Below are positions 1 to 64,000 of a stretch of 64,000 nucleotides of DNA, piece after piece; positions within the stretch are counted from its first letter, which is position 1, and each line of letters opens with the position of its first letter. Location of the stretch: assembly GCF_025150745.1 (NCBI RefSeq), contig NZ_CP102282.1, positions 1,065,501 to 1,129,500 on the forward strand. The letters are read 5' to 3'. Below the pieces are notes generated by a model that was not told the origin of the DNA, searched no databases, and saw nothing but the letters and a program-made list of their open reading frames with translations. The position numbers were made by a program, and so were the translations under genes. Source of the stretch: Eubacterium ventriosum. GTDB taxonomy: Bacteria > Bacillota > Clostridia > Lachnospirales > Lachnospiraceae.

Positions 1-454
1 CAATTGTAAAGTCATCATTTAAGAAATAAGAGTTAACTTTCTCTAAAAAATATGAAGGATTCTTAGCCTTTGCAACGTCATTAAAACAATTCTCATAAGA
101 AGTATTTTCGTCTGTTGCACAGAGACAATCACCAACAAAACTTAACTTAATAGTATTAGCAGGAGCGGTTGTTGCAACAGTACTTGAATCTTTAGTAGTG
201 GTTTGTCCTGAACTTGAAAATTTGCTTTCATCGGATGAATTGCCTGTGTTGCTTCCAATTGATTTTGAATTGCTATTATTTTGAGCTGCATTTCCTATAG
301 TGTTTTTCTTCGAATTTTCATTCTGACTCATCGTTTCTTTCTGACCCAAAACATTAGTTGTCGTATCCATGGGTTTAACCGAAAGGTTAAAAAATATTGC
401 CACGGTTATAACCGACAGTATTATGGGAAAAATTACTATAATATTTTTTTTCAT
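1..454 (-). CDS. CapA-family (poly-gamma-glutamate/capsule type) surface protein, N-terminal part
   Basis: The gene runs off the left edge of the window; 151 codons are visible on the minus strand. The start is the ATG at 454-452, preceded by GGAGAG. Residues 5-23 form a hydrophobic signal/anchor segment. Residues 30-100 are a Ser/Thr/Asn/Gln-rich linker. At 105-111 comes SFVGDCL, then a PSYFLEKVNSYF-type stretch and DDFTI. This order (GDC, PSYFL, DDxTI) is the start of CapA/PGA_cap metallophosphatase-like domains in Clostridia. The catalytic remainder lies outside the window, so the function is inferred from the family: an extracellular enzyme-like protein related to capsule or poly-gamma-glutamate handling. 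It is transcribed divergently from cutC. Confidence 0.75.
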   Translation of the reverse strand, partial: MKKNIIVIFPIILSVITVAIFFNLSVKPMDTTTNVLGQKETMSQNENSKKNTIGNAAQNNSNSKSIGSNTGNSSDESKFSSSGQTTTKDSSTVATTAPANTIKLSFVGDCLCATDENTSYENCFNDVAKAKNPSYFLEKVNSYFLNDDFTI

Positions 455-679
455 TTTCTCTCCATTCTTCTATAATTATGTAGAATAAATTTGAGGGTGC
501 TTATAGAAAATATACAAAACCCGACCTTAGAATTTATTGTACCATATGAGTCGTTAAGATGAAAAATAAAAAACAATAAAAAAGAAGATAAAATATATAC
601 AAAAATAGATTGGCCGTATATACAAGGAATAAATAAGTGTGATACAATTATCGAAGTTAAAATTTATAGGAGAAATCAT

Positions 680-1453
680 ATGTCAAAATACATATTAGAA
701 GTTTGTGTTGATTCAGTAGAATCAGCAATTTCCGCATATAATGGAGGAGCAACAAGAATTGAGTTATGCTCAAATCTTGTTATAGGAGGAACAACTCCGG
801 ATTTAGAATTGTTTAAAACTATTAGAAACCATATTCAGATTCCAATTAACGTAATGATACGTCCTCGTTACGGTGATTTTTGCTACACAGAATATGAACA
901 CGAAATTATGTGCAGACAGGTGGAAAACTTTAAAAACGAAGGTGCGGATGCAGTTGTAATTGGGAGTTTAAATATTGACGGAACATTAAATGAAAAGCAG
1001 ATGAAAGAACTTATTAAAGAGGCAGGTCAGTGTAAAATTACGCTTCATAGAGCTTTCGATATGTGTAAGGATTATTTTCAAACAATGGAAGAAGCCATAA
1101 AACTTGGTGTGGATACGATTTTAACTTCAGGAGGAAAACAGAACTGCATTGTAGGTGCTGAAACCATTAGAAATTTGGTTGAACAGGCGGAAGGAAGAAT
1201 AGAAATATTAGTTGGTGCAGGTGTAAGTCAAAATAATATTGCAGAACTGATTAAGAGAACAAAAACCAAAAGCTTCCATATGTCGGGAAAAACAATTATA
1301 GAGAGCACAATGAAATATAGAAATCCAGACGTTTTTATGGGACTTCCGGGAATTAGTGAGTATAAAAAATATCAAACAGATGAAAAAATTATAAAACAGG
1401 TAGTAGAAATACTACAAAGAAATATAGAGTCCAAAACACAGATTCAGGAATAA
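680..1453 (+). CDS. cutC: CutC family protein
   Basis: A 257-residue protein matching the full length of CutC (TIM-barrel, cytosolic). Visible family signatures are EVCVDSVESA near residue 7, GGATRIELC near 23, IGGTTPD near 36, NVMIRPRYGDF near 57, and HRAFDM near 125. The family was named for copper tolerance in E. coli, but its biochemical role is not settled, so copper homeostasis is only the traditional label. The start has a short ATAGGAG motif upstream. The C-terminal 35 residues are charged and less conserved. It stands alone with its own upstream region; an MFS transporter follows after about 80 bp. Confidence 0.9.
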   Translation: MSKYILEVCVDSVESAISAYNGGATRIELCSNLVIGGTTPDLELFKTIRNHIQIPINVMIRPRYGDFCYTEYEHEIMCRQVENFKNEGADAVVIGSLNIDGTLNEKQMKELIKEAGQCKITLHRAFDMCKDYFQTMEEAIKLGVDTILTSGGKQNCIVGAETIRNLVEQAEGRIEILVGAGVSQNNIAELIKRTKTKSFHMSGKTIIESTMKYRNPDVFMGLPGISEYKKYQTDEKIIKQVVEILQRNIESKTQIQE

Positions 1454-1532
1454 AAATTTTAATTTAAGAAAATTAATATAATCTGAAAACTAAAAAGTAA
1501 CTTGCAGGAAAATGCAAAAGAAGGAGGAAAAA

Positions 1533-2741
1533 ATGTATTCAGCATTATTAGTAATTATTTATTTAGCATTTATAAGTTTAGGTTTGCCTGATACTCTGTT
1601 GGGCTCAGCGTGGCCACAGATGCACATCGAACTTAATGCATCATTGTCTTCAGCAGGAATTATAACAATGATTATATCAATGGGAACGGTTATATCAAGT
1701 TTGTTTTCTGACAGATTAAACATTAAGCTTGGAACAGGAAAAGTTACAGCTATTAGTGTATTAATGACAGCAGTAGCATTGCTTGGATTTTCACTATCAC
1801 ATAGTTTCATAATATTATGTGTGCTCGCAGTACCATATGGATTAGGTGCAGGAGCTGTAGATGCGGCATTAAATAATTATGTTGCACTACATTATTCCTC
1901 AAAACATATGAGCTGGCTCCACTGTTTCTGGGGAGTTGGCGCGTCAATAGGACCATATATTATAGGAACATGTATGGCTCACGGTTTAGGCTGGCGTGGT
2001 GGTTACAGTGTTATTTCAGTACTTCAGTTTACACTTACAGCAGCATTATTTATAACATTGCCATTATGGAAAAAAGTAGAAAACAGCGAAAACAATGTAA
2101 TCAATGGAAATAACGAAAGAACTCAGGAAGAACCACAGGAGAGAAAAGCTAAATCATTATCAGAAGTATTACATATTAAAGGGGTAATCTACATTTTATT
2201 TGCATTCTTTTGCTATAGTGCAGTTGAGCAGACAACAACATTGTGGTGTGCAAGCTATCTTGTATTAAATAGAAGCATTGACAGCAACATAGCAGCCAAG
2301 TTTGCAGCATTTTTCTACATAGGAATTACATTTGGACGTTTCCTGTGCGGATTTATTGCAGACAAGTTAGGCGACAAGAATATGATAAGACTTGGAATTG
2401 TAATAATTGTGGCAGGTATTGTAATGTTATTTATGCCAATACCGGGTGCAGCTATTGCTTTGGCAGGACTTATAACAATAGGTCTTGGCTGTGCACCAAT
2501 ATATCCGTCAATTATTCATTCAACACCATTTAACTTTGGCGCGGATAATTCACAGGCGGTTATCGGAATACAGATGGCATTTGCTTATGTTGGAACAACA
2601 TTTATGCCACCATTATTCGGACTTATTGCCCAGTATATTAACATAGGATTATTCCCGGTATATATTTTAATATTTACTGCAATAATGCTTTTGACAACAG
2701 AAGTGTTAAACAACATTAACAAGGATAAAGCATATAAATAA
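1533..2741 (+). CDS. MFS transporter (sugar-type, 12 TM)
   Basis: A major facilitator superfamily protein of 402 residues when started at the ATG at 1533. That start is chosen because AGAAGGAGG lies just upstream; an in-frame ATG at 1512 would place this ribosome site inside the gene. The N-terminus (LGLPDTLLGSAWP, then ISMGTVISSLFSDRL) resembles MFS proteins of the FucP/GlcP-like sugar:proton group. There are about twelve hydrophobic helices, with a hydrophilic loop at about 185-215 between the two halves. A second MFS-type loop motif (FGRFLCGFIADKLGDK) follows helix 8. The substrate cannot be assigned from sequence. It sits 80 bp after cutC and may be cotranscribed. Confidence 0.85.
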   Translation: MYSALLVIIYLAFISLGLPDTLLGSAWPQMHIELNASLSSAGIITMIISMGTVISSLFSDRLNIKLGTGKVTAISVLMTAVALLGFSLSHSFIILCVLAVPYGLGAGAVDAALNNYVALHYSSKHMSWLHCFWGVGASIGPYIIGTCMAHGLGWRGGYSVISVLQFTLTAALFITLPLWKKVENSENNVINGNNERTQEEPQERKAKSLSEVLHIKGVIYILFAFFCYSAVEQTTTLWCASYLVLNRSIDSNIAAKFAAFFYIGITFGRFLCGFIADKLGDKNMIRLGIVIIVAGIVMLFMPIPGAAIALAGLITIGLGCAPIYPSIIHSTPFNFGADNSQAVIGIQMAFAYVGTTFMPPLFGLIAQYINIGLFPVYILIFTAIMLLTTEVLNNINKDKAYK

Positions 2742-2924
2742 TCCAAATAAACAAAAGGAGTCAGTGTTTTTAACATGGGATATTATAAGGAAAACTGTTT
2801 TGGGCTTTTTATGTAATTAGAATTGAAAGAGTCAGGAAACAATAATACTAGAAAGTGCAAAAAAAGCCCTAAATTAATACCACAAAACTATGTACATAAT
2901 TAAAAAAAGTATGTATTATTAAAG

Positions 2925-2950
2925 ACGCGACAGTTAAGGCTGTCGCGTTT
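2925..2950 (+). terminator. hairpin before lrgAB (terminator or attenuator)
   Basis: A perfect 9-bp stem, ACGCGACAG (2925-2933) pairing with CTGTCGCGT (2940-2948), with a 6-nt loop and a short T run. It ends about 24 bp before the lrgA start, so it may end upstream transcripts or act as a cis-regulatory stem in the lrgAB leader. Confidence 0.6.
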
Positions 2951-2972
2951 TGTGGAAAGAAGGGTGAAAATT

Positions 2973-3341
2973 ATGAAATATATGAGACAATTTGGGATTA
3001 TTATGTTAGTAACCTGTATAGGTGAAATCTTAAAATATTTAATTCCGTTGGCAATACCGTCAAGTATTTATGGATTGTGTCTGATGATGGTTTTGCTTGT
3101 GACAGGCATTGTGAAAGTAGACGATGTAAAAGAGTCAGGAACTTTTCTAATAGAAATAATGCCTTTAATGTTTATTGCATCGGGAGTAGGAATAGTTGTT
3201 TATTGGAAACAGCTTAAAACCATGCTTATTCCACTTATAATTATTACTTTTGTGTCAACAGTCCTTGTAATGGCTGTGTCAGGAAAAGTAACCCAGTATG
3301 TGATAAAGAGGAGAAAAAAATATGAATCAGATGATAATTAA
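2973..3341 (+). CDS. lrgA: CidA/LrgA family holin-like membrane protein
   Basis: A small hydrophobic protein of 122 residues with four predicted membrane helices and a basic C-terminus. It matches the LrgA/CidA family in length and in the motif PSSIYGLCLMM near residue 28. The ATG at 2973 is preferred over a GTG at 2952 because GAAAGAAGGG lies about 8 nt upstream of it. The family forms holin-like or transport oligomers; in Gram-positive bacteria LrgAB has been linked to murein hydrolase control and pyruvate uptake. The stop overlaps the next gene by 20 bp, so the two are translationally coupled. Confidence 0.88.
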   Translation: MKYMRQFGIIMLVTCIGEILKYLIPLAIPSSIYGLCLMMVLLVTGIVKVDDVKESGTFLIEIMPLMFIASGVGIVVYWKQLKTMLIPLIIITFVSTVLVMAVSGKVTQYVIKRRKKYESDDN

Positions 3342-4014
3342 TTCTACGACAATAGGTGTAGTAATAAGTGTAATGGGATACGAGTTAGGCTTATTATTAA
3401 AAAGAAAATTTAAGTCAGCTATTTTTAACCCACTTTTAATTTCAATAATATTTGTAATATGCTGTCTGCTCTTGTTTAGGGTAGATTATGATAATTACAA
3501 CAAAAGCGCACAGTATTTAAGTTATCTTTTAACACCGGCAACAGTATGTCTTGCAATACCTTTGTATCAGCAGATTAAATTACTTAAAGAGAATGTGGTA
3601 GCAATATTTGCAGGCATAATTTCGGGTGTACTTACAAGTTTGGTTTGTATATTTGCATTTGCTTTAATATTTAATTTCGGTCATGAAGAATATGTAACAT
3701 TGTTGCCTAAGTCCATTACAACAGCAATTGGAATGGGAATTTCAGAAGAACTTGGTGGATATGTTACAATTACAGTTGCGGTAATAATCATTACAGGAGT
3801 TCTTGGTAACATATGTGGTGAGGCAGTTTGCAAAATATTTAAAATAACAAATCCTGTGGCAAAGGGAATAGCTCTGGGAACATCTTCCCATGCCATTGGT
3901 ACTGCAAAAGCAATGGAAATGGGCGAGATTGAAGGGGCAATGAGCAGCCTTTCAATAGTAATAGCAGGAATTTGCACAATGGTAGGAGCATCTGTTTTTG
4001 CAAATTTTATATAA
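3322..4014 (+). CDS. lrgB: LrgB family membrane protein
   Basis: A 230-residue integral membrane protein with about six to seven helices. The LrgB signature is present: PKSITTAIGMGISEELGG near residue 130, and GTSSHAIGTAKAMEMG followed by EGAMSSL near 186-210. The start lies inside lrgA, with a GAGGAGAAA ribosome site. Together with lrgA it forms the standard two-component LrgAB unit of the inner membrane. No LytSR two-component regulator gene is visible next to it, so control must come from elsewhere or from the leader hairpin upstream. Confidence 0.92.
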   Translation: MNQMIINSTTIGVVISVMGYELGLLLKRKFKSAIFNPLLISIIFVICCLLLFRVDYDNYNKSAQYLSYLLTPATVCLAIPLYQQIKLLKENVVAIFAGIISGVLTSLVCIFAFALIFNFGHEEYVTLLPKSITTAIGMGISEELGGYVTITVAVIIITGVLGNICGEAVCKIFKITNPVAKGIALGTSSHAIGTAKAMEMGEIEGAMSSLSIVIAGICTMVGASVFANFI

Positions 4015-4124
4015 AGAGTTATAATAATGGCGGACAGATTTTTATTTAATAAGAAATTAATTTGGAAATTCTATTAAGCAAAAATCCCACCGAGGATTGA
4101 AGAGGTGCGGATAGGAGGCATATT

Positions 4125-4697
4125 ATGATAATTACAATTGCAAGACAATGTGGTTGCGGCGGACATGAAGTTGCAAGAATATTGGCTAATAAACTTGGCA
4201 TGGAACTTTTTGACAAAAAGAAATTGCTTGAAGAAGCAAATCAGCTAGGACAGGCTGAAGAACACAGTAATTTTTTTAACGAAGTACCTATTAATAGTCT
4301 TTTATATGGAATAGCAATGGGGTTTGGAAATACGAAGCCAATGGATAAGTCATTAAAACTTGTTAAGGCCATTACCGAAAACAAAGACGCCATAATTATT
4401 GGAAGATGTGCTAATATAATATACAAAGATAGCAAGGATGTTACATCAGTATATCTTTTTGCGGACAAAGAATTTAGAATAAAATATCTTATGGAAAGAG
4501 ACGGAATTTCAGAAAAAGAGGCGGAAAAGTATATAAAAGAAGTTGACGAGAAAAGAACATCTTTCCATAAATACTGCACTGACACAGTGTGGGGAGATGC
4601 AAAAGAATATCAGCTTTGCCTTGATACAGGTAAGATTGGTTTTGAAAAGACGGCAGAGCTTATTATGAATTATATTAATGCAAAAAAAGAATCCTAA
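4125..4697 (+). CDS. cytidylate kinase-like family protein
   Basis: A 190-residue cytosolic protein of the cytidylate-kinase-like family found in many Clostridia. It opens with IITIARQCGCGGHEVARILA, the degenerate P-loop region of this family, followed by GMELFDKKKL. IIIGRCANII lies near residue 87. The C-terminal part has the alpha-helical lid region (RIKYLMERDGISEKEAEKYI). These proteins resemble CMP kinase in fold, but the real substrate is not established and it should not be read as the essential cmk. The start has a strong ATAGGAGGC site. Confidence 0.85.
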   Translation: MIITIARQCGCGGHEVARILANKLGMELFDKKKLLEEANQLGQAEEHSNFFNEVPINSLLYGIAMGFGNTKPMDKSLKLVKAITENKDAIIIGRCANIIYKDSKDVTSVYLFADKEFRIKYLMERDGISEKEAEKYIKEVDEKRTSFHKYCTDTVWGDAKEYQLCLDTGKIGFEKTAELIMNYINAKKES

Positions 4698-4769
4698 AAA
4701 TTTGGAAATGAAAAAAATATATAAATAATTATATGATAATATTAGAAATGATTATAGGAGTTGATTATT

Positions 4770-5444
4770 ATGAAACAGACAAGGCAGATGTCAGAGACTA
4801 TAAAACTTGGAATACTTCTTGCACTTTCAGGTGGATTTATGGATGCGTACTCTTACATACAGAGGGATCAGGTTTTTGCCAATGCCCAGACAGGAAACAT
4901 GTTGCTGTTTGGTGTAAATTTGTCAGCGGGGAATCTTAGGGGAGCGCTTCATTACTTCTTCCCGGTTTTTGCTTTTGCAATAGGAATTGCCATAGCAGAG
5001 CTTGTTCGTGCCAAAGAAAGAGACCTTTTACATTGGAGACAGGTGTCTGTTTTATTTGAGGGAATTATACTTGTAGGCGTAGCTTTTATTCCACTTGACA
5101 TGAACCTTATAGCCAACTCACTTACATCTTTTGCCTGCGGAATACAGGTTGAAAGTTTTAGAAAAATCAGAGGTAACGGCATTGCCACAACTATGTGTAT
5201 AGGAAATTTGAGAAGTGGTACACAGAACCTTTGTAATTTCATTCGCAAAAAAGATAAGGAAGATTTTAAGAAAGCAGTATTGTATTATGGAATTATTGTA
5301 TGCTTCGTAACCGGGGCAGTAATCGGTAACTTCTTTATACATATGTTCCACGAAAGAGCAATTCTTTGTTGCTCAGTAGTTTTATTCTTTGCTTTCTTCT
5401 TAATGTTTATTGATTATGAAAAAGATGACGCTAGAGCAATTTAA
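4770..5444 (+). CDS. YoaK/DUF1275 family membrane protein
   Basis: A 224-residue membrane protein with about six helices. The DUF1275 (YoaK) signature is visible: LSGGFMDAYSYIQRDQVFANAQTGN split across residues 18-42, GNLRGA near 50, and an internal GNIATT-like GNGIATTMCIGN near 130. The ATG at 4770 is chosen because TAGGAG lies nine bases upstream; a TTG at 4761 would overlap that site. The function of the family is unknown. The 3' end overlaps the start of the helicase gene by about 28 bp, suggesting coupled translation. Confidence 0.85.
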   Translation: MKQTRQMSETIKLGILLALSGGFMDAYSYIQRDQVFANAQTGNMLLFGVNLSAGNLRGALHYFFPVFAFAIGIAIAELVRAKERDLLHWRQVSVLFEGIILVGVAFIPLDMNLIANSLTSFACGIQVESFRKIRGNGIATTMCIGNLRSGTQNLCNFIRKKDKEDFKKAVLYYGIIVCFVTGAVIGNFFIHMFHERAILCCSVVLFFAFFLMFIDYEKDDARAI

Positions 5445-7398
5445 AGAACAGTTTAATATAAAACTAAATAATCAACAGTTAAAAGCAGTGCAGTCGGTTC
5501 AAAATCCTACACTGCTTTTAGCAGTTCCGGGCAGTGGAAAGACAACGGTTCTTGTTACAAGACTTGGTTATATGATTTATTGTCTTGGAATAGAGCCTGA
5601 ATCAATTCTCACTGTTACATATACAGTTGCGGCAACTAACTATATGAGACAGAGATTTGAAACAATGTTTGGTGAACAGCTGGCGGCAAGACTTGAGTTT
5701 AGAACAATTAACGGAATTTGTTCAAAAATAATTAACTATTACGGAAACTGCATCGGCAGAAAGGCTTTCGACCTGATTACGGAAGAAGGCTTTAAATCTA
5801 AAATATTGTCTTTGATTTATCAGAAAGAACTTAACGAATATCCGTCGGAAAATGACTTGCAGACAGTTATTACCCTGATTACATACATAAAAAATATGAT
5901 GCTTTCAAATGAAGAAATTGAAAGCCTTGGCAAGAAGGAAAACCTGCCACTTGCTGAAATTTACAAGGCATATTGTGGGGAACTTCGCAGACAGTCATTA
6001 ATGGATTATGACGACCAAATGGTTTATGCCTACACAATGCTAAAGACCACACCACAGGTTTTGGAATATTTTCAAAATATGTACCAATATATTTGCGTGG
6101 ACGAAGCACAGGATACATCAAAAATCCAGCACAAAATTATTGAAATACTTGCAATGAAAAATAAGAAGCTGTTCATGGTTGGGGATGAGGATCAGAGTAT
6201 TTACGGATTTAGGGCGGCTTACCCGGAAGCATTGCTTTCTTTTGAGTCAACTTATCCTGAAGGAAAAATTCTTCTAATGGAAGAAAACTTTAGGTCTGAC
6301 GGAGCAATTGTAAGTGCAGCAGACAGATTTATTCAGAAAAACAAATTAAGACACAAGAAAAATATGAAAGCTTCAAGGGATATGGTAAAAGATATTCGAC
6401 TTATTGAAGTAAAAACAAGAAAGTCTCAGTATAGCTATTTAACAAAGGTGGCAGAAAACTGCAACGTAGATACGGCAGTTTTGTACAGAGATAATGAAAG
6501 CATAATTCCAGTTGTGGATATGCTTGAGAGAAGTGGCATTGATTACAAAATCAAAAACGCTGACCTGACGTTTTTCAATCACAAAATAGTTACAGACATA
6601 AAAAACATAATAAGATTTGCAGAAAATCCAAAGGATACGGAAATCTTTATGCAGATATATTTTAAAATCGGAACATATTTAAGCAAAATGGGAGCGATTG
6701 AAGCCTGCCGTATAAGTGAAGAAAAAGGCATTCCCGTAATTGACAGTGCATTAAGATATGGAAGAATCCCAAAAGGCACGGAGAAAAGTCTAAAGGCAAT
6801 GAAGACTCATATAGAAAGCATTTTAGAAGAGTCGGCCTACAAAGCAGTTTATAGAATTGTTAATTTCATGGGCTATTCTGCTTATCTTGAAAGAGCAAAA
6901 ATAAAAGATGGTAAGATAAGTATTCTCCAGGCTTTGGCAGCAAATGAGAAAACACCGGAAGATTTTCTAAATCGTCTTGATGAACTAGCAATGATTATAA
7001 AGAATAAAAAGAACAATTATGATTGCAAATTTACTTTGTCTACAATTCACTCAAGCAAAGGTTTGGAGTACGATACGGTATACATAATGGATGTAAAGGA
7101 CGGAGTTTTTCCTGAAAAGGTGGTTGCCAACAGAAAGAACGCAACAGATGAGGAAATAAAAACTTACGAGGAAGAGCGAAGACTTTATTACGTGGCAGTT
7201 ACAAGAGCAAAAAATCAGTTGTGCATATTTGACTTTAAGGACAGCTCAACTTTCAACAACCAGTTGCTTGGCATAAATGTTAAAAGCAGTGCCGACAAAA
7301 CTAAGTTTCAAAAATCGGGGAAAAAGGGTATAATAGCTACAGACAGGAAGACCTCCAAAGCAATAGAAATGCTAAGGTCAAAATCTTATCTAAGATAA
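5416..7398 (+). CDS. UvrD/PcrA-like superfamily 1 DNA helicase
   Basis: A superfamily 1A 3'-5' DNA helicase of about 660 residues, somewhat shorter than PcrA (about 720-740). The motifs appear in order: Q-motif NNQQLKAV, Walker A AVPGSGKTT (about 36-44), motif II CVDEAQD near 222, motif III GDEDQSIYGFRAA near 250, motif IV region LMEENFRSDG, motif V STIHSSKGLEYD near 548, and motif VI YYVAVTRAK near 590. It likely acts in DNA repair or replication-fork clearance. The start is uncertain: ATG at 5416 or 5425, or TTG at 5410. All lie inside the preceding gene and none has a clear ribosome site, consistent with translational coupling. Confidence 0.92.
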   Translation: MKKMTLEQFKEQFNIKLNNQQLKAVQSVQNPTLLLAVPGSGKTTVLVTRLGYMIYCLGIEPESILTVTYTVAATNYMRQRFETMFGEQLAARLEFRTINGICSKIINYYGNCIGRKAFDLITEEGFKSKILSLIYQKELNEYPSENDLQTVITLITYIKNMMLSNEEIESLGKKENLPLAEIYKAYCGELRRQSLMDYDDQMVYAYTMLKTTPQVLEYFQNMYQYICVDEAQDTSKIQHKIIEILAMKNKKLFMVGDEDQSIYGFRAAYPEALLSFESTYPEGKILLMEENFRSDGAIVSAADRFIQKNKLRHKKNMKASRDMVKDIRLIEVKTRKSQYSYLTKVAENCNVDTAVLYRDNESIIPVVDMLERSGIDYKIKNADLTFFNHKIVTDIKNIIRFAENPKDTEIFMQIYFKIGTYLSKMGAIEACRISEEKGIPVIDSALRYGRIPKGTEKSLKAMKTHIESILEESAYKAVYRIVNFMGYSAYLERAKIKDGKISILQALAANEKTPEDFLNRLDELAMIIKNKKNNYDCKFTLSTIHSSKGLEYDTVYIMDVKDGVFPEKVVANRKNATDEEIKTYEEERRLYYVAVTRAKNQLCIFDFKDSSTFNNQLLGINVKSSADKTKFQKSGKKGIIATDRKTSKAIEMLRSKSYLR

Positions 7399-7415
7399 TT
7401 GGAAAATCTTTAATT

Positions 7416-7492
7416 AATAATTAGGAATAAATGATTCAAAAACTAATTAGGAATCTATGATTTCAAAAATAATCAGGAATCATTTTGAAAAT
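7416..7492 (+). repeat. three imperfect short tandem repeats
   Basis: Three degenerate copies of a unit like AATTAGGAATnnATGATTTCAAA follow each other with a period of about 25-28 bp between the helicase and the SseB-like gene. They are AT-rich and could be the result of slippage. No function can be inferred. Confidence 0.5.
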
Positions 7493-7514
7493 AAAAATTA
7501 CGAATGGAGTAAAT

Positions 7515-7946
7515 ATGAATAAAGATAATTCAAAAGTGGACAAGGGACTGCAGGGCAATGAAAAAATCGAAGAAGCCATTGCCATACTTCAAAGTCAGTC
7601 TACACCTGAACTGTTGGCGCACACACTTACAGTTATCAGAAGAAGAATGAAAGAACAGGGACAGCTTATTATTGCAGTTGAACCTTCACCATTAAGCAAT
7701 GAAATGAACGTTCAGGCAGTAAAAACATCAGACGGAAAAAACTGGTGGGTTGCTTTTACAGGTTTTGATGAAGAGTTAAAAGGTGGCGACAGTGTAAAAT
7801 CTACTTTTTTAACAGATATGGATAAGCTTTTTCAGTCAGCATTAACAGTGGATGAAATTGAGGGTGTAATAATCAATCCTTGGAACAGAACAATAATGTT
7901 AAACAAGAGATTGATAAGTATAATCCTTGGAACAGCTGATAATTAG
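7515..7946 (+). CDS. SseB-like domain protein
   Basis: A 143-residue cytosolic protein starting at the ATG at 7515 (GGAG upstream). An upstream TTG at 7485 is in frame but has no ribosome site. The central part (LIIAVEPSP, WWVAFTGFDEEL, FLTDMDKLFQSAL) and the end (EGVIINPWN, MLNKRLI) resemble SseB N-terminal domain proteins. In those proteins this fold handles protein interactions, and the molecular role is poorly known. The N-terminal 30 residues are charged. It stands between the helicase and a membrane protein gene. Confidence 0.65.
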   Translation: MNKDNSKVDKGLQGNEKIEEAIAILQSQSTPELLAHTLTVIRRRMKEQGQLIIAVEPSPLSNEMNVQAVKTSDGKNWWVAFTGFDEELKGGDSVKSTFLTDMDKLFQSALTVDEIEGVIINPWNRTIMLNKRLISIILGTADN

Positions 7947-8041
7947 ATAAGATTAGCATGTTAAAACATAATTGCACGGCATATGTGAGATAAGACCTTA
8001 GACACTGTAATATAAATAATAAAGAAGAAACGGAGAAAAGT

Positions 8042-9628
8042 ATGAATGCAATAATTAACAAAACAGGAAATGTAATTCAAAAAATAATATGGGGAATCCT
8101 TGTGGCAATGTTTGGGATTCTATCAATTTTTAATATTTTGGGAACAACAAAAATTGATATGAAAGTTAACGATTACAAGGAATATGCAGAGTATAGCCTT
8201 AACAATATTCTTATGATAATTTTGTATGTGGTAACTATTTTTGCAATTCTGTATATTATTGACAGATATACAAAATTACTAAAAATGGATACAAAGAAGT
8301 TTGCCAATATTGCAACAATATATGTTATTGCAATTGGAATCGCATACATAGTTATGGCAAGGGCATACCCTATAAGTGACCAAAGTATTGTTCAGAGAAT
8401 TGCATCAAGTTTTCTTGATGGAGATTACAGCGAGCTTACAGGTGAAGGATATTTGGTAGCATATCCGCAACAGCTTGGAATAATCGGCATTATCCAAATT
8501 ATTTACTACATATTCGGAAAAGATAATTACATCGCAATAATGCTTTTTAATGTTCTTGCAATGGCAGGAATTTTCAATATGCTATATAAGATTCTAACCA
8601 AAATGACAGATAATATTAGAATCCACAATCTGTATTGGGTTATGGTCTTTGGATGTTTCCCATTGATTTTCTATAGCTTCTTTGTGTACGGAACAATATT
8701 TGGACTATTCTTCTCATTAGTAGGCTTCTATAATCTTATCCTTGCAAAAGAAAATGGAAAAATCCTTAATTTTGTAATAAGTTTTCTGGCTTTCTGCATG
8801 GGAACAATAAGCAAAAGCAATTGTTTGATTTTTGTAATTGCAGCAGTTTTGGTTACTTTATTTTATGGAATAAAAGAACAAAAATTAAAATATGTAGTTT
8901 TCTCAATAATCTTAATGGGAGCGTTGATGGCGCCTAAATGTGTAAATCTGTATTATGCAAAAAAGGCTAATGTAACTATTTCAAAAGGTGTTCCGGCGAA
9001 ATGCTTTATAGCCATGGGATTGCAGAAGGGTACAAAAGAGTTAGGTTGCGGTGTTGATGGCTGGTACAACGCTTATAATTTGACAACTTTTGTAAACGCA
9101 GGTCGTGACAGTGAAAAAGCATCAGAAATAGCGGGAGAAAACATAAGTGAACGACTAAGTGAGTTTAAAAGCAAACCATTAGAGTTTGTGGATTTTGCAA
9201 AAAATAAAATCACAACACAGTGGTGCGAACCAACATTCCAAACTTTCTGGATGCTTCAGGCAATGGATAATCACGCAGAATGGTCAAAGGTAGCTAAAAG
9301 TATAGAAAAGGGAAAAGTAAACAAAATCATATTCGTAATAATGAAACTATATCTTATATTTATCTGGCTTGGAAACCTTGCATACCTTATAGCAAAAAGA
9401 AAACAGCTTACCATCTGGAACATGTTACTACAGGTGGCAGTACTTGGAGGTTTCATATTCCATTTTCTGTGGGAAGGCAAGGCACTGTATATTATGCCGT
9501 ACTATGTGATTTCCTTTGTGGCAGGAGTGCAGGGGATGTATATGTTATATGAGAAGATAAAAATAGAAACTTTAAATATACAGGAACAAAATAAAAAGGC
9601 TGTGAGTGAGGCGAACCACAAAAGTTAG
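8042..9628 (+). CDS. GT-C-type polytopic membrane protein (family 39-like glycosyltransferase)
   Basis: A 528-residue protein with about eleven to twelve membrane helices. After the second helix comes a long conserved segment (YPISDQSIVQRIASSF, GYLVAYPQQLG), then further helices. Late in the protein is a soluble extracellular loop (about 310-430) containing GCGVDGWYNAYN and KNKITTQWCEPTFQTFW. This layout, with an early acidic/polar loop followed by many helices, matches GT-C fold glycosyltransferases (PMT/family 39-like) that use lipid-linked sugars at the outer face of the membrane. The acceptor and sugar are unknown. The end is hydrophilic. It appears monocistronic. Confidence 0.7.
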   Translation: MNAIINKTGNVIQKIIWGILVAMFGILSIFNILGTTKIDMKVNDYKEYAEYSLNNILMIILYVVTIFAILYIIDRYTKLLKMDTKKFANIATIYVIAIGIAYIVMARAYPISDQSIVQRIASSFLDGDYSELTGEGYLVAYPQQLGIIGIIQIIYYIFGKDNYIAIMLFNVLAMAGIFNMLYKILTKMTDNIRIHNLYWVMVFGCFPLIFYSFFVYGTIFGLFFSLVGFYNLILAKENGKILNFVISFLAFCMGTISKSNCLIFVIAAVLVTLFYGIKEQKLKYVVFSIILMGALMAPKCVNLYYAKKANVTISKGVPAKCFIAMGLQKGTKELGCGVDGWYNAYNLTTFVNAGRDSEKASEIAGENISERLSEFKSKPLEFVDFAKNKITTQWCEPTFQTFWMLQAMDNHAEWSKVAKSIEKGKVNKIIFVIMKLYLIFIWLGNLAYLIAKRKQLTIWNMLLQVAVLGGFIFHFLWEGKALYIMPYYVISFVAGVQGMYMLYEKIKIETLNIQEQNKKAVSEANHKS

Positions 9629-9713
9629 ACTTCAATTAGTCTAAAAACCAACACTTTCATTAATTAATTGAACACTTTACTTTATTAATAAGGGAAAAAC
9701 AAGGCGATTTCAG

Positions 9714-9741
9714 TTGAATTTACAACGAAAATATGTATAAT
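9714..9741 (+). promoter_or_regulatory. sigma-A type promoter of pckA
   Basis: TTGAAT (9714-9719), a 16-bp spacer, and TATAAT (9736-9741), about 105 bp before the pckA start. It leaves a 5' leader of about 100 nt. Confidence 0.7.
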
Positions 9742-9847
9742 ATCATATTAGGAACTTTGTTTTTTAGTTCCACAAGGTTGATATAAGAGCCAGCGCAAGC
9801 AGGTGTTCATTATATTACTATATTTAAAGAAAAGAGGTTTAAATAAG

Positions 9848-11452
9848 ATGGCAGAAATCAATTTAAGCAAGTATGGTATCACAGGTACAACAGAAATCGT
9901 GTACAATCCTTCATATGAAACATTATTTGAAGAAGAAACAAAACCAGAACTTGAAGGTTACGAAAAAGGACAGGAGAGCGAACTTGGTGCTGTTAACGTT
10001 ATGACTGGTATTTATACAGGTCGTTCACCAAAAGATAAATTTATCGTTGAAGACGAAAATTCAAAAGACACAGTATGGTGGACAACAGATGAATACAAGA
10101 ATGATAACCACAAGGCAAGCAAGGAAGCTTGGGCTGCTGTAAAGGATCTTGCTATTAAAGAACTTTCAAATAAGAAACTTTATGTAGTAGATGCTTTCTG
10201 TGGAGCAAACAAAGACACACGTATGGCAATCCGTTTCATCGTTGAAGTTGCTTGGCAGGCTCATTTTGTAACAAATATGTTTATTAAGCCAACAGAAGAA
10301 GAACTTAAAGACTTCGAACCAGACTTTGTTGTATACAATGCTTCAAAGGCTAAGGTTGAAAACTATAAAGAATTAGGACTTAACTCAGAAACAGCAGTTG
10401 TGTTCAACATCACAAGCCGTGAACAGGTTATCGTTAATACATGGTACGGCGGAGAAATGAAGAAGGGTATGTTCTCAATGATGAACTACTTCCTTCCACT
10501 TAAGGGAATTGCTTCAATGCACTGCTCAGCTAACACTGACTTAAACGGTGAAAACACAGCAATCTTCTTCGGTCTTTCAGGAACAGGTAAGACAACACTT
10601 TCAACAGATCCTAAGCGTTTACTTATCGGTGATGATGAACATGGTTGGGATGACAACGGCGTATTCAACTTTGAAGGTGGATGCTACGCTAAGGTTATCA
10701 ACTTAGATAAAGAATCAGAACCAGATATCTACAATGCAATCAGACGTGACGCTCTTCTTGAGAACGTAACACTTGATGCTGAAGGAAAGATTGATTTTGC
10801 AGATAAGAGTGTAACAGAAAATACTCGTGTATCTTACCCAATCAATCATATCAAAAACATTGTAAGACCTATTTCATCTGCACCAGCAGCTAAGAACGTT
10901 ATCTTCTTATCAGCAGATGCATTTGGAGTATTACCACCAGTATCAATCCTTACAGAAGCTCAGACACAGTACTACTTCTTATCAGGATTTACAGCAAAAC
11001 TTGCTGGTACAGAACGTGGAATTACAGAACCTACACCAACATTCTCAGCATGTTTCGGACAGGCTTTCTTAGAGCTTCATCCAACAAAATACGCTGAAGA
11101 ATTAGTTAAGAAGATGGAAAAGAATGGAGCTAAGGCTTACTTAGTTAACACAGGATGGAATGGTACAGGAAAGCGTATCTCAATTAAGGATACACGTGGT
11201 ATCATAGATGCTATCTTAAACGGTGACATCTTAAATGCACCAACAAAGCAGATTCCATACTTCAACTTTGAAGTTCCAACAGAACTTACAGGTGTTGATA
11301 CAGGAATCCTTGATCCTAGAGATACTTACGCTGATGCTTCAGAATGGGAAGCTAAGGCTAAGGACTTAGCTGAAAGATTCATCAAGAACTTTGCTAAGTA
11401 TGAAGGAAATGAAGCTGGTAAGGCTTTAGTTTCAGCAGGACCACAGATCTAA
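9848..11452 (+). CDS. pckA: phosphoenolpyruvate carboxykinase (ATP)
   Basis: A 534-residue cytosolic enzyme of normal length for ATP-dependent PEPCK. It interconverts oxaloacetate + ATP and PEP + CO2 + ADP. In gut anaerobes it usually runs towards CO2 fixation or gluconeogenesis. Visible motifs: [16 protein letters not shown] near 54, [12 protein letters not shown] near 198, the kinase-1a loop [11 protein letters not shown] near 238, the metal-binding GDDEHGW near 259, and [21 protein letters not shown] in the C-terminal half. The start is the ATG at 9848, preceded by AAAGAAAAGAGG; the in-frame region before it is not conserved. Codon usage is strongly biased (GGT, CGT, GCT) compared with its neighbours, as expected for a highly expressed gene. 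Confidence 0.98.
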
Positions 11453-11518
11453 TTTAAAGGTTAAAAGACACATATAAGTGTCATATAAATATATAGAACA
11501 ATATATGTTTAAATAAAG

Positions 11519-11549
11519 AACCCGGGTGCGTATTTTGTACCCGGGTTTT
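11519..11549 (+). terminator. intrinsic terminator after pckA
   Basis: A perfect GC-rich stem, AACCCGGGT (11519-11527) with ACCCGGGTT (11539-11547), an 11-nt loop and a TTTT tract. It sits 20 bp before the next start codon, so pckA and the following gene are probably separate units or the gene after it depends on read-through. Confidence 0.85.
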
Positions 11550-11568
11550 ATACAAGAGGAGAAAGACA

Positions 11569-12885
11569 ATGATACATTTTACTGTCTATGATTTATTATG
11601 GATGTTTTTTATATATTCATTTCTGGGATGGCTATTTGAAACAGTATCAGCATCATTAAAACAGAAAAAATTCGCTAACAGAGGTTTGGTTAATGGACCT
11701 TTTTGTGTTCTTTATGGAATAACAGCAGTAATAATTACGGTGGGTTTACAGGAATTAACAGGAATCTGGCTATTTTTATTTGCAATGATTTATGCCACTG
11801 TAGTTGAGTGGATAGCAGGACATCTTATTGAATTGGCATTTAAAGAACGTTGGTGGGATTACTCCAATGTTAAATGGAATTTTGACGGATACGTATGCGT
11901 TCCTGTTTCAGTGTTTTGGGGATTTTTAGGTTATGTTATTGTAAAATGGGGAAATAAGATTACATTAAAAATTCTTACAATTTTGCCGGAACTGTTAATG
12001 AACGTCATTTTATTAGTTCTTGTAGGGGTAATGATAGTAGACATATTGGCATCTTATCTTTTGTTAAAAGGAAAAAGCAAAAATTTAAAAAAATGGGAAA
12101 GTGCCAATGATAAGATAGACAGCGTTAGGGTAAAACTTGGAACTTTAATTTACAATTTTGTAGACGGACGTATTCACAAAGCTTATCCTAAAGCACAAAA
12201 AACTGAAAATATAAAAGTTCAGTCAAAAGAAGAAAGTGAAACTAAGGTTTTTGCCTACGGATGTAGTTTTTATAAAATAGTATTGTTGTTTTTTATAGGA
12301 GCGTTTCTTGGTGATATAACGGAAACTATTTTTTGCAGAATAACTGAAGGCGTGTGGATGAGCCGAAGCAGTGTGGTTTGGGGACCTTTTAGTATTGTCT
12401 GGGGACTTGCAATAGCTGTGGTTACCCAGATGCTTTATAAATATAAAGACAAAAGCGACAGCTTCTTGTTTGCGGTAGGCACTCTCCTTGGTGGCGCTTA
12501 TGAATATTTGTGCAGCGTTTTTACGGAGATAGTTTTTGGAAAAGTATTTTGGGATTATAGCGATATTCCTTTTAACTTGGGTGGTAGAATTAATCTGTTG
12601 TATTGTTTTTTCTGGGGCATAGCAGCAGTTGTCTGGTTTAAAAAACTTTATCCATACATATCTAGAGCAATAGAATTATTACCAATGCTATGGGGCAAAA
12701 TTGTCACATGGATTTTGATAATATTTATGGTAATAAATTGTGGTGTATCAAGCTTAGCCTTAATCAGATATGATGAGAGAGATAGGGGCATAAGTGCAAC
12801 TTCCCAATGGCAGAAGGTTATGGATAGTCATTTTGATGATGGCAGAATGGAGAGAATTTATCCAAAGGCAAAGTCCACGAAATAG
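11569..12885 (+). CDS. CmpB-type ('ABC transporter type IV') membrane protein, internally duplicated
   Basis: A 438-residue polytopic membrane protein of the ABC_trans_CmpB family. It contains two related halves. Residues 5-120 (FIYSFLGWLFETVSASL, NRGLVNGPFCVLYG, WWDYSNVKWNFDGYVC) and 235-365 (FFIGAFLGDITETIF, SRSSVVWGPFSIVWG, FWDYSDIPFNLGGRINL) repeat the same order of motifs. This suggests an ancient duplication. An ER/DGR-containing hydrophilic segment ending in YPKA recurs after each half. Despite the family name no ABC ATPase gene lies nearby, and transport activity is unproven. The ribosome site AGAGGAGA precedes the ATG. Confidence 0.8.
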   Translation: MIHFTVYDLLWMFFIYSFLGWLFETVSASLKQKKFANRGLVNGPFCVLYGITAVIITVGLQELTGIWLFLFAMIYATVVEWIAGHLIELAFKERWWDYSNVKWNFDGYVCVPVSVFWGFLGYVIVKWGNKITLKILTILPELLMNVILLVLVGVMIVDILASYLLLKGKSKNLKKWESANDKIDSVRVKLGTLIYNFVDGRIHKAYPKAQKTENIKVQSKEESETKVFAYGCSFYKIVLLFFIGAFLGDITETIFCRITEGVWMSRSSVVWGPFSIVWGLAIAVVTQMLYKYKDKSDSFLFAVGTLLGGAYEYLCSVFTEIVFGKVFWDYSDIPFNLGGRINLLYCFFWGIAAVVWFKKLYPYISRAIELLPMLWGKIVTWILIIFMVINCGVSSLALIRYDERDRGISATSQWQKVMDSHFDDGRMERIYPKAKSTK

Positions 12886-12975
12886 AGAGATTAGAATTAC
12901 AGAATATCAAACATAACAGAGAATAACATATATAATATAGAATGTGTTGGATAGGACGTGTAATAGAGGAACGAA

Positions 12976-13578
12976 ATGTTAAAAGATCAGGATATAAGAG
13001 AGCCGTTATTTGATTTTTTTGATGAAAAATTCGGTAAGGTACGAATAATAGAAGAAAAGCAGATTGCAAAATCAAGAGCTGATGTAATGCTTGTTCTTGA
13101 AGAGAAGCTTATTGGCGTGGAAATCAAAAGTGATGCGGATACATACGCAAGGCTTGCAAGACAGGTGAAGGATTATAATAAGTTTTTTGATTATAATTAT
13201 GTGGTTGTGGGAAGTAGCCACTCAAAGCATATTGAAGAACATGTTCCGGAATACTGGGGAATTATTGAGGCGATTAGTAAGGAAGAAAGTGTGGAATTTA
13301 ATGTTTTAAGAGAGCCGGAAATTAATAAGCGTGCCCAAAGAACTTATAAGATGAAGCGTAAGCTAAGTATATTGTGGCGACCGGAACTTTCCCATATACA
13401 GGAGATTAACGGTATGCCTAAGTACAAACAGAGGAGCAAGGATTTTGTTATAACAAAGATAATGGAGAAGGTGCAGTGGGATTTGTTACACAGGCAGATT
13501 AGTGAAGAACTTTTTCAAAGGGATTATAATACTATAAGTGAAACAATAAAGGAGTGGAGAAGCTCTAATAAACATTAA
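12976..13578 (+). CDS. sce7726-like protein with PD-(D/E)XK nuclease-type motif
   Basis: A 200-residue protein. Residues 1-75 show the sce7726 family pattern: DIREPLFDFF, then RADVMLVLEEKLIGVEIKSDADTYARLARQ split over residues 34-64. The D in RAD and the E and K in GVEIKSD are placed as in PD-(D/E)XK nuclease active sites. The C-terminal half (PELSHIQEINGM, HRQISEELFQRDY) is basic and alpha-helical, and may bind nucleic acid. Related proteins are often linked with phages or DNA uptake, but no such genes are visible here. The nuclease activity is inferred only from the motif. The ribosome site is weak (AGAGGAACG). Confidence 0.65.
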   Translation: MLKDQDIREPLFDFFDEKFGKVRIIEEKQIAKSRADVMLVLEEKLIGVEIKSDADTYARLARQVKDYNKFFDYNYVVVGSSHSKHIEEHVPEYWGIIEAISKEESVEFNVLREPEINKRAQRTYKMKRKLSILWRPELSHIQEINGMPKYKQRSKDFVITKIMEKVQWDLLHRQISEELFQRDYNTISETIKEWRSSNKH

Positions 13579-13698
13579 TATATATGATAGACTAAAATTG
13601 TTGAAATTGCTACATAGAATATACAACTGTTTTGGTGTAGAATAGAGGTATATTTTTTAACAAAAGAAACAGACCTGCTTAGGGGCAAGGAGGTAGGT

Positions 13699-14697
13699 AT
13701 GGCAAAAGGAAGCAATCAGAAATTAAAGATAGTATATCTGATAAAGATATTAACTGAGAAAACTGATGAGCAGCATAGCATAACAATGAATGAAATCATT
13801 AGTGAGTTAAAGGCGTATGGGGTGAATGCTGAACGTAAAAGTCTTTATAATGATATTGAGAATTTGCGTCAATATGGATTGGATATTGTAGGAGAACAGC
13901 ACGACAGAACTTATTACTATTATTTGGTAAGCAGACAGTTTGAATTGGCAGAGTTGAAGTTATTGGTAGATTCGGTGCAGTCAGCTAAATTCATTACTGA
14001 AAGGAAGACTAACCAACTTATTAAGAAGATTGAGGGTTTGGCAAGCGAATATCAGGCATCACAGCTTCAGCATCAGGTTTATGTATCTCAGCGCGTAAAG
14101 ACAACTAATGAGAAGATTTATTATAATGTGGATAAGATACATACTGCAATTGACAGAAATTCTATGATTAGTTTTCAGTATTTCCAGTGGAATGTGAAGA
14201 AGGAAATGGTTTTGAGAAAGGACGGAGAACCTTACATAGTAAGTCCTTGGGCTTTAACTTGGGATGATGAGAACTATTATATGGTTGCAATTGATTCAAG
14301 TGATGAAAAAGTTAAACATTTCAGGGTTGATAAGATGCTTAACATTGAATTTTTGGACAAACCACGACTTGGAGGAGAAAAGTTTAGCGGGCAGAATGCA
14401 GATGTAGGTTTATATGCCAAGAAAGTATTTGGTATGTTTTCCGGCGAAGAGGAAATAATAAAACTAGAGTGCAAAAACGAAATGGCAGGTGTTATTATTG
14501 ACCGATTCGGAAAAGACACTATGTTTATACCAAAAGATGATGAACATTTTACTGCAAATGTAAAAGTAATAGTAAGCAATCAGTTTATTTCATGGATATT
14601 TTCTTTAGGTGACGGTGTAAAGATTGTGGGACCTGAGGATATTTTGGAAAAAGTTAAGACAGAGGTTAAAAGACTGTCTAAACAGTATTTTGAATAA
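13699..14697 (+). CDS. WYL-domain transcriptional regulator
   Basis: A 332-residue DNA-binding regulator. Residues 5-75 form the helix-turn-helix (KIVYLIKILTE, ITMNEIISELKAYG, RKSLYNDIENLRQYG). Residues 145-235 form the WYL domain (NSMISFQYFQWN, YIVSPWALTWDDENYYMVA, KHFRVDKM), which in this family senses ligands or nucleic acids. A C-terminal WCX-like region follows. The ribosome site AAGGAGGTAGGT is strong. The stop is 8 bp before the bile salt hydrolase gene, so the two are almost certainly cotranscribed and the regulator may control that enzyme; this link is an inference from position. Confidence 0.88.
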   Translation: MAKGSNQKLKIVYLIKILTEKTDEQHSITMNEIISELKAYGVNAERKSLYNDIENLRQYGLDIVGEQHDRTYYYYLVSRQFELAELKLLVDSVQSAKFITERKTNQLIKKIEGLASEYQASQLQHQVYVSQRVKTTNEKIYYNVDKIHTAIDRNSMISFQYFQWNVKKEMVLRKDGEPYIVSPWALTWDDENYYMVAIDSSDEKVKHFRVDKMLNIEFLDKPRLGGEKFSGQNADVGLYAKKVFGMFSGEEEIIKLECKNEMAGVIIDRFGKDTMFIPKDDEHFTANVKVIVSNQFISWIFSLGDGVKIVGPEDILEKVKTEVKRLSKQYFE

Positions 14698-14705
14698 GGA
14701 GAGAT

Positions 14706-15680
14706 ATGTGTACAGCAGCAACTTATAAAACTAATGATTTTTATTTTGGAAGAACTTTAGACTATGAATTTTCATATGGTGATGAGGTAACAATAACACC
14801 TAGAAATTATGGATTTGATTTTAGACATATGGGAATATTGGAGAGCCATTATGCAATTATCGGTATGGCATATGTGGCAGGAGGGTACCCATTGTATTAT
14901 GATGGAATTAATGAGAAGGGACTTGGAATGGCAGGGCTTAATTTTGTGGGCAATGCTAAGTTTCAGCCTATTGAAGAGGGCAGGGACAATATAGCCCAGT
15001 TTGAATTTATTCCATGGATTCTTGGTAGATGCCAGTCAGTTAAAGAGGCGAGAGAACTTATAGGCAGAATGAATCTTGTTTCAACACCTTTTAGTGAGCA
15101 GTTGCCATCAGCTCAGTTACATTGGATTATTTCAGACAGTGAAGAATCCATAACTGTAGAACCTGTGGCAGAAGGATTAAAGGTTTATGACAATCCTGTA
15201 GGAGTGTTGACTAACAATCCACCATTTCCACAGCAGATGTTTATGTTAAACAATTACATGAACCTGTCCCCAAGACAGCCGGAAAACAAATTTGCATCAG
15301 AACTTGATTTGACAACTTACAGCAGAGGAATGGGAGCGTTAGGACTTCCGGGAGATTTATCATCAGCCTCACGTTTTGCTAAGGTTGCCTTCACAAAGAT
15401 GAATTCTGTTTCAGGTAATTCAGAGGCAGAAAGTGTAAGCCAGTTCTTCCATATTTTGGGCTCTGTTGACCAGCAGAGAGGCTGTTGTGAAGTAGCGGAA
15501 GATAAGTACGAAATCACATTGTACACTTCATGTTGCAATGCTAAAAAGGGAATTTATTATTATACAACATATGATAATCAGCAGATAACAGCAGTTGATA
15601 TGAACAGAGAAAACTTAGATGGCGCGGAAGTAGTCAGATATCCGCTAATAAAGGAACAGCAGATTAATTGGCAGAATTAA
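14706..15680 (+). CDS. bsh: choloylglycine hydrolase / bile salt hydrolase
   Basis: A 324-residue Ntn hydrolase. Removal of Met1 exposes Cys2 as the nucleophile (MCTAATYK). Arg16 and Asp19 lie in FGRTLDYEFSYGD, matching the catalytic R/D of bile salt hydrolases. GMAGLNFVGNAKF near 80 and VLTNNPPFPQQM near 170 match the oxyanion and Asn positions, and SSASRFAKVAFTKMNS near 220 supplies the conserved Arg. The pattern NNPPF and LNNYMNLSPRQ fits bile salt hydrolase better than penicillin V acylase. It would release glycine or taurine from conjugated bile acids in the cytosol, pointing to a gut habitat. It is coupled to the WYL regulator gene. Confidence 0.9.
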   Translation: MCTAATYKTNDFYFGRTLDYEFSYGDEVTITPRNYGFDFRHMGILESHYAIIGMAYVAGGYPLYYDGINEKGLGMAGLNFVGNAKFQPIEEGRDNIAQFEFIPWILGRCQSVKEARELIGRMNLVSTPFSEQLPSAQLHWIISDSEESITVEPVAEGLKVYDNPVGVLTNNPPFPQQMFMLNNYMNLSPRQPENKFASELDLTTYSRGMGALGLPGDLSSASRFAKVAFTKMNSVSGNSEAESVSQFFHILGSVDQQRGCCEVAEDKYEITLYTSCCNAKKGIYYYTTYDNQQITAVDMNRENLDGAEVVRYPLIKEQQINWQN

Positions 15681-15749
15681 GAAAATAGATAATCAGTTGA
15701 TTTATGTAAATAAAGAGACTGATTAAACTATGCGTAATGCCGATTCCAG

Positions 15750-16073
15750 TTACGTGTCATATAACATTTCCTTTCGCTGACACGTAATTATTCTCGAAAT
15801 ATTAATGAAATTTCTAGTAATTACGTGTGGTACAACGTTTCGACTCACCGACACGTAAATTCAGCCGAAAGGACAAGCTAAGTTTCAATAAATTACGTGT
15901 GGTATAACGTTTCGGCTCACCGACACGTAAATCCAGTCGAAAGGACAAGCTAAAATTCAATAAATTACGTGTGGTACAACGTTTCGGCTCACCGACACGT
16001 AAATTCAGCCGAAAGGACAAGCTAAAATTCAATAATTACGTGTCATACAACATTTTCGCTCTATGACACGTAG
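15750..16073. repeat. array of five 38-nt palindromic units, period 71-72 bp (array 1)
   Basis: Units at 15750-15787, 15821-15858, 15893-15930, 15965-16002 and 16036-16073. Each begins TTACGTGT and ends ACACGTAA (the last ends CACGTAG). Units 1 and 5 have CA next to the left arm and TG next to the right arm; units 2-4 have GG and CC there, so base pairing is kept. The 33-34-nt spacers between units 2, 3, 4 and 5 are nearly identical and contain AGCCGAAA, complementary to TTTCGGCT in the unit loop. It fills most of the 585-bp gap between bsh and the convergent oxidoreductase gene. Short open frames through the array are by-products of the repetition. A related array lies at 54922-55243. Confidence 0.9.
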
Positions 16074-16189
16074 TCGTGACCGAAAAAACAACTTATACTG
16101 CCCCCAGAGTGTGGACATCTCCACGGACGACTTTGTACGGAAAATGGAGCGAAAATCTTCAAAAAACACAAATAGAAACTAATCTCAAA

Positions 16190-16222
16190 AGCAAAAGCCA
16201 CGACGCAAATCCGTCGTGGCTT
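16190..16222 (-). terminator. terminator of the FAD oxidoreductase gene
   Basis: Stem AGCCACGACG (16196-16205) with CGTCGTGGCT (16212-16221). Read on the minus strand, it is followed by TTTTGCTTTT. It lies about 45 bp past the stop of the minus-strand gene. Confidence 0.85.
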
Positions 16223-16265
16223 TCCAATAATGCTACGTCCTCCCTGCAACATTAATCTTCTTCCT

Positions 16266-17642
16266 TTATTCTGCCTTTTCACATATATGTCTTGCAACAT
16301 ACACACCACTGGCTGAAGCATGTGAAAGTGAATGTGTAACACCACTTCCGTCGCCGATAATATATAATCCGTCATATTTACATTCAAGATTGTCATTAAG
16401 TTCAACTTCCATATTGTAGAACTTAACTTCTACACCATATAGCAATGTATCATCATTGGCTGTACCTGGAGCAATTTTATCTAAGGCATAAATCATTTCA
16501 ATGATTCCATCCAAGATACGCTTTGGAAGTACAAGGCTTAAATCACCTGGAGTAGCTGAAAGAGTAGGAGTAACAAGTCCTTCTTCAATTCGGCTTTCAG
16601 TACTTCTACGACCTCTTACTAAGTCACCGAAACGCTGAACAATTACGCCACCACCAAGCATATTAGAAAGGCGGGCAATACTTTCACCATATCCGTTACT
16701 GTCTTTGAAAGGCTCAGAGAAATGCTTAGCAACCAAAAGGGCAAAGTTAGTATTTTCAGTCTGCATTTCTTCACCTTCATAACTGTGTCCGTTAACAGTA
16801 ACAATGCCGTTAGTATTTTCGTTAACAACAATACCGTGTGGGTTCATACAGAAAGTACGAACATTGTCTTCGAATTGCTGTGTACGGTAAACAATCTTAC
16901 TTTCATACAATTCATCTGTAAGATGAGAGAAGATAACAGCAGGAAGTTCAACACGAACACCAATGTCAACACGGTTAGACTTAGTAGGTATGTCCATTTC
17001 GTGGCAAACCTGTTCCATCCACTTGCTTCCGCTTCGACCTACAGAAACAATACAATCTTTACATTCAAAATCTTCATCTTCAGTATGAATACTATAGCCT
17101 TTATCTAAATGAGTAATTGAAGAAACAGGTGTGTCAAAGTAAAAATCAGCCTTATCTTTTAATTCGTCATATAAATTTTCAAGAACAACATAGTTAATGT
17201 CAGTTCCCAAGTGACGAACAGAAGCATCAAGAAGTTTAAGCTTGTTCTGCATACAAATCTTCTTAAACTTAGTTCCGGCAGTTGAGAAAAGTCTTGTGCC
17301 TTCTCCACCGTGTTCCATGTTAATTTCGTCAACATATTTCATTAATTCAATGGCCTGTTTTTTACCAATGTGTTCATAAAGAGTGCCACCAAAATCATTA
17401 GTAATATTATATTTACCATCAGAAAAAGCTCCGGCACCACCGAAACCACTCATAATAGAGCAGCTTTTACAATTGATGCAGTTAGGAATCTTGTCACCAT
17501 CAATAGGACACTTTCTTCCTGATAACTTATGTCCGGCTTCAAAAACAGCAATAGAAAGTTCAGGCTGCTTTTTTGCCAATTCATATGTGGCAAAAATACC
17601 ACCCGGTCCGGCACCAATTACAATAACATCATAATGTCTCAT
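16266..17642 (-). CDS. NAD(P)/FAD-dependent oxidoreductase (FAD-dependent dehydrogenase family)
   Basis: A 458-residue flavoprotein. The N-terminal dinucleotide-binding motif is VIGAGPGGIFATYELA (residues 7-22). A cysteine-rich segment follows at about 44-62 (KCPIDGDKIPNCINCKSC), then SGFGGAGAFSDGKYN. The C-terminal FAD motif is GLYIIGDGSGVTHSLSHASASG near 430-450. This order matches the family of uncharacterised FAD-dependent dehydrogenases (COG2509 type) common in Clostridia. The substrate is unknown. Four Cys in the early loop could bind a metal or form disulfides. The start has an AGGAGG site at about 17650 on the minus strand. It is convergent with bsh. Confidence 0.85.
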   Translation of the reverse strand: MRHYDVIVIGAGPGGIFATYELAKKQPELSIAVFEAGHKLSGRKCPIDGDKIPNCINCKSCSIMSGFGGAGAFSDGKYNITNDFGGTLYEHIGKKQAIELMKYVDEINMEHGGEGTRLFSTAGTKFKKICMQNKLKLLDASVRHLGTDINYVVLENLYDELKDKADFYFDTPVSSITHLDKGYSIHTEDEDFECKDCIVSVGRSGSKWMEQVCHEMDIPTKSNRVDIGVRVELPAVIFSHLTDELYESKIVYRTQQFEDNVRTFCMNPHGIVVNENTNGIVTVNGHSYEGEEMQTENTNFALLVAKHFSEPFKDSNGYGESIARLSNMLGGGVIVQRFGDLVRGRRSTESRIEEGLVTPTLSATPGDLSLVLPKRILDGIIEMIYALDKIAPGTANDDTLLYGVEVKFYNMEVELNDNLECKYDGLYIIGDGSGVTHSLSHASASGVYVARHICEKAE

Positions 17643-17985
17643 TCAAAATCCTCCTAAATGTAATAATTAAAGTAAATTAAAAATACTTTTTTGCACACAA
17701 AAATACCGCAAAATAAAATTCACCTATAATAAAGATTATAGATAACCATTTGCGGCAGTTAGTAGAAACGTTCATCCATATCATGAACTTATATAATCCT
17801 TTGATATGATAGCAAAATAAGAAGAAAAAATCAATAAAAAATAAACAAATTAGCGTATTAAAAGCTGTATATTTTTAGCAAAAAAATAAGCAAAGCAATG
17901 CTACGAAAAATTAGACATTTGTGTTAAAATATAGAAAGAGATAGAAAACAAAAGAAAAAGAATGAAGTGGAGGAAGTGAATACTT
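17643..17985. other. intergenic region, divergent promoters expected
   Basis: A 343-bp AT-rich gap between a minus-strand oxidoreductase gene and a plus-strand regulator gene. It should hold promoters for both. An inverted repeat CATATCA / TGATATG with about 18 bp between arms lies near 17777-17808 and could be an operator. No convincing -35/-10 pair and no gene was seen. Confidence 0.5.
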
Positions 17986-18627
17986 ATGATAAAGGAATCA
18001 AGAGAAAAAAATAGATTACTAATTGCGGATGATTCCAAGATGAATAGAGAAATTCTGAAAGAAATCCTCGGAGATGAATATATTGTTACAGAAGCAAAAG
18101 ATGGAACAGAAGCAATCGAGTTACTAAAGAAGGAAGAAGATTCATTTTCAGCACTTCTATTGGATTTAAATATGCCTGAAACTAACGGATATCAGGTATT
18201 GGAATGGATGAATGAAGAATATGTTATTGAACGTATTCCGGTAATTGTGATTTTAGCGGAAGATAATCACGAAAACATTGAGAAAGCCTACGAATTAGGT
18301 GCAATTGATTATTTTACACATCCTTTTGATATGTTTGAAATACAGAAAAGAGTTGCGGGAACTCTTAACTTGTATAAGAAATACGAGAATTTAATTATGG
18401 CATCAAAGCAGGTTATATATGTATGTAATTCAGATTATAGTCGAATACTTTATGCCAGTGATGGTTTTTGCCGAAAGTTTAATGTTGAAAGAAACAATCC
18501 ATATAATGTGTCAATAGCGCGAGGTATAAGTTTCTACATTGATGAAAATGGAAATAAAAAATCTGTTGATCAGTGGTTTAGAGATGCAGATAAAAAAATG
18601 TATAAAGACAAAAAAGAAAGTCGTTAA
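17986..18627 (+). CDS. response regulator: REC domain fused to remnants of PAS and GGDEF domains
   Basis: A 213-residue protein. Residues 8-125 form an intact receiver domain: acidic pair DD at RLLIADDSKMNRE, phosphorylation Asp in LLLDLNMPETNGY, and the usual HPFD in place of the KP motif. Residues 137-163 (KQVIYVCNSDYSRILYASDG, then FCRKF) read like the start of a PAS domain. Residues 173-213 (VSIARGISFYI, WFRDADKKMYKDKKESR) read like the last 40 residues of a GGDEF domain, which normally end ADxxMYxxKxxGR. The middle of PAS and the GGDEF catalytic core are missing although the frame is open. It probably no longer makes c-di-GMP. The ribosome site is GTGGAGGAAG. Confidence 0.8.
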   Translation: MIKESREKNRLLIADDSKMNREILKEILGDEYIVTEAKDGTEAIELLKKEEDSFSALLLDLNMPETNGYQVLEWMNEEYVIERIPVIVILAEDNHENIEKAYELGAIDYFTHPFDMFEIQKRVAGTLNLYKKYENLIMASKQVIYVCNSDYSRILYASDGFCRKFNVERNNPYNVSIARGISFYIDENGNKKSVDQWFRDADKKMYKDKKESR

Positions 18628-18739
18628 AATATAACAGAAATTAAATAATAATTTTAAATAAAAAATTTATGCGATTAAAATTAATAATCAATATAAAATC
18701 AAAGTAAAATTGAAAGGAAAAATAAAGGAGGAACTTTTA

Positions 18740-19621
18740 ATGAAATTGGAAAATCAGTATCTTTTGGTAGAAGCATCAGAAGACGGAGCAGAGATTACAA
18801 AAATTTACAATAAGGAAGATGGAACAGACATTATATGGGAAGGTAATCCTGAGTTTTGGAAGAGACATTCACCGGTTCTTTTCCCTAATGTAGGTAAAAC
18901 GTACAAGAACAAGATGCTGATTAATGGAGAGGAATACACTACAAGCCAGCATGGATTTGCAAGGGATAGTGTTTTTGAATGTGTGGAAAGCACAGATAGT
19001 ATGGTATCTTTTTTGTTAAATTCATCAGAAGAAACAAAGAAGAAATACCCTTTTGATTTTAAACTATTTGTTAATTATTACTTAGAAGGCAAAGAAGTTA
19101 AAGTTGAATGGAAGGTTGAAAATACAGGAAATGAGACAATGTATTTTACAATAGGTGCTCATCCTGCATTTAGATTTGCCAAGAAAGATGAAGTTAAGTC
19201 AGATTATATTCTTAAATTCCCCGGCAAGGATCAGTTAGAATATATTTTAGTAGATAAAGAAACAGAAGACGGAATGGGAACAGCAATTCCGGAAGAAAAA
19301 AGAACACTTAAGCTTGAAAATAATACATATGTATTAAATGAAGAAATTTTTGACAATGACGCACTTATTTTGGATGGAACTCAGATTGAAGAAGCATGGG
19401 TATGTCACAAGGATGGAACACCTTATGTTGGAATGAAATGTGAAGGGTTCCCAAGTTTCGGAATTTGGTCAGTTAAGGATGCTCCATTTGTATGCTTAGA
19501 GCCATGGATGGGACGTTGTGACGACAGAGGTTTTAATAAGGAAATTTCACAGAAGAACAATATAAATAAAGTAGAGCCGGGAAAAGAATTTTTAAAGGCA
19601 TATACAATTATAGTTGCATAA
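18740..19621 (+). CDS. aldose 1-epimerase family protein (LacX-like)
   Basis: A 293-residue cytosolic beta-sandwich enzyme of the galactose mutarotase superfamily, LacX-like branch. Visible motifs: SPVLFPNVGKTYKN near 48, GFARDSVFE near 81, the catalytic-His region IGAHPAFRF near 148, and FPSFGIWSVKDAPFVCLEPWMGRCD near 235-260. It probably interconverts alpha and beta anomers of a hexose or its derivative; the substrate is not defined by sequence. The ATG at 18740 is preceded by AAAGGAGGAAC, which rules out an upstream start at 18710. It is followed by its own terminator. Confidence 0.88.
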   Translation: MKLENQYLLVEASEDGAEITKIYNKEDGTDIIWEGNPEFWKRHSPVLFPNVGKTYKNKMLINGEEYTTSQHGFARDSVFECVESTDSMVSFLLNSSEETKKKYPFDFKLFVNYYLEGKEVKVEWKVENTGNETMYFTIGAHPAFRFAKKDEVKSDYILKFPGKDQLEYILVDKETEDGMGTAIPEEKRTLKLENNTYVLNEEIFDNDALILDGTQIEEAWVCHKDGTPYVGMKCEGFPSFGIWSVKDAPFVCLEPWMGRCDDRGFNKEISQKNNINKVEPGKEFLKAYTIIVA

Positions 19622-19629
19622 TATCAAAG

Positions 19630-19663
19630 AGACCACTTATCATAGAAGGTAAGCGGTCTTTTT
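19630..19663 (+). terminator. intrinsic terminator after the epimerase gene
   Basis: AGACCACTTA (19630-19639) pairs with TAAGCGGTCT (19650-19659) with one mismatch, then TTTTT. Confidence 0.8.
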
Positions 19664-19700
19664 AGGAGTAAAGATTTAAGGATAATGTAGAGAGGTTTTT

Positions 19701-20309
19701 ATGTCTAATTATAAAAAAGTGAAGAAACAATCAGATAATCCATTTCTTAATTTATACAAATTAGATGCGGTAGATAGAGAAGGAAAAGTCTTTGACTATT
19801 ATTTTGTATCAAGAAGAGATGAAGAACATATTAAATTAAAAACTAAAGACAATACTCCTGAGGGCATTGTTGTTTATGCCGTAACAGATGAGGAAAAACC
19901 AAGATTATTAGTAATTAAGGAATATAGATATCCTTTGGACGAATATATTTATGAACTTCCAGCAGGAATCATAGATCCGGGAGAAGTGGCAGAGCAGTCG
20001 GCTGTTAGAGAAATTAAGGAAGAAACAGGTTTCGATTTGAAAGTATATAAAGGTGGCAATGAAGCATTTAGAAGACCTTTTTATATGGGACCGGGTTTTA
20101 CAGATGAGTCAAATGGCACAGTCTTTGGAACAATTCACGTTGAAGAAGTGGAGCAGCAGCTTGAAAGTGCCGAGCGCATACAGGTTATGCTGGCAGATAA
20201 GGAGCAGGTGAAGAGAATATTAAAGGAAGAAAGAGTAACACTTCGAGGGGCTTATCTTATGATGATGTATTTGAAGTCAGAGAATGGGCTGGATTTTTTG
20301 GAAGTTTAA
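19701..20309 (+). CDS. Nudix hydrolase, ADP-ribose pyrophosphatase type
   Basis: A 202-residue protein with a complete Nudix box, GIIDPGEVAEQSAVREIKEETG split across residues 91-112 (G-x5-E-x7-REUxEExG). It is preceded by LVIKEYRYPLDEYIYELPAG, typical of ADP-ribose pyrophosphatases (NudF-like). A YMGPGFTDESN segment near 130 also fits this subgroup. It likely hydrolyses ADP-ribose or a related nucleoside diphosphate sugar, requiring Mg2+. The N-terminal 50 residues form the family's dimerisation domain. The ribosome site is GAGAGG. The gene ends 8 bp before a large structured intergenic element. Confidence 0.9.
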   Translation: MSNYKKVKKQSDNPFLNLYKLDAVDREGKVFDYYFVSRRDEEHIKLKTKDNTPEGIVVYAVTDEEKPRLLVIKEYRYPLDEYIYELPAGIIDPGEVAEQSAVREIKEETGFDLKVYKGGNEAFRRPFYMGPGFTDESNGTVFGTIHVEEVEQQLESAERIQVMLADKEQVKRILKEERVTLRGAYLMMMYLKSENGLDFLEV

Positions 20310-20317
20310 TTCAAAAT

Positions 20318-20508
20318 ATTTTTTTTACACAGATTGCCAAAGCAATCTGTGCCCCCAAAATTCGTATATCGTGAAACTGTTGTTTCACGATATTACTCAT
20401 TTTGGGGCGCCTTCTAAGGTCATTACTCCACCTTTGTGCAAGCACAGGTGGAGTATGACCTTGAAGGCTGTAAAAAAAATTAGAACATCCGAGGGAAGGA
20501 TGTTCTAA
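20318..20508. repeat. cruciform-like element: four-way junction plus adjacent hairpin
   Basis: Outer stem ATTTTTTTTAC (20318-20328) with GTAAAAAAAAT (20470-20480). Inside are three arms laid end to end. Arm A: ACAGATTG 20329-20336 / CAATCTGT 20343-20350. Arm B: CCCCAAAAT 20353-20361 / ATTTTGGGG 20399-20407 enclosing a perfect 12-bp stem 20366-20377 / 20382-20393. Arm C: GCCTTC 20409-20414 / GAAGGC 20463-20468, then AAGGTCA / TGACCTT, then TACTCCACCT / AGGTGGAGTA 20424-20455. Almost no base is left unpaired at the junction. A further 11-bp hairpin at 20480-20508 would act as a terminator on the minus strand, where it is followed by eight T. No gene is seen in the 402-bp gap 20310-20711. Confidence 0.85.
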
Positions 20509-20711
20509 TAAGAAGGAGTAGAAAATAAAAAAACTAATATATGTCAATCCGAATTTAATCGGACTATGAATCTTTTTATGAAAAACTTTTTGCTGTTTTG
20601 TTTAAAAACTGTTTTTCGTTCGCTATGGCTATAGTATAGAGTGAAAGTGTGGTTATTTTGTGAATTAGATATGAAATAAAAGTGAATATTATAAAAAAAT
20701 AAGGAGTTTTT

Positions 20712-21020
20712 TTGAAAAATATGGATAAAAAGGAAGAGATTTCTAAGAAATATTGGGAGGAAAAAGAATTTTCCTATTTTTCTCATAGGAAATGTGAATT
20801 TTTCCCTTGTCACAAGAATGCTGATGGAAATAATTTTAATTGTTTATTTTGCTATTGTCCTCTTTATACTTTGGGCGATAAGTGTGGTGGCAATTTTAGG
20901 TATTTGGATAATGGGATTAAGGATTGCAGCGATTGTCTGTATCCTCATTTTAAGGAGAATTACGGAAAGGTTGTGGAGCGATTTAGTGAAATCGTGAAAT
21001 CTATGAATGAAAAAAGATAA
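20712..21020 (+). CDS. cysteine-rich small domain protein
   Basis: A 102-residue protein of the cysteine-rich small domain family. The conserved core is FSHRKCEFFPCHK near 23-35, NCLFCYCPLYTLGDKCGGNF near 43-62, and GIKDCSDCLYPH near 68-79. It carries eight Cys plus His residues, a likely metal site. The family is sometimes found near cobalamin genes, but none are seen here. The AAGGAG at 20701-20706 lies 5 nt before a TTG at 20712 but 14 nt before the ATG at 20721, so the TTG start is favoured. Confidence 0.85.
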   Translation: MKNMDKKEEISKKYWEEKEFSYFSHRKCEFFPCHKNADGNNFNCLFCYCPLYTLGDKCGGNFRYLDNGIKDCSDCLYPHFKENYGKVVERFSEIVKSMNEKR

Positions 21021-21227
21021 ACATTTACAGATTACTAAAGATTATCAGATTGTTAATTTAATGGATTGACAAGTGCATCAAGAGATTAAAGTTGATAATT
21101 AACAAATATTAAATTTAATAATTCATAAATATTAATTTGTTTAATAAATAAAATGATTTTATTTGTTTCATATGTTATAATTTACGCAAATAGCGAAAAA
21201 AGTAAAACCGGCGAAAGGAATTTTTAA

Positions 21228-22046
21228 ATGTCAAAAGAAACAAGATTTACAGGAACAGATACTTATGTGGCATCAGATGATTTAATGGCATCTGTGGAAG
21301 TGGCTACTAAATTGCAGAAGCCTTTATTGATTAAAGGTGAACCGGGAACAGGTAAGACTATGTTAGCAGAAGCAGTAGCTAAATCATTGGATATGGAACT
21401 GCTTATTTGGAATATTAAATCAACAACTAAAGCTCAGGATGGTTTGTATATATACGATACAATTCAGCGTTTGTACGACAGCCAGTTTGGTGTAGAGGGT
21501 GTTGACGATATTTCAAGATATATTAAACTTGGAAAGCTTGGTGAGGCTTTCAAGAAAGATAAACAGGTTGTTTTGTTAATTGATGAAATTGACAAGGCAG
21601 ATTTGGAATTTCCTAATGACTTGCTTTGGGAATTGGACAAGATGGAATTTTATATTAATGAAACTAAAGAAACAGTTAAGGCAAAGGTTAGGCCAATTGT
21701 TATTATTACATCTAACGCAGAAAAGGAATTACCGGACGCTTTCCTTAGACGCTGTATTTTCCATTATATTACCTTCCCTGACGAAAGATTAATGAAGCTT
21801 ATTGTAAATGCTCATTTTGAAAATTTGGAAGAGAATCTTTTGGAGCAGGCAATGAAGACTTTTTACAAAATCAGAAATATTAGAGATATTAGAAAGAAGC
21901 CAAGTACGTCAGAATTTATTGATTGGATTAGAGCGTTAATGATAGGTGGCGTTGATCCTGATACTATTGAGCAGAAATTACCATATCTTGGTGTGCTTAT
22001 TAAGAAGGATGAAGATTTAGAAACAGTAGTAAGAATGAATCTGTAA
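21228..22046 (+). CDS. MoxR-type AAA+ ATPase
   Basis: A 272-residue AAA+ ATPase of the MoxR group. Walker A is GEPGTGKTM near residue 38. Walker B is VVLLIDEIDKAD near 115. Sensor 1 is IITSNAEKELPDAFLRRC near 153-170, and the C-terminal lid is helical. MoxR ATPases act as chaperones that load cofactors or activate partner enzymes, typically together with a VWA protein. Here the next gene, 17 bp downstream, encodes a CoxE-type VWA protein, so the two form the usual pair. The client enzyme is not visible in the neighbourhood. A ribosome site GCGAAAGGAA precedes the ATG. Confidence 0.92.
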   Translation: MSKETRFTGTDTYVASDDLMASVEVATKLQKPLLIKGEPGTGKTMLAEAVAKSLDMELLIWNIKSTTKAQDGLYIYDTIQRLYDSQFGVEGVDDISRYIKLGKLGEAFKKDKQVVLLIDEIDKADLEFPNDLLWELDKMEFYINETKETVKAKVRPIVIITSNAEKELPDAFLRRCIFHYITFPDERLMKLIVNAHFENLEENLLEQAMKTFYKIRNIRDIRKKPSTSEFIDWIRALMIGGVDPDTIEQKLPYLGVLIKKDEDLETVVRMNL

Positions 22047-22063
22047 TAGAATGGAGGAATAAT

Positions 22064-23266
22064 ATGTTTACTTCCTTTTTCTATACTATGAGAAGTAATG
22101 GTCTTAACATATCCACAACAGAATGGCTTACTTTGATGGACGCCTTGGATAAAGACCTGGCTCATTCTAATTTTACGGATTTTTATTACTTATGTCGTAC
22201 TATATTTGTAAAAAATGAAGGTGACTATGACAAATTAGACGCCAGCTTCTTAGAGTATTTTAAAAATATTAAAGACAAAAAATTAAATTTGGATCAGATA
22301 AATGAATGGCTTCATACTGACAGTGAGATGGGAGAGATGACAGATCCTGACAGGTATGTTGATACAAGATCAGAGCGTGAAGCTGCCGAGGTTCATCGTA
22401 TGTTTAGGGAAAGACTTGCTGAGCAGAACAGTGAGCACAACGGTGGTAAATACTGGATTGGTAGCGGTGGTGGCTCTGAGTTTGGTAGAAACGGACGAGT
22501 TGCCGGCGGTATTAAGATTGGCGACCAGGCAGGAATGAAGACAGCTTTTGCAGTAATGGGAGAGCGTCGTTACAAGGATTTTCGTAGAGATACAAAGCTT
22601 ACAATGCGTCAGTTTCAGGTTGCTTTAAGGGAGCTTCGCCAGTATTCAAGAAAGCTTGATTTGCCAAAAACGGAATTAGATATAGATGGAACAATCGACT
22701 CAACATGTAATCAGGGTGGTTATTTGAAACTTGAATTTCAGCAGCCACGAAAGAATACAGTTAAGTTAATGCTTTTGTTTGACAGCGGTGGATCAATGTA
22801 TCCTTACAGCGAGTTGTGCAATCAACTATTTCAGGCAGTTCACAAGGCGAACCATTTTAAGGATGTAAAAACTTTTTATTTTCATAACTGTATTTATGCC
22901 AAGTTGTACAAGAATCCGGAATGTAATAGCGGTGACTGGATAGACACATCTTGGGCATTTAAGAATTATGACAAGGATTACAAAGTCATAATTGTAGGCG
23001 ATGCAGGTATGGCACCGGAAGAGTTTTATGACAAAAACGGTAACTACAGCGGTCCTAACAACGGCTTGTCAGGCTACGAATGGATGCAGATATTTGCAAA
23101 AAAATATCCACATACAATATGGCTCAATCCGTCATTTCATAGCCAGGCAGACAGCATGTACTGGATGGAATCAGAAGGCAAGATACGTGAGTTGGTAGAC
23201 ATGTATCCGTTAACAGTTGATGGACTAAAACATGGTATTAAGAAACTAATGTCAGATAAAAAATAA
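22064..23266 (+). CDS. CoxE-type VWA domain protein
   Basis: A 400-residue cytosolic protein. The N-terminal 100 residues are helical (MRSNGLNISTTEWLTLMDAL). A Gly-rich segment follows near 130-150, and the VWA domain starts near residue 240 with LMLLFDSGGSMYPYSEL. The metal site reads D-S-G-G-S rather than the classic D-x-S-x-S, a change known in some CoxE-like proteins. VIIVGDAGMAPEEF near 305 supplies the later acidic position. The partner is the MoxR ATPase encoded immediately upstream, and both are probably needed together. A strong AATGGAGGAA site precedes the start. Confidence 0.88.
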   Translation: MFTSFFYTMRSNGLNISTTEWLTLMDALDKDLAHSNFTDFYYLCRTIFVKNEGDYDKLDASFLEYFKNIKDKKLNLDQINEWLHTDSEMGEMTDPDRYVDTRSEREAAEVHRMFRERLAEQNSEHNGGKYWIGSGGGSEFGRNGRVAGGIKIGDQAGMKTAFAVMGERRYKDFRRDTKLTMRQFQVALRELRQYSRKLDLPKTELDIDGTIDSTCNQGGYLKLEFQQPRKNTVKLMLLFDSGGSMYPYSELCNQLFQAVHKANHFKDVKTFYFHNCIYAKLYKNPECNSGDWIDTSWAFKNYDKDYKVIIVGDAGMAPEEFYDKNGNYSGPNNGLSGYEWMQIFAKKYPHTIWLNPSFHSQADSMYWMESEGKIRELVDMYPLTVDGLKHGIKKLMSDKK

Positions 23267-23339
23267 AAATCTTAATAGATACAAGATTGGAATTTTAGAA
23301 GGGAAATTTGCACTATAAGCAAATTAAATGAGGTGATAA

Positions 23340-23546
23340 ATGATGGAAATGAAATGTCCATATTGCAATTCAGAAATGGAAAAAGGTGAAATAAATCAGG
23401 ACAGATATGCCTTAAAATGGAAATCTGAAAAGAAGGGTGCTAAAAGTGTAAAACTTACAAGTATGCTAACACAGACATACGTTGACGCGTATCTATGCAG
23501 GAATTGCAACAAAATTATAATTGATGTAGATTCGGTTGAAGAGTAA
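23340..23546 (+). CDS. small zinc-ribbon protein (DUF6487-like)
   Basis: A 68-residue protein with two Cys pairs, CPYCNSEMEKGEI at the N-terminus and YLCRNCNKIIID near the end. The spacing and the 'CPYC..EMEKG' opening match small zinc-ribbon proteins of the DUF6487 type. A zinc knuckle is likely; the function is unknown. The start is the ATG at 23340 or the next codon's ATG at 23343, behind GAGGTGA. It is followed by a long bidirectional terminator. Confidence 0.75.
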   Translation: MMEMKCPYCNSEMEKGEINQDRYALKWKSEKKGAKSVKLTSMLTQTYVDAYLCRNCNKIIIDVDSVEE

Positions 23547-23565
23547 TAAGTTAATTATATTGTTA

Positions 23566-23639
23566 GATATGTCAAGAAAAGGGATTCTTTGCAAACGATA
23601 AAATCAACGTGTTTGCATGAATCCCTTTTTGGACATATC
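23566..23639. terminator. long bidirectional terminator hairpin
   Basis: Between two convergent genes. Outer arms GATATGTC (23566-23573) and GACATATC (23632-23639); main stem AAAAGGGATTC (23577-23587) with GAATCCC (23619-23625), flanked by T on one side and A on the other, so it can end transcripts from both directions. The loop contains a remnant of a repeat element (23590-23617). Confidence 0.85.
23590..23617 (-). repeat. 28-bp remnant of the structured repeat family
   Basis: Read on the minus strand it is TGCAAACACGTTGATTTT joined directly to ATCGTTTGCA. These are exactly the first 18 and last 10 bases of the 136-bp core at 63824-63959. It therefore looks like an internally deleted copy placed in the loop of the terminator at 23566-23639. 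Confidence 0.75.
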
Positions 23640-23650
23640 ATACATGAATT

Positions 23651-24346
23651 TTATTTCTTCTGCAACAGAAACAGTCTGTTCATTCCTTCCTGCCAAGGGT
23701 AAGGAAATTCAAGATAACGTATTATTTCATAATATTTTTCAAATGCCTGCTTCCATGAGGCGGTATCAACTTCGCGGTATCTAAGCACCCCATCTTCTTC
23801 AAACAAATTGTTGGCAATAGGCTTAAATCCAAAAGACTCAAGGTAGCCTTCCTCATAATATGGGTTTAGTTTTACAAACATAAGTCCACCTTTAGGAATT
23901 AGACGTGTAAGTTTTGAAAATGTTTCTGCAGCTATATTTTTTGGCATTACATCAAGAACGTTAGACAAAATAATGCCATCAAAAGAGCCATCCTCATAAG
24001 AATCCAGAGCAGAAATATTTCCAACTTTAAATTCCAGATTATCATAGTTGTTAATTTTTGCCATTTTTGTTGCATAGTTAATTCCGGTTTCAGATACGTC
24101 AACGCCAAGACCGTAGCTGGTGTTACCAAATTCGTAACATTGGAAAATGATATCGCCCGTTCCACAGCCAAAGTCCAAAACTTTCTTACATTTGCTTGCA
24201 AATATGTCAAGACAAATATCAAACATAGGTTCAACAGAAAGAGGTTTGCCTTTCAAGTCTACAAGCTTACATTCTGAGTATGTTTCATTCCAAAGATTTA
24301 CTGCGCGATTATATTCTGTTTCTATTAATTCTTCCTGATTATTCAT
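23651..24346 (-). CDS. class I SAM-dependent methyltransferase
   Basis: A 231-residue protein with the Rossmann-type methyltransferase motifs in order: motif I VLDFGCGTGDIIF near residue 56, the acidic end of strand 2 in GLGVDVSETGI near 80, motif II/post-II FDGIILSNVLDVMP near 123, and motif III LIPKGGLMFVKLNP near 148. The acceptor is not predictable. The ATG is at 24346-24344 on the minus strand, with AGAGGAT-like sequence upstream. The gene is convergent with the zinc-ribbon gene, and fucO lies upstream on the same strand behind its own terminator. Confidence 0.88.
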   Translation of the reverse strand: MNNQEELIETEYNRAVNLWNETYSECKLVDLKGKPLSVEPMFDICLDIFASKCKKVLDFGCGTGDIIFQCYEFGNTSYGLGVDVSETGINYATKMAKINNYDNLEFKVGNISALDSYEDGSFDGIILSNVLDVMPKNIAAETFSKLTRLIPKGGLMFVKLNPYYEEGYLESFGFKPIANNLFEEDGVLRYREVDTASWKQAFEKYYEIIRYLEFPYPWQEGMNRLFLLQKK

Positions 24347-24444
24347 AGGAAAACCATCCTCTCTAAAATAGTACCGTATTTTTTACAAAGCAAAACGAAC
24401 TTGTAATAAAATTTGTTGAAAAGAGTTACTATAAAAACTCATTG

Positions 24445-24479
24445 CAAAAAAATACGGAAGCACTTTCGTACTTCCGTAT
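24445..24479 (-). terminator. terminator of fucO
   Basis: ATACGGAAG (24452-24460) with CTTCCGTAT (24471-24479). On the minus strand it is followed by about seven T residues, just past the fucO stop. Confidence 0.88.
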
Positions 24480-24502
24480 ATTATAACTCTTAAAAATAAT
24501 TA

Positions 24503-25648
24503 TTACATAATTTTTCTAAATAATTCTTTGAAATCTTCAACACTTGCATCTTTTGGATTTCCAGGTGCACAAGCATCTGCAGCAGCAGATTCAGCAAGGA
24601 ACTGTAAATCTTCTTCTTTTATTGCTTCAAGTTTTGAAGGAATTCCAACATCTGCTGATAACTGTTTTACAGCATCAATTGCAGCTTTTCTGTATTCTTC
24701 AACTGACATTGAGTCAACACCTTCAACGCCAAGTGCACGAGCAATTTCTCTGTACTTTTCTCCAGTGCATTCCTGGTTAAATTCCATAACAATTGGAAGC
24801 ATCATAGCACAGGCAACACCATGTGGTGTATCATAAACGGCACCAAGTGTATGAGCCATGGAGTGTGCAATACCAAGACCTACGTTAGAGAAGCCCATTC
24901 CTGCAATGTACTGACCAAGAGCCATTCCTTCACGGCCTTCTTTTGTATTTTCAACAGCACCACGAAGTGATTTGCCAATAATTTCGATAGCTTTAAGATG
25001 GAACATATCTGTCATTTCCCAAGCAGCCTTTGTTGTGTAACCTTCAATTGCGTGAGTGAGAGCATCCATACCTGTTGAAGCGGTAAGTCCTTTAGGCATT
25101 GATGACATCATATCCGGGTCAACAATTGCAATAATTGGCATATCGTGTGGATCAACACAAACGAATTTACGTTTTCTTTCAACGTCTGTGATAACGTAGT
25201 TAATTGTAACTTCTGCAGCAGTTCCGGCTGTTGTTGGTACAGCGATAATAGGAACGCAAGGTTTCTTAGTAGGTGCAACACCTTCAAGACTACGAACGTC
25301 TTCGAATTCAGGATTTGCAATAATGATTCCAATAGCTTTAGCTGTATCCATTGAAGAACCACCACCGATTGCGATTATGTAATCAGCTCCAGAATCTTTG
25401 AAAGCCTGAACACCGTGCTGAACATTTTGAATAGTAGGATTAGCTTTAATATCTGAATAAATTTCGTAAGCTAAATCGTTCTTGTCCAAGATGTCTGTAA
25501 CCTTAGATGTAACATTAAATTTGATAAGATCAGGATCAGAACAAACAAAAGCTTTCTTAAATGCGTGTGCTTTTGCTTCTGTTGCTATTTCATCAATAGC
25601 TCCTGCTCCGTGATAAGATGTTGTGTTTAACATAATTCTGTTTGCCAT
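24503..25648 (-). CDS. fucO: lactaldehyde reductase (iron-containing alcohol dehydrogenase)
   Basis: A 381-residue group III, iron-dependent alcohol dehydrogenase very similar to E. coli FucO over its whole length. The NAD-binding loop is IIAIGGGSSMDTAKAIGI near 93. RSLEGVAPTKKP and TTAGTAAEVTINYVITD follow. The metal ligands lie in TGMDALTHAIEGY (D and H, near 193-205) and in HSMAHTLGAVYDTPHG (two His, near 263-277). It reduces L-lactaldehyde to 1,2-propanediol with NADH, usually in fucose or rhamnose fermentation, but no sugar-breakdown genes adjoin it. The upstream leader contains a copy of the structured repeat family. The ribosome site on the minus strand is AAAGGAGA. Confidence 0.93.
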   Translation of the reverse strand: MANRIMLNTTSYHGAGAIDEIATEAKAHAFKKAFVCSDPDLIKFNVTSKVTDILDKNDLAYEIYSDIKANPTIQNVQHGVQAFKDSGADYIIAIGGGSSMDTAKAIGIIIANPEFEDVRSLEGVAPTKKPCVPIIAVPTTAGTAAEVTINYVITDVERKRKFVCVDPHDMPIIAIVDPDMMSSMPKGLTASTGMDALTHAIEGYTTKAAWEMTDMFHLKAIEIIGKSLRGAVENTKEGREGMALGQYIAGMGFSNVGLGIAHSMAHTLGAVYDTPHGVACAMMLPIVMEFNQECTGEKYREIARALGVEGVDSMSVEEYRKAAIDAVKQLSADVGIPSKLEAIKEEDLQFLAESAAADACAPGNPKDASVEDFKELFRKIM

Positions 25649-25706
25649 AATAAAAAATATCTCCTTTCAAACCTGTAACAACTGTGGATTAACATAAAGC
25701 TTCCAC

Positions 25707-25884
25707 ATCCGCCACAGAAAATTTCAGTGCAAACACGTTACTTTTTTTATTTTGCTCCGCCGCTTATTGTAAAACAAAAATCAAAACTCGCTTACGCTCA
25801 GACAGTTGATTTTTGCTTTACGCTATGCTCGCAAAATTTCAAAAAGTTGCCTATCTTTTGCAACTGAAGTTTTCTGTGACGGAT
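25707..25884. repeat. structured repeat family, copy 1
   Basis: Outer arms ATCCGCCACAG... (25707-25727) and their complement (25864-25884) match at 19 of 21 positions. The 135-bp core is 25728-25862. Inner stem 25769-25784 / 25806-25821 pairs at 15 of 16. A smaller stem is ACTTTTT 25740-25746 / AAAAAGT 25841-25847. The apical loop has AACTCGC and ACGCTCAGACAG. It lies in the 5' region of fucO. The stretch 25885-26135 beyond it is AT-rich and probably holds the fucO promoter, read on the minus strand near a TTAAAAT-type -10 at about 25940; no gene was seen there. Confidence 0.85.
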
Positions 25885-26135
25885 TTTAAAATTTATGCTT
25901 TCCACGTTGTTATATTATTTTTATAAACCATACTTAAATTTTAACATATTTTTTTGAAATTGTATTAATATTTTGTAAAATATTACCAAAAATATTTAAC
26001 AATTTTTTGGCTTTTAAAAGTGTAATATTTGGTCATTTGTTTTTATAGGGATTTTTTGGGATTTTGTAAGCCATTTTTGAAATTTTGTACAAAAAATCAT
26101 AAATTTCATCAATAATTTATGGATATTTTTTAACC

Positions 26136-26164
26136 TTGAATGTAGTGTGGTAAAGTGGTAAACT
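26136..26164 (+). promoter_or_regulatory. promoter of the T-box/cstA transcript
   Basis: TTGAAT (26136-26141), a 17-bp spacer and TAAACT (26159-26164), just upstream of the T-box leader. Confidence 0.65.
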
Positions 26165-26184
26165 AATGACAGTCAAAAAAATGA

Positions 26185-26462
26185 AATGCAATGAACGGGA
26201 TATATCCTATGGAAATTACTTGATTACAGAGAGTCACGAGAGCTGAGAAGTGGCAGATGGTATCTGTAAGGACATCACCCGGGAGCAGCTCGCCGAAAGT
26301 TTTATCAAGTAGGTCGGGACGTGTTCTTCACGTTACAGAAGAAGCTGTTAATTTTGACAGTGTTAAGTGGTTGTATTTTTATACAGCAAACAAAGTGGTA
26401 CCACGGTTAGTTTATAGTCGCCTTTGTAGTTTTTAAAACTACGAAGGCGTTTTCTTTTTTTA
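26185..26462 (+). promoter_or_regulatory. T-box riboswitch controlling cstA
   Basis: A tRNA-sensing leader. The T-box sequence AAAGTGGTACCACGG lies at 26392-26406. The terminator stem CGCCTTTGTAGTTTT / AAAACTACGAAGGCG lies at 26419-26449, followed by TTTTCTTTTTTT. Stem I has AGAGAG and GCTGAGA K-turn-like parts. TTACAGA / TCTGTAA closes it next to GGACATCACCC, where the likely specifier is ATC (26274-26276), meaning isoleucine. Uncharged tRNA would favour the antiterminator and expression of the transporter downstream. The specifier assignment is an inference from alignment by eye. Confidence 0.9.
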
Positions 26463-26620
26463 GAATTGTTAGAGCTCAATCCATGTAGCAATTCTAATAA
26501 TTAGATTTTATAACACTAATAGGAAGTTTTCCTATATTTTATGGTTTTCGCTTTTGTCTTAACAGAAATAATTTATTATCCACAAAGGATTAAAAAATAA
26601 TAAGAAAGAAGGATGAAAAA

Positions 26621-28306
26621 ATGAGTGGAATATTAATGATGGTTATAGCCATAGTAGTTCTTGGCGGTGCTTATCTGTTATATGGTCGTTATCTTCAGAA
26701 CAAATGGGGTATCGATCCAAACGCTAAGACACCAGCTTATGAGATGGAAGATGGAGTTGACTATGTACCTGCAGACACAAACGTTGTTTTTGGACATCAG
26801 TTTGCATCAATCGCAGGAGCCGGTCCTATTAACGGACCTATCCAGGCAGCTATTTTTGGATGGTTACCTGTTTTGCTTTGGGTTTTAATTGGTGGTGTTT
26901 TCTTCGGAGCAGTTCAGGATTTTGCTTCAATGTATGCATCAGTTAAAAACAAAGGTAGAACAATAGGTTTTATTATTGAAGAGTACATTGGTAGAGTTGG
27001 TAAGAAATTATTCTTAGCTTTCTGTTGGTTATTCTGTATTCTTGTAATCGCAGCTTTCGCTGATGTAGTAGCAGGAACATTTAACGGATTTAACATTGAA
27101 ACAGGTGCAAAAGTTGCAGCTAACGGCTCAGTTGCCATGACATCAATTATCTTTATTGTTGAAGCTGTAGCACTTGGTATGTTATTAAAATATGGTAAAT
27201 TAAACAAATGGGTTAACACAGCAATTGCAATTGCACTTCTTATTTTCGCAGTAGTAGTTGGTCTTAAGTGCCCGGTTTATTTATCAAGAGAAGTATGGCA
27301 CATCATTATTTTTGCTTACGTATTAGTAGCATGTGTTGCGCCGGTTTGGGCATTACTTCAGCCAAGAGATTACCTTAACAGTTACTTACTTATATTTATG
27401 ATTGTTGGTGCAATTATTGGTGTATTCGTTGCTAATCCATCATGTAACCTTGCAGCATTTAATGGTTTCAATGTTGATGGACAGTACTTATTCCCAATCT
27501 TGTTTGTAACAATTGCATGTGGTGCCGTTTCAGGTTTCCATTCACTTGTTTCATCAGGTACAGCATCAAAGCAGATTAAAAATGAAAAAAATATGCTTCC
27601 TGTTTCATTCGGTGCAATGTTAATGGAAAGTATGCTTGCAGTTATCGCACTTATCGCAGTTGCATCATTTGCAACAGGTGAAGCAGCAAAGCAGGGACTT
27701 GTTACACAGCCTCAGATTTTTGCAGGAGCTATTGCAAACTTCTTATCAGTAGCAGGTTTGCCTCATCAGTTGGTATTTACATTAATTAACCTTGCTGTTT
27801 CAGCATTTGCTTTAACATCACTTGACTCTGTAGCCAGAGTAGGAAGACTTTCATTCCAGGAATTCTTCATTGATGATGATACAGATATGGACAACTTAAA
27901 CCCATTCATGAAAGTAGTAACAAACAAATATTTTGCAACAATCTTAACATTAGTACTTTCATACTTACTTGCAAAAGTTGGTTATGCAGAAATCTGGCCA
28001 TTATTTGGTTCAGCTAACCAGTTATTATCAGTATTAGCATTAGTTGCATGTGCTGTATTCTTAAAGAAAACAAAACGTCAGGGCGCTATGCTTTGGATTC
28101 CAATGTTCTTTATGATGGCAGTAACATTTACAGCACTTGGAATGACAATCTACAGATTAGGTGGTCAGTTATTTACAACAGGATTAACATTTGGTATGAC
28201 ATTACAGTTAATCTTTGCAGTATTGTTATTATGCCTTGGTGTAATTGTAGCAATCCAGGGTGTGAGAAAGCTTTTTGAAAAAACAAACAAAGCAGTAGAA
28301 GCTTAA
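26621..28306 (+). CDS. cstA: CstA family transporter
   Basis: A 561-residue membrane protein with about 15 helices, the short form of CstA found in Clostridia (E. coli CstA is about 700). Visible family motifs: YLLYGRYLQNKWGID near 20, TNVVFGHQFASIAGAGPINGPI near 53-74, GAVSGFHSLVSSGTASKQI near 305-325, and LTSLDSVARVGRLSFQEFF near 395. CstA-type proteins import pyruvate or peptides. Control by a T-box suggests that here the cargo supplies an amino acid, possibly isoleucine or peptides containing it. It has its own terminator and stands alone. Confidence 0.9.
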   Translation: MSGILMMVIAIVVLGGAYLLYGRYLQNKWGIDPNAKTPAYEMEDGVDYVPADTNVVFGHQFASIAGAGPINGPIQAAIFGWLPVLLWVLIGGVFFGAVQDFASMYASVKNKGRTIGFIIEEYIGRVGKKLFLAFCWLFCILVIAAFADVVAGTFNGFNIETGAKVAANGSVAMTSIIFIVEAVALGMLLKYGKLNKWVNTAIAIALLIFAVVVGLKCPVYLSREVWHIIIFAYVLVACVAPVWALLQPRDYLNSYLLIFMIVGAIIGVFVANPSCNLAAFNGFNVDGQYLFPILFVTIACGAVSGFHSLVSSGTASKQIKNEKNMLPVSFGAMLMESMLAVIALIAVASFATGEAAKQGLVTQPQIFAGAIANFLSVAGLPHQLVFTLINLAVSAFALTSLDSVARVGRLSFQEFFIDDDTDMDNLNPFMKVVTNKYFATILTLVLSYLLAKVGYAEIWPLFGSANQLLSVLALVACAVFLKKTKRQGAMLWIPMFFMMAVTFTALGMTIYRLGGQLFTTGLTFGMTLQLIFAVLLLCLGVIVAIQGVRKLFEKTNKAVEA

Positions 28307-28360
28307 AAATAAATATAAATGAATTAGTTATAAAAGTGGACTGAGTAAGTCTTCTAAAAA

Positions 28361-28408
28361 GAAGCTGTTGCTTTAACGATTAAAATCGTTGGCACAGCTT
28401 CTTTTTTT
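28361..28408 (+). terminator. intrinsic terminator after cstA
   Basis: GAAGCTGT (28361-28368) with ACAGCTTC (28394-28401), an inner AACGATT / AATCGTT stem, then seven T. Confidence 0.9.
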
Positions 28409-28600
28409 GAAAAAATTTTTATGTATGTAAGTATTAAAGAGAATTTTAATTTTGCAGATTTTTCTTTTTTTTCGACGAAAAATTACCAAAAAATCCAAAA
28501 AACATACCAAAAATGCCAAAAGTATAGTATAGGAATTGAAATTATGTTACCATATGCGCGTGTAATTACATAGACAAAAATTGTGTAAGGAGGATAAGTA

Positions 28601-29662
28601 ATGTTCTGTTTTAAAACAAAAAAAGCTTTAGCTTTATGTTTATGTGCCATTACTTTAAGTACATGTTTCACAGGATGTAAAGCTAATAAAAGCGAGCAGA
28701 AAACAACAACTAACAATACTTCCGAGAAATTTACTGTATCCGGAGACAATTTGTCTCTGGATACAACTATAGAGAAAGTACCAGACAGTATTGATGAAGT
28801 AGTTGTAAAGCCATATAAAATCAATGTTGAAAAAACAAAAGATATATTTTTAGATAAAGCTGAAAAAGTATCATATGATGTTCCTGACAATACTAAAGAG
28901 TATTATCAGGATAAAGAGGGAAACCAGATAAGGATTGATAATAAAGAAGGTTTGTACTTTACAACTGAGTTTTATTGGAATTTGATGAACTGTGTCAGAT
29001 TAGATCCAAGGGATGAAAAATACAATGGAGACAAATTCTTAAAGGATACGGATTTAGATTTTATGTCAAGAGAGGAAGCATTAAATGTGTTATTGGATAA
29101 ATTAGAGCTATTAGGAATCCAATTAGGTGACATTGAGTTTAGTTGCTATGGTTTGGAACATAATACATTGGAAGAAGAAGAATATGCTGAAGACGTAGAG
29201 GGGCAAGAGGACAAATCTGTATATAAAGATAAATGGACAAAGGACGATGACTGCTATTATTTTGTAATTCGTCAGAAGAAGAATGGAATTGTAGAATATC
29301 ATAAGTATGGTGGAATAATGAAAAATTATGAAGATTGCAATAGTTCCATTCAGGCTGTTGTATCTAAAAGAGGGCTTGAATCATTAGATATGGAGTGTGC
29401 TTTAAAAATCGAGAATACGGGGAAAAAGGTAAAGATTATTCAACCACAAGCTGTTCTTGATATAGTTTCAAATAAATATGGAAAAATAATTGGAACAGAG
29501 AAATACACCATTAATTCCTTTAATCTGTGTTATATGTCAGATTTGTTTAATGATAATAAAGTTACACCTATCTATCAGTGCCATATGCTTGAAGAAAGCG
29601 ATGAGGGTACAAGAGTTGAACAGTTACTTATTAATGCAGAAACAGGCGAGGAAGTGCAATGA
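28601..29662 (+). CDS. lipoprotein of an ABC operon, function unknown
   Basis: A 353-residue secreted lipoprotein. The signal peptide (KALALCLCAITLSTC) ends in the lipobox TCFTGC, giving Cys26 as the lipidated residue. A Thr/Asn-rich linker follows, then a mostly acidic globular domain with no motif I recognise. It ends in a segment (IYQCHMLEESDEGTRVEQLLINAETGEEV) like the PepSY-type repeats of extracellular regulatory lipoproteins. The stop overlaps the next start as ATGA, so it is translationally coupled to two permeases and an ATPase. The AAGGAGG ribosome site is strong. Confidence 0.7.
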   Translation: MFCFKTKKALALCLCAITLSTCFTGCKANKSEQKTTTNNTSEKFTVSGDNLSLDTTIEKVPDSIDEVVVKPYKINVEKTKDIFLDKAEKVSYDVPDNTKEYYQDKEGNQIRIDNKEGLYFTTEFYWNLMNCVRLDPRDEKYNGDKFLKDTDLDFMSREEALNVLLDKLELLGIQLGDIEFSCYGLEHNTLEEEEYAEDVEGQEDKSVYKDKWTKDDDCYYFVIRQKKNGIVEYHKYGGIMKNYEDCNSSIQAVVSKRGLESLDMECALKIENTGKKVKIIQPQAVLDIVSNKYGKIIGTEKYTINSFNLCYMSDLFNDNKVTPIYQCHMLEESDEGTRVEQLLINAETGEEVQ

Positions 29663-30483
29663 GAGTAATGTTAAATTATTTAAAAATGGATATGTATAGG
29701 GCTTTCGTGAATAGCAAATTCATATTTACGGTAATAGTAATAGCATTCTTACCATTCTTGGCATGTGCAGAAAAGCAGGGATATTCATTTGTAAATGTAT
29801 TTTCCTCCAATTCAATATTTGAATATTTTAATGAAGTAACCTTTTGGAGTCAAATAGGAATATTAATTTTTATAATTATTTCTTTCGTATATGCAGACTG
29901 TATTTGTGATGATTTGTCACAGGGAAATTATATATATAGCATAACAAGAGGAAATATAAATGGATATGTAATGTCTAAGATAATATGTGTCTTTATTAAC
30001 AGCATAGTTACGTTTATTACAGGAATGTTATTGTTTGCAGGAGTGTCCTATGTATTGTTTGGATTTCAATGGGAAGTTGCAGGAGGAGAAATTAACAATC
30101 AATATATTTATTCATATATGACAGATAGAACTTTTAGTGGAATGTTAGAAAATAAAAATTATTTAATATTTTTTCTGTGCAGCGTGGGAACTAAAAGTAT
30201 ATTATACGGAATTACATCGTTAAGCTCTCTGTTAATGTCATTATATATAAAGAATAAACTACTTATTATGTGCGTTCCGGTTCTGCTAATTACAGTAGGT
30301 AGTTATAGTTTGGAGTATATTTTACCCAATTATAGCGGATACAAATATGTATATTCAGTTGATTTTTTTAATATGAAGGATACATCAGAAGCAATAATAA
30401 TGTTAGGTTTAATTACAATTGTTATAGTTGGAATTATAACAATGCTGATTATAAGAAGAATGAGGAGGATTGTTGTTGGATAA
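29659..30483 (+). CDS. ABC transporter membrane subunit (ABC-2-like)
   Basis: A 274-residue protein with six predicted helices (near 15-35, 60-80, 105-130, 165-185, 205-225, 245-268). It resembles ABC-2-type permeases encoded next to lantibiotic-immunity-like ATPases, but sequence similarity is loose. It overlaps the lipoprotein gene by 4 bp and the following permease gene by a few bp, so all four genes form one operon. It probably pairs with the second permease to form a heterodimeric membrane part. Confidence 0.7.
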   Translation: MRVMLNYLKMDMYRAFVNSKFIFTVIVIAFLPFLACAEKQGYSFVNVFSSNSIFEYFNEVTFWSQIGILIFIIISFVYADCICDDLSQGNYIYSITRGNINGYVMSKIICVFINSIVTFITGMLLFAGVSYVLFGFQWEVAGGEINNQYIYSYMTDRTFSGMLENKNYLIFFLCSVGTKSILYGITSLSSLLMSLYIKNKLLIMCVPVLLITVGSYSLEYILPNYSGYKYVYSVDFFNMKDTSEAIIMLGLITIVIVGIITMLIIRRMRRIVVG

Positions 30484-31348
30484 TTTTTTAAAATATATTA
30501 GATACAATATTTATTCTATTCAGTATAAAGTATTTTCCACAAGAACCATTACCACAATTGTTTTAATGTTATTATGCAATATTGTCTTTTCTGTGCCAAT
30601 TCTAAATTTCGCATCAGATACAGGATATAAGGTTAATGTTATGACTTTGCCATTCTTTTTGTGTAATCTTAGTTATATGTGTGCATTTGTTCCCATAGCA
30701 ATTTACTATTTTTCACAGGTACCATTCCTGAATTATTCAGAGATGTATTGTGTAATACGTGAAGGAAAGACTAAATGGGCGTTAAAGCATATTCTGCATA
30801 TTGTTTTTATGTCATATATATTTATGTTTTTATTGGAAGTAACAAGTATTATTCCTTATATTTTCAGAGGAGATTTTTCTAATGAATGGGGAGAGGTAAT
30901 TACTACTTTGTCAATTACGAATAGATGGATGGATTATGGAACTTCTGAAATTCTGTATACGATTTTGGAACATTATTCACCGTATAAGTCTATGGCGATA
31001 ATTTTTTTATTTGTAGGATTAGTTATTTGTTTCTTAGGAGTATTTATGTTTTCAATGAGTCTGTTATTTACAAGACTTATAGCAATGTGTTCCGGTATGA
31101 TTTTTGAAGTTTTAATGATTACAGCATTTAATATGAGAACAATTGACAATTATTTAATATATCTTTCACCATTTTCATGGACAGACTTAAGTATTTTTGG
31201 AAGAAAATATGATGGAATGGAATATTTTAACGGAACACCTACAATGGGATGGTGTGTTGGAATTTTACTTCTATTAATAGTTGTTTTGACAATAATATCA
31301 ATTGTCAGGGTTGATCATATGAACTTTAATTTTACAAGTGAAGAATAA
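30476..31348 (+). CDS. ABC transporter membrane subunit, second permease
   Basis: About 290 residues with six predicted helices and a longer extracellular segment near 125-165. The start is one of three consecutive TTG codons (30470, 30473, 30476). GAGGAGG at 30462-30468 has the best spacing, 7 nt, to the last one. No ATG is available nearby. The gene overlaps its upstream neighbour, and its stop TAA overlaps the next ATG (TAATG), so translation is coupled throughout. It has no recognisable motif beyond its hydrophobic pattern. Confidence 0.68.
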   Translation: MDNFLKYIRYNIYSIQYKVFSTRTITTIVLMLLCNIVFSVPILNFASDTGYKVNVMTLPFFLCNLSYMCAFVPIAIYYFSQVPFLNYSEMYCVIREGKTKWALKHILHIVFMSYIFMFLLEVTSIIPYIFRGDFSNEWGEVITTLSITNRWMDYGTSEILYTILEHYSPYKSMAIIFLFVGLVICFLGVFMFSMSLLFTRLIAMCSGMIFEVLMITAFNMRTIDNYLIYLSPFSWTDLSIFGRKYDGMEYFNGTPTMGWCVGILLLLIVVLTIISIVRVDHMNFNFTSEE

Positions 31349-32010
31349 TGGAAGGAATATGTAGTATGAATGATATAGTTATTAACGTAAAAGATGCGAC
31401 AAAGAAATTTGAAAAATATACAGTACTTAATAATGTGAATCTTCAATGTTACAAAGGTGAAATATGTGGAATTGTAGGAAGAAACGGTTCAGGCAAAACG
31501 GTACTGTTTAAAAGCATATGTGGATTGGTGAAATTAAATAGCGGAGAGATTACTGTTAACGGAGATGTTATCGGAAAAGATGTAAGCATTATAAAAAATG
31601 CAGGGGTTATTATAGAAGAACCGGGTCTTTTAAGATATAAGAGCGGAATGAAAAATCTTGAGTATCTTTATATGATAAACAATAAGTTAGACAGGAAGTA
31701 TTTAATGACAGTAATGGAAAAAGTCGGATTAGATCCAAAATCAAGAAAAAAAGTAGGAAAGTACTCAATGGGAATGAGACAGCGTCTGGCAATAGGGCAG
31801 GCAATAATGGAAAATCCGGAAATACTTATTCTTGATGAACCAATGAATGGTTTGGATAATCATGGAGTGGAAGACATGAGAAAAATATTCCTGGAGTTGA
31901 AGAACATGGGAAAAACTATTTTGTTAGCCAGTCATAATAGGGAAGATATTGACGTGCTTTGTGATAAGGTTTATGAAATGGATAGAGGAGAATTAAAACA
32001 AATACGTTAG
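31348..32010 (+). CDS. ABC transporter ATPase
   Basis: A 220-residue ABC ATPase. Walker A is GRNGSGKTV near residue 44. The signature is YSMGMRQRLAIGQA near 133, a variant (SMGMR) common in ABC-2 and bacitracin/lantibiotic-type exporters. Walker B is ILILDEPMNGLD near 154, and the H-loop is LLASHN near 186. The start may be the ATG at 31348, overlapping the previous stop, or the ATG at 31366 behind GGAAGG. It energises the two permeases upstream. Export, lipid-related function or antimicrobial defence are possible; nothing fixes the substrate. Confidence 0.9.
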   Translation: MEGICSMNDIVINVKDATKKFEKYTVLNNVNLQCYKGEICGIVGRNGSGKTVLFKSICGLVKLNSGEITVNGDVIGKDVSIIKNAGVIIEEPGLLRYKSGMKNLEYLYMINNKLDRKYLMTVMEKVGLDPKSRKKVGKYSMGMRQRLAIGQAIMENPEILILDEPMNGLDNHGVEDMRKIFLELKNMGKTILLASHNREDIDVLCDKVYEMDRGELKQIR

Positions 32011-32102
32011 TATAAGAAAGATGAAAAAGTAAGATACTTCTATTAATATGGTTTGAATTAATGTATGAAAACAACAAAATAAATAATTTACGTAATTTAT
32101 AC

Positions 32103-32131
32103 TTGACAGATAGGAATTATAGGAATATAAT
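32103..32131 (+). promoter_or_regulatory. perfect consensus sigma-A promoter of the sulfur locus leader
   Basis: TTGACA (32103-32108), a 17-bp spacer and TATAAT (32126-32131). It directs a transcript of about 590 nt of leader before the first large gene at 32731. Confidence 0.9.
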
Positions 32132-32210
32132 CCTACATATCAGGTATGAAATATATGAATTTTCTGAAAATTAATACAGAGAACATACCATTTAATTTAG
32201 GAGGAAAACT

Positions 32211-32306
32211 ATGAGTACAATAAGAGTATTTGTTAGAAATATTCATATGTGTTGTATGATGTGTTGTTGCGAAAGATATTACATCATACCTTGTTTGTGC
32301 GCGTAG
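32211..32306 (+). CDS. cysteine-rich leader peptide (31 aa)
   Basis: A short frame behind a perfect AGGAGG (32199-32204, 6-nt spacing) and downstream of a consensus promoter. The middle reads HMCCMMCCCER and the end PCLCA: seven Cys in 31 codons, five of them within codons 14-20. GTATGATGT (32254-32262), inside the Cys codons, pairs with ACATCATAC (32281-32289). The overlapping AGATATTAC (32274-32282) pairs instead with GTAATATCT (32337-32345), just before an intrinsic terminator. Such alternatives are what a ribosome stalled at Cys codons would choose between. It is probably a regulatory leader rather than a functional protein; a metal-binding peptide is the alternative. Confidence 0.7.
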   Translation: MSTIRVFVRNIHMCCMMCCCERYYIIPCLCA

Positions 32307-32346
32307 AACCTGTAAGGCTTAGGCAAATTAATATGAGTAATATCTT

Positions 32347-32378
32347 GGGAAGCAAAAACAACTGCTTCCCATTTTTTT
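32347..32378 (+). terminator. intrinsic terminator (putative attenuator) after the Cys leader
   Basis: GGGAAGCA (32347-32354) with TGCTTCCC (32363-32370), an 8-nt loop, then A and seven T. It lies 40 bp after the leader peptide stop and about 350 bp before the first large gene. Confidence 0.88.
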
Positions 32379-32386
32379 GTAGCAAA

Positions 32387-32552
32387 AGCCAGACAAGAGG
32401 TATTGTGTTTACACGAAATATCATCTGACGGGTGCAAGAACATCGAAAAGCTATGCATTGAGATGTCTGCTGGCTGTAATCGAGAAGTCAGTCTACTGGA
32501 CTAGCAATATCCTACTAATGAGATAGGATATTTAGAAGCATAAAAGTTATGC
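32387..32552 (+). other. structured 5' leader region after the attenuator
   Basis: Several helices follow the terminator: AGCCAG (32387-32392) with CTGGCT (32470-32475), inside it ACATC (32440-32444) with GATGT (32462-32466); then AATATCCTA (32506-32514) with TAGGATATT (32524-32532); then GCATAA (32538-32543) with TTATGC (32547-32552). It does not match a riboswitch class I can recall. It may be a further regulatory RNA. Confidence 0.5.
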
Positions 32553-32577
32553 CATATAGGTTTAAGAAGGAGATTAA

Positions 32578-32640
32578 ATGATTACTAACAAACTTCAAAA
32601 TAAATACTTTAACAGCATACGATGTTGGAAATTCTCATAA
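32578..32640 (+). CDS. possible 20-codon leader peptide
   Basis: ATG at 32578 with AAGGAG (32567-32572, 5-nt spacing) and a stop at 32638-32640. The end reads NSIRCWKFS. It has a good translation start and sits in the 5' leader of the sulfur locus, so it may be a second leader peptide. No family is recognised, and the frame may be fortuitous. Confidence 0.4.
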   Translation: MITNKLQNKYFNSIRCWKFS

Positions 32641-32730
32641 ATACAATAAAAAGTGATAGTGTAAAAATTAAGACTAAAGGGATTTTGAATAGATACTTAT
32701 AAAAAACAGATACAAAAGGAGAACAAGAAT

Positions 32731-34605
32731 ATGAGACTAAAGAAATTAACAGTTGTGGCATTAACAGCTACATTAACAATAGGTTCTTTATTTACAGGAA
32801 CTACAGTAAAGGCACAGACTAATTCAAATCAGGTTGCAACTTATGCAGAGGATTCACAGACAACTTATCCTTGGTCTAAAACAGCACAGGCAACAACAGG
32901 AGATTACATAGCAGATTCATATGAAGGAGTTGAAAGCGGACATGTTTTTGAGAGTGTTACACAGGAAAGACTTTTAGACATCTTAAGTAGCAAGGGAAAT
33001 TACTACATTGTTTTTGCAGGACCTGAGCATAAAACAAGTAAGGCTACAATTGCAAAAATCAATGAAATTGCAAAGAAAGACGGAATAACAAAGATTTATC
33101 ATTTTGATCCTTACGTTGACGGATATCAGTTAGACATTACTGACGAAGATACAGAATTTAAAGGTTCAAGAGGAACTTCAATTAATGAATTATGGAAGAA
33201 AATTACAGAGTTACTTCCAAATGAAAATGTAATCAATGAATATAACGGAGACGACACATTACTTTTCAATTATGAAAATACAGATGCAGGAAACAAAATC
33301 AATGCATACTATGAATTAGAAGATGCAAATTATTACAATGAGGCACAGGCAACACAGGACATCGAAAAAGTATTTAGAAAAGGTCAGGAAAACGGACAGG
33401 TTGCTAAGGCAAGCGTAAGAACAGATTATGAATTCTTTAGTAGAGTTTATAATGGATCAGCTACATACATTAACTACAATAAAGGAGTTGCAAATGCAAA
33501 CAGAACTGGTAAGGCAGTAGAAATCTTTACAGAAAAAGATAAGGACAACTTCCCACTTCATCAGGTTAACTTCAATGAATTAATTGATTTATTAAATTCA
33601 AATGGTGATTATGTTATTTTCTTTGGTGCTTCATGGTGCCACAATACACAGGCAATTATCGGAAGCATTGCACAGAAAGCTAAACAGGCAGGCAAGAAGG
33701 TTTATGTTTATGATACAACAATTGGAAATCAGTTAACTTTCGGAACAGGAAATGACATTAATATAGTAACAGCAGGAAGTAGCGTGTTTAACTCAAGAAG
33801 TAGCGTAGATCCAACAACAGGAAATAACAACATTAGTTATGTATATGGTGAGTTGGTTAAATACTTAGGAAACTTTACAACAGAGAATAATTCAAATAAG
33901 AACAACAGTATTTCATATTATCCTAACGGTGATGTTACAGCAGAAGCAACAAGCGCAAAACCTTGGGAAGATGGAAGTAACAAGAGTGCCATCAGATTAC
34001 AGATGCCTTTCTTAATCCGGTATAACAGGAATGCAGCAAATCCGGTAACAAAGAATTGGTTACACAAGAACAAAGCAAACGATGGCACATACACAGAATA
34101 TATGTTAGAGCTTACTTGGGTTTTAGGAACAAAGGAGGCAAAAGAAGCAACTGATAGAACAGGCAATGCTAAACCGAAGGATGGTTTGTCATATGTCGAT
34201 TTTGCAAGCGAAGCAGTTCAGGCATTAAATACATTCTTTGGCATTAAAGAAACAACTAATATAAAACAGCCAACAACAACTAATAAGCCAAGTCAGGAAC
34301 AGAAGGTACCCGCAGTAACAGTAAAAGTTCCAGCTAAGGTAACAGCTAAAGCTTTAAAAAAATCAGCAAAGATTACTTGGAAAAAAGTTGCAGGAGCTAC
34401 AGGCTATGAAGTTTACAGAGCAAACAAAAAGAAGGGTAAGTACAAGAAGGTAAAAACACTTAAGGCTAAGGCAACTTCATTTACAAACAAGAAATTAAAA
34501 GCAAAGAAAACTTACTTCTTCAAAGTAAGAGCGTACATAACAAAGAATGGTAAGAAAACATATTCTTCATGGAGTGCAGTTAAGAAAGTAAGAGTAAAAA
34601 AATAG
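32731..34605 (+). CDS. secreted thioredoxin-like protein with C-terminal FN3-like domain
   Basis: A 624-residue protein with a signal peptide (LKKLTVVALTATLTIGSLF, cut near VKA-QT). Residues 65-170 resemble a thioredoxin fold (YYIVFAGPEHKTSKATI). Residues 270-390 hold a second one with the clear active-site loop YVIFFGASWCHNTQAI. The motif there is C-x-x-T, not C-x-x-C, so only one Cys is present. Residues 530-624 form an FN3-like, Lys-rich domain (KITWKKVAGATGYEVYRA). It has no LPXTG motif and probably binds the cell wall by charge. It is the first gene after the Cys-rich leader. It may react with thiols or disulfides, such as cystine, outside the cell; this is an inference. Confidence 0.75.
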   Translation: MRLKKLTVVALTATLTIGSLFTGTTVKAQTNSNQVATYAEDSQTTYPWSKTAQATTGDYIADSYEGVESGHVFESVTQERLLDILSSKGNYYIVFAGPEHKTSKATIAKINEIAKKDGITKIYHFDPYVDGYQLDITDEDTEFKGSRGTSINELWKKITELLPNENVINEYNGDDTLLFNYENTDAGNKINAYYELEDANYYNEAQATQDIEKVFRKGQENGQVAKASVRTDYEFFSRVYNGSATYINYNKGVANANRTGKAVEIFTEKDKDNFPLHQVNFNELIDLLNSNGDYVIFFGASWCHNTQAIIGSIAQKAKQAGKKVYVYDTTIGNQLTFGTGNDINIVTAGSSVFNSRSSVDPTTGNNNISYVYGELVKYLGNFTTENNSNKNNSISYYPNGDVTAEATSAKPWEDGSNKSAIRLQMPFLIRYNRNAANPVTKNWLHKNKANDGTYTEYMLELTWVLGTKEAKEATDRTGNAKPKDGLSYVDFASEAVQALNTFFGIKETTNIKQPTTTNKPSQEQKVPAVTVKVPAKVTAKALKKSAKITWKKVAGATGYEVYRANKKKGKYKKVKTLKAKATSFTNKKLKAKKTYFFKVRAYITKNGKKTYSSWSAVKKVRVKK

Positions 34606-34720
34606 AAATTAATAGAGTAGAGAATGAAAAATAAGCACGAAAAGAAAAAAACGTATACAAAAAGAAAGAGAAACAGGTGTAAAGGGTAAGTGGCACCTGT
34701 ACAATACAAGGAGAAAAAAG

Positions 34721-36064
34721 ATGAATTTGGATTTTACAGCAATAGCAGCATTGGTAGTTGTTTTAGTTTTATTTTTTGCAATATTTAAGCTAAGTAAAAA
34801 ATTAGATTTTACATTATTGGTTATAGTAGCACTTGCAGCAGGTGTGGCAATTGGATTTATATTCCATGGACATACATCATGGATAACACCTATTGGAAAA
34901 GCGTATGTAAGTGTTTTAAGTGCATTAGTAAGCCCATTAATTATTGTGGCAATTATCAGCAGTATTACTTCACTTGAAAACACAAAACAGCTTAAAGGAA
35001 TAGGCTTCCGTTCAATTGGATGGCTTATTACAACAACATTCTTTGCCATTATGTTAGCACTTGGCTTAGGACTTGTTTTTGGAGTAGGCAGAAATGCATA
35101 CCTTTCAATTGACGGACTTGATACAACAACATTCCAGAGCAAGGTTACATCATTTTCAGAAATTTTCATAAATTTCTTTCCAAGAAACGTAATATCAGAT
35201 ATAGCAGAAGAAAACACAATACCAATGATTTTTACTGCGATTCTTGTAGCTGTGGCATATGTATTTGTGGCACATGACAACGAAGAAAAAGTAAAACCAT
35301 TTAAAAACTTAGTGGAAGCACTTAAGGAAATCATCTTTAAAATCCTTGATTGGGTTATTGAACTTACACCATATGCAGTTTTAACTTTAGTAGCAACAAG
35401 TGTTGGAAATGGAATCAATTCATCAGGAATGATTTGGTCACTTGTAATGTTGTTAATTGTATGCTTTATAGCATTCATTATAGATTCATATTTAATTAAT
35501 GCAGTATTACTTAAAGTTTTTGCAAAAGTTAACCCTATTAAGTTCTTCAAAAAAATTCTTCCGGCACAGATTGTTGCATTTTCAACACAGTCAAGTGCAG
35601 GAACATTACCTGTAGCAACAGAAATTCTTACAGACAAAATAGGAGTGAGCGGAAAAGTTGCAAATGTGACAACACCACTTGGAACAACAATAGGAATGCC
35701 GGGATGTGCAGGTATTTGGCCAATTCTTGTATCACTATACGGAATTTACGGACTTGGAATTAACTTTAGCTTAACAGATTACATAACATTAGTAGTTGTA
35801 GCATTATTTGTATCATTTGGAACAGCAGGAGTTCCGGGAACAGCAACTGTAACAACAGCCAGTGTGTTAACAGTAATGGGACTTCCACTTGAACTTATTG
35901 TTTTAACAATTCCTATTTCAGCTTTGGCTGATACAGGTAGAACAGCAACAAATATAACAGGGGCAATGGTTTCAGCTACAATCGTTGCAAGACAGGAAGA
36001 CAGCCTTGACGATGAAATATTTGAAAAAGAAGACGAAGAAGAAAACAAAGCAGTAACAGCATAA
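34721..36064 (+). CDS. dicarboxylate/amino acid:cation symporter (cystine-type candidate)
   Basis: A 447-residue membrane protein of the DAACS (GltP/TcyP) family. Family segments: VSVLSALVSPLIIVAIISSI near 60-80, the HP1 loop AFSTQSSAGTLPVATEIL near 286-303, PLGTTIGMPGCAG near 321-334 (helix 7), and ALADTGRTATNITGAM near 405-420 (helix 8). The N-terminus is unusually hydrophobic and the C-terminus acidic. TcyP-type cystine symporters belong to this family. Given the Cys-rich leader upstream and the C-S lyase downstream, cystine uptake is the best guess, but glutamate or aspartate cannot be excluded. The start has AAGGAGAAAAA. Confidence 0.85.
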   Translation: MNLDFTAIAALVVVLVLFFAIFKLSKKLDFTLLVIVALAAGVAIGFIFHGHTSWITPIGKAYVSVLSALVSPLIIVAIISSITSLENTKQLKGIGFRSIGWLITTTFFAIMLALGLGLVFGVGRNAYLSIDGLDTTTFQSKVTSFSEIFINFFPRNVISDIAEENTIPMIFTAILVAVAYVFVAHDNEEKVKPFKNLVEALKEIIFKILDWVIELTPYAVLTLVATSVGNGINSSGMIWSLVMLLIVCFIAFIIDSYLINAVLLKVFAKVNPIKFFKKILPAQIVAFSTQSSAGTLPVATEILTDKIGVSGKVANVTTPLGTTIGMPGCAGIWPILVSLYGIYGLGINFSLTDYITLVVVALFVSFGTAGVPGTATVTTASVLTVMGLPLELIVLTIPISALADTGRTATNITGAMVSATIVARQEDSLDDEIFEKEDEEENKAVTA

Positions 36065-36184
36065 TTAGGAATTAAACAAATCAACAACTAATCAGATTAA
36101 AAAGATTAACAAAAACCAGTAATTAGTCAGATTAACGAAACTCAGATTTAAATAGCAAAGTAGGAATTTCCAAAGGAGTACGAA

Positions 36185-37033
36185 ATGAGAAAGATATTAA
36201 GAAAATTATTACCAATAACATTTACATTAGCCGTTGCAACAGCAGTAACATTTTCAACACCTGTTTTTGTAGAAAGAGCATATGCAGCACCAATGGAAGA
36301 CTGTGATTTAGATGGATATGACGACCATACAGGAAAGCCTGTACCATGGAGAGGATTTGACGGAACAAAGGGTGACGAAGTTCCATCAGACTGGGATGGA
36401 GTATCTGATAGCTACGTATTTAAAAACAATAAATCAGACAGCAGTAAGTCAAATTCATCAAGCAGTTTAAGCAGCAGCTCCTCATCAAATAGTTCATCAG
36501 GAAGCAGCTCTTCAAGTAGTTCTGGTTCTTCAAGTACAAAGAAGGCTACAACAAAGAGTAGCTCAAAAAGTAAAAGCACAAAGAGTAGTTCAAAGACAAG
36601 CACAAAAAGTAGTTCAAAGAGTTCTTCAAAAAGCACAAAAAAAGAGTCTTCAAAAGATAGCTCAAAAGAAGAAACAACTACAAAAGTAGAAGAAACTACT
36701 ACAGCAACAGAAGAAACTACAACTGCAAAGAACAAGAAAAAATCTAAGAAGAAATCAAAAGAACAGGTTGAAACAACAGTTGAACAGACTACAGCAACAG
36801 AAGAAACAACAGTTCCTGAGCAGGTTGAAGAACAGCTGGCAGAGGAAGAAACTACAGTTCAGGAAACAGAACAGGAAACTAAAGACATTGCAGACACATT
36901 CCTAAAGGCAGCAACAGTAGGATTTACTACAGAGAATAAAGGACTTATACCGGGAATCATTATTCTTGTTGCATTAGCAGGTTTAGGCGTATTAACATTA
37001 GCTTTTGGAAGCAATTTTAATAAGAAGAAATAA
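36185..37033 (+). CDS. Ser/Thr-rich surface protein with C-terminal membrane anchor
   Basis: A 282-residue protein. A signal peptide (residues 8-35, ending AYA-AP) is followed by a short acidic domain with DCDLDGYDDHTGKPVPW. Residues 82-170 are almost pure Ser, with Thr and Lys. Residues 170-235 are Thr/Glu-rich (ETTTKVEETTT-like repeats). A single membrane helix lies at 253-275 (GIIILVALAGLGVLTLAF), ending in a short basic tail. This is a stalk-like surface protein anchored in the membrane; the helix-plus-KKK end lacks an LPXTG motif. The small N-terminal domain may be the functional part. It is co-oriented within the sulfur locus, 120 bp after the symporter. Confidence 0.75.
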   Translation: MRKILRKLLPITFTLAVATAVTFSTPVFVERAYAAPMEDCDLDGYDDHTGKPVPWRGFDGTKGDEVPSDWDGVSDSYVFKNNKSDSSKSNSSSSLSSSSSSNSSSGSSSSSSSGSSSTKKATTKSSSKSKSTKSSSKTSTKSSSKSSSKSTKKESSKDSSKEETTTKVEETTTATEETTTAKNKKKSKKKSKEQVETTVEQTTATEETTVPEQVEEQLAEEETTVQETEQETKDIADTFLKAATVGFTTENKGLIPGIIILVALAGLGVLTLAFGSNFNKKK

Positions 37034-37045
37034 GTAAAGGTTCGG

Positions 37046-38233
37046 GTGAAACATATGGGATTTAATTTTGATAAGATTACAGACAGAAAAGGAACAAACT
37101 GCATAAAATACGATTTTGCCATTGAAAGGGGAATGCCTGAGAATGTACTTCCATTATGGGTTGCAGATATGGATTTTCCAACAGTTCCAGAAGTGATTGA
37201 AGATTTAAAGAAAGCTGTAAGTAATGGAATTTTCGGATACAGCGAGGCAAAAAGCGGATATTTTAAGGCACTGTCAGAATGGTATGAAAAATATTTTGAC
37301 TGGAAATTAAAGCCTAACTGGTTAGTAAAAACACCCGGCGTAGTTTTTGGTATAGCAATGGCAGTTAAAGCTTTTACTAATGAGGGCGACAGCGTAATAA
37401 TTCAGCAGCCTGTATATTATCCTTTTAAAGAAACAATAGAGGATAACAACAGAGTAGTTGTAAACAATTCCCTTAAAAATGTTAACGGTCATTATGAAAT
37501 AGATTTTGAGGACTTTGAAAGGAAAGTTAAGGAAAATAACGTAAAACTTTTCATTTTGTGTAGCCCACACAATCCGGTTGGACGAGTTTGGAAAAAATGG
37601 GAACTGGAAAAACTTGGTAATATTTGCGTGGAAAATAATGTGACAGTTGTAAGTGATGAAATTCACAGCGACTTCGTTTATCCGGGCAACAAGCATACGG
37701 CTTTTGCTAATATTAAGGAAGAATTTCAGAATATTACAGTTACATGTACTGCACCAAGCAAGACTTTCAACCTGGCAGGACTTCAGGTTTCAAACATTAT
37801 TATTCCAAATGATAAACTTAGAAAGAAGTTTAGAAAACAAATAAGTGCAGCAGGATATAGTCAGGTTAATGCTTTAGGACTTGTGGCATGTGAAAGTGCT
37901 TACAGAAACGGCAGACAGTGGCTTGACAGTTTGAAAGAATATTTAATTGAAAACATTAATTTTGTAAGGAATTATTTAGAAGAAAATATTCCAAGTGTTA
38001 AGCTGATTGAGCCGGAAGGAACATATTTAATATGGCTTGATTTTGGTGAATTAGGACTTGAAAATGAAGAATTGGAAGATTTAATAATAAACAAATCAGG
38101 TTTATGGCTTGACAGCGGAGCTATTTTTGGAGAAGATGGTAAAGGATATCAGCGAATTAATATTGCCTGTCCTAGAAAAACTTTGGAGCAGGCATTAAAT
38201 CAGCTTAAGTCAGGAATTGACAGCCTTAAGTAG
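37046..38233 (+). CDS. MalY/PatB family C-S lyase (cystathionine beta-lyase)
   Basis: A 395-residue PLP enzyme of aminotransferase fold class I. Motifs: LPLWVADMDFPTVPEV near 33, GIFGYSEAKSGYF near 62, SPHNPVGRVW near 174, SDEIHSDFVYPG near 206, and the PLP Lys in SKTFNLAGLQ near 236. This pattern is MalY/PatB rather than a true aminotransferase; such enzymes cleave cystathionine or cysteine to give homocysteine, sulfide, pyruvate and ammonia. The start could be GTG at 37046 or ATG at 37055; AAGG at 37036-37039 fits the GTG better. It lies 12 bp after the Ser-rich protein gene. Confidence 0.9.
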   Translation: MKHMGFNFDKITDRKGTNCIKYDFAIERGMPENVLPLWVADMDFPTVPEVIEDLKKAVSNGIFGYSEAKSGYFKALSEWYEKYFDWKLKPNWLVKTPGVVFGIAMAVKAFTNEGDSVIIQQPVYYPFKETIEDNNRVVVNNSLKNVNGHYEIDFEDFERKVKENNVKLFILCSPHNPVGRVWKKWELEKLGNICVENNVTVVSDEIHSDFVYPGNKHTAFANIKEEFQNITVTCTAPSKTFNLAGLQVSNIIIPNDKLRKKFRKQISAAGYSQVNALGLVACESAYRNGRQWLDSLKEYLIENINFVRNYLEENIPSVKLIEPEGTYLIWLDFGELGLENEELEDLIINKSGLWLDSGAIFGEDGKGYQRINIACPRKTLEQALNQLKSGIDSLK

Positions 38234-38320
38234 AAAATGACAGTTTAAGTTAGAAAATGATATGCTTAAGTATAGACTGATATATCAAAATAAGAATAAA
38301 CTTAAGAAAGTAGGATTATT

Positions 38321-39232
38321 ATGACTCTTGCACAATTAAGATATGCCATCACAGTTGCCGGTGCTTCTTCAATGAATGAAGCGGCGAGAAAACTTTTTAT
38401 ATCACAGCCAAGCCTTTCAGCAGCAATAAAGGAGCTGGAAGAAGAGGTTGGAGTAGAACTTTTTAAGCGTACCAACAGAGGAATTTCAGTAACTTTGGAA
38501 GGTGAGGAATTTATAGGGTATGCAAGGCAGGTAGTTGAACAGTATAACTTAATTGAGTCCAAGTATATTTTAAAAGAAAATACAAAGAAGAAGTTTGGGG
38601 TTTCCATGCAACATTACACGTTTGCGGTAAAGGCTTTTGTGGAAATGGTCAAGCAGTTCGGTATGGATGAATATGAGTTTGAAATTCACGAAACAAAGAC
38701 TTACGATGTAATTGAGGACGTGAAGAATTGTAAAAGTGAAATAGGAATTTTGTACCTGAATGATTTTAATAAGAAGGTATTAACTAAGTTATTTCACGAG
38801 TCAGCAGTGGAGTTTCATGAATTGCTGAAATGTCATATTTATGTATATCTGTGGAAAGGTCATCCACTGGCATCTAAGGAAGAGATAACTTTGGAAGAAC
38901 TGGAAGAATATCCGTGTTTGTCTTTTGATCAGGGGCATAATAATTCTTTTTATTTTGCAGAAGAAGTACTTAGCACTTACGATTACAAGAGACTTATAAA
39001 AGCCAATGACAGAGCAACATTTCTTAATCTTATGATAGGACTTAACGGATACACATTATGTTCAGGAATAATGTGTGAAGAATTAAACGGTTCCGATTAT
39101 TGTGCAATAAAGCTTAAGTCAGATGAGATAATGACAATAGGCTATATTGCGAGAAAAGGGGTTCAGGTAAGTCCTTTGGGAAAGAAATATTTGGAAGAAA
39201 TCAGTAAGTACAAAGACAAAGCTCTTAGATAA
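38321..39232 (+). CDS. LysR-type transcriptional regulator
   Basis: A 303-residue LysR-family regulator. The winged HTH occupies residues 1-60 (LAQLRYAITVAGASSMNEAARKL, SQPSLSAAIKELEEEVG, LFKRTNRGISVT). The effector domain follows at 90-300. Its position between a C-S lyase and metNIQ suggests a CmbR/CysR-like role in cysteine or methionine control, by analogy with Gram-positive LysR regulators of sulfur metabolism. That role is inferred from context; the residues do not show it. It is followed by a terminator. Confidence 0.88.
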   Translation: MTLAQLRYAITVAGASSMNEAARKLFISQPSLSAAIKELEEEVGVELFKRTNRGISVTLEGEEFIGYARQVVEQYNLIESKYILKENTKKKFGVSMQHYTFAVKAFVEMVKQFGMDEYEFEIHETKTYDVIEDVKNCKSEIGILYLNDFNKKVLTKLFHESAVEFHELLKCHIYVYLWKGHPLASKEEITLEELEEYPCLSFDQGHNNSFYFAEEVLSTYDYKRLIKANDRATFLNLMIGLNGYTLCSGIMCEELNGSDYCAIKLKSDEIMTIGYIARKGVQVSPLGKKYLEEISKYKDKALR

Positions 39233-39303
39233 TGGAAAATTTGTTAGTTATTTTTACTAAACAGAAGTATTTATATTGAAAATATATAGAAAAAAATTAC
39301 AAC

Positions 39304-39350
39304 ATACAGCTTGCTATAGAATTAAACTATGACTAGCTGTATATTTTTTT
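39304..39350 (+). terminator. intrinsic terminator between the LysR gene and metN
   Basis: ATACAGCT (39304-39311) with AGCTGTAT (39335-39342), an inner CTATAG / CTAT part, then seven T. It may be the LysR terminator. The 70 bp left before metN must hold a promoter, or this is an attenuator in the metN leader. No SAM riboswitch or T-box was found in 39233-39420. Confidence 0.8.
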
Positions 39351-39420
39351 GATTAGACAACAATAAATAACAATAGTATACTTGCTACACAACAGAGAAC
39401 AGTTGAAGAGAGGTGAGGAC

Positions 39421-40452
39421 ATGTCAGAGATAGAAATTAAAAACGTAAGCAAAAAATATGAAACAAAAGATGGAACTGTTGAAGCATTAAAAAATGTAAG
39501 TCTTTCGATTGAGCAGGGTGACATATACGGAATAATTGGTATGTCCGGAGCAGGGAAAAGTACATTGGTACGATGTATGAACTTCCTTGAAGAACCAACA
39601 GAAGGTCAGGTTCTTATAAAAGGAAGAACACTTGGTTCACTGTCAAAGAAAGAATTAAGAAAACAGAGAGAAGACATAGGAATGATTTTTCAGCATTTCA
39701 ATCTTCTAATGCAGAAGTCGGTTATAGACAATGTTTGTTTTCCATTATATATACAGGGAAAGAAAAAGAAAGAAGCAAGAGCTAAGGCATTAGAGCTTCT
39801 TGAAATAGTAGGATTACAGGATAGGGCAAAAGCTTATCCGGCGCAGTTGTCAGGAGGACAGAAACAGAGAGTGGCAATTGCAAGAGCATTAGCTTCAAAT
39901 CCAAAGATTCTACTTTGTGACGAGGCAACAAGTGCCTTAGATCCACAGACTACAGCATCAATTCTTGAATTACTTGAAAGTATTAATAAGAGATTTGGAA
40001 TAACAATAGTAATCATTACACATCAGATGTCAGTAGTCAGAGAAATATGTACACATGTAGCCATTATGAAAGATGGTCAGGTGGCAGAGAAGGGATTAGT
40101 AACTGAGATTTTTGAACATCCTAAATCTGAAGTTGCAAGAGAGTTGATTAACAAAGATACAGGCAGCGACGTAGATGGTACCCGCAAAGTAACAAAGGAA
40201 ATAAATAATAAGAAAAATCTCAGAATTGTTTTTTCAGAAAGTTCAGCTTTTGAACCGGTTATAGCAAATATGATTTTGAAGTTTAATGAGCCGGTAAATA
40301 TATTGAAAGCAAATACTAAAAACGTTGGAGGCGTGGCAAAAGGTGAAATGATACTGGGCTTTCGCAAAGACAATCAGAAAATAGAAGAGATGAAACAATA
40401 TCTTATAGAAAAAGGATTAGAAATCGAGGAGGTGGATAATTATGTGGACTAG
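39421..40452 (+). CDS. metN: methionine ABC importer, ATPase
   Basis: A 343-residue ATPase of the methionine uptake family. Walker A is GMSGAGKST near residue 40. The signature is LSGGQKQRVAIARAL near 142, and Walker B ILLCDEATSALDP near 162. The C-terminal 100 residues form the NIL regulatory domain of MetN (RIVFSESSAFEPVIANM, GEMILGFRKDNQKIEEM), which binds methionine for feedback control. The start is the ATG at 39421, behind GAGAGGTGAGG; an upstream in-frame ATG at 39382 has no ribosome site. It overlaps metI by 11 bp. Confidence 0.96.
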   Translation: MSEIEIKNVSKKYETKDGTVEALKNVSLSIEQGDIYGIIGMSGAGKSTLVRCMNFLEEPTEGQVLIKGRTLGSLSKKELRKQREDIGMIFQHFNLLMQKSVIDNVCFPLYIQGKKKKEARAKALELLEIVGLQDRAKAYPAQLSGGQKQRVAIARALASNPKILLCDEATSALDPQTTASILELLESINKRFGITIVIITHQMSVVREICTHVAIMKDGQVAEKGLVTEIFEHPKSEVARELINKDTGSDVDGTRKVTKEINNKKNLRIVFSESSAFEPVIANMILKFNEPVNILKANTKNVGGVAKGEMILGFRKDNQKIEEMKQYLIEKGLEIEEVDNYVD

Positions 40453-41104
40453 TGCAACTACAGATATGATTATTACGGGAATAGGTCAGACACTATACAT
40501 GACAATATTATCCACAGTAGTAGGATATGTGTTTGGACTTCCGTTAGGAGTAATGTTAGCAGTATTTGACAAAGACGGACTTAGACCTAACAAGGCAGTT
40601 TACAAAGTACTGGATGTAATTTCAAATATCATACGAAGCATACCTTTCCTGATTCTACTTATTCTTATAATACCTTTAACAAGATTAATTGTAGGTCAGA
40701 GTTATGGTTCATCAGCAACAGTAGTTCCATTGGTTGTTGCGGCAATTCCATTTATCGGCCGAATGGTTGAGTCATCAATCAAAGAAGTTGACGCAGGAGT
40801 TGTAGAAGCAGCAAGATCAATGGGAGCAAGTGATTTAAGAATAATAGTAAAAGTACTATTACTTGAATCAAGAACATCACTTATAACCGGAGCTACAATA
40901 GCCATTGGAACAATTCTTGGCTATTCAGCAATGGCAGGTTCCGTAGGTGGCGGTGGTCTTGGAGACATTGCCATAAGATACGGTTATTACAGATATGAAT
41001 CTCAAATTATGATAGTAACGGTAATACTTCTTGTAGTATTGGTTCAGGTTTTCCAGTCTATAGGAATGATTATTGCATCAAAACTTGATAAGAGAAGAAA
41101 ATAA
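40442..41104 (+). CDS. metI: methionine ABC importer, permease
   Basis: A 220-residue membrane protein with five helices, standard length for MetI. It shows LYMTILSTVVGYVFGLPLGV near 18, RSIPFLILLILIIPLTR near 63, and the EAA-type cytoplasmic loop VEAARSMGASDLRI near 122, which contacts the MetN ATPase. It starts with an ATG inside the metN end behind GAGGAGG. Together with MetN and the MetQ lipoprotein it makes a complete D-methionine/L-methionine importer. Confidence 0.95.
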   Translation: MWTSATTDMIITGIGQTLYMTILSTVVGYVFGLPLGVMLAVFDKDGLRPNKAVYKVLDVISNIIRSIPFLILLILIIPLTRLIVGQSYGSSATVVPLVVAAIPFIGRMVESSIKEVDAGVVEAARSMGASDLRIIVKVLLLESRTSLITGATIAIGTILGYSAMAGSVGGGGLGDIAIRYGYYRYESQIMIVTVILLVVLVQVFQSIGMIIASKLDKRRK

Positions 41105-41160
41105 CAGGTAACACTGTTACTTATAAAATGAAAAATATGAAAAAGAAGGAGAATGAAAAC

Positions 41161-42003
41161 ATGAAGAAGAAAATTTTAGCATTAGCATTAGCAGGAGTAT
41201 TAGTAGTAGGAGCATTAACAGGATGTGGTTCATCAAAGAGTGAAAGTTCAGAAAAGAAAACTGATGACAAAAAGATTACAGTAGCAGCATCAGCAACACC
41301 ACACGCAGAAATATTAGAAGAAGCAAAAACATTACTTAAAGACAAGGGATACGAATTAGAAGTAAAAGTATTCGATGACTATGTACAGCCTAACAACGTA
41401 GTAGAAAGTGGAGAGTTTGACGCAAACTACTTCCAGCATGTACCTTATCTTGAACAGTTTAACGAAGAAAAAGGAACACACCTTGTAGTTGCAGGAAAGA
41501 TTCATTATGAACCATTTGGTATTTATCCTGGAACAAAGAAAGACTTAAAGGACATTGCCAAGGGCGATAAGATTGCAGTTCCAAACGACACAACTAATGA
41601 AGCAAGAGCGCTTTTATTATTACAGGATAATGGAATCATCAAATTAAAAGATGGTGCAGGAATCAAGGCAACAGTAAATGACATTGAAGAAAATCCTAAC
41701 AACATTGAAATCGTAGAACTTGAAGCAGCTCAGGTACCAAGAGTAGTAAACGAAGTAGCTTATGTAGTATTAAATGGTAACTATGCATTAGAAGCAAATT
41801 ACACAGTAAAGAAAGACGCATTAGCTTATGAAAAGTCAGATTCAGAAGCAGCAAAAACATACGTTAACGTAATTGCAGTAAAAGAAGGCAACGAAAACAG
41901 CGAAAAAATCAAAGCTTTAGTAGATGTATTAAAGTCAGATTCAATTAAGAAATTCATCGATGAAAAGTATGATGGAGCAGTAATCGTATACGATGGAGAA
42001 TAA
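41161..42003 (+). CDS. metQ: methionine-binding lipoprotein
   Basis: A 280-residue NlpA/MetQ lipoprotein. The signal sequence KKKILALALAGVLVVGALTGC ends in a lipobox, with Cys22 lipidated. The mature part opens with ITVAASATPHAEILEEA, followed by GKIHYEPFGIYPG near 130 and VPNDTTNEARALLLLQ near 150, all family-typical. The ATG at 41161 is chosen because AAGGAG lies about 9 nt upstream and the lipoprotein signal starts there. An earlier in-frame ATG at 41128 would add 11 charged residues. Confidence 0.96.
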   Translation: MKKKILALALAGVLVVGALTGCGSSKSESSEKKTDDKKITVAASATPHAEILEEAKTLLKDKGYELEVKVFDDYVQPNNVVESGEFDANYFQHVPYLEQFNEEKGTHLVVAGKIHYEPFGIYPGTKKDLKDIAKGDKIAVPNDTTNEARALLLLQDNGIIKLKDGAGIKATVNDIEENPNNIEIVELEAAQVPRVVNEVAYVVLNGNYALEANYTVKKDALAYEKSDSEAAKTYVNVIAVKEGNENSEKIKALVDVLKSDSIKKFIDEKYDGAVIVYDGE

Positions 42004-42025
42004 GAACATAATATAAGATTTAAAA

Positions 42026-42068
42026 GGCTATTGCAGGGCGTATTAGAGGCTTGCAATAGTCTTTTTTT
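42026..42068 (+). terminator. intrinsic terminator after metQ
   Basis: GGCTATTGCA (42026-42035) with TGCAATAGTC (42052-42061, one mismatch), then seven T. Confidence 0.9.
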
Positions 42069-42153
42069 CCAGTATAGAATAATGTCTGTTGTTCATAACA
42101 GTCTGTTTGTGCTATTATAATGCTAAATCAGTAAGTAGCGCAAAGGAGAAATT

Positions 42154-42693
42154 ATGGGACAGGTTTATTTTACAAGACATGGGCAGACATTTTGGAATGT
42201 TGAAAATAAAATATGTGGAGCAACAGATATTGTCTTGACAGAATTAGGACATAAGCAGGCTGAGGAGTTGGGACAGAAGATTTTGAAGGAGGGAATAAAA
42301 ATCGACGAAATTTTGTACTCACCACTTAGCAGGGCAGCAGATACAGCGAAGCATATTGGGGAAGTAACAGGGATTCCGATGAGAGAAGAAATCCGATTAA
42401 AGGAACAGAATTTCGGAAAGTACGAATCTACACCAAGACACGGCGAAGAATTTGAAGAGGCAAAAAAGAGCTTCATAAATCATTTTGACGGTGGCGAATC
42501 AATGTTTGAAATGGCTCAGAGAATCTATAATCTATTGGATGACTTGAAGAAAGAATCAGGCGAAAAGACATATCTTCTTGTTGCCCATAATGGCATATCA
42601 AGAGTCGTAAATTCATATTTCCACGATATGACAAACGAAGAATATGCAGCGTTTGGAATAAAGAATTGCGAGATATTAAAGTATGAATTTTAA
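42154..42693 (+). CDS. histidine phosphatase family protein (PGM-like)
   Basis: A 179-residue protein with the RHG motif (YFTRHGQTFWN near residue 5) and the later catalytic His in LLVAHNGISRVV near 144. It also has SPLSRAADTAKHIGE near 58 and LKEQNFGKYES near 82, as in the phosphoglycerate-mutase-like phosphatases (PhoE/GpmB type). It removes phosphate from small metabolites; the substrate is unknown. It stands alone, with a strong AAAGGAGAA site and its own terminator. Confidence 0.9.
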   Translation: MGQVYFTRHGQTFWNVENKICGATDIVLTELGHKQAEELGQKILKEGIKIDEILYSPLSRAADTAKHIGEVTGIPMREEIRLKEQNFGKYESTPRHGEEFEEAKKSFINHFDGGESMFEMAQRIYNLLDDLKKESGEKTYLLVAHNGISRVVNSYFHDMTNEEYAAFGIKNCEILKYEF

Positions 42694-42726
42694 CGCCAGT
42701 TAAAAAGTGGAAAACGTAGTAGTTGC

Positions 42727-42766
42727 AAAGGGAGCATTCCATGATAAAGTGGAAGACTCCCTTTTT
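42727..42766 (+). terminator. intrinsic terminator after the phosphatase gene
   Basis: AAAGGGAG (42727-42734) with CTCCCTTT (42757-42764) and an inner TTCCA / TGGAA stem, then TTTTT. Confidence 0.88.
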
Positions 42767-42906
42767 ATATGCTATTGGGCTGAAAGTAATAAGAAATAGG
42801 AAAGAATAATAAAGACTAGTAAAATTAGTAAATTATGTTGAAAATGTAATGGAATATGCTATAATTCGACGTGTCGGATAAAAAAGAAAGAGGGAAGGAA
42901 AAACAG

Positions 42907-44199
42907 ATGAAAAAATATGCTTTTATTTTGACTATGATTTTGACTGGGAGTATGTTTTTTAACATACAGACCTGTAGTGTTGAGGCGAAAGAAACCAAAA
43001 CAGTAAAGAAAGTTAATGAGATTGTTCAAGACATGTCATATGTGTATAAGGACAAGGATGGAAAGGAAGTAACAAAGACGGTAAGAGAGCCGGTAGCCTG
43101 TTCAATATCAGGATGTAATGAACATTCAGAGGATAAGATTATTGAGGGACTAAAACAAGGGAAAAAGATAACAGATATTGTAAAATGTAAAAGTGGTTCA
43201 GATTTGTACAATATAAAAGTTCCGGTAAAGTATGTTGAAAAGAAAAAGATTAAAATTAAATACAAGACTTTAAGTGAATTAAAATTTTATTCAGTTCAAG
43301 GAAGTTGTTACAAGAATAATTGTTTATACATAGCTTTTAGTGATAAAGAAAAAACAGACACTGCTCAAAAAATAAAGGAGAGTACAGGTTTGGGAGTGGT
43401 AAATTTAACAGCTATTGTAAAACTTAAGTTTTCAAATGGAAAATGTACAGTAGCACAGGTGGAGTTTATTAAAGGAATGGAACAAATAGATGACGCAATT
43501 AACTATATGGGACATGCCAACGATATGACCTACTTTGATGGAAAACTTCATACAACGTGGTATGAGGTTGCAAAGAAAAGTAATGGTAAAAAAGTAACAA
43601 AGAAGAAATTTACATTAGGTTATATAGATGTAAGTGACCAGGTTAAAGGGATGGCAACAAACATAGGGGATGCTAAAGATTCTAAGAATAAATCAATCTT
43701 TGGAATTGCAAAATATGGAAAGAAATTATTTGCTGTTGGGATAAGAGACACAAGCAAAGGCGTTAAAAGATATGTGGAATCCTGCGCATATAAGAAAGCC
43801 AAAAGCGAAGGCAAATATAGTTATGTGATAAAAAAGAAATTGTTTGATTTAAAGAAAGAAAAAGATAATTATACAATCCCACAATGTATGGCAAGTGATG
43901 GAAAATATATTTATGTTAATAAATATAGTAAAAAGAAGAAAGAGCATAATAATTGCATACAGGTTTACAAAAATAATAAACATAAGAAAACGATTATAAT
44001 TAAAGATCCTATAATTGTTGCACCTAATGGTAAAAAGAAATCATTAAAAAATGCCCAATGGGAAATGGAAGGATTTGGAAGAATAAAAGGAAAGAACAAT
44101 TTTTACTGCGTTATGGCTATGCCTGAAACAAAAGGTGCAGGAAAGCTACTTGAAAAAGGTAAACAGGCATATTTGTGTACGTTTACAATGAAGAACTAG
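42907..44199 (+). CDS. secreted Lys-rich protein, beta-propeller-like
   Basis: A 430-residue protein with a signal peptide (KKYAFILTMILTGSMFF, mature part from about residue 28). It starts at the ATG at 42907 behind GGGAAGG; the GTG at 42871 in frame adds only charged residues. The mature protein is rich in Lys and has repeated strand motifs, such as YKNNCLYIAFSD, MTYFDGKLHTTW, FGIAKYGKKLFAVGI and QCMASDGKYIYVNKY. These read like blades of a beta-propeller. No sorting signal is present. It may bind anionic cell-wall polymers through its positive charge. It heads a run of three secreted proteins. Confidence 0.6.
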   Translation: MKKYAFILTMILTGSMFFNIQTCSVEAKETKTVKKVNEIVQDMSYVYKDKDGKEVTKTVREPVACSISGCNEHSEDKIIEGLKQGKKITDIVKCKSGSDLYNIKVPVKYVEKKKIKIKYKTLSELKFYSVQGSCYKNNCLYIAFSDKEKTDTAQKIKESTGLGVVNLTAIVKLKFSNGKCTVAQVEFIKGMEQIDDAINYMGHANDMTYFDGKLHTTWYEVAKKSNGKKVTKKKFTLGYIDVSDQVKGMATNIGDAKDSKNKSIFGIAKYGKKLFAVGIRDTSKGVKRYVESCAYKKAKSEGKYSYVIKKKLFDLKKEKDNYTIPQCMASDGKYIYVNKYSKKKKEHNNCIQVYKNNKHKKTIIIKDPIIVAPNGKKKSLKNAQWEMEGFGRIKGKNNFYCVMAMPETKGAGKLLEKGKQAYLCTFTMKN

Positions 44200-44225
44200 A
44201 AATATAACATTAAAGAGGGAATATT

Positions 44226-46175
44226 ATGAGTAAAAAAATATTAGTAATGATGCTGATTATAATTTCAGCTATAAGTTTTATTAAACAGCCTAATTTAAAT
44301 GTAATGGCAGATGAAAAAGCTAAGATAGAGATTTGGAGTGAATCACTGAATGAAAGAATTGAACATAGAAGTATTGAGGTTGGAAATTCAAATCCGAACT
44401 TTTCTATAAAGGTTACTCCAAGTGACACAACAATTGAAAATGTAACTTGGGTTACAGAGAATATAGGTGTGGCAACTGTTGAAGGTAATAATTCAACAGC
44501 AACGGTTTATGGAGTGTCAGAAGGCTCCACTAAATTAGTATTATCAGCCCTAACTAAAAAATATGGTATACTAAATTATGATTGTGTAATTTCAATATAC
44601 ACAAAGATAAATGATATATCAGGTGTAATTAAAAAAACAACAACCTTGTATAGAGGTGCAGATAGTAGTTCTTGGGTTAGAACTGAAAAGGCAAAGGTAG
44701 GTCAGGAGTTAACTATTATAGGTTCATGTGGCAATTACTATTATGTTAAATTACCGGACAATTATATTTTTGATGATAATAGATCAAAAAGAGAAGCTTA
44801 TGTATTGAAATCAGATGTGAATATACCGGTAACAGATGTTGTTTTAGATAAGGATAATATTGTTTTGCCAGTGGGAGATAATTCCAACTTAAGTACAGAA
44901 GTATATCCAAACATAGCATCAAACAAAAACTATAACTATAAATTATCTGATAGTGGTGTGGCAGAAATAAACAATGGCTCAATAAAGACAAAAAAAGAGG
45001 GTATGACGGTTATAACAGCAGTAGCAGACAATAAGGAAGCAAGCTGTAATGTTTCAGTATATACACCGATTAATGCAACAAGTGGAACACTTGCCAGAAA
45101 TACATCATTATATGCCGGGGCAAGTGAAAAATGTAGAGTTAAAAAGAATGATGGAAAGAAAGGCAACTCATTAAAAGTAATAGGAAAATGCGGAAGCTAT
45201 TATTATGTAGAATTTTCGGAAAATTATTTTGGAAACAATTCGGATAATAAAGCTTTTGTGCCAATCTCAGATGTGTACATACCAGTTGAAAGAATTGAAG
45301 TGTCTGAAACAAATATTATTATGAATATTAATCAGAAAACTAAAATAAATGTTAAGGTTTATCCGGAAATTGCAACAAATAAGAATGTAGAGTTTAAAGT
45401 GACGAAGGGAAAAATATATGTAAATAAGATAGGAGAGATTAAACCAATAGTTGAAGGAGAATCAATTATTGATGTGTATGGGGCGAATGGAGAAAAAGCA
45501 CATAGTTGTACAGTTCAGGTATTAAAAGATAAAGTTATAGAAAAGTTAGATCCAGATAATAAATTTACGGTTTCAGGTTTAAGAACAGATTTGGATGGTA
45601 ATTATATCACATTCTCAGAATGTCAGGGAGCTTCTGAATATATTGTGTTCAGAAAAGAAGGTAAGAAATGGGAAGATATATACTATTCATATAATAATGA
45701 TTCTAAGAATTATAGAAGTGTATTTGATCCGGGAGCAAAACTTGGAAAGAAATATAAGTATAAAATAGTTGCGTATTACAAATATGTAACATATAAAAAT
45801 GGAAAGTTAGGAACCGAAAGGCTCACAAAAACAATTATATCTCCAGAGATTACAACAGGCACACCTGAATTAAAAGCTAATAAACAAAATAATAAAAAAG
45901 GAGTTGTCAAGAATATAAAATTAAAATGGAATAAAATGTCATATGATTATAACAATAAATCATTAAAAGGTGGCTATGTAATATCAAGAAAAATCGGCAG
46001 TGGAAAGAAAAAACAAATTAAGACTATTAACAATAAGAAGACAACCAATTATACAGACTCAAAAGTAAGTAAGAACAAAAATTATGTTTATTACATAAAG
46101 GCATTTTATGAAACAAAATCAGGTAAAAAAATCTATTCACCAGTAAGAAAGATAGAAGTAAATACTAAGAAATAG
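44226..46175 (+). CDS. secreted Ig-like (BIG2) and FN3 domain surface protein
   Basis: A 649-residue secreted protein with an N-terminal signal (ILVMMLIIISAISF). Three Ig-like BIG2-type segments can be seen (about 50-125, 203-280, 350-430), with phrases like VTWVTENIGVATVEG and VAEINNGSIKTKKEGMTVITA. Between them are two repeated SH3-like segments (LYRGADSSSWVRTEKAKVGQ at about 140 and LYAGASEKCRVKKNDGKKG at about 290, each followed by GSCGNYYYVKL or GKCGSYYYVEF). FN3-like units lie at 450-645. No LPXTG motif and no enzyme domain were found. The layout suggests adhesion or wall-binding. It lies 26 bp after the previous gene. Confidence 0.7.
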   Translation: MSKKILVMMLIIISAISFIKQPNLNVMADEKAKIEIWSESLNERIEHRSIEVGNSNPNFSIKVTPSDTTIENVTWVTENIGVATVEGNNSTATVYGVSEGSTKLVLSALTKKYGILNYDCVISIYTKINDISGVIKKTTTLYRGADSSSWVRTEKAKVGQELTIIGSCGNYYYVKLPDNYIFDDNRSKREAYVLKSDVNIPVTDVVLDKDNIVLPVGDNSNLSTEVYPNIASNKNYNYKLSDSGVAEINNGSIKTKKEGMTVITAVADNKEASCNVSVYTPINATSGTLARNTSLYAGASEKCRVKKNDGKKGNSLKVIGKCGSYYYVEFSENYFGNNSDNKAFVPISDVYIPVERIEVSETNIIMNINQKTKINVKVYPEIATNKNVEFKVTKGKIYVNKIGEIKPIVEGESIIDVYGANGEKAHSCTVQVLKDKVIEKLDPDNKFTVSGLRTDLDGNYITFSECQGASEYIVFRKEGKKWEDIYYSYNNDSKNYRSVFDPGAKLGKKYKYKIVAYYKYVTYKNGKLGTERLTKTIISPEITTGTPELKANKQNNKKGVVKNIKLKWNKMSYDYNNKSLKGGYVISRKIGSGKKKQIKTINNKKTTNYTDSKVSKNKNYVYYIKAFYETKSGKKIYSPVRKIEVNTKK

Positions 46176-46187
46176 GAGGACAAAATT

Positions 46188-47405
46188 ATGTCAAATAAAG
46201 TAAAAAAAAGAATTGTACTATGTTCAGCAATGGTTACAATAACAACGTTATTGTTATGCACAGGCATTGTTAAAGAAAATGTTAAGGCGGAAGAAAATAC
46301 AACAATCATCACAGAAAAAACAACTAATAAAGCGTTAACAGCACCATCATGTTTCAAGGGAATGTCATCCAAGAAAGGCATAGTTCTCAGTTGGAAGAAA
46401 AACAATGAAGCTGATGGATACATTATATACAAAAATGGAAGAAAACTTAAAACAATTAAGTCATCAAAGACAAAATACACGGACAAAAAAGTAAAAACAA
46501 ACAAGGCATATACATATGAAATACAGTCATATAAGAATGTTGGAGGTAAAAAAACATTAAGCGTAAAAAGCTTAAAAATAAAAGTTGTAAAGGCAAATGC
46601 TAATTCGAGGAAACAGAATGTAACAGGATTTGAAAACATTAAGAAGGAATACAAGTTGGGAATTGGCGAAAGTTCAAGACTTAAGCCAACAGTTAAGATT
46701 ACAAAGAAATCAAAGAAGAGCAAGAAAGTAAAAAACACAAAGAAAGTAAAGCAGAAGGCTTACAGTAAAAAAATACGATGGAGTTCCTCAAATCCAAGTC
46801 TTGTGAAAGTGGACAAGAATGGCAAAATAACAGCAACCTCAGACAAAACAACAGGGACAGCATACATATATGTTACAGCGCACAACGGATTACAAAAGAA
46901 GATAAAGGTAAGTGTGGTTAATTATGCCTTGCTGGAAAGTGTAAAGAACCTTAAGAAGGTAAATGAAAACTCGATAAAGGAACTTCTTACAATCAGTAAG
47001 AATGATACATCGAAAATTGCAGAATATTTTCAATACAATAATCCGGGAAAGTCGGTTGAATTAACATTGGGGGAAAGGGAAGTTAGAACAAAAGATGGAG
47101 GATATACATATGAGTACTGTATAGGAATGAACACTGAAATAGAGATAGAAAAAGGAATGTATGAATTTGTTTTAAAGTATCTGTTGACAAAAGATATAAA
47201 AACAATAAAAATTGAAAAGAATTATGTGGTATTTCAAAATGCAGGATTATACAGCTTTGGATATAAGTTAAACGATTTAGTGTATGTGTTTAACGGAAAA
47301 GAGGCATTGGATAATTATCAGTATAACAATGCTGTGTATGATGTAATCCCAGTTTCAGACAGATGGTATTACGGAACATCCTATGCTTATGGAAGCATAT
47401 TTTAA
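46188..47405 (+). CDS. secreted FN3/BIG2 domain protein with unique C-terminal domain
   Basis: A 405-residue secreted protein. The signal peptide (RIVLCSAMVTITTLLLCTG) is followed by an FN3-like domain (50-135, IVLSWKKNNEADGYIIYKNG). A Lys-rich BIG2-like domain lies at 145-245 (IRWSSSNPSLVKVDKNGKITATS). The C-terminal 150 residues (VELTLGEREVRTKDGGYTYEY, VVFQNAGLYSFGYKLNDLVYVF) form a less basic globular domain that I do not recognise. It follows the BIG2 protein by 12 bp and is likely cotranscribed with it. A strong AGGAGGA ribosome site precedes the ATG. Confidence 0.68.
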   Translation: MSNKVKKRIVLCSAMVTITTLLLCTGIVKENVKAEENTTIITEKTTNKALTAPSCFKGMSSKKGIVLSWKKNNEADGYIIYKNGRKLKTIKSSKTKYTDKKVKTNKAYTYEIQSYKNVGGKKTLSVKSLKIKVVKANANSRKQNVTGFENIKKEYKLGIGESSRLKPTVKITKKSKKSKKVKNTKKVKQKAYSKKIRWSSSNPSLVKVDKNGKITATSDKTTGTAYIYVTAHNGLQKKIKVSVVNYALLESVKNLKKVNENSIKELLTISKNDTSKIAEYFQYNNPGKSVELTLGEREVRTKDGGYTYEYCIGMNTEIEIEKGMYEFVLKYLLTKDIKTIKIEKNYVVFQNAGLYSFGYKLNDLVYVFNGKEALDNYQYNNAVYDVIPVSDRWYYGTSYAYGSIF

Positions 47406-47416
47406 TTAAGACCGTT

Positions 47417-47662
47417 ATGGCTAGGGGAGAAAACAAAGAACAGAATGAGATTGTGGCACATATGAAGAATTTTGAAACTGTTTCTAATTCGGATATTAAG
47501 TTTGATGAATCTTTCAATATAAAGATAGATTGCAACAATGACATAGGAATAATGTATTTGCGAAGTCAGGACAAAATATGTTATTTGAAGAACAAAGATA
47601 AAGCATACCAGTTATCAAAGGAAGACTATGATTTCATAATTAATAAGGTAGAAGAGGAATAA
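47417..47662 (+). CDS. small hypothetical protein
   Basis: A frame of 81 codons from the ATG at 47417, 11 bp after the previous stop. An in-frame ATG at 47363 overlaps the previous gene. No good ribosome site precedes either. The sequence (MARGENKEQNEIVAHMK, GIMYLRSQDKICYLKNKDKAY) is hydrophilic, with no signal peptide and no known motif. Its position just before a terminator and its normal codon use support it as a real gene, but only moderately. Confidence 0.45.
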   Translation: MARGENKEQNEIVAHMKNFETVSNSDIKFDESFNIKIDCNNDIGIMYLRSQDKICYLKNKDKAYQLSKEDYDFIINKVEEE

Positions 47663-47669
47663 TAAAAAA

Positions 47670-47711
47670 GGCACAGAGTTAATCAGCTACGATTAGCCCT
47701 GTGTTTTTTTT
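47670..47711 (+). terminator. intrinsic terminator after the secreted-protein operon
   Basis: GCACAG / CTGTGT (47671-47704) with inner TTAATC / GATTAG, then eight T ending at 47711. Confidence 0.85.
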
Positions 47712-47849
47712 GTAAAGATAAATTATCTCACAGTTATAGATTGAAGATTATTTATCCATTTCAAAAAAATTATTAATACTTTTTCGGCATTTTGAATATA
47801 TTGAACTGTTAGGAATTTTTCCTGCAAAAAACAGTGAGGAGGTGAAATA

Positions 47850-50081
47850 ATGCACAGGTTTTTCCGGCTATGGAAAAGGCAAAGGATGAAAAAGTTTGGA
47901 GCATGTATGTTATGTATGGTAATTACAATGACAATGTTTCAACCGGTTTCGGGAAGTATAGGGCCGGGAACGGATACACTAAAGACTGATGAGGGAACAC
48001 CGGTGAAAAGTATTTACGTTTCTGACAGCTCCACATCTGACATTGAATCTTTGTTTCAGGGAAAAAACAAAGATGACGGAAGGATAGAAACTGACAAGTC
48101 AGTAATGTATGGAAAAGATGATTATTCCATATTTAACAGTTATAACCCGGGAGAATTTAGCGTAATTTTGTCAGCACTTGGACAGAAGTATATTGATACG
48201 ACTTCGGGAATAATTCATGTACCTTTAGATGTGGTACTTGTTCTTGATATTTCAGGAAGTATGTCTGTGGATGGCGATGGCAAGAGGGCTGATAATCTGG
48301 TAAAAGCTGTAAACAAGACCATTACTTATTTGATGAAAGAAGATGAGAATAACAGGGTAGCGGTTGTGGCATACAACACAAAAGCCACAAAGATTTTGCC
48401 GCTTGGAAGATATTATGTTGGAAGCAAGGCAGACTACTCTAATACCAATTCTTATTTTTCTGTATCAAAATCATCTAAGAATGATGGCTACAAAAAATTA
48501 GATATAGGAAAAATTAAAAACGAAAGTACAAACAATCTTACAGATAAGGCATCGAAATCAATTGAGGTATATGGGGCAACATACATTCAGGATGGAATAA
48601 AGCAGGGGGCGGATATTCTTATTAATGAAAAAACAACAACTTACACTGACAGTGTTTCTGGTCAGAAAGTAACAAGAACACCTAATATTCTTTTGCTATC
48701 AGATGGTTGTCCTACCCTTGGCAATTCGGATTACAAGAATTTGGCTTCGAATAAAAAATTTGGTGACGGTTCATGTTGTGGAAGTGAAAATACTACGGAC
48801 AATAACAAGGAGTATTCAGAAAATGACAAGGGAATTTTTGGTTATTACACAATTCTTACGGCAAAGTATTATAAGGACAGTGTAAGTAAGCATTACAATG
48901 GTCAGGCAGACCATAAAAATAACAAGTTTTTTACAGTTGGTGTAGGCGTTACTGAAGGGGAAGGTTATGACTACATTAGTCAGGTACTTCATCCAACGGC
49001 GCAGAATCTTGAACGATGTAAGAACAGCAAAGATCCGCGAGCTAACGAATTGCACAAGGCTTTGAAAAAACAATATGCCGATAATACAAAGATAACTGTA
49101 GGAAGTAAAAATACGGGAGTTCAGGCAAAAAGTTCCACGTATTATTACACCAATCCATACAGCAATTATGATTATGCCGACAACAGCAAAATGGCAAAAG
49201 ATGATGCAATGGACAGCGAAACACTGGCGCAAATCTTTAAGCAGTTTTTGCAGGAAGGCATGGAAATAATCAACTATCATTCCTGTGTGGAAGAAGGACT
49301 TGATAACGCAGTAGAGTTTACCGACAAAATAGGTCAGGGAATGGAAATAAAGGAAACACCGATTCTAAGATACAATGGCATAAATTACAAAGTGGCAAAA
49401 ATCTCAGAAGACGGTGACGTTACCACCTATATATATGAAGGAAAAGTTCCATCGGCAACAGATGGAAATGACGATGTAAACTTAAAAAACATCAAAGTCA
49501 CAGTAACAAAAAACAGTAAAGGATTACAAAACGTAAAGTTCACAATACCATCCAAACTGTTACCTGAAAACGTCCAAATCCAAGGCGGCACACAATACAC
49601 CAAGGCATTGCCAATCAGACTATGCTACAAAGTAGGTCCAACCAAAGAAGCAATCCTTGAAGCAGCCACTTTTGAAACAATGGAAATGGAAAAAATACTC
49701 TACACAAATATGTGGGATGAGGGCAAAGAAGCAACAGTCACCTACATTCCAAACTCGGAAAACCCATACTACTACGGTTATGAAGAAAATCCAAACTTTG
49801 TAGGCTATGAGGAAGGCGAAATAGCCAAAGACAAAAACGCAACCAAAACAAAGCAATACTCAAAATCATATGGAAAAATAAAAAACAAAACAATAACGGC
49901 AACACTAGGCAACAACGGCAAACTAACCATAAGTGCAGCCAACACAAACAAAATCTACCAACTGCCCGACACAGGCGGAAACGGAACAAACACATACACA
50001 TATATAGGAGCAATACTAATAGCAACATCACTAATCTACAACCGATACAAAAAAAACAGCGACAATATAAATTTGACATAA
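47850..50081 (+). CDS. pilus tip adhesin with VWA domain (LPXTG)
   Basis: A 743-residue surface protein. A signal peptide (MKKFGACMLCMVITMTMF) follows a basic start. The VWA domain (about 128-390) has a complete MIDAS motif, VLVLDISGSMS. A CCGS segment lies near 310. Residues 490-690 are likely Ig-like or CnaA/CnaB-like (PILRYNGINYKVAKIS, YTKALPIRLCYKVG). The end carries the sorting signal LPDTGG, a hydrophobic helix (YIGAILIATSLIY) and a basic tail. It is the first gene of a sortase-assembled pilus operon, and VWA tip pilins (RrgA-like) bind host matrix. The start is supported by GAGGAGGTGA. DNA from about 49490 on has a distinct A/C-rich composition. Confidence 0.88.
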   Translation: MHRFFRLWKRQRMKKFGACMLCMVITMTMFQPVSGSIGPGTDTLKTDEGTPVKSIYVSDSSTSDIESLFQGKNKDDGRIETDKSVMYGKDDYSIFNSYNPGEFSVILSALGQKYIDTTSGIIHVPLDVVLVLDISGSMSVDGDGKRADNLVKAVNKTITYLMKEDENNRVAVVAYNTKATKILPLGRYYVGSKADYSNTNSYFSVSKSSKNDGYKKLDIGKIKNESTNNLTDKASKSIEVYGATYIQDGIKQGADILINEKTTTYTDSVSGQKVTRTPNILLLSDGCPTLGNSDYKNLASNKKFGDGSCCGSENTTDNNKEYSENDKGIFGYYTILTAKYYKDSVSKHYNGQADHKNNKFFTVGVGVTEGEGYDYISQVLHPTAQNLERCKNSKDPRANELHKALKKQYADNTKITVGSKNTGVQAKSSTYYYTNPYSNYDYADNSKMAKDDAMDSETLAQIFKQFLQEGMEIINYHSCVEEGLDNAVEFTDKIGQGMEIKETPILRYNGINYKVAKISEDGDVTTYIYEGKVPSATDGNDDVNLKNIKVTVTKNSKGLQNVKFTIPSKLLPENVQIQGGTQYTKALPIRLCYKVGPTKEAILEAATFETMEMEKILYTNMWDEGKEATVTYIPNSENPYYYGYEENPNFVGYEEGEIAKDKNATKTKQYSKSYGKIKNKTITATLGNNGKLTISAANTNKIYQLPDTGGNGTNTYTYIGAILIATSLIYNRYKKNSDNINLT

Positions 50082-50112
50082 ATAGAGGCGGGCGATAATT
50101 GAAAGGGGAAGT

Positions 50113-51720
50113 ATGAAAAGTATAAAAAAATTTTTAGCAGTCATTTTATCAATGACTTTAATGTTAACACTTGGCACAGCCGCTTTTGGCGCACAAAAAA
50201 CTCTGCCATCAGGCAAGGACACAGGCAGCATTAACGTAACCAACCTAAAGCCGGGAGACACAGTTACCGTATATCAGTTTGTAAAAGCCGACTACAATGA
50301 GTATGGCTTCACAGGTTATTCGGCAATAAACAACTACGTAAAAGATCCTGTTGCACCAACAGCACAGGAAGTAATTGATATGGCATCAAATGCAGCCACT
50401 ATGACAGTTGCAGCAGAGAAGAAAGTTGCCACAGGGGATACGGAAGTTACAATTAATGGACTTCCTGTAGGTTATTATCTTGTAATGGTAACAAGCGGTT
50501 CTGAAACAGTTTACAGTCCAATGATTGCCGGTATTTATTATTCAAAATCAGCTACCGACAACACTTTGAAAAACGGTGCAATTAGTGCAGATTCTGATTT
50601 TGAAATTAAAGCTCAAAAATGTTGGGCAAAGTCATCAACACCTAAGCTTGAAAAAACAATTGTTACACCTTCAAGCAAAAACAGCAAAGGTGACGATATT
50701 GCAATTGGCGACAAAATCACTTTTAAATTAAGTGCAACTGTTCCATCTTATAGCAAGGAATACAAGAAAGTAACTTACAAGATTTATGACATAATGAGCG
50801 AAGGACTTGACTACGTGGATGGCTCAATGAAGTGCTTTATTGAAAAATATGAAAATAACAGAGAGAATATTAAAGTTACACCTAAAGTAAATGGAGGCAT
50901 TATTGAAATTACATTTGACTCAAAATTTATTCTTGAACATCCTGGCCAGAAGATTCAGGTTGAATATCAGGCAAAACTTAATGAAAAAGCAGGTGTAAAC
51001 TTTGATGCAAACATTAATAAGGCATACCTTGAATACTCAAACAATCCTGCCAGTGGTTCTACTGCAAAAACTGGTGAAGACAAAGTTTACGTGTACACAT
51101 TTGGAATTGATTCTAACTTATTTGGCAAGAGTACTGAGAAATGGAACGAGAAGACTAAGGAATTAATTAAGGTAGAAGAAGGGGAGTACCAATGGGGTGA
51201 AACTGAAAAAGAAAGTGGAATTTTCACTACAACAACGGCCCTTGAAGGTGCTACTTTTACTTTGACAAATAATAAAACTAAGAAATCTTACACGGCAACA
51301 TCTGACAAATACGGATATCTTAAGTTTACAGGTCTTGATGCAGGTGAGTACACATTGCAGGAAACAGATGCGCCTGACGGTTTTACATTAAATGACGCAA
51401 AACATACAGTTGTTATCACAGCAGAATATAATCAGGATGGAACTTTAAAATCATACACAATAAAAATCGATGACAAGGCTACATCAACTTATACTGCAAC
51501 TTACGATAAGGGAGTAATCAAAACAATTACTTCAACAAAAGACAGTCAGGGAAATATTTCTGAATCTGCTATTTTGAAAAACTCAAAAATGAGCTTTTTA
51601 CCTTCAACAGGTGGCGTTGGCACAACTATTTTTGCAATTGTAGGTGTTGTATTTGTGGCAGCAGCGTTAGGTCTTCATATGATTTTAAGAGGAAAAAGCA
51701 AGCTGGAACAGGACAGATAG
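50113..51720 (+). CDS. major (backbone) pilin, SpaA-type, LPXTG
   Basis: A 535-residue pilin. The signal peptide is FLAVILSMTLMLTLGTAAFGA. The N-terminal domain (NVTNLKPGDTVTVYQFVKAD) is followed by a CnaA-like domain (KLEKTIVTPSSKN, GDKITFKLSATVPSY). A SpaA/CnaB domain follows near 370-450, with LEGATFTLTNNKT and the E-box YTLQETDAPDGF, which supplies the Glu used in intramolecular Lys-Asn isopeptide bonds. The end carries LPSTGG, a hydrophobic helix and a basic tail. Sortase C polymerises such subunits into fibres. It lies 31 bp after the tip gene and directly before the sortase. Confidence 0.92.
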   Translation: MKSIKKFLAVILSMTLMLTLGTAAFGAQKTLPSGKDTGSINVTNLKPGDTVTVYQFVKADYNEYGFTGYSAINNYVKDPVAPTAQEVIDMASNAATMTVAAEKKVATGDTEVTINGLPVGYYLVMVTSGSETVYSPMIAGIYYSKSATDNTLKNGAISADSDFEIKAQKCWAKSSTPKLEKTIVTPSSKNSKGDDIAIGDKITFKLSATVPSYSKEYKKVTYKIYDIMSEGLDYVDGSMKCFIEKYENNRENIKVTPKVNGGIIEITFDSKFILEHPGQKIQVEYQAKLNEKAGVNFDANINKAYLEYSNNPASGSTAKTGEDKVYVYTFGIDSNLFGKSTEKWNEKTKELIKVEEGEYQWGETEKESGIFTTTTALEGATFTLTNNKTKKSYTATSDKYGYLKFTGLDAGEYTLQETDAPDGFTLNDAKHTVVITAEYNQDGTLKSYTIKIDDKATSTYTATYDKGVIKTITSTKDSQGNISESAILKNSKMSFLPSTGGVGTTIFAIVGVVFVAAALGLHMILRGKSKLEQDR

Positions 51721-51787
51721 TTTGAGATAGAAAAAAGAGTTTCAGACAGCTTTAAAATAAAAAGTTTCAGATAGGTAGTTTTCGTAA

Positions 51788-52708
51788 TTGAAGGGGAACA
51801 GATTAATATCTAAAATTATTATGGTTGTAATTTTTCTTGTAGGATTTGGTTTTATTTTGTATCCAATTGTGGCTAACGAGTGGAATGAAATATGCCGGCG
51901 AAAAGTTATAACCGTATACGACAGGCAGGTTGAACAGTCTGTGGAGCAGGGCAAAATCAGTTATGAGAATGAGAAAAGGAAGGCCGACGAATATAATAAA
52001 GCTTTAAGATTTAACATAACTGATGACGGATTTGTCTCAAATAATGATAATAGTGTCAATAACAGTGACAATGATACTGATGAAGATAATAATAAAGAGA
52101 GTGAAGAAAGTTCCTTTGATGAAAACAGTGAGTACAACAAGTGTCTTAATTTAAACAATGACGGCATGATGGGATATATTTCAATTCCAAAGATTGACGT
52201 AAAACTTCCAATTTATCACTCTACTGACAATGAAGTTTTGCAAAAATATGTGGGGCATTTGGAAGGCTCAAGCCTGCCGGTAGGGGGCAAAAGTACACAT
52301 GGAGTTTTGGCGGCTCACAGGGGGTTGCCCAGCTCCAGATTGTTTACGGATTTGGACAGAATTGAAGAGGGAGACAGGTTTTATATTTATGTGCTTAATC
52401 AGGTTTTGACTTATCAGGTTGATCGGATTTATCCAATGATAGACAAAAACGACAAGGCAAAATTGACGGAAGCATTGCAGACAAAGGAGGGTGAGGACTA
52501 CATTACCCTTCTAACCTGTACCCCATACGGTGTCAACACTCACAGATTATTAGTTAGGGGAAAAAGAGTAGAAAATAGTAACGAGAGTTATGATAGAAAA
52601 TTAAACAGCAACTCAAACTTGTGGATTCTAGGTGGCGCAGCAGTTGGGATAATTGCAACGTCAGTAGTGCTGGTTATTTTGATAAGAAAGGGGGAGAAAG
52701 CAGATTGA
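51788..52708 (+). CDS. class C (pilus) sortase
   Basis: A 306-residue membrane-bound cysteine transpeptidase. A signal/anchor helix lies at residues 9-27, and the catalytic domain spans about 120-260. It contains GYISIPKIDVKLPIYH, the catalytic His in AAHRGLPSSRLFTDL, and the catalytic Cys in LLTCTPYGVNTHRLLVRG with the conserved Arg. A second C-terminal helix (LWILGGAAVGIIATSVVLVI) is typical of class C. Residues 62-115 are a very acidic Asn/Asp-rich linker. The start is TTG at 51788, directly after an in-frame stop and just upstream of the anchor; the next ATG (51821) would cut into the helix. Confidence 0.92.
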   Translation: MKGNRLISKIIMVVIFLVGFGFILYPIVANEWNEICRRKVITVYDRQVEQSVEQGKISYENEKRKADEYNKALRFNITDDGFVSNNDNSVNNSDNDTDEDNNKESEESSFDENSEYNKCLNLNNDGMMGYISIPKIDVKLPIYHSTDNEVLQKYVGHLEGSSLPVGGKSTHGVLAAHRGLPSSRLFTDLDRIEEGDRFYIYVLNQVLTYQVDRIYPMIDKNDKAKLTEALQTKEGEDYITLLTCTPYGVNTHRLLVRGKRVENSNESYDRKLNSNSNLWILGGAAVGIIATSVVLVILIRKGEKAD

Positions 52709-53625
52709 AGAAGCATTGCAAAAGCAATCAGGGAAGATTGGCAAAACACATATTAGGCAAGTATTGTAGAATTAGTCAATTAAGAAATGGTTGTATTTTA
52801 AATAAGATTTGTGTGGGATTTACTTTGATTTTTTTATTTGGCTGTTTGGTCTTAAGCAATGGAAAAGTTTTGGCAGAAAACGCTGTAGACATTGGTAAAC
52901 TTTGCAATCTTATGGTTCAGGTGCCGAAAGAAAATCCGGAGCTTAATAACGCACAATTGCAAGTGAAATTGTACAAAACAGCTGATATTACAAAATTGTG
53001 GAAATACAACACAATAGGAAATTATGAACTAATGAACAATTATGAATATTCCTTTATTAATGGTAATAACGTAATTGAAAAAATAAAGGTTAACCTAAAT
53101 GAAATAGACAGAAATACCACGGCAAAGGAATGGGAGGGGCTTGCTTTTGTGGCAAAAGAAGTGGCAAAGAGCGAAAAGCCTACTGCCGTGGCAACAATTG
53201 CTGACGGAAAAGCTGTTTTTCAGGGGCTTCAACCAGGACTTTATTTGGTGGAAGTGAACGACGCAATTGTAAATGGTAAAGCATACCGATTTATGGCATA
53301 TTTGATTTCAGTGCCTAACTACAACGCCCAAAATCCTGCTGGAGAAAAAATAGAATACAACGTTGACACAGAGTTGAAAGTGGAAGTAAACGATAACAAC
53401 ATAACAACTCAGGTAACCACGTTTAAACCAACAGAAAACACAACAAAATCTAAAGCCAAAACATTAAAAACACCAAAGAATCAGCCGGATGAAACTTCAA
53501 AATATTTTGGCATATTGCCACAAACAGGGCAGCTTAAGTGGATTATTCCTGCCCTACTAATAGTAGGATTTGGTTGTATAGGAATAGGAATACAACTACT
53601 AAAAAAGGAAAATAAAAGTGAATAA
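52705..53625 (+). CDS. minor pilin, LPXTG
   Basis: A 306-residue surface protein. The start is TTG at 52705, overlapping the sortase stop (TTGA) and preceded by AAGGGGGAG. A basic N-terminal region of about 35 residues leads to a signal helix (VGFTLIFLFGCLVLS). The pilin domain (LQVKLYKTADITKLWKYN, GKAVFQGLQPGLYLVEV) resembles small SpaA/CnaB-like minor pilins. The end carries LPQTGQ, a hydrophobic helix (WIIPALLIVGFGCIGIGI) and a basic tail. It probably anchors the pilus to the wall or decorates it. It overlaps the next sortase gene by 8 bp. Confidence 0.85.
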   Translation: MKKHCKSNQGRLAKHILGKYCRISQLRNGCILNKICVGFTLIFLFGCLVLSNGKVLAENAVDIGKLCNLMVQVPKENPELNNAQLQVKLYKTADITKLWKYNTIGNYELMNNYEYSFINGNNVIEKIKVNLNEIDRNTTAKEWEGLAFVAKEVAKSEKPTAVATIADGKAVFQGLQPGLYLVEVNDAIVNGKAYRFMAYLISVPNYNAQNPAGEKIEYNVDTELKVEVNDNNITTQVTTFKPTENTTKSKAKTLKTPKNQPDETSKYFGILPQTGQLKWIIPALLIVGFGCIGIGIQLLKKENKSE

Positions 53626-54184
53626 AAAAATATCTGCCGTAGTTACACTAGTAGGTTTAATACTTATAATGTGTGCTATGGCAGTTTTGTTTCACAACAA
53701 AAAAGAAGACAATCTGGCACAAAAATCATCCAACACAGTTCTGTCAAGTCTGAAAGAAAAAATAGAAGAAAGCAATTTAAAAACTTCGGATGAGGAAAAA
53801 GATTTGAACAAGGATTTGAATCAATATGACGGCTACATCAAAATTCCAAAGTTGAATCTTGAATTGCCTGTAATGAAAAAACCAACTCAGGCAAACTTAA
53901 AAAAATCACCATGTATATATTCAGGCACGGCAAAAGATTCAAACCTGATAATAGCCGCCCATAACTACAGCGCCCACTTTGGCAAAATAAACCAACTTGA
54001 AAACGGCGACAAAGTACAATACACCGACTTACAAAACAACACCTACACCTACTGTGTAACCGCTAAAGAAAAAATAAATGGCAGCAACTCAGAGCAAATG
54101 CAAAACGAAAACTATGCACTAACCTTATTCACTTGTGACTATACAGGGAGGGATAGGATTACAATAAGATGCGAGAGGAAATGA
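53618..54184 (+). CDS. second sortase of the pilus operon
   Basis: A 188-residue sortase, shorter than class C and without a C-terminal helix. The signal/anchor is residues 6-25. The catalytic domain has IKIPKLNLELPVMKK near 73, His in IIAAHNYSAHFGKINQL near 111, Cys in LTLFTCDYTGR near 172, and Arg in RITIRCER. The size and the motif LTLFTCDY fit class D or B-like housekeeping/base-anchoring sortases. It may attach the finished pilus to peptidoglycan. It starts with GTG, and the second half has T-poor, C-ending codons unlike the rest of the region. Confidence 0.85.
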   Translation: MNKKISAVVTLVGLILIMCAMAVLFHNKKEDNLAQKSSNTVLSSLKEKIEESNLKTSDEEKDLNKDLNQYDGYIKIPKLNLELPVMKKPTQANLKKSPCIYSGTAKDSNLIIAAHNYSAHFGKINQLENGDKVQYTDLQNNTYTYCVTAKEKINGSNSEQMQNENYALTLFTCDYTGRDRITIRCERK

Positions 54185-54287
54185 GGAATGTTGGGGATAA
54201 ATGGGATGAAGAAATGTAAGACAATTAAGTTGAAACGAAGAAATGCAGGAAAGCAGGAATAAATGTTGAGGTGGATTCATAGAATAG

Positions 54288-54529
54288 AATATAGTGTTTT
54301 CTGGAATATTTTTAGTCTGATAGTATACAGAAAATTTTGGAAACAAACAATAGGCAGTGTTGCGCAATTTTGCGAGCATAGTGTATGTGGAAAAACGACT
54401 GTTTGAGCCATTAGGCGAGTTTCGTTTTTCCACATACAATGGACGGCGGAGCAAAATAAGAAACACAACGTGTTTGTGCCAAAATTTTCTGGGACTATCA
54501 GAAGTGAGAAATAACAAAAACACTATATT
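54288..54529 (-). repeat. structured repeat family, copy 4 (minus orientation, long arms)
   Basis: Core of 133 bp at 54344-54476. Nested outer arms: AATATAGTGTTTT (54288-54300) / AAAACACTATATT (54517-54529); TCTGATAGT (54316-54324) / ACTATCAGA (54494-54502); CAGAAAATTTTGG (54328-54340) / CCAAAATTTTCTG (54479-54491). Inner stem of 17 bp: TGTATGTGGAAAAACGA (54382-54398) with its complement (54422-54438). The loop motifs match copies 1 and 2 when read on the minus strand. It fills most of the gap 54185-54553 after the pilus operon. Confidence 0.87.
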
Positions 54530-54553
54530 TTATAAATGAATTAGGAGGGAAAA

Positions 54554-54772
54554 ATGAAAATACGTTTTAGATCAATTAATGCAATTGAGGAATTTCTAGA
54601 CATTGTCAACAGATTTTCAGCAGAAATCGACATTAAATCAAAAAGGACAACCGTTGACGGAAAATCAATGATGGGAATTTTTAGTTTGGACTTGTCAAAT
54701 CCAGTGGAGGTTACTGCAATTGGAAATGAATCAGAGCAGGTATATGAGGCAATAAGCAAATATGCGGCGTAG
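54554..54772 (+). CDS. HPr-like protein lacking the catalytic histidine
   Basis: A 72-residue protein with the HPr fold pattern: RFRSINAIEEFLDIVNRFSAEIDI, VDGKSMMGIFSLDL near 34-47 (the region that holds regulatory Ser46 in true HPr), and EQVYEAISKY at the end. The N-terminal GLHARPA motif with the phosphorylated His15 is missing, so it cannot relay PEP phosphate as HPr does. Such His-less HPr paralogues are seen in Lachnospiraceae-like genomes, with no known function. A strong TAGGAGG precedes the ATG. A 38-bp tandem duplication covers its last codons and stop. Confidence 0.8.
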   Translation: MKIRFRSINAIEEFLDIVNRFSAEIDIKSKRTTVDGKSMMGIFSLDLSNPVEVTAIGNESEQVYEAISKYAA

Positions 54773-54816
54773 GCTACATATATGAAGCAATAAGCAAATA
54801 TGCGGCGTAGGCTACA
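54741..54816 (+). repeat. 38-bp tandem duplication at the end of the HPr-like gene
   Basis: 54741-54778 and 54779-54816 are identical except for one base (TATATGAGGC versus TATATGAAGC). The first copy holds the last codons and the stop; the second is a non-coding echo, recent by its high identity. Confidence 0.9.
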
Positions 54817-54842
54817 TATAATTTAAGATAGAATTCCAGGGG

Positions 54843-54866
54843 AGGCTCCTGCGGGAGCCTTTCTTT
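54843..54866 (+). terminator. intrinsic terminator after the HPr-like gene
   Basis: AGGCTCC (54843-54849), loop TGCG, GGAGCCT (54854-54860), then TTCTTT. Confidence 0.85.
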
Positions 54867-54921
54867 ATGCATAAAATAGATTTTGGAAAAACAAAGTTTA
54901 AAAGCTGTTTGAAAATAGGGA

Positions 54922-55243
54922 TTACGTGTCACAGAGAAAATTTTTTATATGACAAGTAAAATCTCTTGGGTTTTATGCAATTTAATTGGGGATTACGTGT
55001 CACAGAGAAAAAACTTTATATAACAAGTAAAATCTCTTGGGTTTTATGCAATTTAATTGGGGATTACGTGTCACAGAGAAAAAATTTTATATAACAAGTA
55101 ATTTTTAAATTTTTCAGTATAATTTGACTGGGAATTACGTGTCAGATGAAAAAAATGTTAAATGACAAGTAATTACTTATTATAATGCTTATATTTTCCT
55201 AAAAATTACGTGTCATATATCAAAAATATAATATCACACGTAA
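54922..55243. repeat. array of five 38-nt palindromic units, period exactly 71 bp (array 2)
   Basis: Units at 54922-54959, 54993-55030, 55064-55101, 55135-55172 and 55206-55243. All begin TTACGTGTCA; the right arms are TGACAAGTAA, TAACAAGTAA or CACACGTAA. The first two 33-nt spacers are identical, the last two are unrelated to them, yet spacing stays at 71. It is related to the array at 15750-16073. The 760-bp gap 54773-55532 also holds a terminator before it and the MarR promoter after it; 55244-55426 shows no recognisable feature. Confidence 0.9.
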
Positions 55244-55426
55244 TTCTTATCCATTACGAAGTTCTGAACAAAAAACGCTGTAATATCCGTAAATAATTGA
55301 TTAAAACTTGTTTGGGACAAGTCCAAGCTCCCACGTCCACGCTTTACCACAACGATTTTCGGCTGTGTTAGTACAAGAATAAATTTGTCCATTCACAACC
55401 ATCACATTTTATTTTCCACCAAGTTG

Positions 55427-55491
55427 TTGACATATTATAATATTAGTACTATAATCGCTAACACCGTTAATTATTAATAGTGTTAGCGATT
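55427..55491 (+). promoter_or_regulatory. promoter and operator-like palindrome of the marR-ABC operon
   Basis: TTGACA (55427-55432), a 17-bp spacer, TATAAT (55450-55455). A perfect 12-bp inverted repeat, AATCGCTAACAC (55453-55464) with GTGTTAGCGATT (55480-55491), overlaps the -10 and the start point. It is probably the binding site of the MarR regulator encoded downstream, although a hairpin with a TTTTCTTT tail (attenuator) is also possible. Confidence 0.8.
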
Positions 55492-55532
55492 TTCTTTGAA
55501 CAACAAAAGAGTAAAGGAGCATTTATATTCTA

Positions 55533-55991
55533 ATGGATGATAAAAAGAAATATTATGAAGAGAAAGCAAAGGAGTTATTAAACTTTAATATGATGGCCAA
55601 GCAGTCTAAGATGAGCGATAACCTTCATAAGATGGCAAGGGGAGAAGCAATTATGTTGGAATGCTTAGCACATAGTGACAATGGGTTAATGCCTAATGAG
55701 ATTGCTAAGAGTGCGCATGTAAGTACTGCAAGAGTAGCAGCTTTTCTTAAAGCAGTTGAGAAGAAAGGCTATATTCAAAGAATTAGCCTTGAAGGGGACA
55801 GAAGAAAGGTGAATATTGTATTAACAGACATAGGCTGGGATGCAGTAAAAGATAGAAGAGAGAGAATGCTTAAAGGCGTAGTGGCCTATTTGGAAAGACT
55901 TGGAGAGGAGGACACTGAAAATCTTTTAAGAATATTAGAAAAAACTCGAACTATAATGAAGGAAAATAATGACATGAAAGGAAAACAGTAA
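55533..55991 (+). CDS. MarR family transcriptional regulator
   Basis: A 152-residue winged-helix regulator. The DNA-binding part is at 42-105: IMLECLAHSDNGLMPNEIAKSAHVSTARVAAFLKAVEKKGYIQR, with the wing GDRRKVNIVLTDIG (shown in pieces, spanning about 45-108). Helices at both ends form the dimer interface. It overlaps the first exporter gene as TAATG, so the three genes are one operon, and a 12-bp palindrome overlaps the promoter. The simplest model is autorepression released by a compound that the exporter removes. The ribosome site AAAGGAG is 13 nt from the ATG, a little long. Confidence 0.9.
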   Translation: MDDKKKYYEEKAKELLNFNMMAKQSKMSDNLHKMARGEAIMLECLAHSDNGLMPNEIAKSAHVSTARVAAFLKAVEKKGYIQRISLEGDRRKVNIVLTDIGWDAVKDRRERMLKGVVAYLERLGEEDTENLLRILEKTRTIMKENNDMKGKQ

Positions 55992-58204
55992 TGAAACATA
56001 TTTTTGAAAATTTAAAGAAATACTGGTACTTTGTAATTTTAATATTGGCATTACTTGTTGTTCAGGCGTATTGTGACTTATCATTGCCGGACTATACATC
56101 TAATATTATTGATGTTGGTATTGTTAATGGCGGTGTTGAACATCAGATGCCTGAGTTTATAACAGAGAACAGTTACAATAGTTTGAAGCTGTTTTTGAAT
56201 GAACAGGAGACAAAAGACTGGGATAATGCTTATGAGTTTAGCAAGTCTGACAAAGCCTATAAGCTTAAGAACACAGACAAAGATAATATGGAAGAATTAG
56301 ACAGTGAATTTGGCAATGTTATTGCAGTATATTACATGATGTCATCACAGCAGGATTCACAGTTTAAAAATATGAGTGGTAATGCACAGCAGATGACTCC
56401 TGAGCAACAGCAGGAAATGGCTAAGAAGCTACAGGAATTTGGTGTTGATCCACAAAGTCCAACATTAATGTATGACTTAAGAAAGGTTTTTGAAAAGAAA
56501 CTTTCAAGTCTTGGAGATTCAACTATTAGTTCATATGCTAAGAGTTTTGCAAAGAGTGAATATAAAGCCTGTGGTAAGGACCTTGATAAGTTGCAGACAG
56601 ACTATATGTTTAAAACAGGGGCAAAGATGATTTCAATGACTTTGCTTATGGTAATCGCGGCAATTCTTGTTGGTTTCTTTGCATCAAAAACAGCAGCAGG
56701 AGTTGGCAGAGATTTAAGAGAGAAAATCTTTACAAAAGTTATGAGTTTCTCCAACGCGGAACTTGATAAGTTCTCAACAGCGTCTCTAATTACAAGAAGT
56801 ACAAACGACGTGCAGCAGATACAGATGGTTTCGGTTATACTTCTTAGAATGGTACTTTATGCACCTATTCTTGCAATTGGCGGAATCATTAACGTAGTTA
56901 ATTACAGTTCAGGAATGGAATGGACAATTGTTCTTGCAGTGGCAGTTGTTGTATGTATCATAGGCGTGCTTATGGTTGTTGCAATGCCTAAGTTTAATAT
57001 GATGCAGAAATTAGTTGACAAGGTTAACCTTATTTCAAGAGAGATTTTAACAGGTCTTTCAGTTATCAGAGCTTTCAGTAGAGAAAAGAAAGAAGAAGAA
57101 AGATTTGAAGAAGCCAACGGCAATCTTACAAGAGTAATGCTTTTTACAAACAGAGCCATGTCATTTATGATGCCGGCACTTATGTTTGTAATGAACGGCG
57201 TTTCAGTTCTTATTATCTGGGTTGCGGCAAAGAAGATTGACCAGGGTGTTATGGAAGTCGGAACAATGACAGCATTTATCACATATTCAATGATGATTAT
57301 CATGGGATTCTTAATGCTTACAATGGTTTCAATTATGCTTCCAAGAGCAGCAGTTGCAGCTAACAGGATTGATGAAGTATTAAAAACAGAAATTACCATA
57401 AAAGACAGCCACAATGCATTAACAGAAAAAACAAACAATGCAGTTGTTAAGTTTGACCACGTTGATTTTAAATATGCAGACGGCGAAGAAAATGTTTTGG
57501 AAGATATAGATTTTGAGGCAAAGCCGGGACAGACAGTTGCAATTATCGGTAGTACCGGAAGTGGTAAATCTACTCTTGCAAAATTAATTCCAAGATTTTT
57601 CGATGTAACTAATGGAAAGATTACTTTGGACGGTGTGGATATTAGAGATATATCAATTGAAACATTGCGTTCACAGATTGGATATGTTCCACAGACAGGT
57701 ATTTTATTCTCAGGTGATATTAATTCCAACATTTCATATGGTGCACCGGGAATAGATGAAGCAGGAATTAAGGAAGCAGCACAGATTGCTCAGGCTACAG
57801 AATTTATTGAAGACAAACCTGACAAATTTGAAAGTGCAATTGCACAAGGTGGTACAAACGTATCAGGTGGGCAGAAACAGCGTCTTTCAATTGCAAGAGC
57901 AATAGCAAGAAATCCAAAGATTTATATTTTTGATGACAGTTTTTCTGCACTTGATTTTAAGACAGATACACAGCTTAGAAAAGCACTTAAACCAAAGACT
58001 AAAGATGCAACAGTATTTATTGTTGCACAGCGTGTAAGCACAATTCTTCACGCAGACCAGATTCTTGTTTTGGATGAAGGAAAGCTTGTAGGAAAGGGTA
58101 CACATAAGGAACTTGTAAAAACTTGTGAAACATATATGCAGATTGCAAAATCTCAGCTTTCAGAAGCAGAGTTTGCAGCAAGTATTGAAGGAAAGGAGGA
58201 CTAA
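55991..58204 (+). CDS. heterodimeric ABC exporter, subunit A (degenerate ATPase site)
   Basis: A 737-residue half-transporter with an N-terminal exporter-type membrane domain and a C-terminal ATPase. Walker A GSTGSGKST is near residue 520, signature VSGGQKQRLSIARAI near 624, and Walker B IYIFDDSFSALD near 646-657. The residue after the Walker B Asp is Asp instead of the catalytic Glu, as in the weak-site partner of heterodimeric exporters (BmrC-like). About 150 extra residues sit between membrane helices 1 and 2 (about 50-205), a Gln/Met/Asp-rich extracellular segment with QQMTPEQQQEMAKKLQ. It pairs with the next gene product. Drug, lipid or peptide export is possible. Confidence 0.92.
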   Translation: MKHIFENLKKYWYFVILILALLVVQAYCDLSLPDYTSNIIDVGIVNGGVEHQMPEFITENSYNSLKLFLNEQETKDWDNAYEFSKSDKAYKLKNTDKDNMEELDSEFGNVIAVYYMMSSQQDSQFKNMSGNAQQMTPEQQQEMAKKLQEFGVDPQSPTLMYDLRKVFEKKLSSLGDSTISSYAKSFAKSEYKACGKDLDKLQTDYMFKTGAKMISMTLLMVIAAILVGFFASKTAAGVGRDLREKIFTKVMSFSNAELDKFSTASLITRSTNDVQQIQMVSVILLRMVLYAPILAIGGIINVVNYSSGMEWTIVLAVAVVVCIIGVLMVVAMPKFNMMQKLVDKVNLISREILTGLSVIRAFSREKKEEERFEEANGNLTRVMLFTNRAMSFMMPALMFVMNGVSVLIIWVAAKKIDQGVMEVGTMTAFITYSMMIIMGFLMLTMVSIMLPRAAVAANRIDEVLKTEITIKDSHNALTEKTNNAVVKFDHVDFKYADGEENVLEDIDFEAKPGQTVAIIGSTGSGKSTLAKLIPRFFDVTNGKITLDGVDIRDISIETLRSQIGYVPQTGILFSGDINSNISYGAPGIDEAGIKEAAQIAQATEFIEDKPDKFESAIAQGGTNVSGGQKQRLSIARAIARNPKIYIFDDSFSALDFKTDTQLRKALKPKTKDATVFIVAQRVSTILHADQILVLDEGKLVGKGTHKELVKTCETYMQIAKSQLSEAEFAASIEGKED

Positions 58205-58207
58205 GCC

Positions 58208-60010
58208 ATGCCAAGAATGAATCGTAAACCGGGAGAGAAAGCAAAAGACTTTAAGGGTACATTAAAGAAGCTTATTAAATATGCCGGAAGATACAGAATA
58301 GGCATTATTGCTGTTATGATATGTGCCATAGCAAGTGCCACATTTTCAATTGTAAGCCCTAAGATTTTGGGAAAAGCTACAACCAAATTAGCAGAAGGTT
58401 TAATGTCCAAGATTTCCGGAACAGGCAGTATTGATTTTGGTTATATTGGAAGAATAATTATTATAGTATTGGTTCTTTATGGAATAAGCTCATTATTTAA
58501 CTTAGTTCAGGGCTTTACAATGTCAACAATTACACAGAAGTTATGTTACAGACTTCGTCGTGAAATTGTTGAAAAAATCAATCGTATGCCAATGAAATAT
58601 TTTGAAAGCAGAACATATGGTGAAGTACTTTCAAGAATTACAAACGATGTTGACACATTGGGTAATGGTTTAAACCAAAGTGTAACACAGCTTATTACTT
58701 CATCAACAACTATGATTGGTGTAGTAATAATGATGTTAACAATTAGTCCGCTTATGACTTTAATAACATTATTAATACTTCCTGTTAGTATGATTTTTAT
58801 AAGCTTTATAATGAAGCATTCACAGAAATACTTTAAAACACAGCAGGAGTATTTAGGTCACATTAACGGTCAGGTTGAAGAGAATTATGGCGGTCATTTA
58901 GTAGTTAAAGCTTTTGGAAAAGAGCAGGATGTAATAGATGAATTTAAGAAGACAAATAATGTTTTGTATAATTCAGCTTGGAAATCACAGTTCTTGTCAG
59001 GTATGATGCAGCCTATTATGACTTTTGTAGGTAACTTAGGATATGTTGGAGTAGCTATTTCAGGTGCGTTCCTTGCAATTAACGGAACGATTACAATCGG
59101 TGATATTCAGGCATTTATAACATATGTTAAGAACTTTACACAGCCTATAGCACAGATTGCCCAGGTTACTAATATGATGCAGTCAATGATGGCAGCAGCA
59201 GAAAGAGTTTTCGAATTTCTTGAGGAAGAAGAGGAAGACCAGATTACTGAAAATCCTGTTCCTATTGAAAATGTTAAGGGAGTTGTTGATTTCGAACATG
59301 TACATTTCGGATACAATCCTGATAACATTATTGTAAATGACTTTAACGCTCACGTTAAGGCAGGTCAGCAGGTAGCAATTGTAGGACCAACAGGTGCAGG
59401 AAAGACAACAATGGTAAAACTTCTTATGAGATTCTATGATGTTAACTCAGGAGAAATAAAACTTGATGGACATAATTTAAAGGATTACAACAGAAATGAA
59501 CTTCGTAATGCTTTCGGAATGGTTCTTCAGGATACGTGGTTGTTTAAAGGTTCAATAATGGAGAATATCAGATACGGTAGACTTGATGCAACAGATGAAG
59601 AAGTAATTGCAGCTGCTAAGTCAGCTCACGCACATCATTTCATTAAAACATTGCCAGGTGGATATGATTTCGAGTTAAATGAAGAAGCATCTAATGTTTC
59701 TGCAGGTCAGAGACAGCTTCTTACAATAGCGAGAGCAATCCTTGCAGACAACCCTGTAATGATTCTTGATGAGGCAACATCATCAGTTGACACAAGAACA
59801 GAGCATAGAATCCAGAGAGCCATGGATAACCTTATGAAAGGCAGAACAAGTTTCGTTATAGCTCACAGACTTAGTACAATTAAGAATGCGGACATAATTC
59901 TTGTAATGAAGGATGGAGATATAATCGAGCAGGGTTCACACGAAGAACTTATGGCAAAGAAAGGCTTCTACGCAGACTTGTACAATTCACAGTTTGATGT
60001 GGTGGCATAA
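58208..60010 (+). CDS. heterodimeric ABC exporter, subunit B
   Basis: A 600-residue half-transporter. Membrane domain 20-340; Walker A GPTGAGKTT near residue 393; signature VSAGQRQLLTIARAI near 497; Walker B VMILDEATSSVD near 518 with the catalytic Glu present; H-loop VIAHRLSTI near 555. The SAGQ variant and the intact Glu fit the BmrD-like partner that keeps one normal ATP site complete in the heterodimer. It starts 3 bp after subunit A behind AAAGGAGG. A strong terminator follows. Confidence 0.94.
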   Translation: MPRMNRKPGEKAKDFKGTLKKLIKYAGRYRIGIIAVMICAIASATFSIVSPKILGKATTKLAEGLMSKISGTGSIDFGYIGRIIIIVLVLYGISSLFNLVQGFTMSTITQKLCYRLRREIVEKINRMPMKYFESRTYGEVLSRITNDVDTLGNGLNQSVTQLITSSTTMIGVVIMMLTISPLMTLITLLILPVSMIFISFIMKHSQKYFKTQQEYLGHINGQVEENYGGHLVVKAFGKEQDVIDEFKKTNNVLYNSAWKSQFLSGMMQPIMTFVGNLGYVGVAISGAFLAINGTITIGDIQAFITYVKNFTQPIAQIAQVTNMMQSMMAAAERVFEFLEEEEEDQITENPVPIENVKGVVDFEHVHFGYNPDNIIVNDFNAHVKAGQQVAIVGPTGAGKTTMVKLLMRFYDVNSGEIKLDGHNLKDYNRNELRNAFGMVLQDTWLFKGSIMENIRYGRLDATDEEVIAAAKSAHAHHFIKTLPGGYDFELNEEASNVSAGQRQLLTIARAILADNPVMILDEATSSVDTRTEHRIQRAMDNLMKGRTSFVIAHRLSTIKNADIILVMKDGDIIEQGSHEELMAKKGFYADLYNSQFDVVA

Positions 60011-60070
60011 AAATATAGTTATTGAATATATGGATTGTCTTGCAATTTGTATTTTAACAATTCTGTAAAA

Positions 60071-60117
60071 AGTACGTGTATGTTTTGGAAAGTCCCAAAC
60101 CATACACGTACTTTTTT
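60071..60117 (+). terminator. intrinsic terminator of the marR-ABC operon
   Basis: Perfect 12-bp stem AGTACGTGTATG (60071-60082) with CATACACGTACT (60101-60112), an inner GTTTTGG / CCAAAC part, then six T. Confidence 0.92.
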
Positions 60118-60188
60118 GTTTTTAATATTCCGCATTATTAATACTTATCATATTTCTTTCATATTCAGATGTTATTATCCATAACAGC

Positions 60189-60216
60189 ATAACTATTAAA
60201 TAATAATAGTTATAAT
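60189..60216 (+). promoter_or_regulatory. palindrome overlapping a -10 element upstream of the SsuA-like gene
   Basis: ATAACTATTA (60189-60198) with TAATAGTTAT (60204-60213) form a perfect 10-bp inverted repeat. TATAAT lies at 60211-60216. It is a candidate operator for the operon; no clear -35 box was found. Confidence 0.55.
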
Positions 60217-60253
60217 GAAAAAGTTATAAGAATGAACGAAAAGGAGAATTGAT

Positions 60254-61228
60254 ATGAGAAGAATAAAAAAGGGTATAGCAGTAGCATTATCGCTTGTTTT
60301 GGCATTGTCTTTAACAGCTTGTGGAACTAAAAAATCAGCAGAGAAAAATGATAAGTTGGTAATTGCTTATCAGAATGGTCTTTCATACACACCGCTGTTG
60401 GTTATGAAGGAGAAGAAACTTATTGAGAAGCATTATGGAAAAGACGTAAATGTAGATTGGAAGTTGTTGGAAAGTGGCGCAGCAATTAGTGAAGGAATTA
60501 CAGCAGGTTCAATAGACATTGGTGCACTTGGAACATCAGTTGCAATTAACGGAATTATGTCAAAGACACCGTACAAGATTTGTACAGGTTTGGCAGCAGT
60601 TTCTTGCGGAATCCAGACTAATGACAGTAGCATTAAGACTTTGAAAGACATAAAATCAAGCGACCAGATTGTTGTAACTCAGGTTAACAGTCAGCCTCAT
60701 ATATTATTGGCTATGGCTGCAAAGAAGGAATTGGGCGACGCTCATGCCTTAGATGCAAACTTAGTTGCAATGGCTAATGCAGACGGATATTCAGCGTTAA
60801 TATCAGGTGCAGTTCAGTGCAATATGGTATTGGCACCATACAATTTAATGGAAGTAAAAGAAGATAACATACACGAAATACCGGTAAGCGAAGACGTTTG
60901 GGCTAAAGGTGACACATCAATCGTAGGAATAGCATCAGAAAAGTTATACAAAAACAATCCTGATCTATACAAAGCTTTTTGTGACGCAACAGAAGAAGCA
61001 ATGAAATATATAGAAGATAATCCTGACGAAACAGCAAAAATCCTTACTGAAACTTATGATGCTTCACAAGATGAAATTGCATCATGGTTGAAGGATGGTG
61101 CCGTTCAGTACAATTCAACTTTGCAGGGAGTTATGAATCTTTCAGACTTTATGGTAGAAGAAAATTTCTTAGACAAAGGTGCAAGTAGTATTGACCAGTT
61201 AGTATTCGATAATGTTAAAGGAGAATAG
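60254..61228 (+). CDS. ABC importer substrate-binding lipoprotein (SsuA/TauA/ThiY-like)
   Basis: A 324-residue lipoprotein. The signal sequence GIAVALSLVLALSLTAC ends in a lipobox at Cys23. The mature domain shows the NMT1/SsuA-like fold pattern: LVIAYQNGLSYTPLLVMKEK, EGITAGSIDIGALGTSVAINGI, VTQVNSQPHILLAMA, and MVLAPYNLMEVKEDN. This group binds sulfonates, nitrate or thiamine precursors; the ligand cannot be fixed here. The permease and ATPase follow directly (2 bp and an overlap). The ribosome site AAAGGAGAA is strong. Confidence 0.88.
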   Translation: MRRIKKGIAVALSLVLALSLTACGTKKSAEKNDKLVIAYQNGLSYTPLLVMKEKKLIEKHYGKDVNVDWKLLESGAAISEGITAGSIDIGALGTSVAINGIMSKTPYKICTGLAAVSCGIQTNDSSIKTLKDIKSSDQIVVTQVNSQPHILLAMAAKKELGDAHALDANLVAMANADGYSALISGAVQCNMVLAPYNLMEVKEDNIHEIPVSEDVWAKGDTSIVGIASEKLYKNNPDLYKAFCDATEEAMKYIEDNPDETAKILTETYDASQDEIASWLKDGAVQYNSTLQGVMNLSDFMVEENFLDKGASSIDQLVFDNVKGE

Positions 61229-61230
61229 TT

Positions 61231-62007
61231 TTGAATAAGAATATTAAAAATAGTTTGGTGAAAATAATTTTTATTGTTTCAGTTCTTATCTTGTGGCAGG
61301 TATTATATACTTTGAAAATTTGGCCGGAAATTTTGTTTCCATCATTAGGCGATATTGGAAAAGCTTTTGTAACTGCTTTTACGGAAAGAGAACTTGGGAC
61401 AATGGTGTTACATTCCCTTTCACTTATCATTAAAGGATTAATTGTGGGAATAGCGTTGGCTTTGGTTTTTTCAAGCCTTTCAGTTATAAGCGAAACATTT
61501 TACACAATCTACAATATGATTGTTTCAATGTGTGACTTAATACCGGGAATAGCTTTAATACCAGTAGCAATTCTTTGGATAGGCGTAGGTGACGGTGCCA
61601 TAATTTTTATGGTTATTCACGCAGTTGTGTGGCCTATGTCAAGAAGTATAATTGATGGTTTCAATGCAGTGCCGGAATTGTATTTGGAAGTAGGCAGAAA
61701 TATAGGACTTTCACCGGTTAAGTTGATTTTTGGAGTCTTTCTTCCGGCAGCTTTGCCTAGAATTTTTTCAGGTATAAAAGTAGGCTGGGCAAGAGCGTGG
61801 CGTGGACTTATCAGTGCCGAAATGATTTTTGGCGGAGGCGGAGCTTTAGGAATTGGCTATTTTATTCAGGACAGACGTACTAATACTGACATTGCCGGAG
61901 TTTTTGCGGCAATTATTGTTATTGTAATTATTGGAATGGTTGTTGAGTACGGAATTTTCCGCAACATAGAAAATAAAACTTTTAGAAAGTGGGGAATGAC
62001 ACGATGA
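61231..62007 (+). CDS. ABC importer permease (SsuC/TauC-like)
   Basis: A 258-residue membrane protein with six helices and the cytoplasmic EAA-type loop (YLEVGRNIGLSPVKLIFGVFLPAALPRIFSG, seen in pieces near 155-180) that couples to the ATPase. The family is the nitrate/sulfonate/bicarbonate permease group. The start is TTG at 61231, 2 bp after the preceding stop; AAAGGAGAA at 61218-61226 serves as its ribosome site, so translation is coupled to the lipoprotein gene. The stop overlaps the ATPase start. Confidence 0.88.
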   Translation: MNKNIKNSLVKIIFIVSVLILWQVLYTLKIWPEILFPSLGDIGKAFVTAFTERELGTMVLHSLSLIIKGLIVGIALALVFSSLSVISETFYTIYNMIVSMCDLIPGIALIPVAILWIGVGDGAIIFMVIHAVVWPMSRSIIDGFNAVPELYLEVGRNIGLSPVKLIFGVFLPAALPRIFSGIKVGWARAWRGLISAEMIFGGGGALGIGYFIQDRRTNTDIAGVFAAIIVIVIIGMVVEYGIFRNIENKTFRKWGMTR

Positions 62008-62744
62008 GCAATGAAGTTTTAAAGATAAGTAATCTGGTAAAAAAATATGATAATTCCGATAGAGTTATTTTAAATAATCTTGATTTGACTATAAATGATG
62101 AAGATTTCTTATGCATTCTTGGCCCTTCAGGTTGCGGAAAATCTACATTAATAAGATGTATTGCCGGTTTTGAAGACTATGAAGGAAGCATAAAAGTTGA
62201 CGGTCAGCCGGTTGTAAAACCGGGACCTGACAGAATAATGGTATTTCAGGACTTTAATCAGTTATTTCCTTGGAAAACTGTTTTGAAAAATATTACATAT
62301 GCGTTAAAAGTAAATGGAATGAAGGATAAGGCGGAAAGAGAGCAGAAAGCAAAGAAATATTTGGAAAAAGTTAATCTGGTACAGTATGCTAATTATTATC
62401 CACATCAGTTAAGCGGTGGAATGAAGCAAAGAGTGGCAATAGCAAAGGGAATGGCACTTGGTTCAAAAATAATATTAATGGATGAGCCTTTTGCAGCGCT
62501 TGATGCAATGACAAGAAAGCAGTTGCAAAGTGAATTACTGAAATTGAAACAAAAAGAAAAAATAACAGTTATTTTTATAACTCACAACATTCAGGAGGCA
62601 ATATCTCTTGGAAACAGAATTATGGTAATGTCTAAGGAAGGAACCATTAAGGAGCATTTGTACAACACTATTGAAAAGCCTGTTACACCTGCAAGTGAGG
62701 GTTACGCCAAGTTATGGGAACATTTAAACAATCAGCTAACATAG
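62004..62744 (+). CDS. ABC importer ATPase (SsuB/TauB-like)
   Basis: A 246-residue ATPase starting at the ATG at 62004, which overlaps the permease stop (ATGA). A GTG at 61989 is in frame but would overlap the TGGGGA ribosome site. Walker A is LGPSGCGKST near residue 39; the Q-loop is VFQDFNQLFPWK near 80, typical of the SsuB/TauB group; the signature is LSGGMKQRVAIAKGM near 135; Walker B is ILMDEPFAALD near 157. It completes a three-part importer with the lipoprotein and permease. Confidence 0.92.
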   Translation: MSNEVLKISNLVKKYDNSDRVILNNLDLTINDEDFLCILGPSGCGKSTLIRCIAGFEDYEGSIKVDGQPVVKPGPDRIMVFQDFNQLFPWKTVLKNITYALKVNGMKDKAEREQKAKKYLEKVNLVQYANYYPHQLSGGMKQRVAIAKGMALGSKIILMDEPFAALDAMTRKQLQSELLKLKQKEKITVIFITHNIQEAISLGNRIMVMSKEGTIKEHLYNTIEKPVTPASEGYAKLWEHLNNQLT

Positions 62745-62811
62745 CATTGGAAAAAGTACAGAAAAATATTATAATCATATTAGTTCAAAATTGATTGGGA
62801 GTGGAGCTAAC

Positions 62812-63762
62812 ATGAATAATAACGAATTTACTTATATAAAAGAAGTGGCAAAACAGAAAAGTTTCTCAAAGGCTTCAAAAGCTTTGGGAATATCCCAGCC
62901 GGCATTAAGCAATTACATTAAAAAACTGGAAGACAGAATGGGTGTATTGCTTTTTGACCGAAGTATTTCTCCGATTGAAATAACAGAGTTCGGCAAGGCA
63001 TATTTGGAATACGCAGAGGATGTTATATCAGCCACAGACAGACTTAATGATGTTATGTCAGATTTGCAGGATTTAAAAAAAGGAGAAATAAAAATAGGAA
63101 GTGTTGTATGTTTTTCAACAACATATTTGCCGGGACCAATGTCAGTCTTCCACAAGAAATATCCGGGAATTACTTTTAAATTAACAGAAGAAAAAGTCCC
63201 TGAAATAATGAATAAATGCCTTTTGGGAGACATTGATATTTTCCTGACAGATGGAAGAATCGATAGCGAGTTATTTGATAAGGAAACTCTTTTTGAAGAA
63301 AGATTGCTTATGGTTGTTCCGAAAAACCTGGCAATTAATGAAGAAATAGGAGAATACCAGATTCCAATAGAAAAATTACTAAGTGACAAAATTGACTATT
63401 CATCAGTGAAAACATTGGACATAAGCAGAATGAAGGATGAAGAGTTTGTTTTGTTAAACGAGGACCAGCATGTAAGACGCATGGTAGACAGCATATTTGA
63501 AAAAGCCGGTTTTACACCTAACGTAATATTGCAAACATCTCAGACAGTAACAGGGCTTGCCATGACACTTGCCAATATGGGAATCTCTTTCGTTACAGAA
63601 ACAACCATAAAATACAACAACATAAAAAATCACGCATACTACTACAAGGTAGGCTCAGATGAAGATGCGGTCAGAACAATGTGCGTGGCGTATAAGAAAG
63701 GGAAATACATATCTAAGGCGTGCAGGAAGTTTATAGATACGCTGAAAGAAGAGTTGGAATAA
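62812..63762 (+). CDS. LysR-type transcriptional regulator
   Basis: A 316-residue LysR regulator. The HTH is residues 1-60 (FTYIKEVAKQKSFSKASKALG, SQPALSNYIKKLEDRMGVLLFDRS), with the effector domain at 90-300 (IKIGSVVCFSTTYLPGPMSVF). The start is the ATG at 62812 behind GTGGAGC. It lies 68 bp after the ABC importer and is probably its regulator, responding to the imported compound or a sulfur signal as Cbl/CysB-like proteins do. The last third has T-poor codons with ACAACC-type runs. Confidence 0.9.
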   Translation: MNNNEFTYIKEVAKQKSFSKASKALGISQPALSNYIKKLEDRMGVLLFDRSISPIEITEFGKAYLEYAEDVISATDRLNDVMSDLQDLKKGEIKIGSVVCFSTTYLPGPMSVFHKKYPGITFKLTEEKVPEIMNKCLLGDIDIFLTDGRIDSELFDKETLFEERLLMVVPKNLAINEEIGEYQIPIEKLLSDKIDYSSVKTLDISRMKDEEFVLLNEDQHVRRMVDSIFEKAGFTPNVILQTSQTVTGLAMTLANMGISFVTETTIKYNNIKNHAYYYKVGSDEDAVRTMCVAYKKGKYISKACRKFIDTLKEELE

Positions 63763-63805
63763 AAGAAAATTATAGGTGTGGTTCTTATTAATTTTGATTG
63801 ATATT

Positions 63806-63978
63806 TATAAACGAAAACGGGTTTGCAAACACGTTGATTTTCTTATTTTGCTCCGTCATTTATTATAAGACAAAAATCAAAACTCGCCTACGGCTCAAAC
63901 AGTTGATTTTTGTCTTAAATTATACTCGCAAAATTTCGAAAATCTGCCTATCGTTTGCAGAACCCGTTTTCGTTTATA
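63806..63978. repeat. structured repeat family, copy 2 (best example)
   Basis: Outer arms TATAAACGAAAACGGGTT (63806-63823) and the exact complement (63961-63978). Core 136 bp at 63824-63959, closed by TGCAAAC / GTTTGCA with one bulged base. Further stems: GATTTTC (63836-63842) / GAAAATC (63938-63944); ATTTTGC (63845-63851) / GCAAAAT (63928-63934); TAAGACAAAAATCAA (63866-63880) with its complement (63903-63917). Apical loop 63881-63902. It lies downstream of the LysR gene and may help end its transcript. The remaining end of the window, 63979-64000, shows nothing. Confidence 0.9.
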
Positions 63979-64000
63979 CAATACAAAATTAATAATGTAC

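Follow-up and report, generated by a model that had tools for sequence, protein, structure and literature searches.

The hairpins of integron attC sites are recognised by their structure, with the stem sequence left free; their core boxes, which lie at the foot, are conserved and their tip is variable. MITEs are short, non-coding, multi-copy repeats with conserved terminal inverted repeats. The hairpin family described here, found in a 64,000-nucleotide stretch of the Eubacterium ventriosum genome (hereafter 'the window'), resembles attC sites in its free stem sequence but differs in that its tip is conserved. It resembles MITEs in being short, non-coding and present in many copies, but its outer arms differ between copies: a left arm set against right arms from other copies pairs at 47.0% of positions, compared with 83% within a copy (best offset chosen in both cases), so that the conserved terminal inverted repeats of a MITE are lacking.

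Chromosomal palindromes offer a closer likeness. As outlined in PMC3116915 and PMC3733652, REP, REPIN and BIME elements with RAYT are, like the hairpins here, chromosomal, mostly intergenic and multi-copy, with neighbours that are often inverted, and are likewise old and present in several phyla. REPs are given there as 20–40 bp in length and as carrying GTAG or CGTC, unpaired, at the foot, compared with ~180 to 400 bp for the hairpin described here (a 138-position core plus arms); CTAC, which reads GTAG on the other strand, is found at the right foot of 23 of the 56 copies in the related genomes G037 and G320. Unlike in REPs, identity resides in the tip and inner loops, the arm sequence is free and the element is not linked to a Y1 enzyme. 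The family works like an interspersed palindrome of the REP/REPIN type, but lies outside the REPs on size and enzyme linkage.

Quasipalindromes maintained by template switching are also alike, in that their arms are complementary by mutual copying and display multi-base compensated changes (PMC8794818, PMC7202029). The portions of those reports available to us do not treat quasipalindromes as members of a repeat family united by its tip, whereas here one tip recurs across genomes and phyla. Searches of the literature by tip sequence and by topic, with few subscription papers and preprints within reach, returned no published description of the element.

Hairpin copies in the window and in their own genome

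The window contains three copies, at the positions given in the original prediction, that by alignment share a core of ~134–138 bases. By folding, each forms a single hairpin, long and interrupted, in which pairing of the outer arms continues well past the core. These copies, a deletion derivative and the neighbouring genes are as follows.

23563-23639 (approximate), minus strand: deletion derivative without a tip (fold; weak covariance model match, E=4.23, at G000:C1:1089089-1089118)
24503-25648, minus strand: iron-containing alcohol dehydrogenase gene, its start being the left neighbour of copy 1 (Pfam)
25707-25884, plus strand: copy 1 (alignment, fold, covariance model)
25785-25806, plus strand: tip of copy 1, AACTCGCTTACGCTCAGACAGT (read from the sequence)
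26621-28306, plus strand: cstA, right neighbour of copy 1 (Pfam)
53618-54184: sortase-domain gene, neighbour of copy 2 (Pfam)
54288-54529, minus strand: copy 2 (alignment, fold, covariance model)
54398-54421, minus strand: tip of copy 2, AACTCGCCTAATGGCTCAAACAGT (read from the sequence)
54554-54772, plus strand: 72-aa ORF, other neighbour of copy 2, which we take to resemble HPr
62791-63762: LysR gene, on one side of copy 3, with the window end on the other (Pfam)
63785-63995, plus strand: copy 3, whole paired hairpin (fold, alignment; best covariance model score, 164.8 bits)
63881-63903, plus strand: tip of copy 3, AACTCGC-CTACG-GCTCAAACAGT (read from the sequence)

The segment first reported for copy 3 (63806-63978) is a valid part of that copy, but the region that pairs in the fold is wider (~63785-63995). 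The conserved blocks and three small stems (GATTTTC/GAAAATC, ACTTTTT/AAAAAGT and GTGTT/AACAC) agree with those quoted earlier; the assignment of inner stems to copies had been muddled, since the inner stem at 25.7 kb and at 63.8 kb is of the AAGACAAAAATCAA type and that at 54.3 kb of the TGTATGTGG type. The outer arms, previously called entirely different, do differ between copies but retain, by eye, traces of a shared, CAGAAATTTT-like composition.

The conserved tip comprises AACTCGC, a mini-hairpin and GCTCARACAGT, and the short inner loops are conserved as well. Read on the minus strand, the tip of copy 3 is CC-GTA-GG (a GNA triloop) and that of copy 1 is GC-GTAA-GC (a GNRA loop), while the corresponding loop of copy 2, ATTA, is neither. 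At two loci of the same genus (L062 and L065), the tip mini-hairpin is itself extended into a longer stem. The derivative at ~23563-23639 retains its outer arms and CAAACACGTTGATTTT/ATCGTTTGC, with the tip and nearly the entire core gone. Genes beside the copies and the derivative are ordinary by Pfam (VWA, methyltransferase, iron-containing alcohol dehydrogenase, CstA, sortase and LysR). The window also contains two similar arrays (15750-16085 and 54909-55255), each of five units spaced by 71–72 bp and each unit with a TTACGTGTCA...TGACACGTAA-like palindrome, and a 38-bp unit present twice in tandem (97%) at 54741-54816, overlapping the end of the 72-aa ORF.

A genome search for further copies, proposed along with the original prediction, found 30 full copies as well as broken ones. 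The tip pattern matched 26 times in the 2.86-Mb genome (with no match for the reversed control), and a covariance model built from the three window copies matched 39 places at E≤10 and 33 at E≤0.001, the full-length copies all scoring E≤2.1e-26. Three short derivatives, two of them from the model search and the third being that in the window, have kept their outer arms and lost the inner stem and tip. On crude ORF calls, 29 of the 30 copies could be placed relative to genes: 12 lie in a −,− arrangement, 7 in a +,+ arrangement, 6 between convergent and 4 between divergent genes. Co-orientation of copies with genes was considered and rejected, being weak on the same crude calls. Elements are present in six of 22 other genomes of the genus, and a blast of flanking sequences found no locus shared between those relatives and the genome studied here.

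The comparison with Rfam, also proposed at the outset, found no family that matches the hairpins. At gathering scores, the window contains a Clostridiales-1 RNA (20322-20476, minus strand, 96.9 bits) and a purine riboswitch (17719-17816, minus strand, 60 bits), with no match to any of the hairpin copies. A search of 12 loci at E≤0.1 likewise returned no family for the hairpin; its matches were to Clostridiales-1, tRNA and a miRNA model below its gathering score, the last of these matching both strands of one long hairpin at a score far under that threshold. In another genus, a Clostridiales-1 RNA (L068, 2895-3018) lies ~1.3 kb from a hairpin copy.

Covariation, pairing and change in the arms

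Standard pairs account for 95.7% of the 1316 pair cells formed by 44 pairs in the 30 copies, compared with a shuffled mean of 85.4%, and none of 500 shuffles reached the observed value; slid controls pair at most 49.4%. Because the 30 copies include the three founders and the alignment was fitted to the structure model, the slid controls represent the fairer comparison. Changes on both sides were found in 22 of the 44 pairs (129 cells, against a shuffled mean of 34.6), and the covariation score was likewise reached by none of 500 shuffles. The stems therefore covary as originally claimed, strongly in 30 copies and above every shuffle.

The type of pairing bears on the nature of the molecule. 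The 15 covarying columns (those with three or more compensated cells across the 30 copies) contain 417 Watson-Crick cells (122 of them compensated), one G-T, 15 A-C and 17 other cells. Given the near absence of G-T in these columns, the plus strand is by this sign not an RNA stem. The excess of A-C over G-T could reflect G-U wobble on the minus strand; the A-C cells are concentrated, eight of the 15 in one column and five in another. The outer arms were compared in 19 distinct copies (from 22 entries, of which two were not placed and one was a duplicate), where 317 of 380 positions pair and the exceptions include 16 G-T and 14 A-C, with no strand bias. DNA folding energies failed to separate the two strands.

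Two species of another genus in the same family (G037 and G320, with 37 and 19 tip matches) allow change in the arms to be followed between orthologous loci. Their elements possess the conserved core and an outer arm that is often ~55 bases in length and nearly perfect, with arms of ~130 nt in most copies, and often end sharply, in GGGCC on the left and TACTTTGGTGAT on the right. Six of 13 candidate locus pairs were counted: four matched by both flanks and two (L256/L234 and L242/L238) by one flank only. Three pairs were dropped: L258/L229 is nearly identical, L255/L233 has lost an arm and L099/L241 is fused. Another four matches, one-sided and pointing to other loci, were left out of the ortholog count.

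Beyond 70 nt from the tip (the outer arms), the six loci contain 254 unchanged pairs, 67 compensated changes, 15 single changes (6 G-T, 5 A-C and 4 other, again with no strand bias) and no shared mismatches. The compensated changes comprise 28 transitions and 39 transversions, compared with 523 and 253 in 8849 flank positions (Fisher p=4.5e-5). The two loci matched by one flank contribute 43 of the 67 changes, and the L256 locus may be rearranged, because its other flank matched a different locus (L229). Without L256/L234 the counts are 13 transitions to 22 transversions (p=3.9e-4), and without both one-flank loci they are 10 to 14 (p=0.014). In rRNA stems, PMC8794818 gives 61.0% of instantaneous compensated changes as transition-type, against 28 of 67 here. 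Outer arms have diverged at 24% of positions, compared with 8.8% for the aligned flanks. The inner core of the same loci behaves differently, with 292 pairs the same, 13 compensated, 30 single changes and 34 shared mismatches; its compensated changes are not transversion-rich (10 transitions to 3 transversions), and the shared mismatches indicate that the loops are held. Two-sided, transversion-rich change in the arms is what arm-to-arm copying, if it operates here, predicts.

Comparison of these species also revealed rearranged loci. At L099 and L241, two hairpins forming an inverted pair in one species correspond in the other to a single hairpin made of both left arms, a fusion by loop-to-loop deletion. 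An empty-site comparison at one presence/absence locus (L271 against G320) found 19 bp in place of 472 bp, and no clean insertion. A further locus (L231 against G037) displays a different arrangement.

The tip across bacteria and candidate enzymes

A scan of species genomes with the pattern AACTCGCN{2,12}GCTCARACAGT found the tip in at least 119 stretches from many phyla, on unrelated stems. The 80 titles listed include Proteobacteria, Nitrospirae, Bacteroidetes, Clostridia, Gastranaerophilales, Patescibacteria, Leptotrichia and others, although many of these records are metagenome bins whose names may be off. The tip is not confined to Lachnospiraceae, being met in many phyla among the matches listed. 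Some of these matches will be chance; among those listed, the stem beside the tip has at least seven of eight positions paired at 76 of 116 usable sites, compared with 36 of 2320 re-dealt controls. An open frame of at least 150 codons covers 25 of the 116 listed tip sites, compared with 996 of 1160 random positions, and 65 of 80 listed three-base tips are of the GNA type on the minus strand. At least 13 pairs of neighbouring tips less than 1 kb apart, collected by hand among the matches listed, comprise 10 that face each other, none that diverge and three pointing the same way; blast listings display further facing pairs. At Bacteroidetes loci L117, L125, L130, L145, L156, L197, L213 and similar ones, a second shared module like TTGATACAAAAAGTAACAAAAAAATCAAG precedes the tip hairpin.

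Within its phylum the element is patchy. A looser tip pattern matched 61 of 299 genomes of the family, with occasional control matches, while a stricter pattern matched 12 of 299 genomes of the phylum (including the genome studied here), with 1 to 37 matches each and none for the reversed control. The tip is rare in plasmid, phage and viral collections: the commonest tip form, used as a short query at E≤10 (which misses other tip forms), matched six of 72,556 plasmid records and three of 50,697 phage records (two of which are one phage), and the tip pattern was found in 15 stretches among 2.9 million viral contigs. At that threshold, this query with the commonest tip form had no match in any of the 5,426 E. 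coli genomes searched.

A Y1 or RAYT transposase was considered as the mover and rejected, being absent from the genome studied here and unsupported in its relatives. Y1_Tnp (PF01797) had no match in that genome, while the same search was positive in five of 14 control genomes. It is absent from seven of 15 genomes with at least four tip matches, compared with 124 of 299 overall (p=0.79, no association), and none of 27 Y1_Tnp matches, which include fragments of one gene and come from eight genomes, has a full tip in the flanks examined; a looser partial tip match flanks two (L315 and L330). The enzyme search, made with Y1_Tnp, thereby yielded no candidate for a mobilising enzyme. Loss of SbcCD, considered as a reason for the persistence of long palindromes, was likewise rejected, since an SbcD-type match (E≤0.001) is present in 34 of 35 genomes whether or not they carry copies (25 of them above the curated cut-off); the exception, G308, contains copies.

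Competing readings and a proposed DNA hairpin with arms copied from each other

The original prediction allowed for either a folded RNA or a DNA hairpin. A structured RNA, small or cis-regulatory, would have the minus-strand sequence, its inner loops rich in purines and its tip of the GNA or GNRA type. Strong covariation is consistent with it, as are the 15-to-1 ratio of A-C to G-T on the plus strand (G-U on the minus) and the 115 of 209 single mismatches, counted over loops and stems together, that are pyrimidine-pyrimidine on the plus strand and thus form purine loops on the minus. We nevertheless consider this reading unlikely, given a share of transition-type changes in the outer arms that falls below the rRNA-stem value (PMC8794818, in the part available), outer mismatches unbiased by strand both in the congeners and in the genome studied here, copies in every gene arrangement (on crude ORF calls) and the lack of an Rfam match. 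The single G-T cell in the covarying columns and the predominance of transversions among compensated changes in the congeners favour DNA over RNA. The suggestion of a small-RNA family is unsupported, although the A-C excess leaves some room for an RNA from the minus strand. A mobile structured element, the other form proposed, fits better; we infer the spread of the element from its copy number and patchy distribution.

If that spread were the work of a Y1 (RAYT-like) transposase since lost from this genome, the family would be a distant branch of the REP/REPIN elements. The mostly facing orientation of neighbouring tips recalls REP doublets (as described in part of PMC3116915), and the CTAC right foot in G037 and G320 (GTAG on the minus strand) points the same way; this origin is nonetheless improbable in view of an element several times REP length, the Y1_Tnp searches of the genome studied here and its controls, the tip-rich genomes that lack the enzyme and the Y1_Tnp matches that all lack a full tip. 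If the hairpins were intrinsic terminators or attenuators with a coincidentally shared tip, this would account for sites mostly outside long open frames and for copies 3' of genes in several relatives. Four of 29 copies, however, lie between divergent genes, arms exceed 100 nt in relatives, and termination does not need a tip common to many phyla, which together make this explanation very hard to credit.

There is a real family of DNA hairpins, broadly distributed and with a conserved tip, whose arms are most likely maintained by template switching between them, as the pattern of compensated change suggests. Stems are reported to arise and persist through template switching, and stable loops have been suggested to promote it (PMC8794818, in the sections available to us). 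Each copy would be a DNA hairpin, in cruciform or single-strand form, belonging to a very old chromosomal family of interspersed repeats. During replication, while the region is in single-stranded form, its structured tip (a mini-hairpin that on the minus strand is often of the GNA type) could let the growing strand snap back and use one arm as template for the other. Such copying would preserve complementarity while the sequence drifts, and one event might rewrite an arm. Selection would preserve the unpaired parts, probably because a putative protein that spreads or uses the element recognises them. As a whole explanation, a DNA hairpin family with selected tip and loops and with arms copied from each other by template switching is the one we regard as probable, with moderate confidence. 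A more sweeping version, that of self-writing DNA hairpins found throughout bacteria, whose tip nucleates snap-back synthesis, whose identity lies only in loops, whose arms are rewritten and which spread without Y1, we put forward only tentatively and with considerable doubt. If true, it would describe an element dependent on shape and tip rather than on stem sequence.

On our reading, these hairpins would serve as a warning that covariation in a stem is by itself no proof of a functional RNA. They would also provide a natural test bed for the homogenisation of palindrome arms in bacteria, in which paired arm changes can be read between species. If our reading is right, they would represent a conserved class of repeats, spanning many phyla, that has so far been without a name because its stems have no common sequence and normal repeat and homology searches therefore miss its copies.
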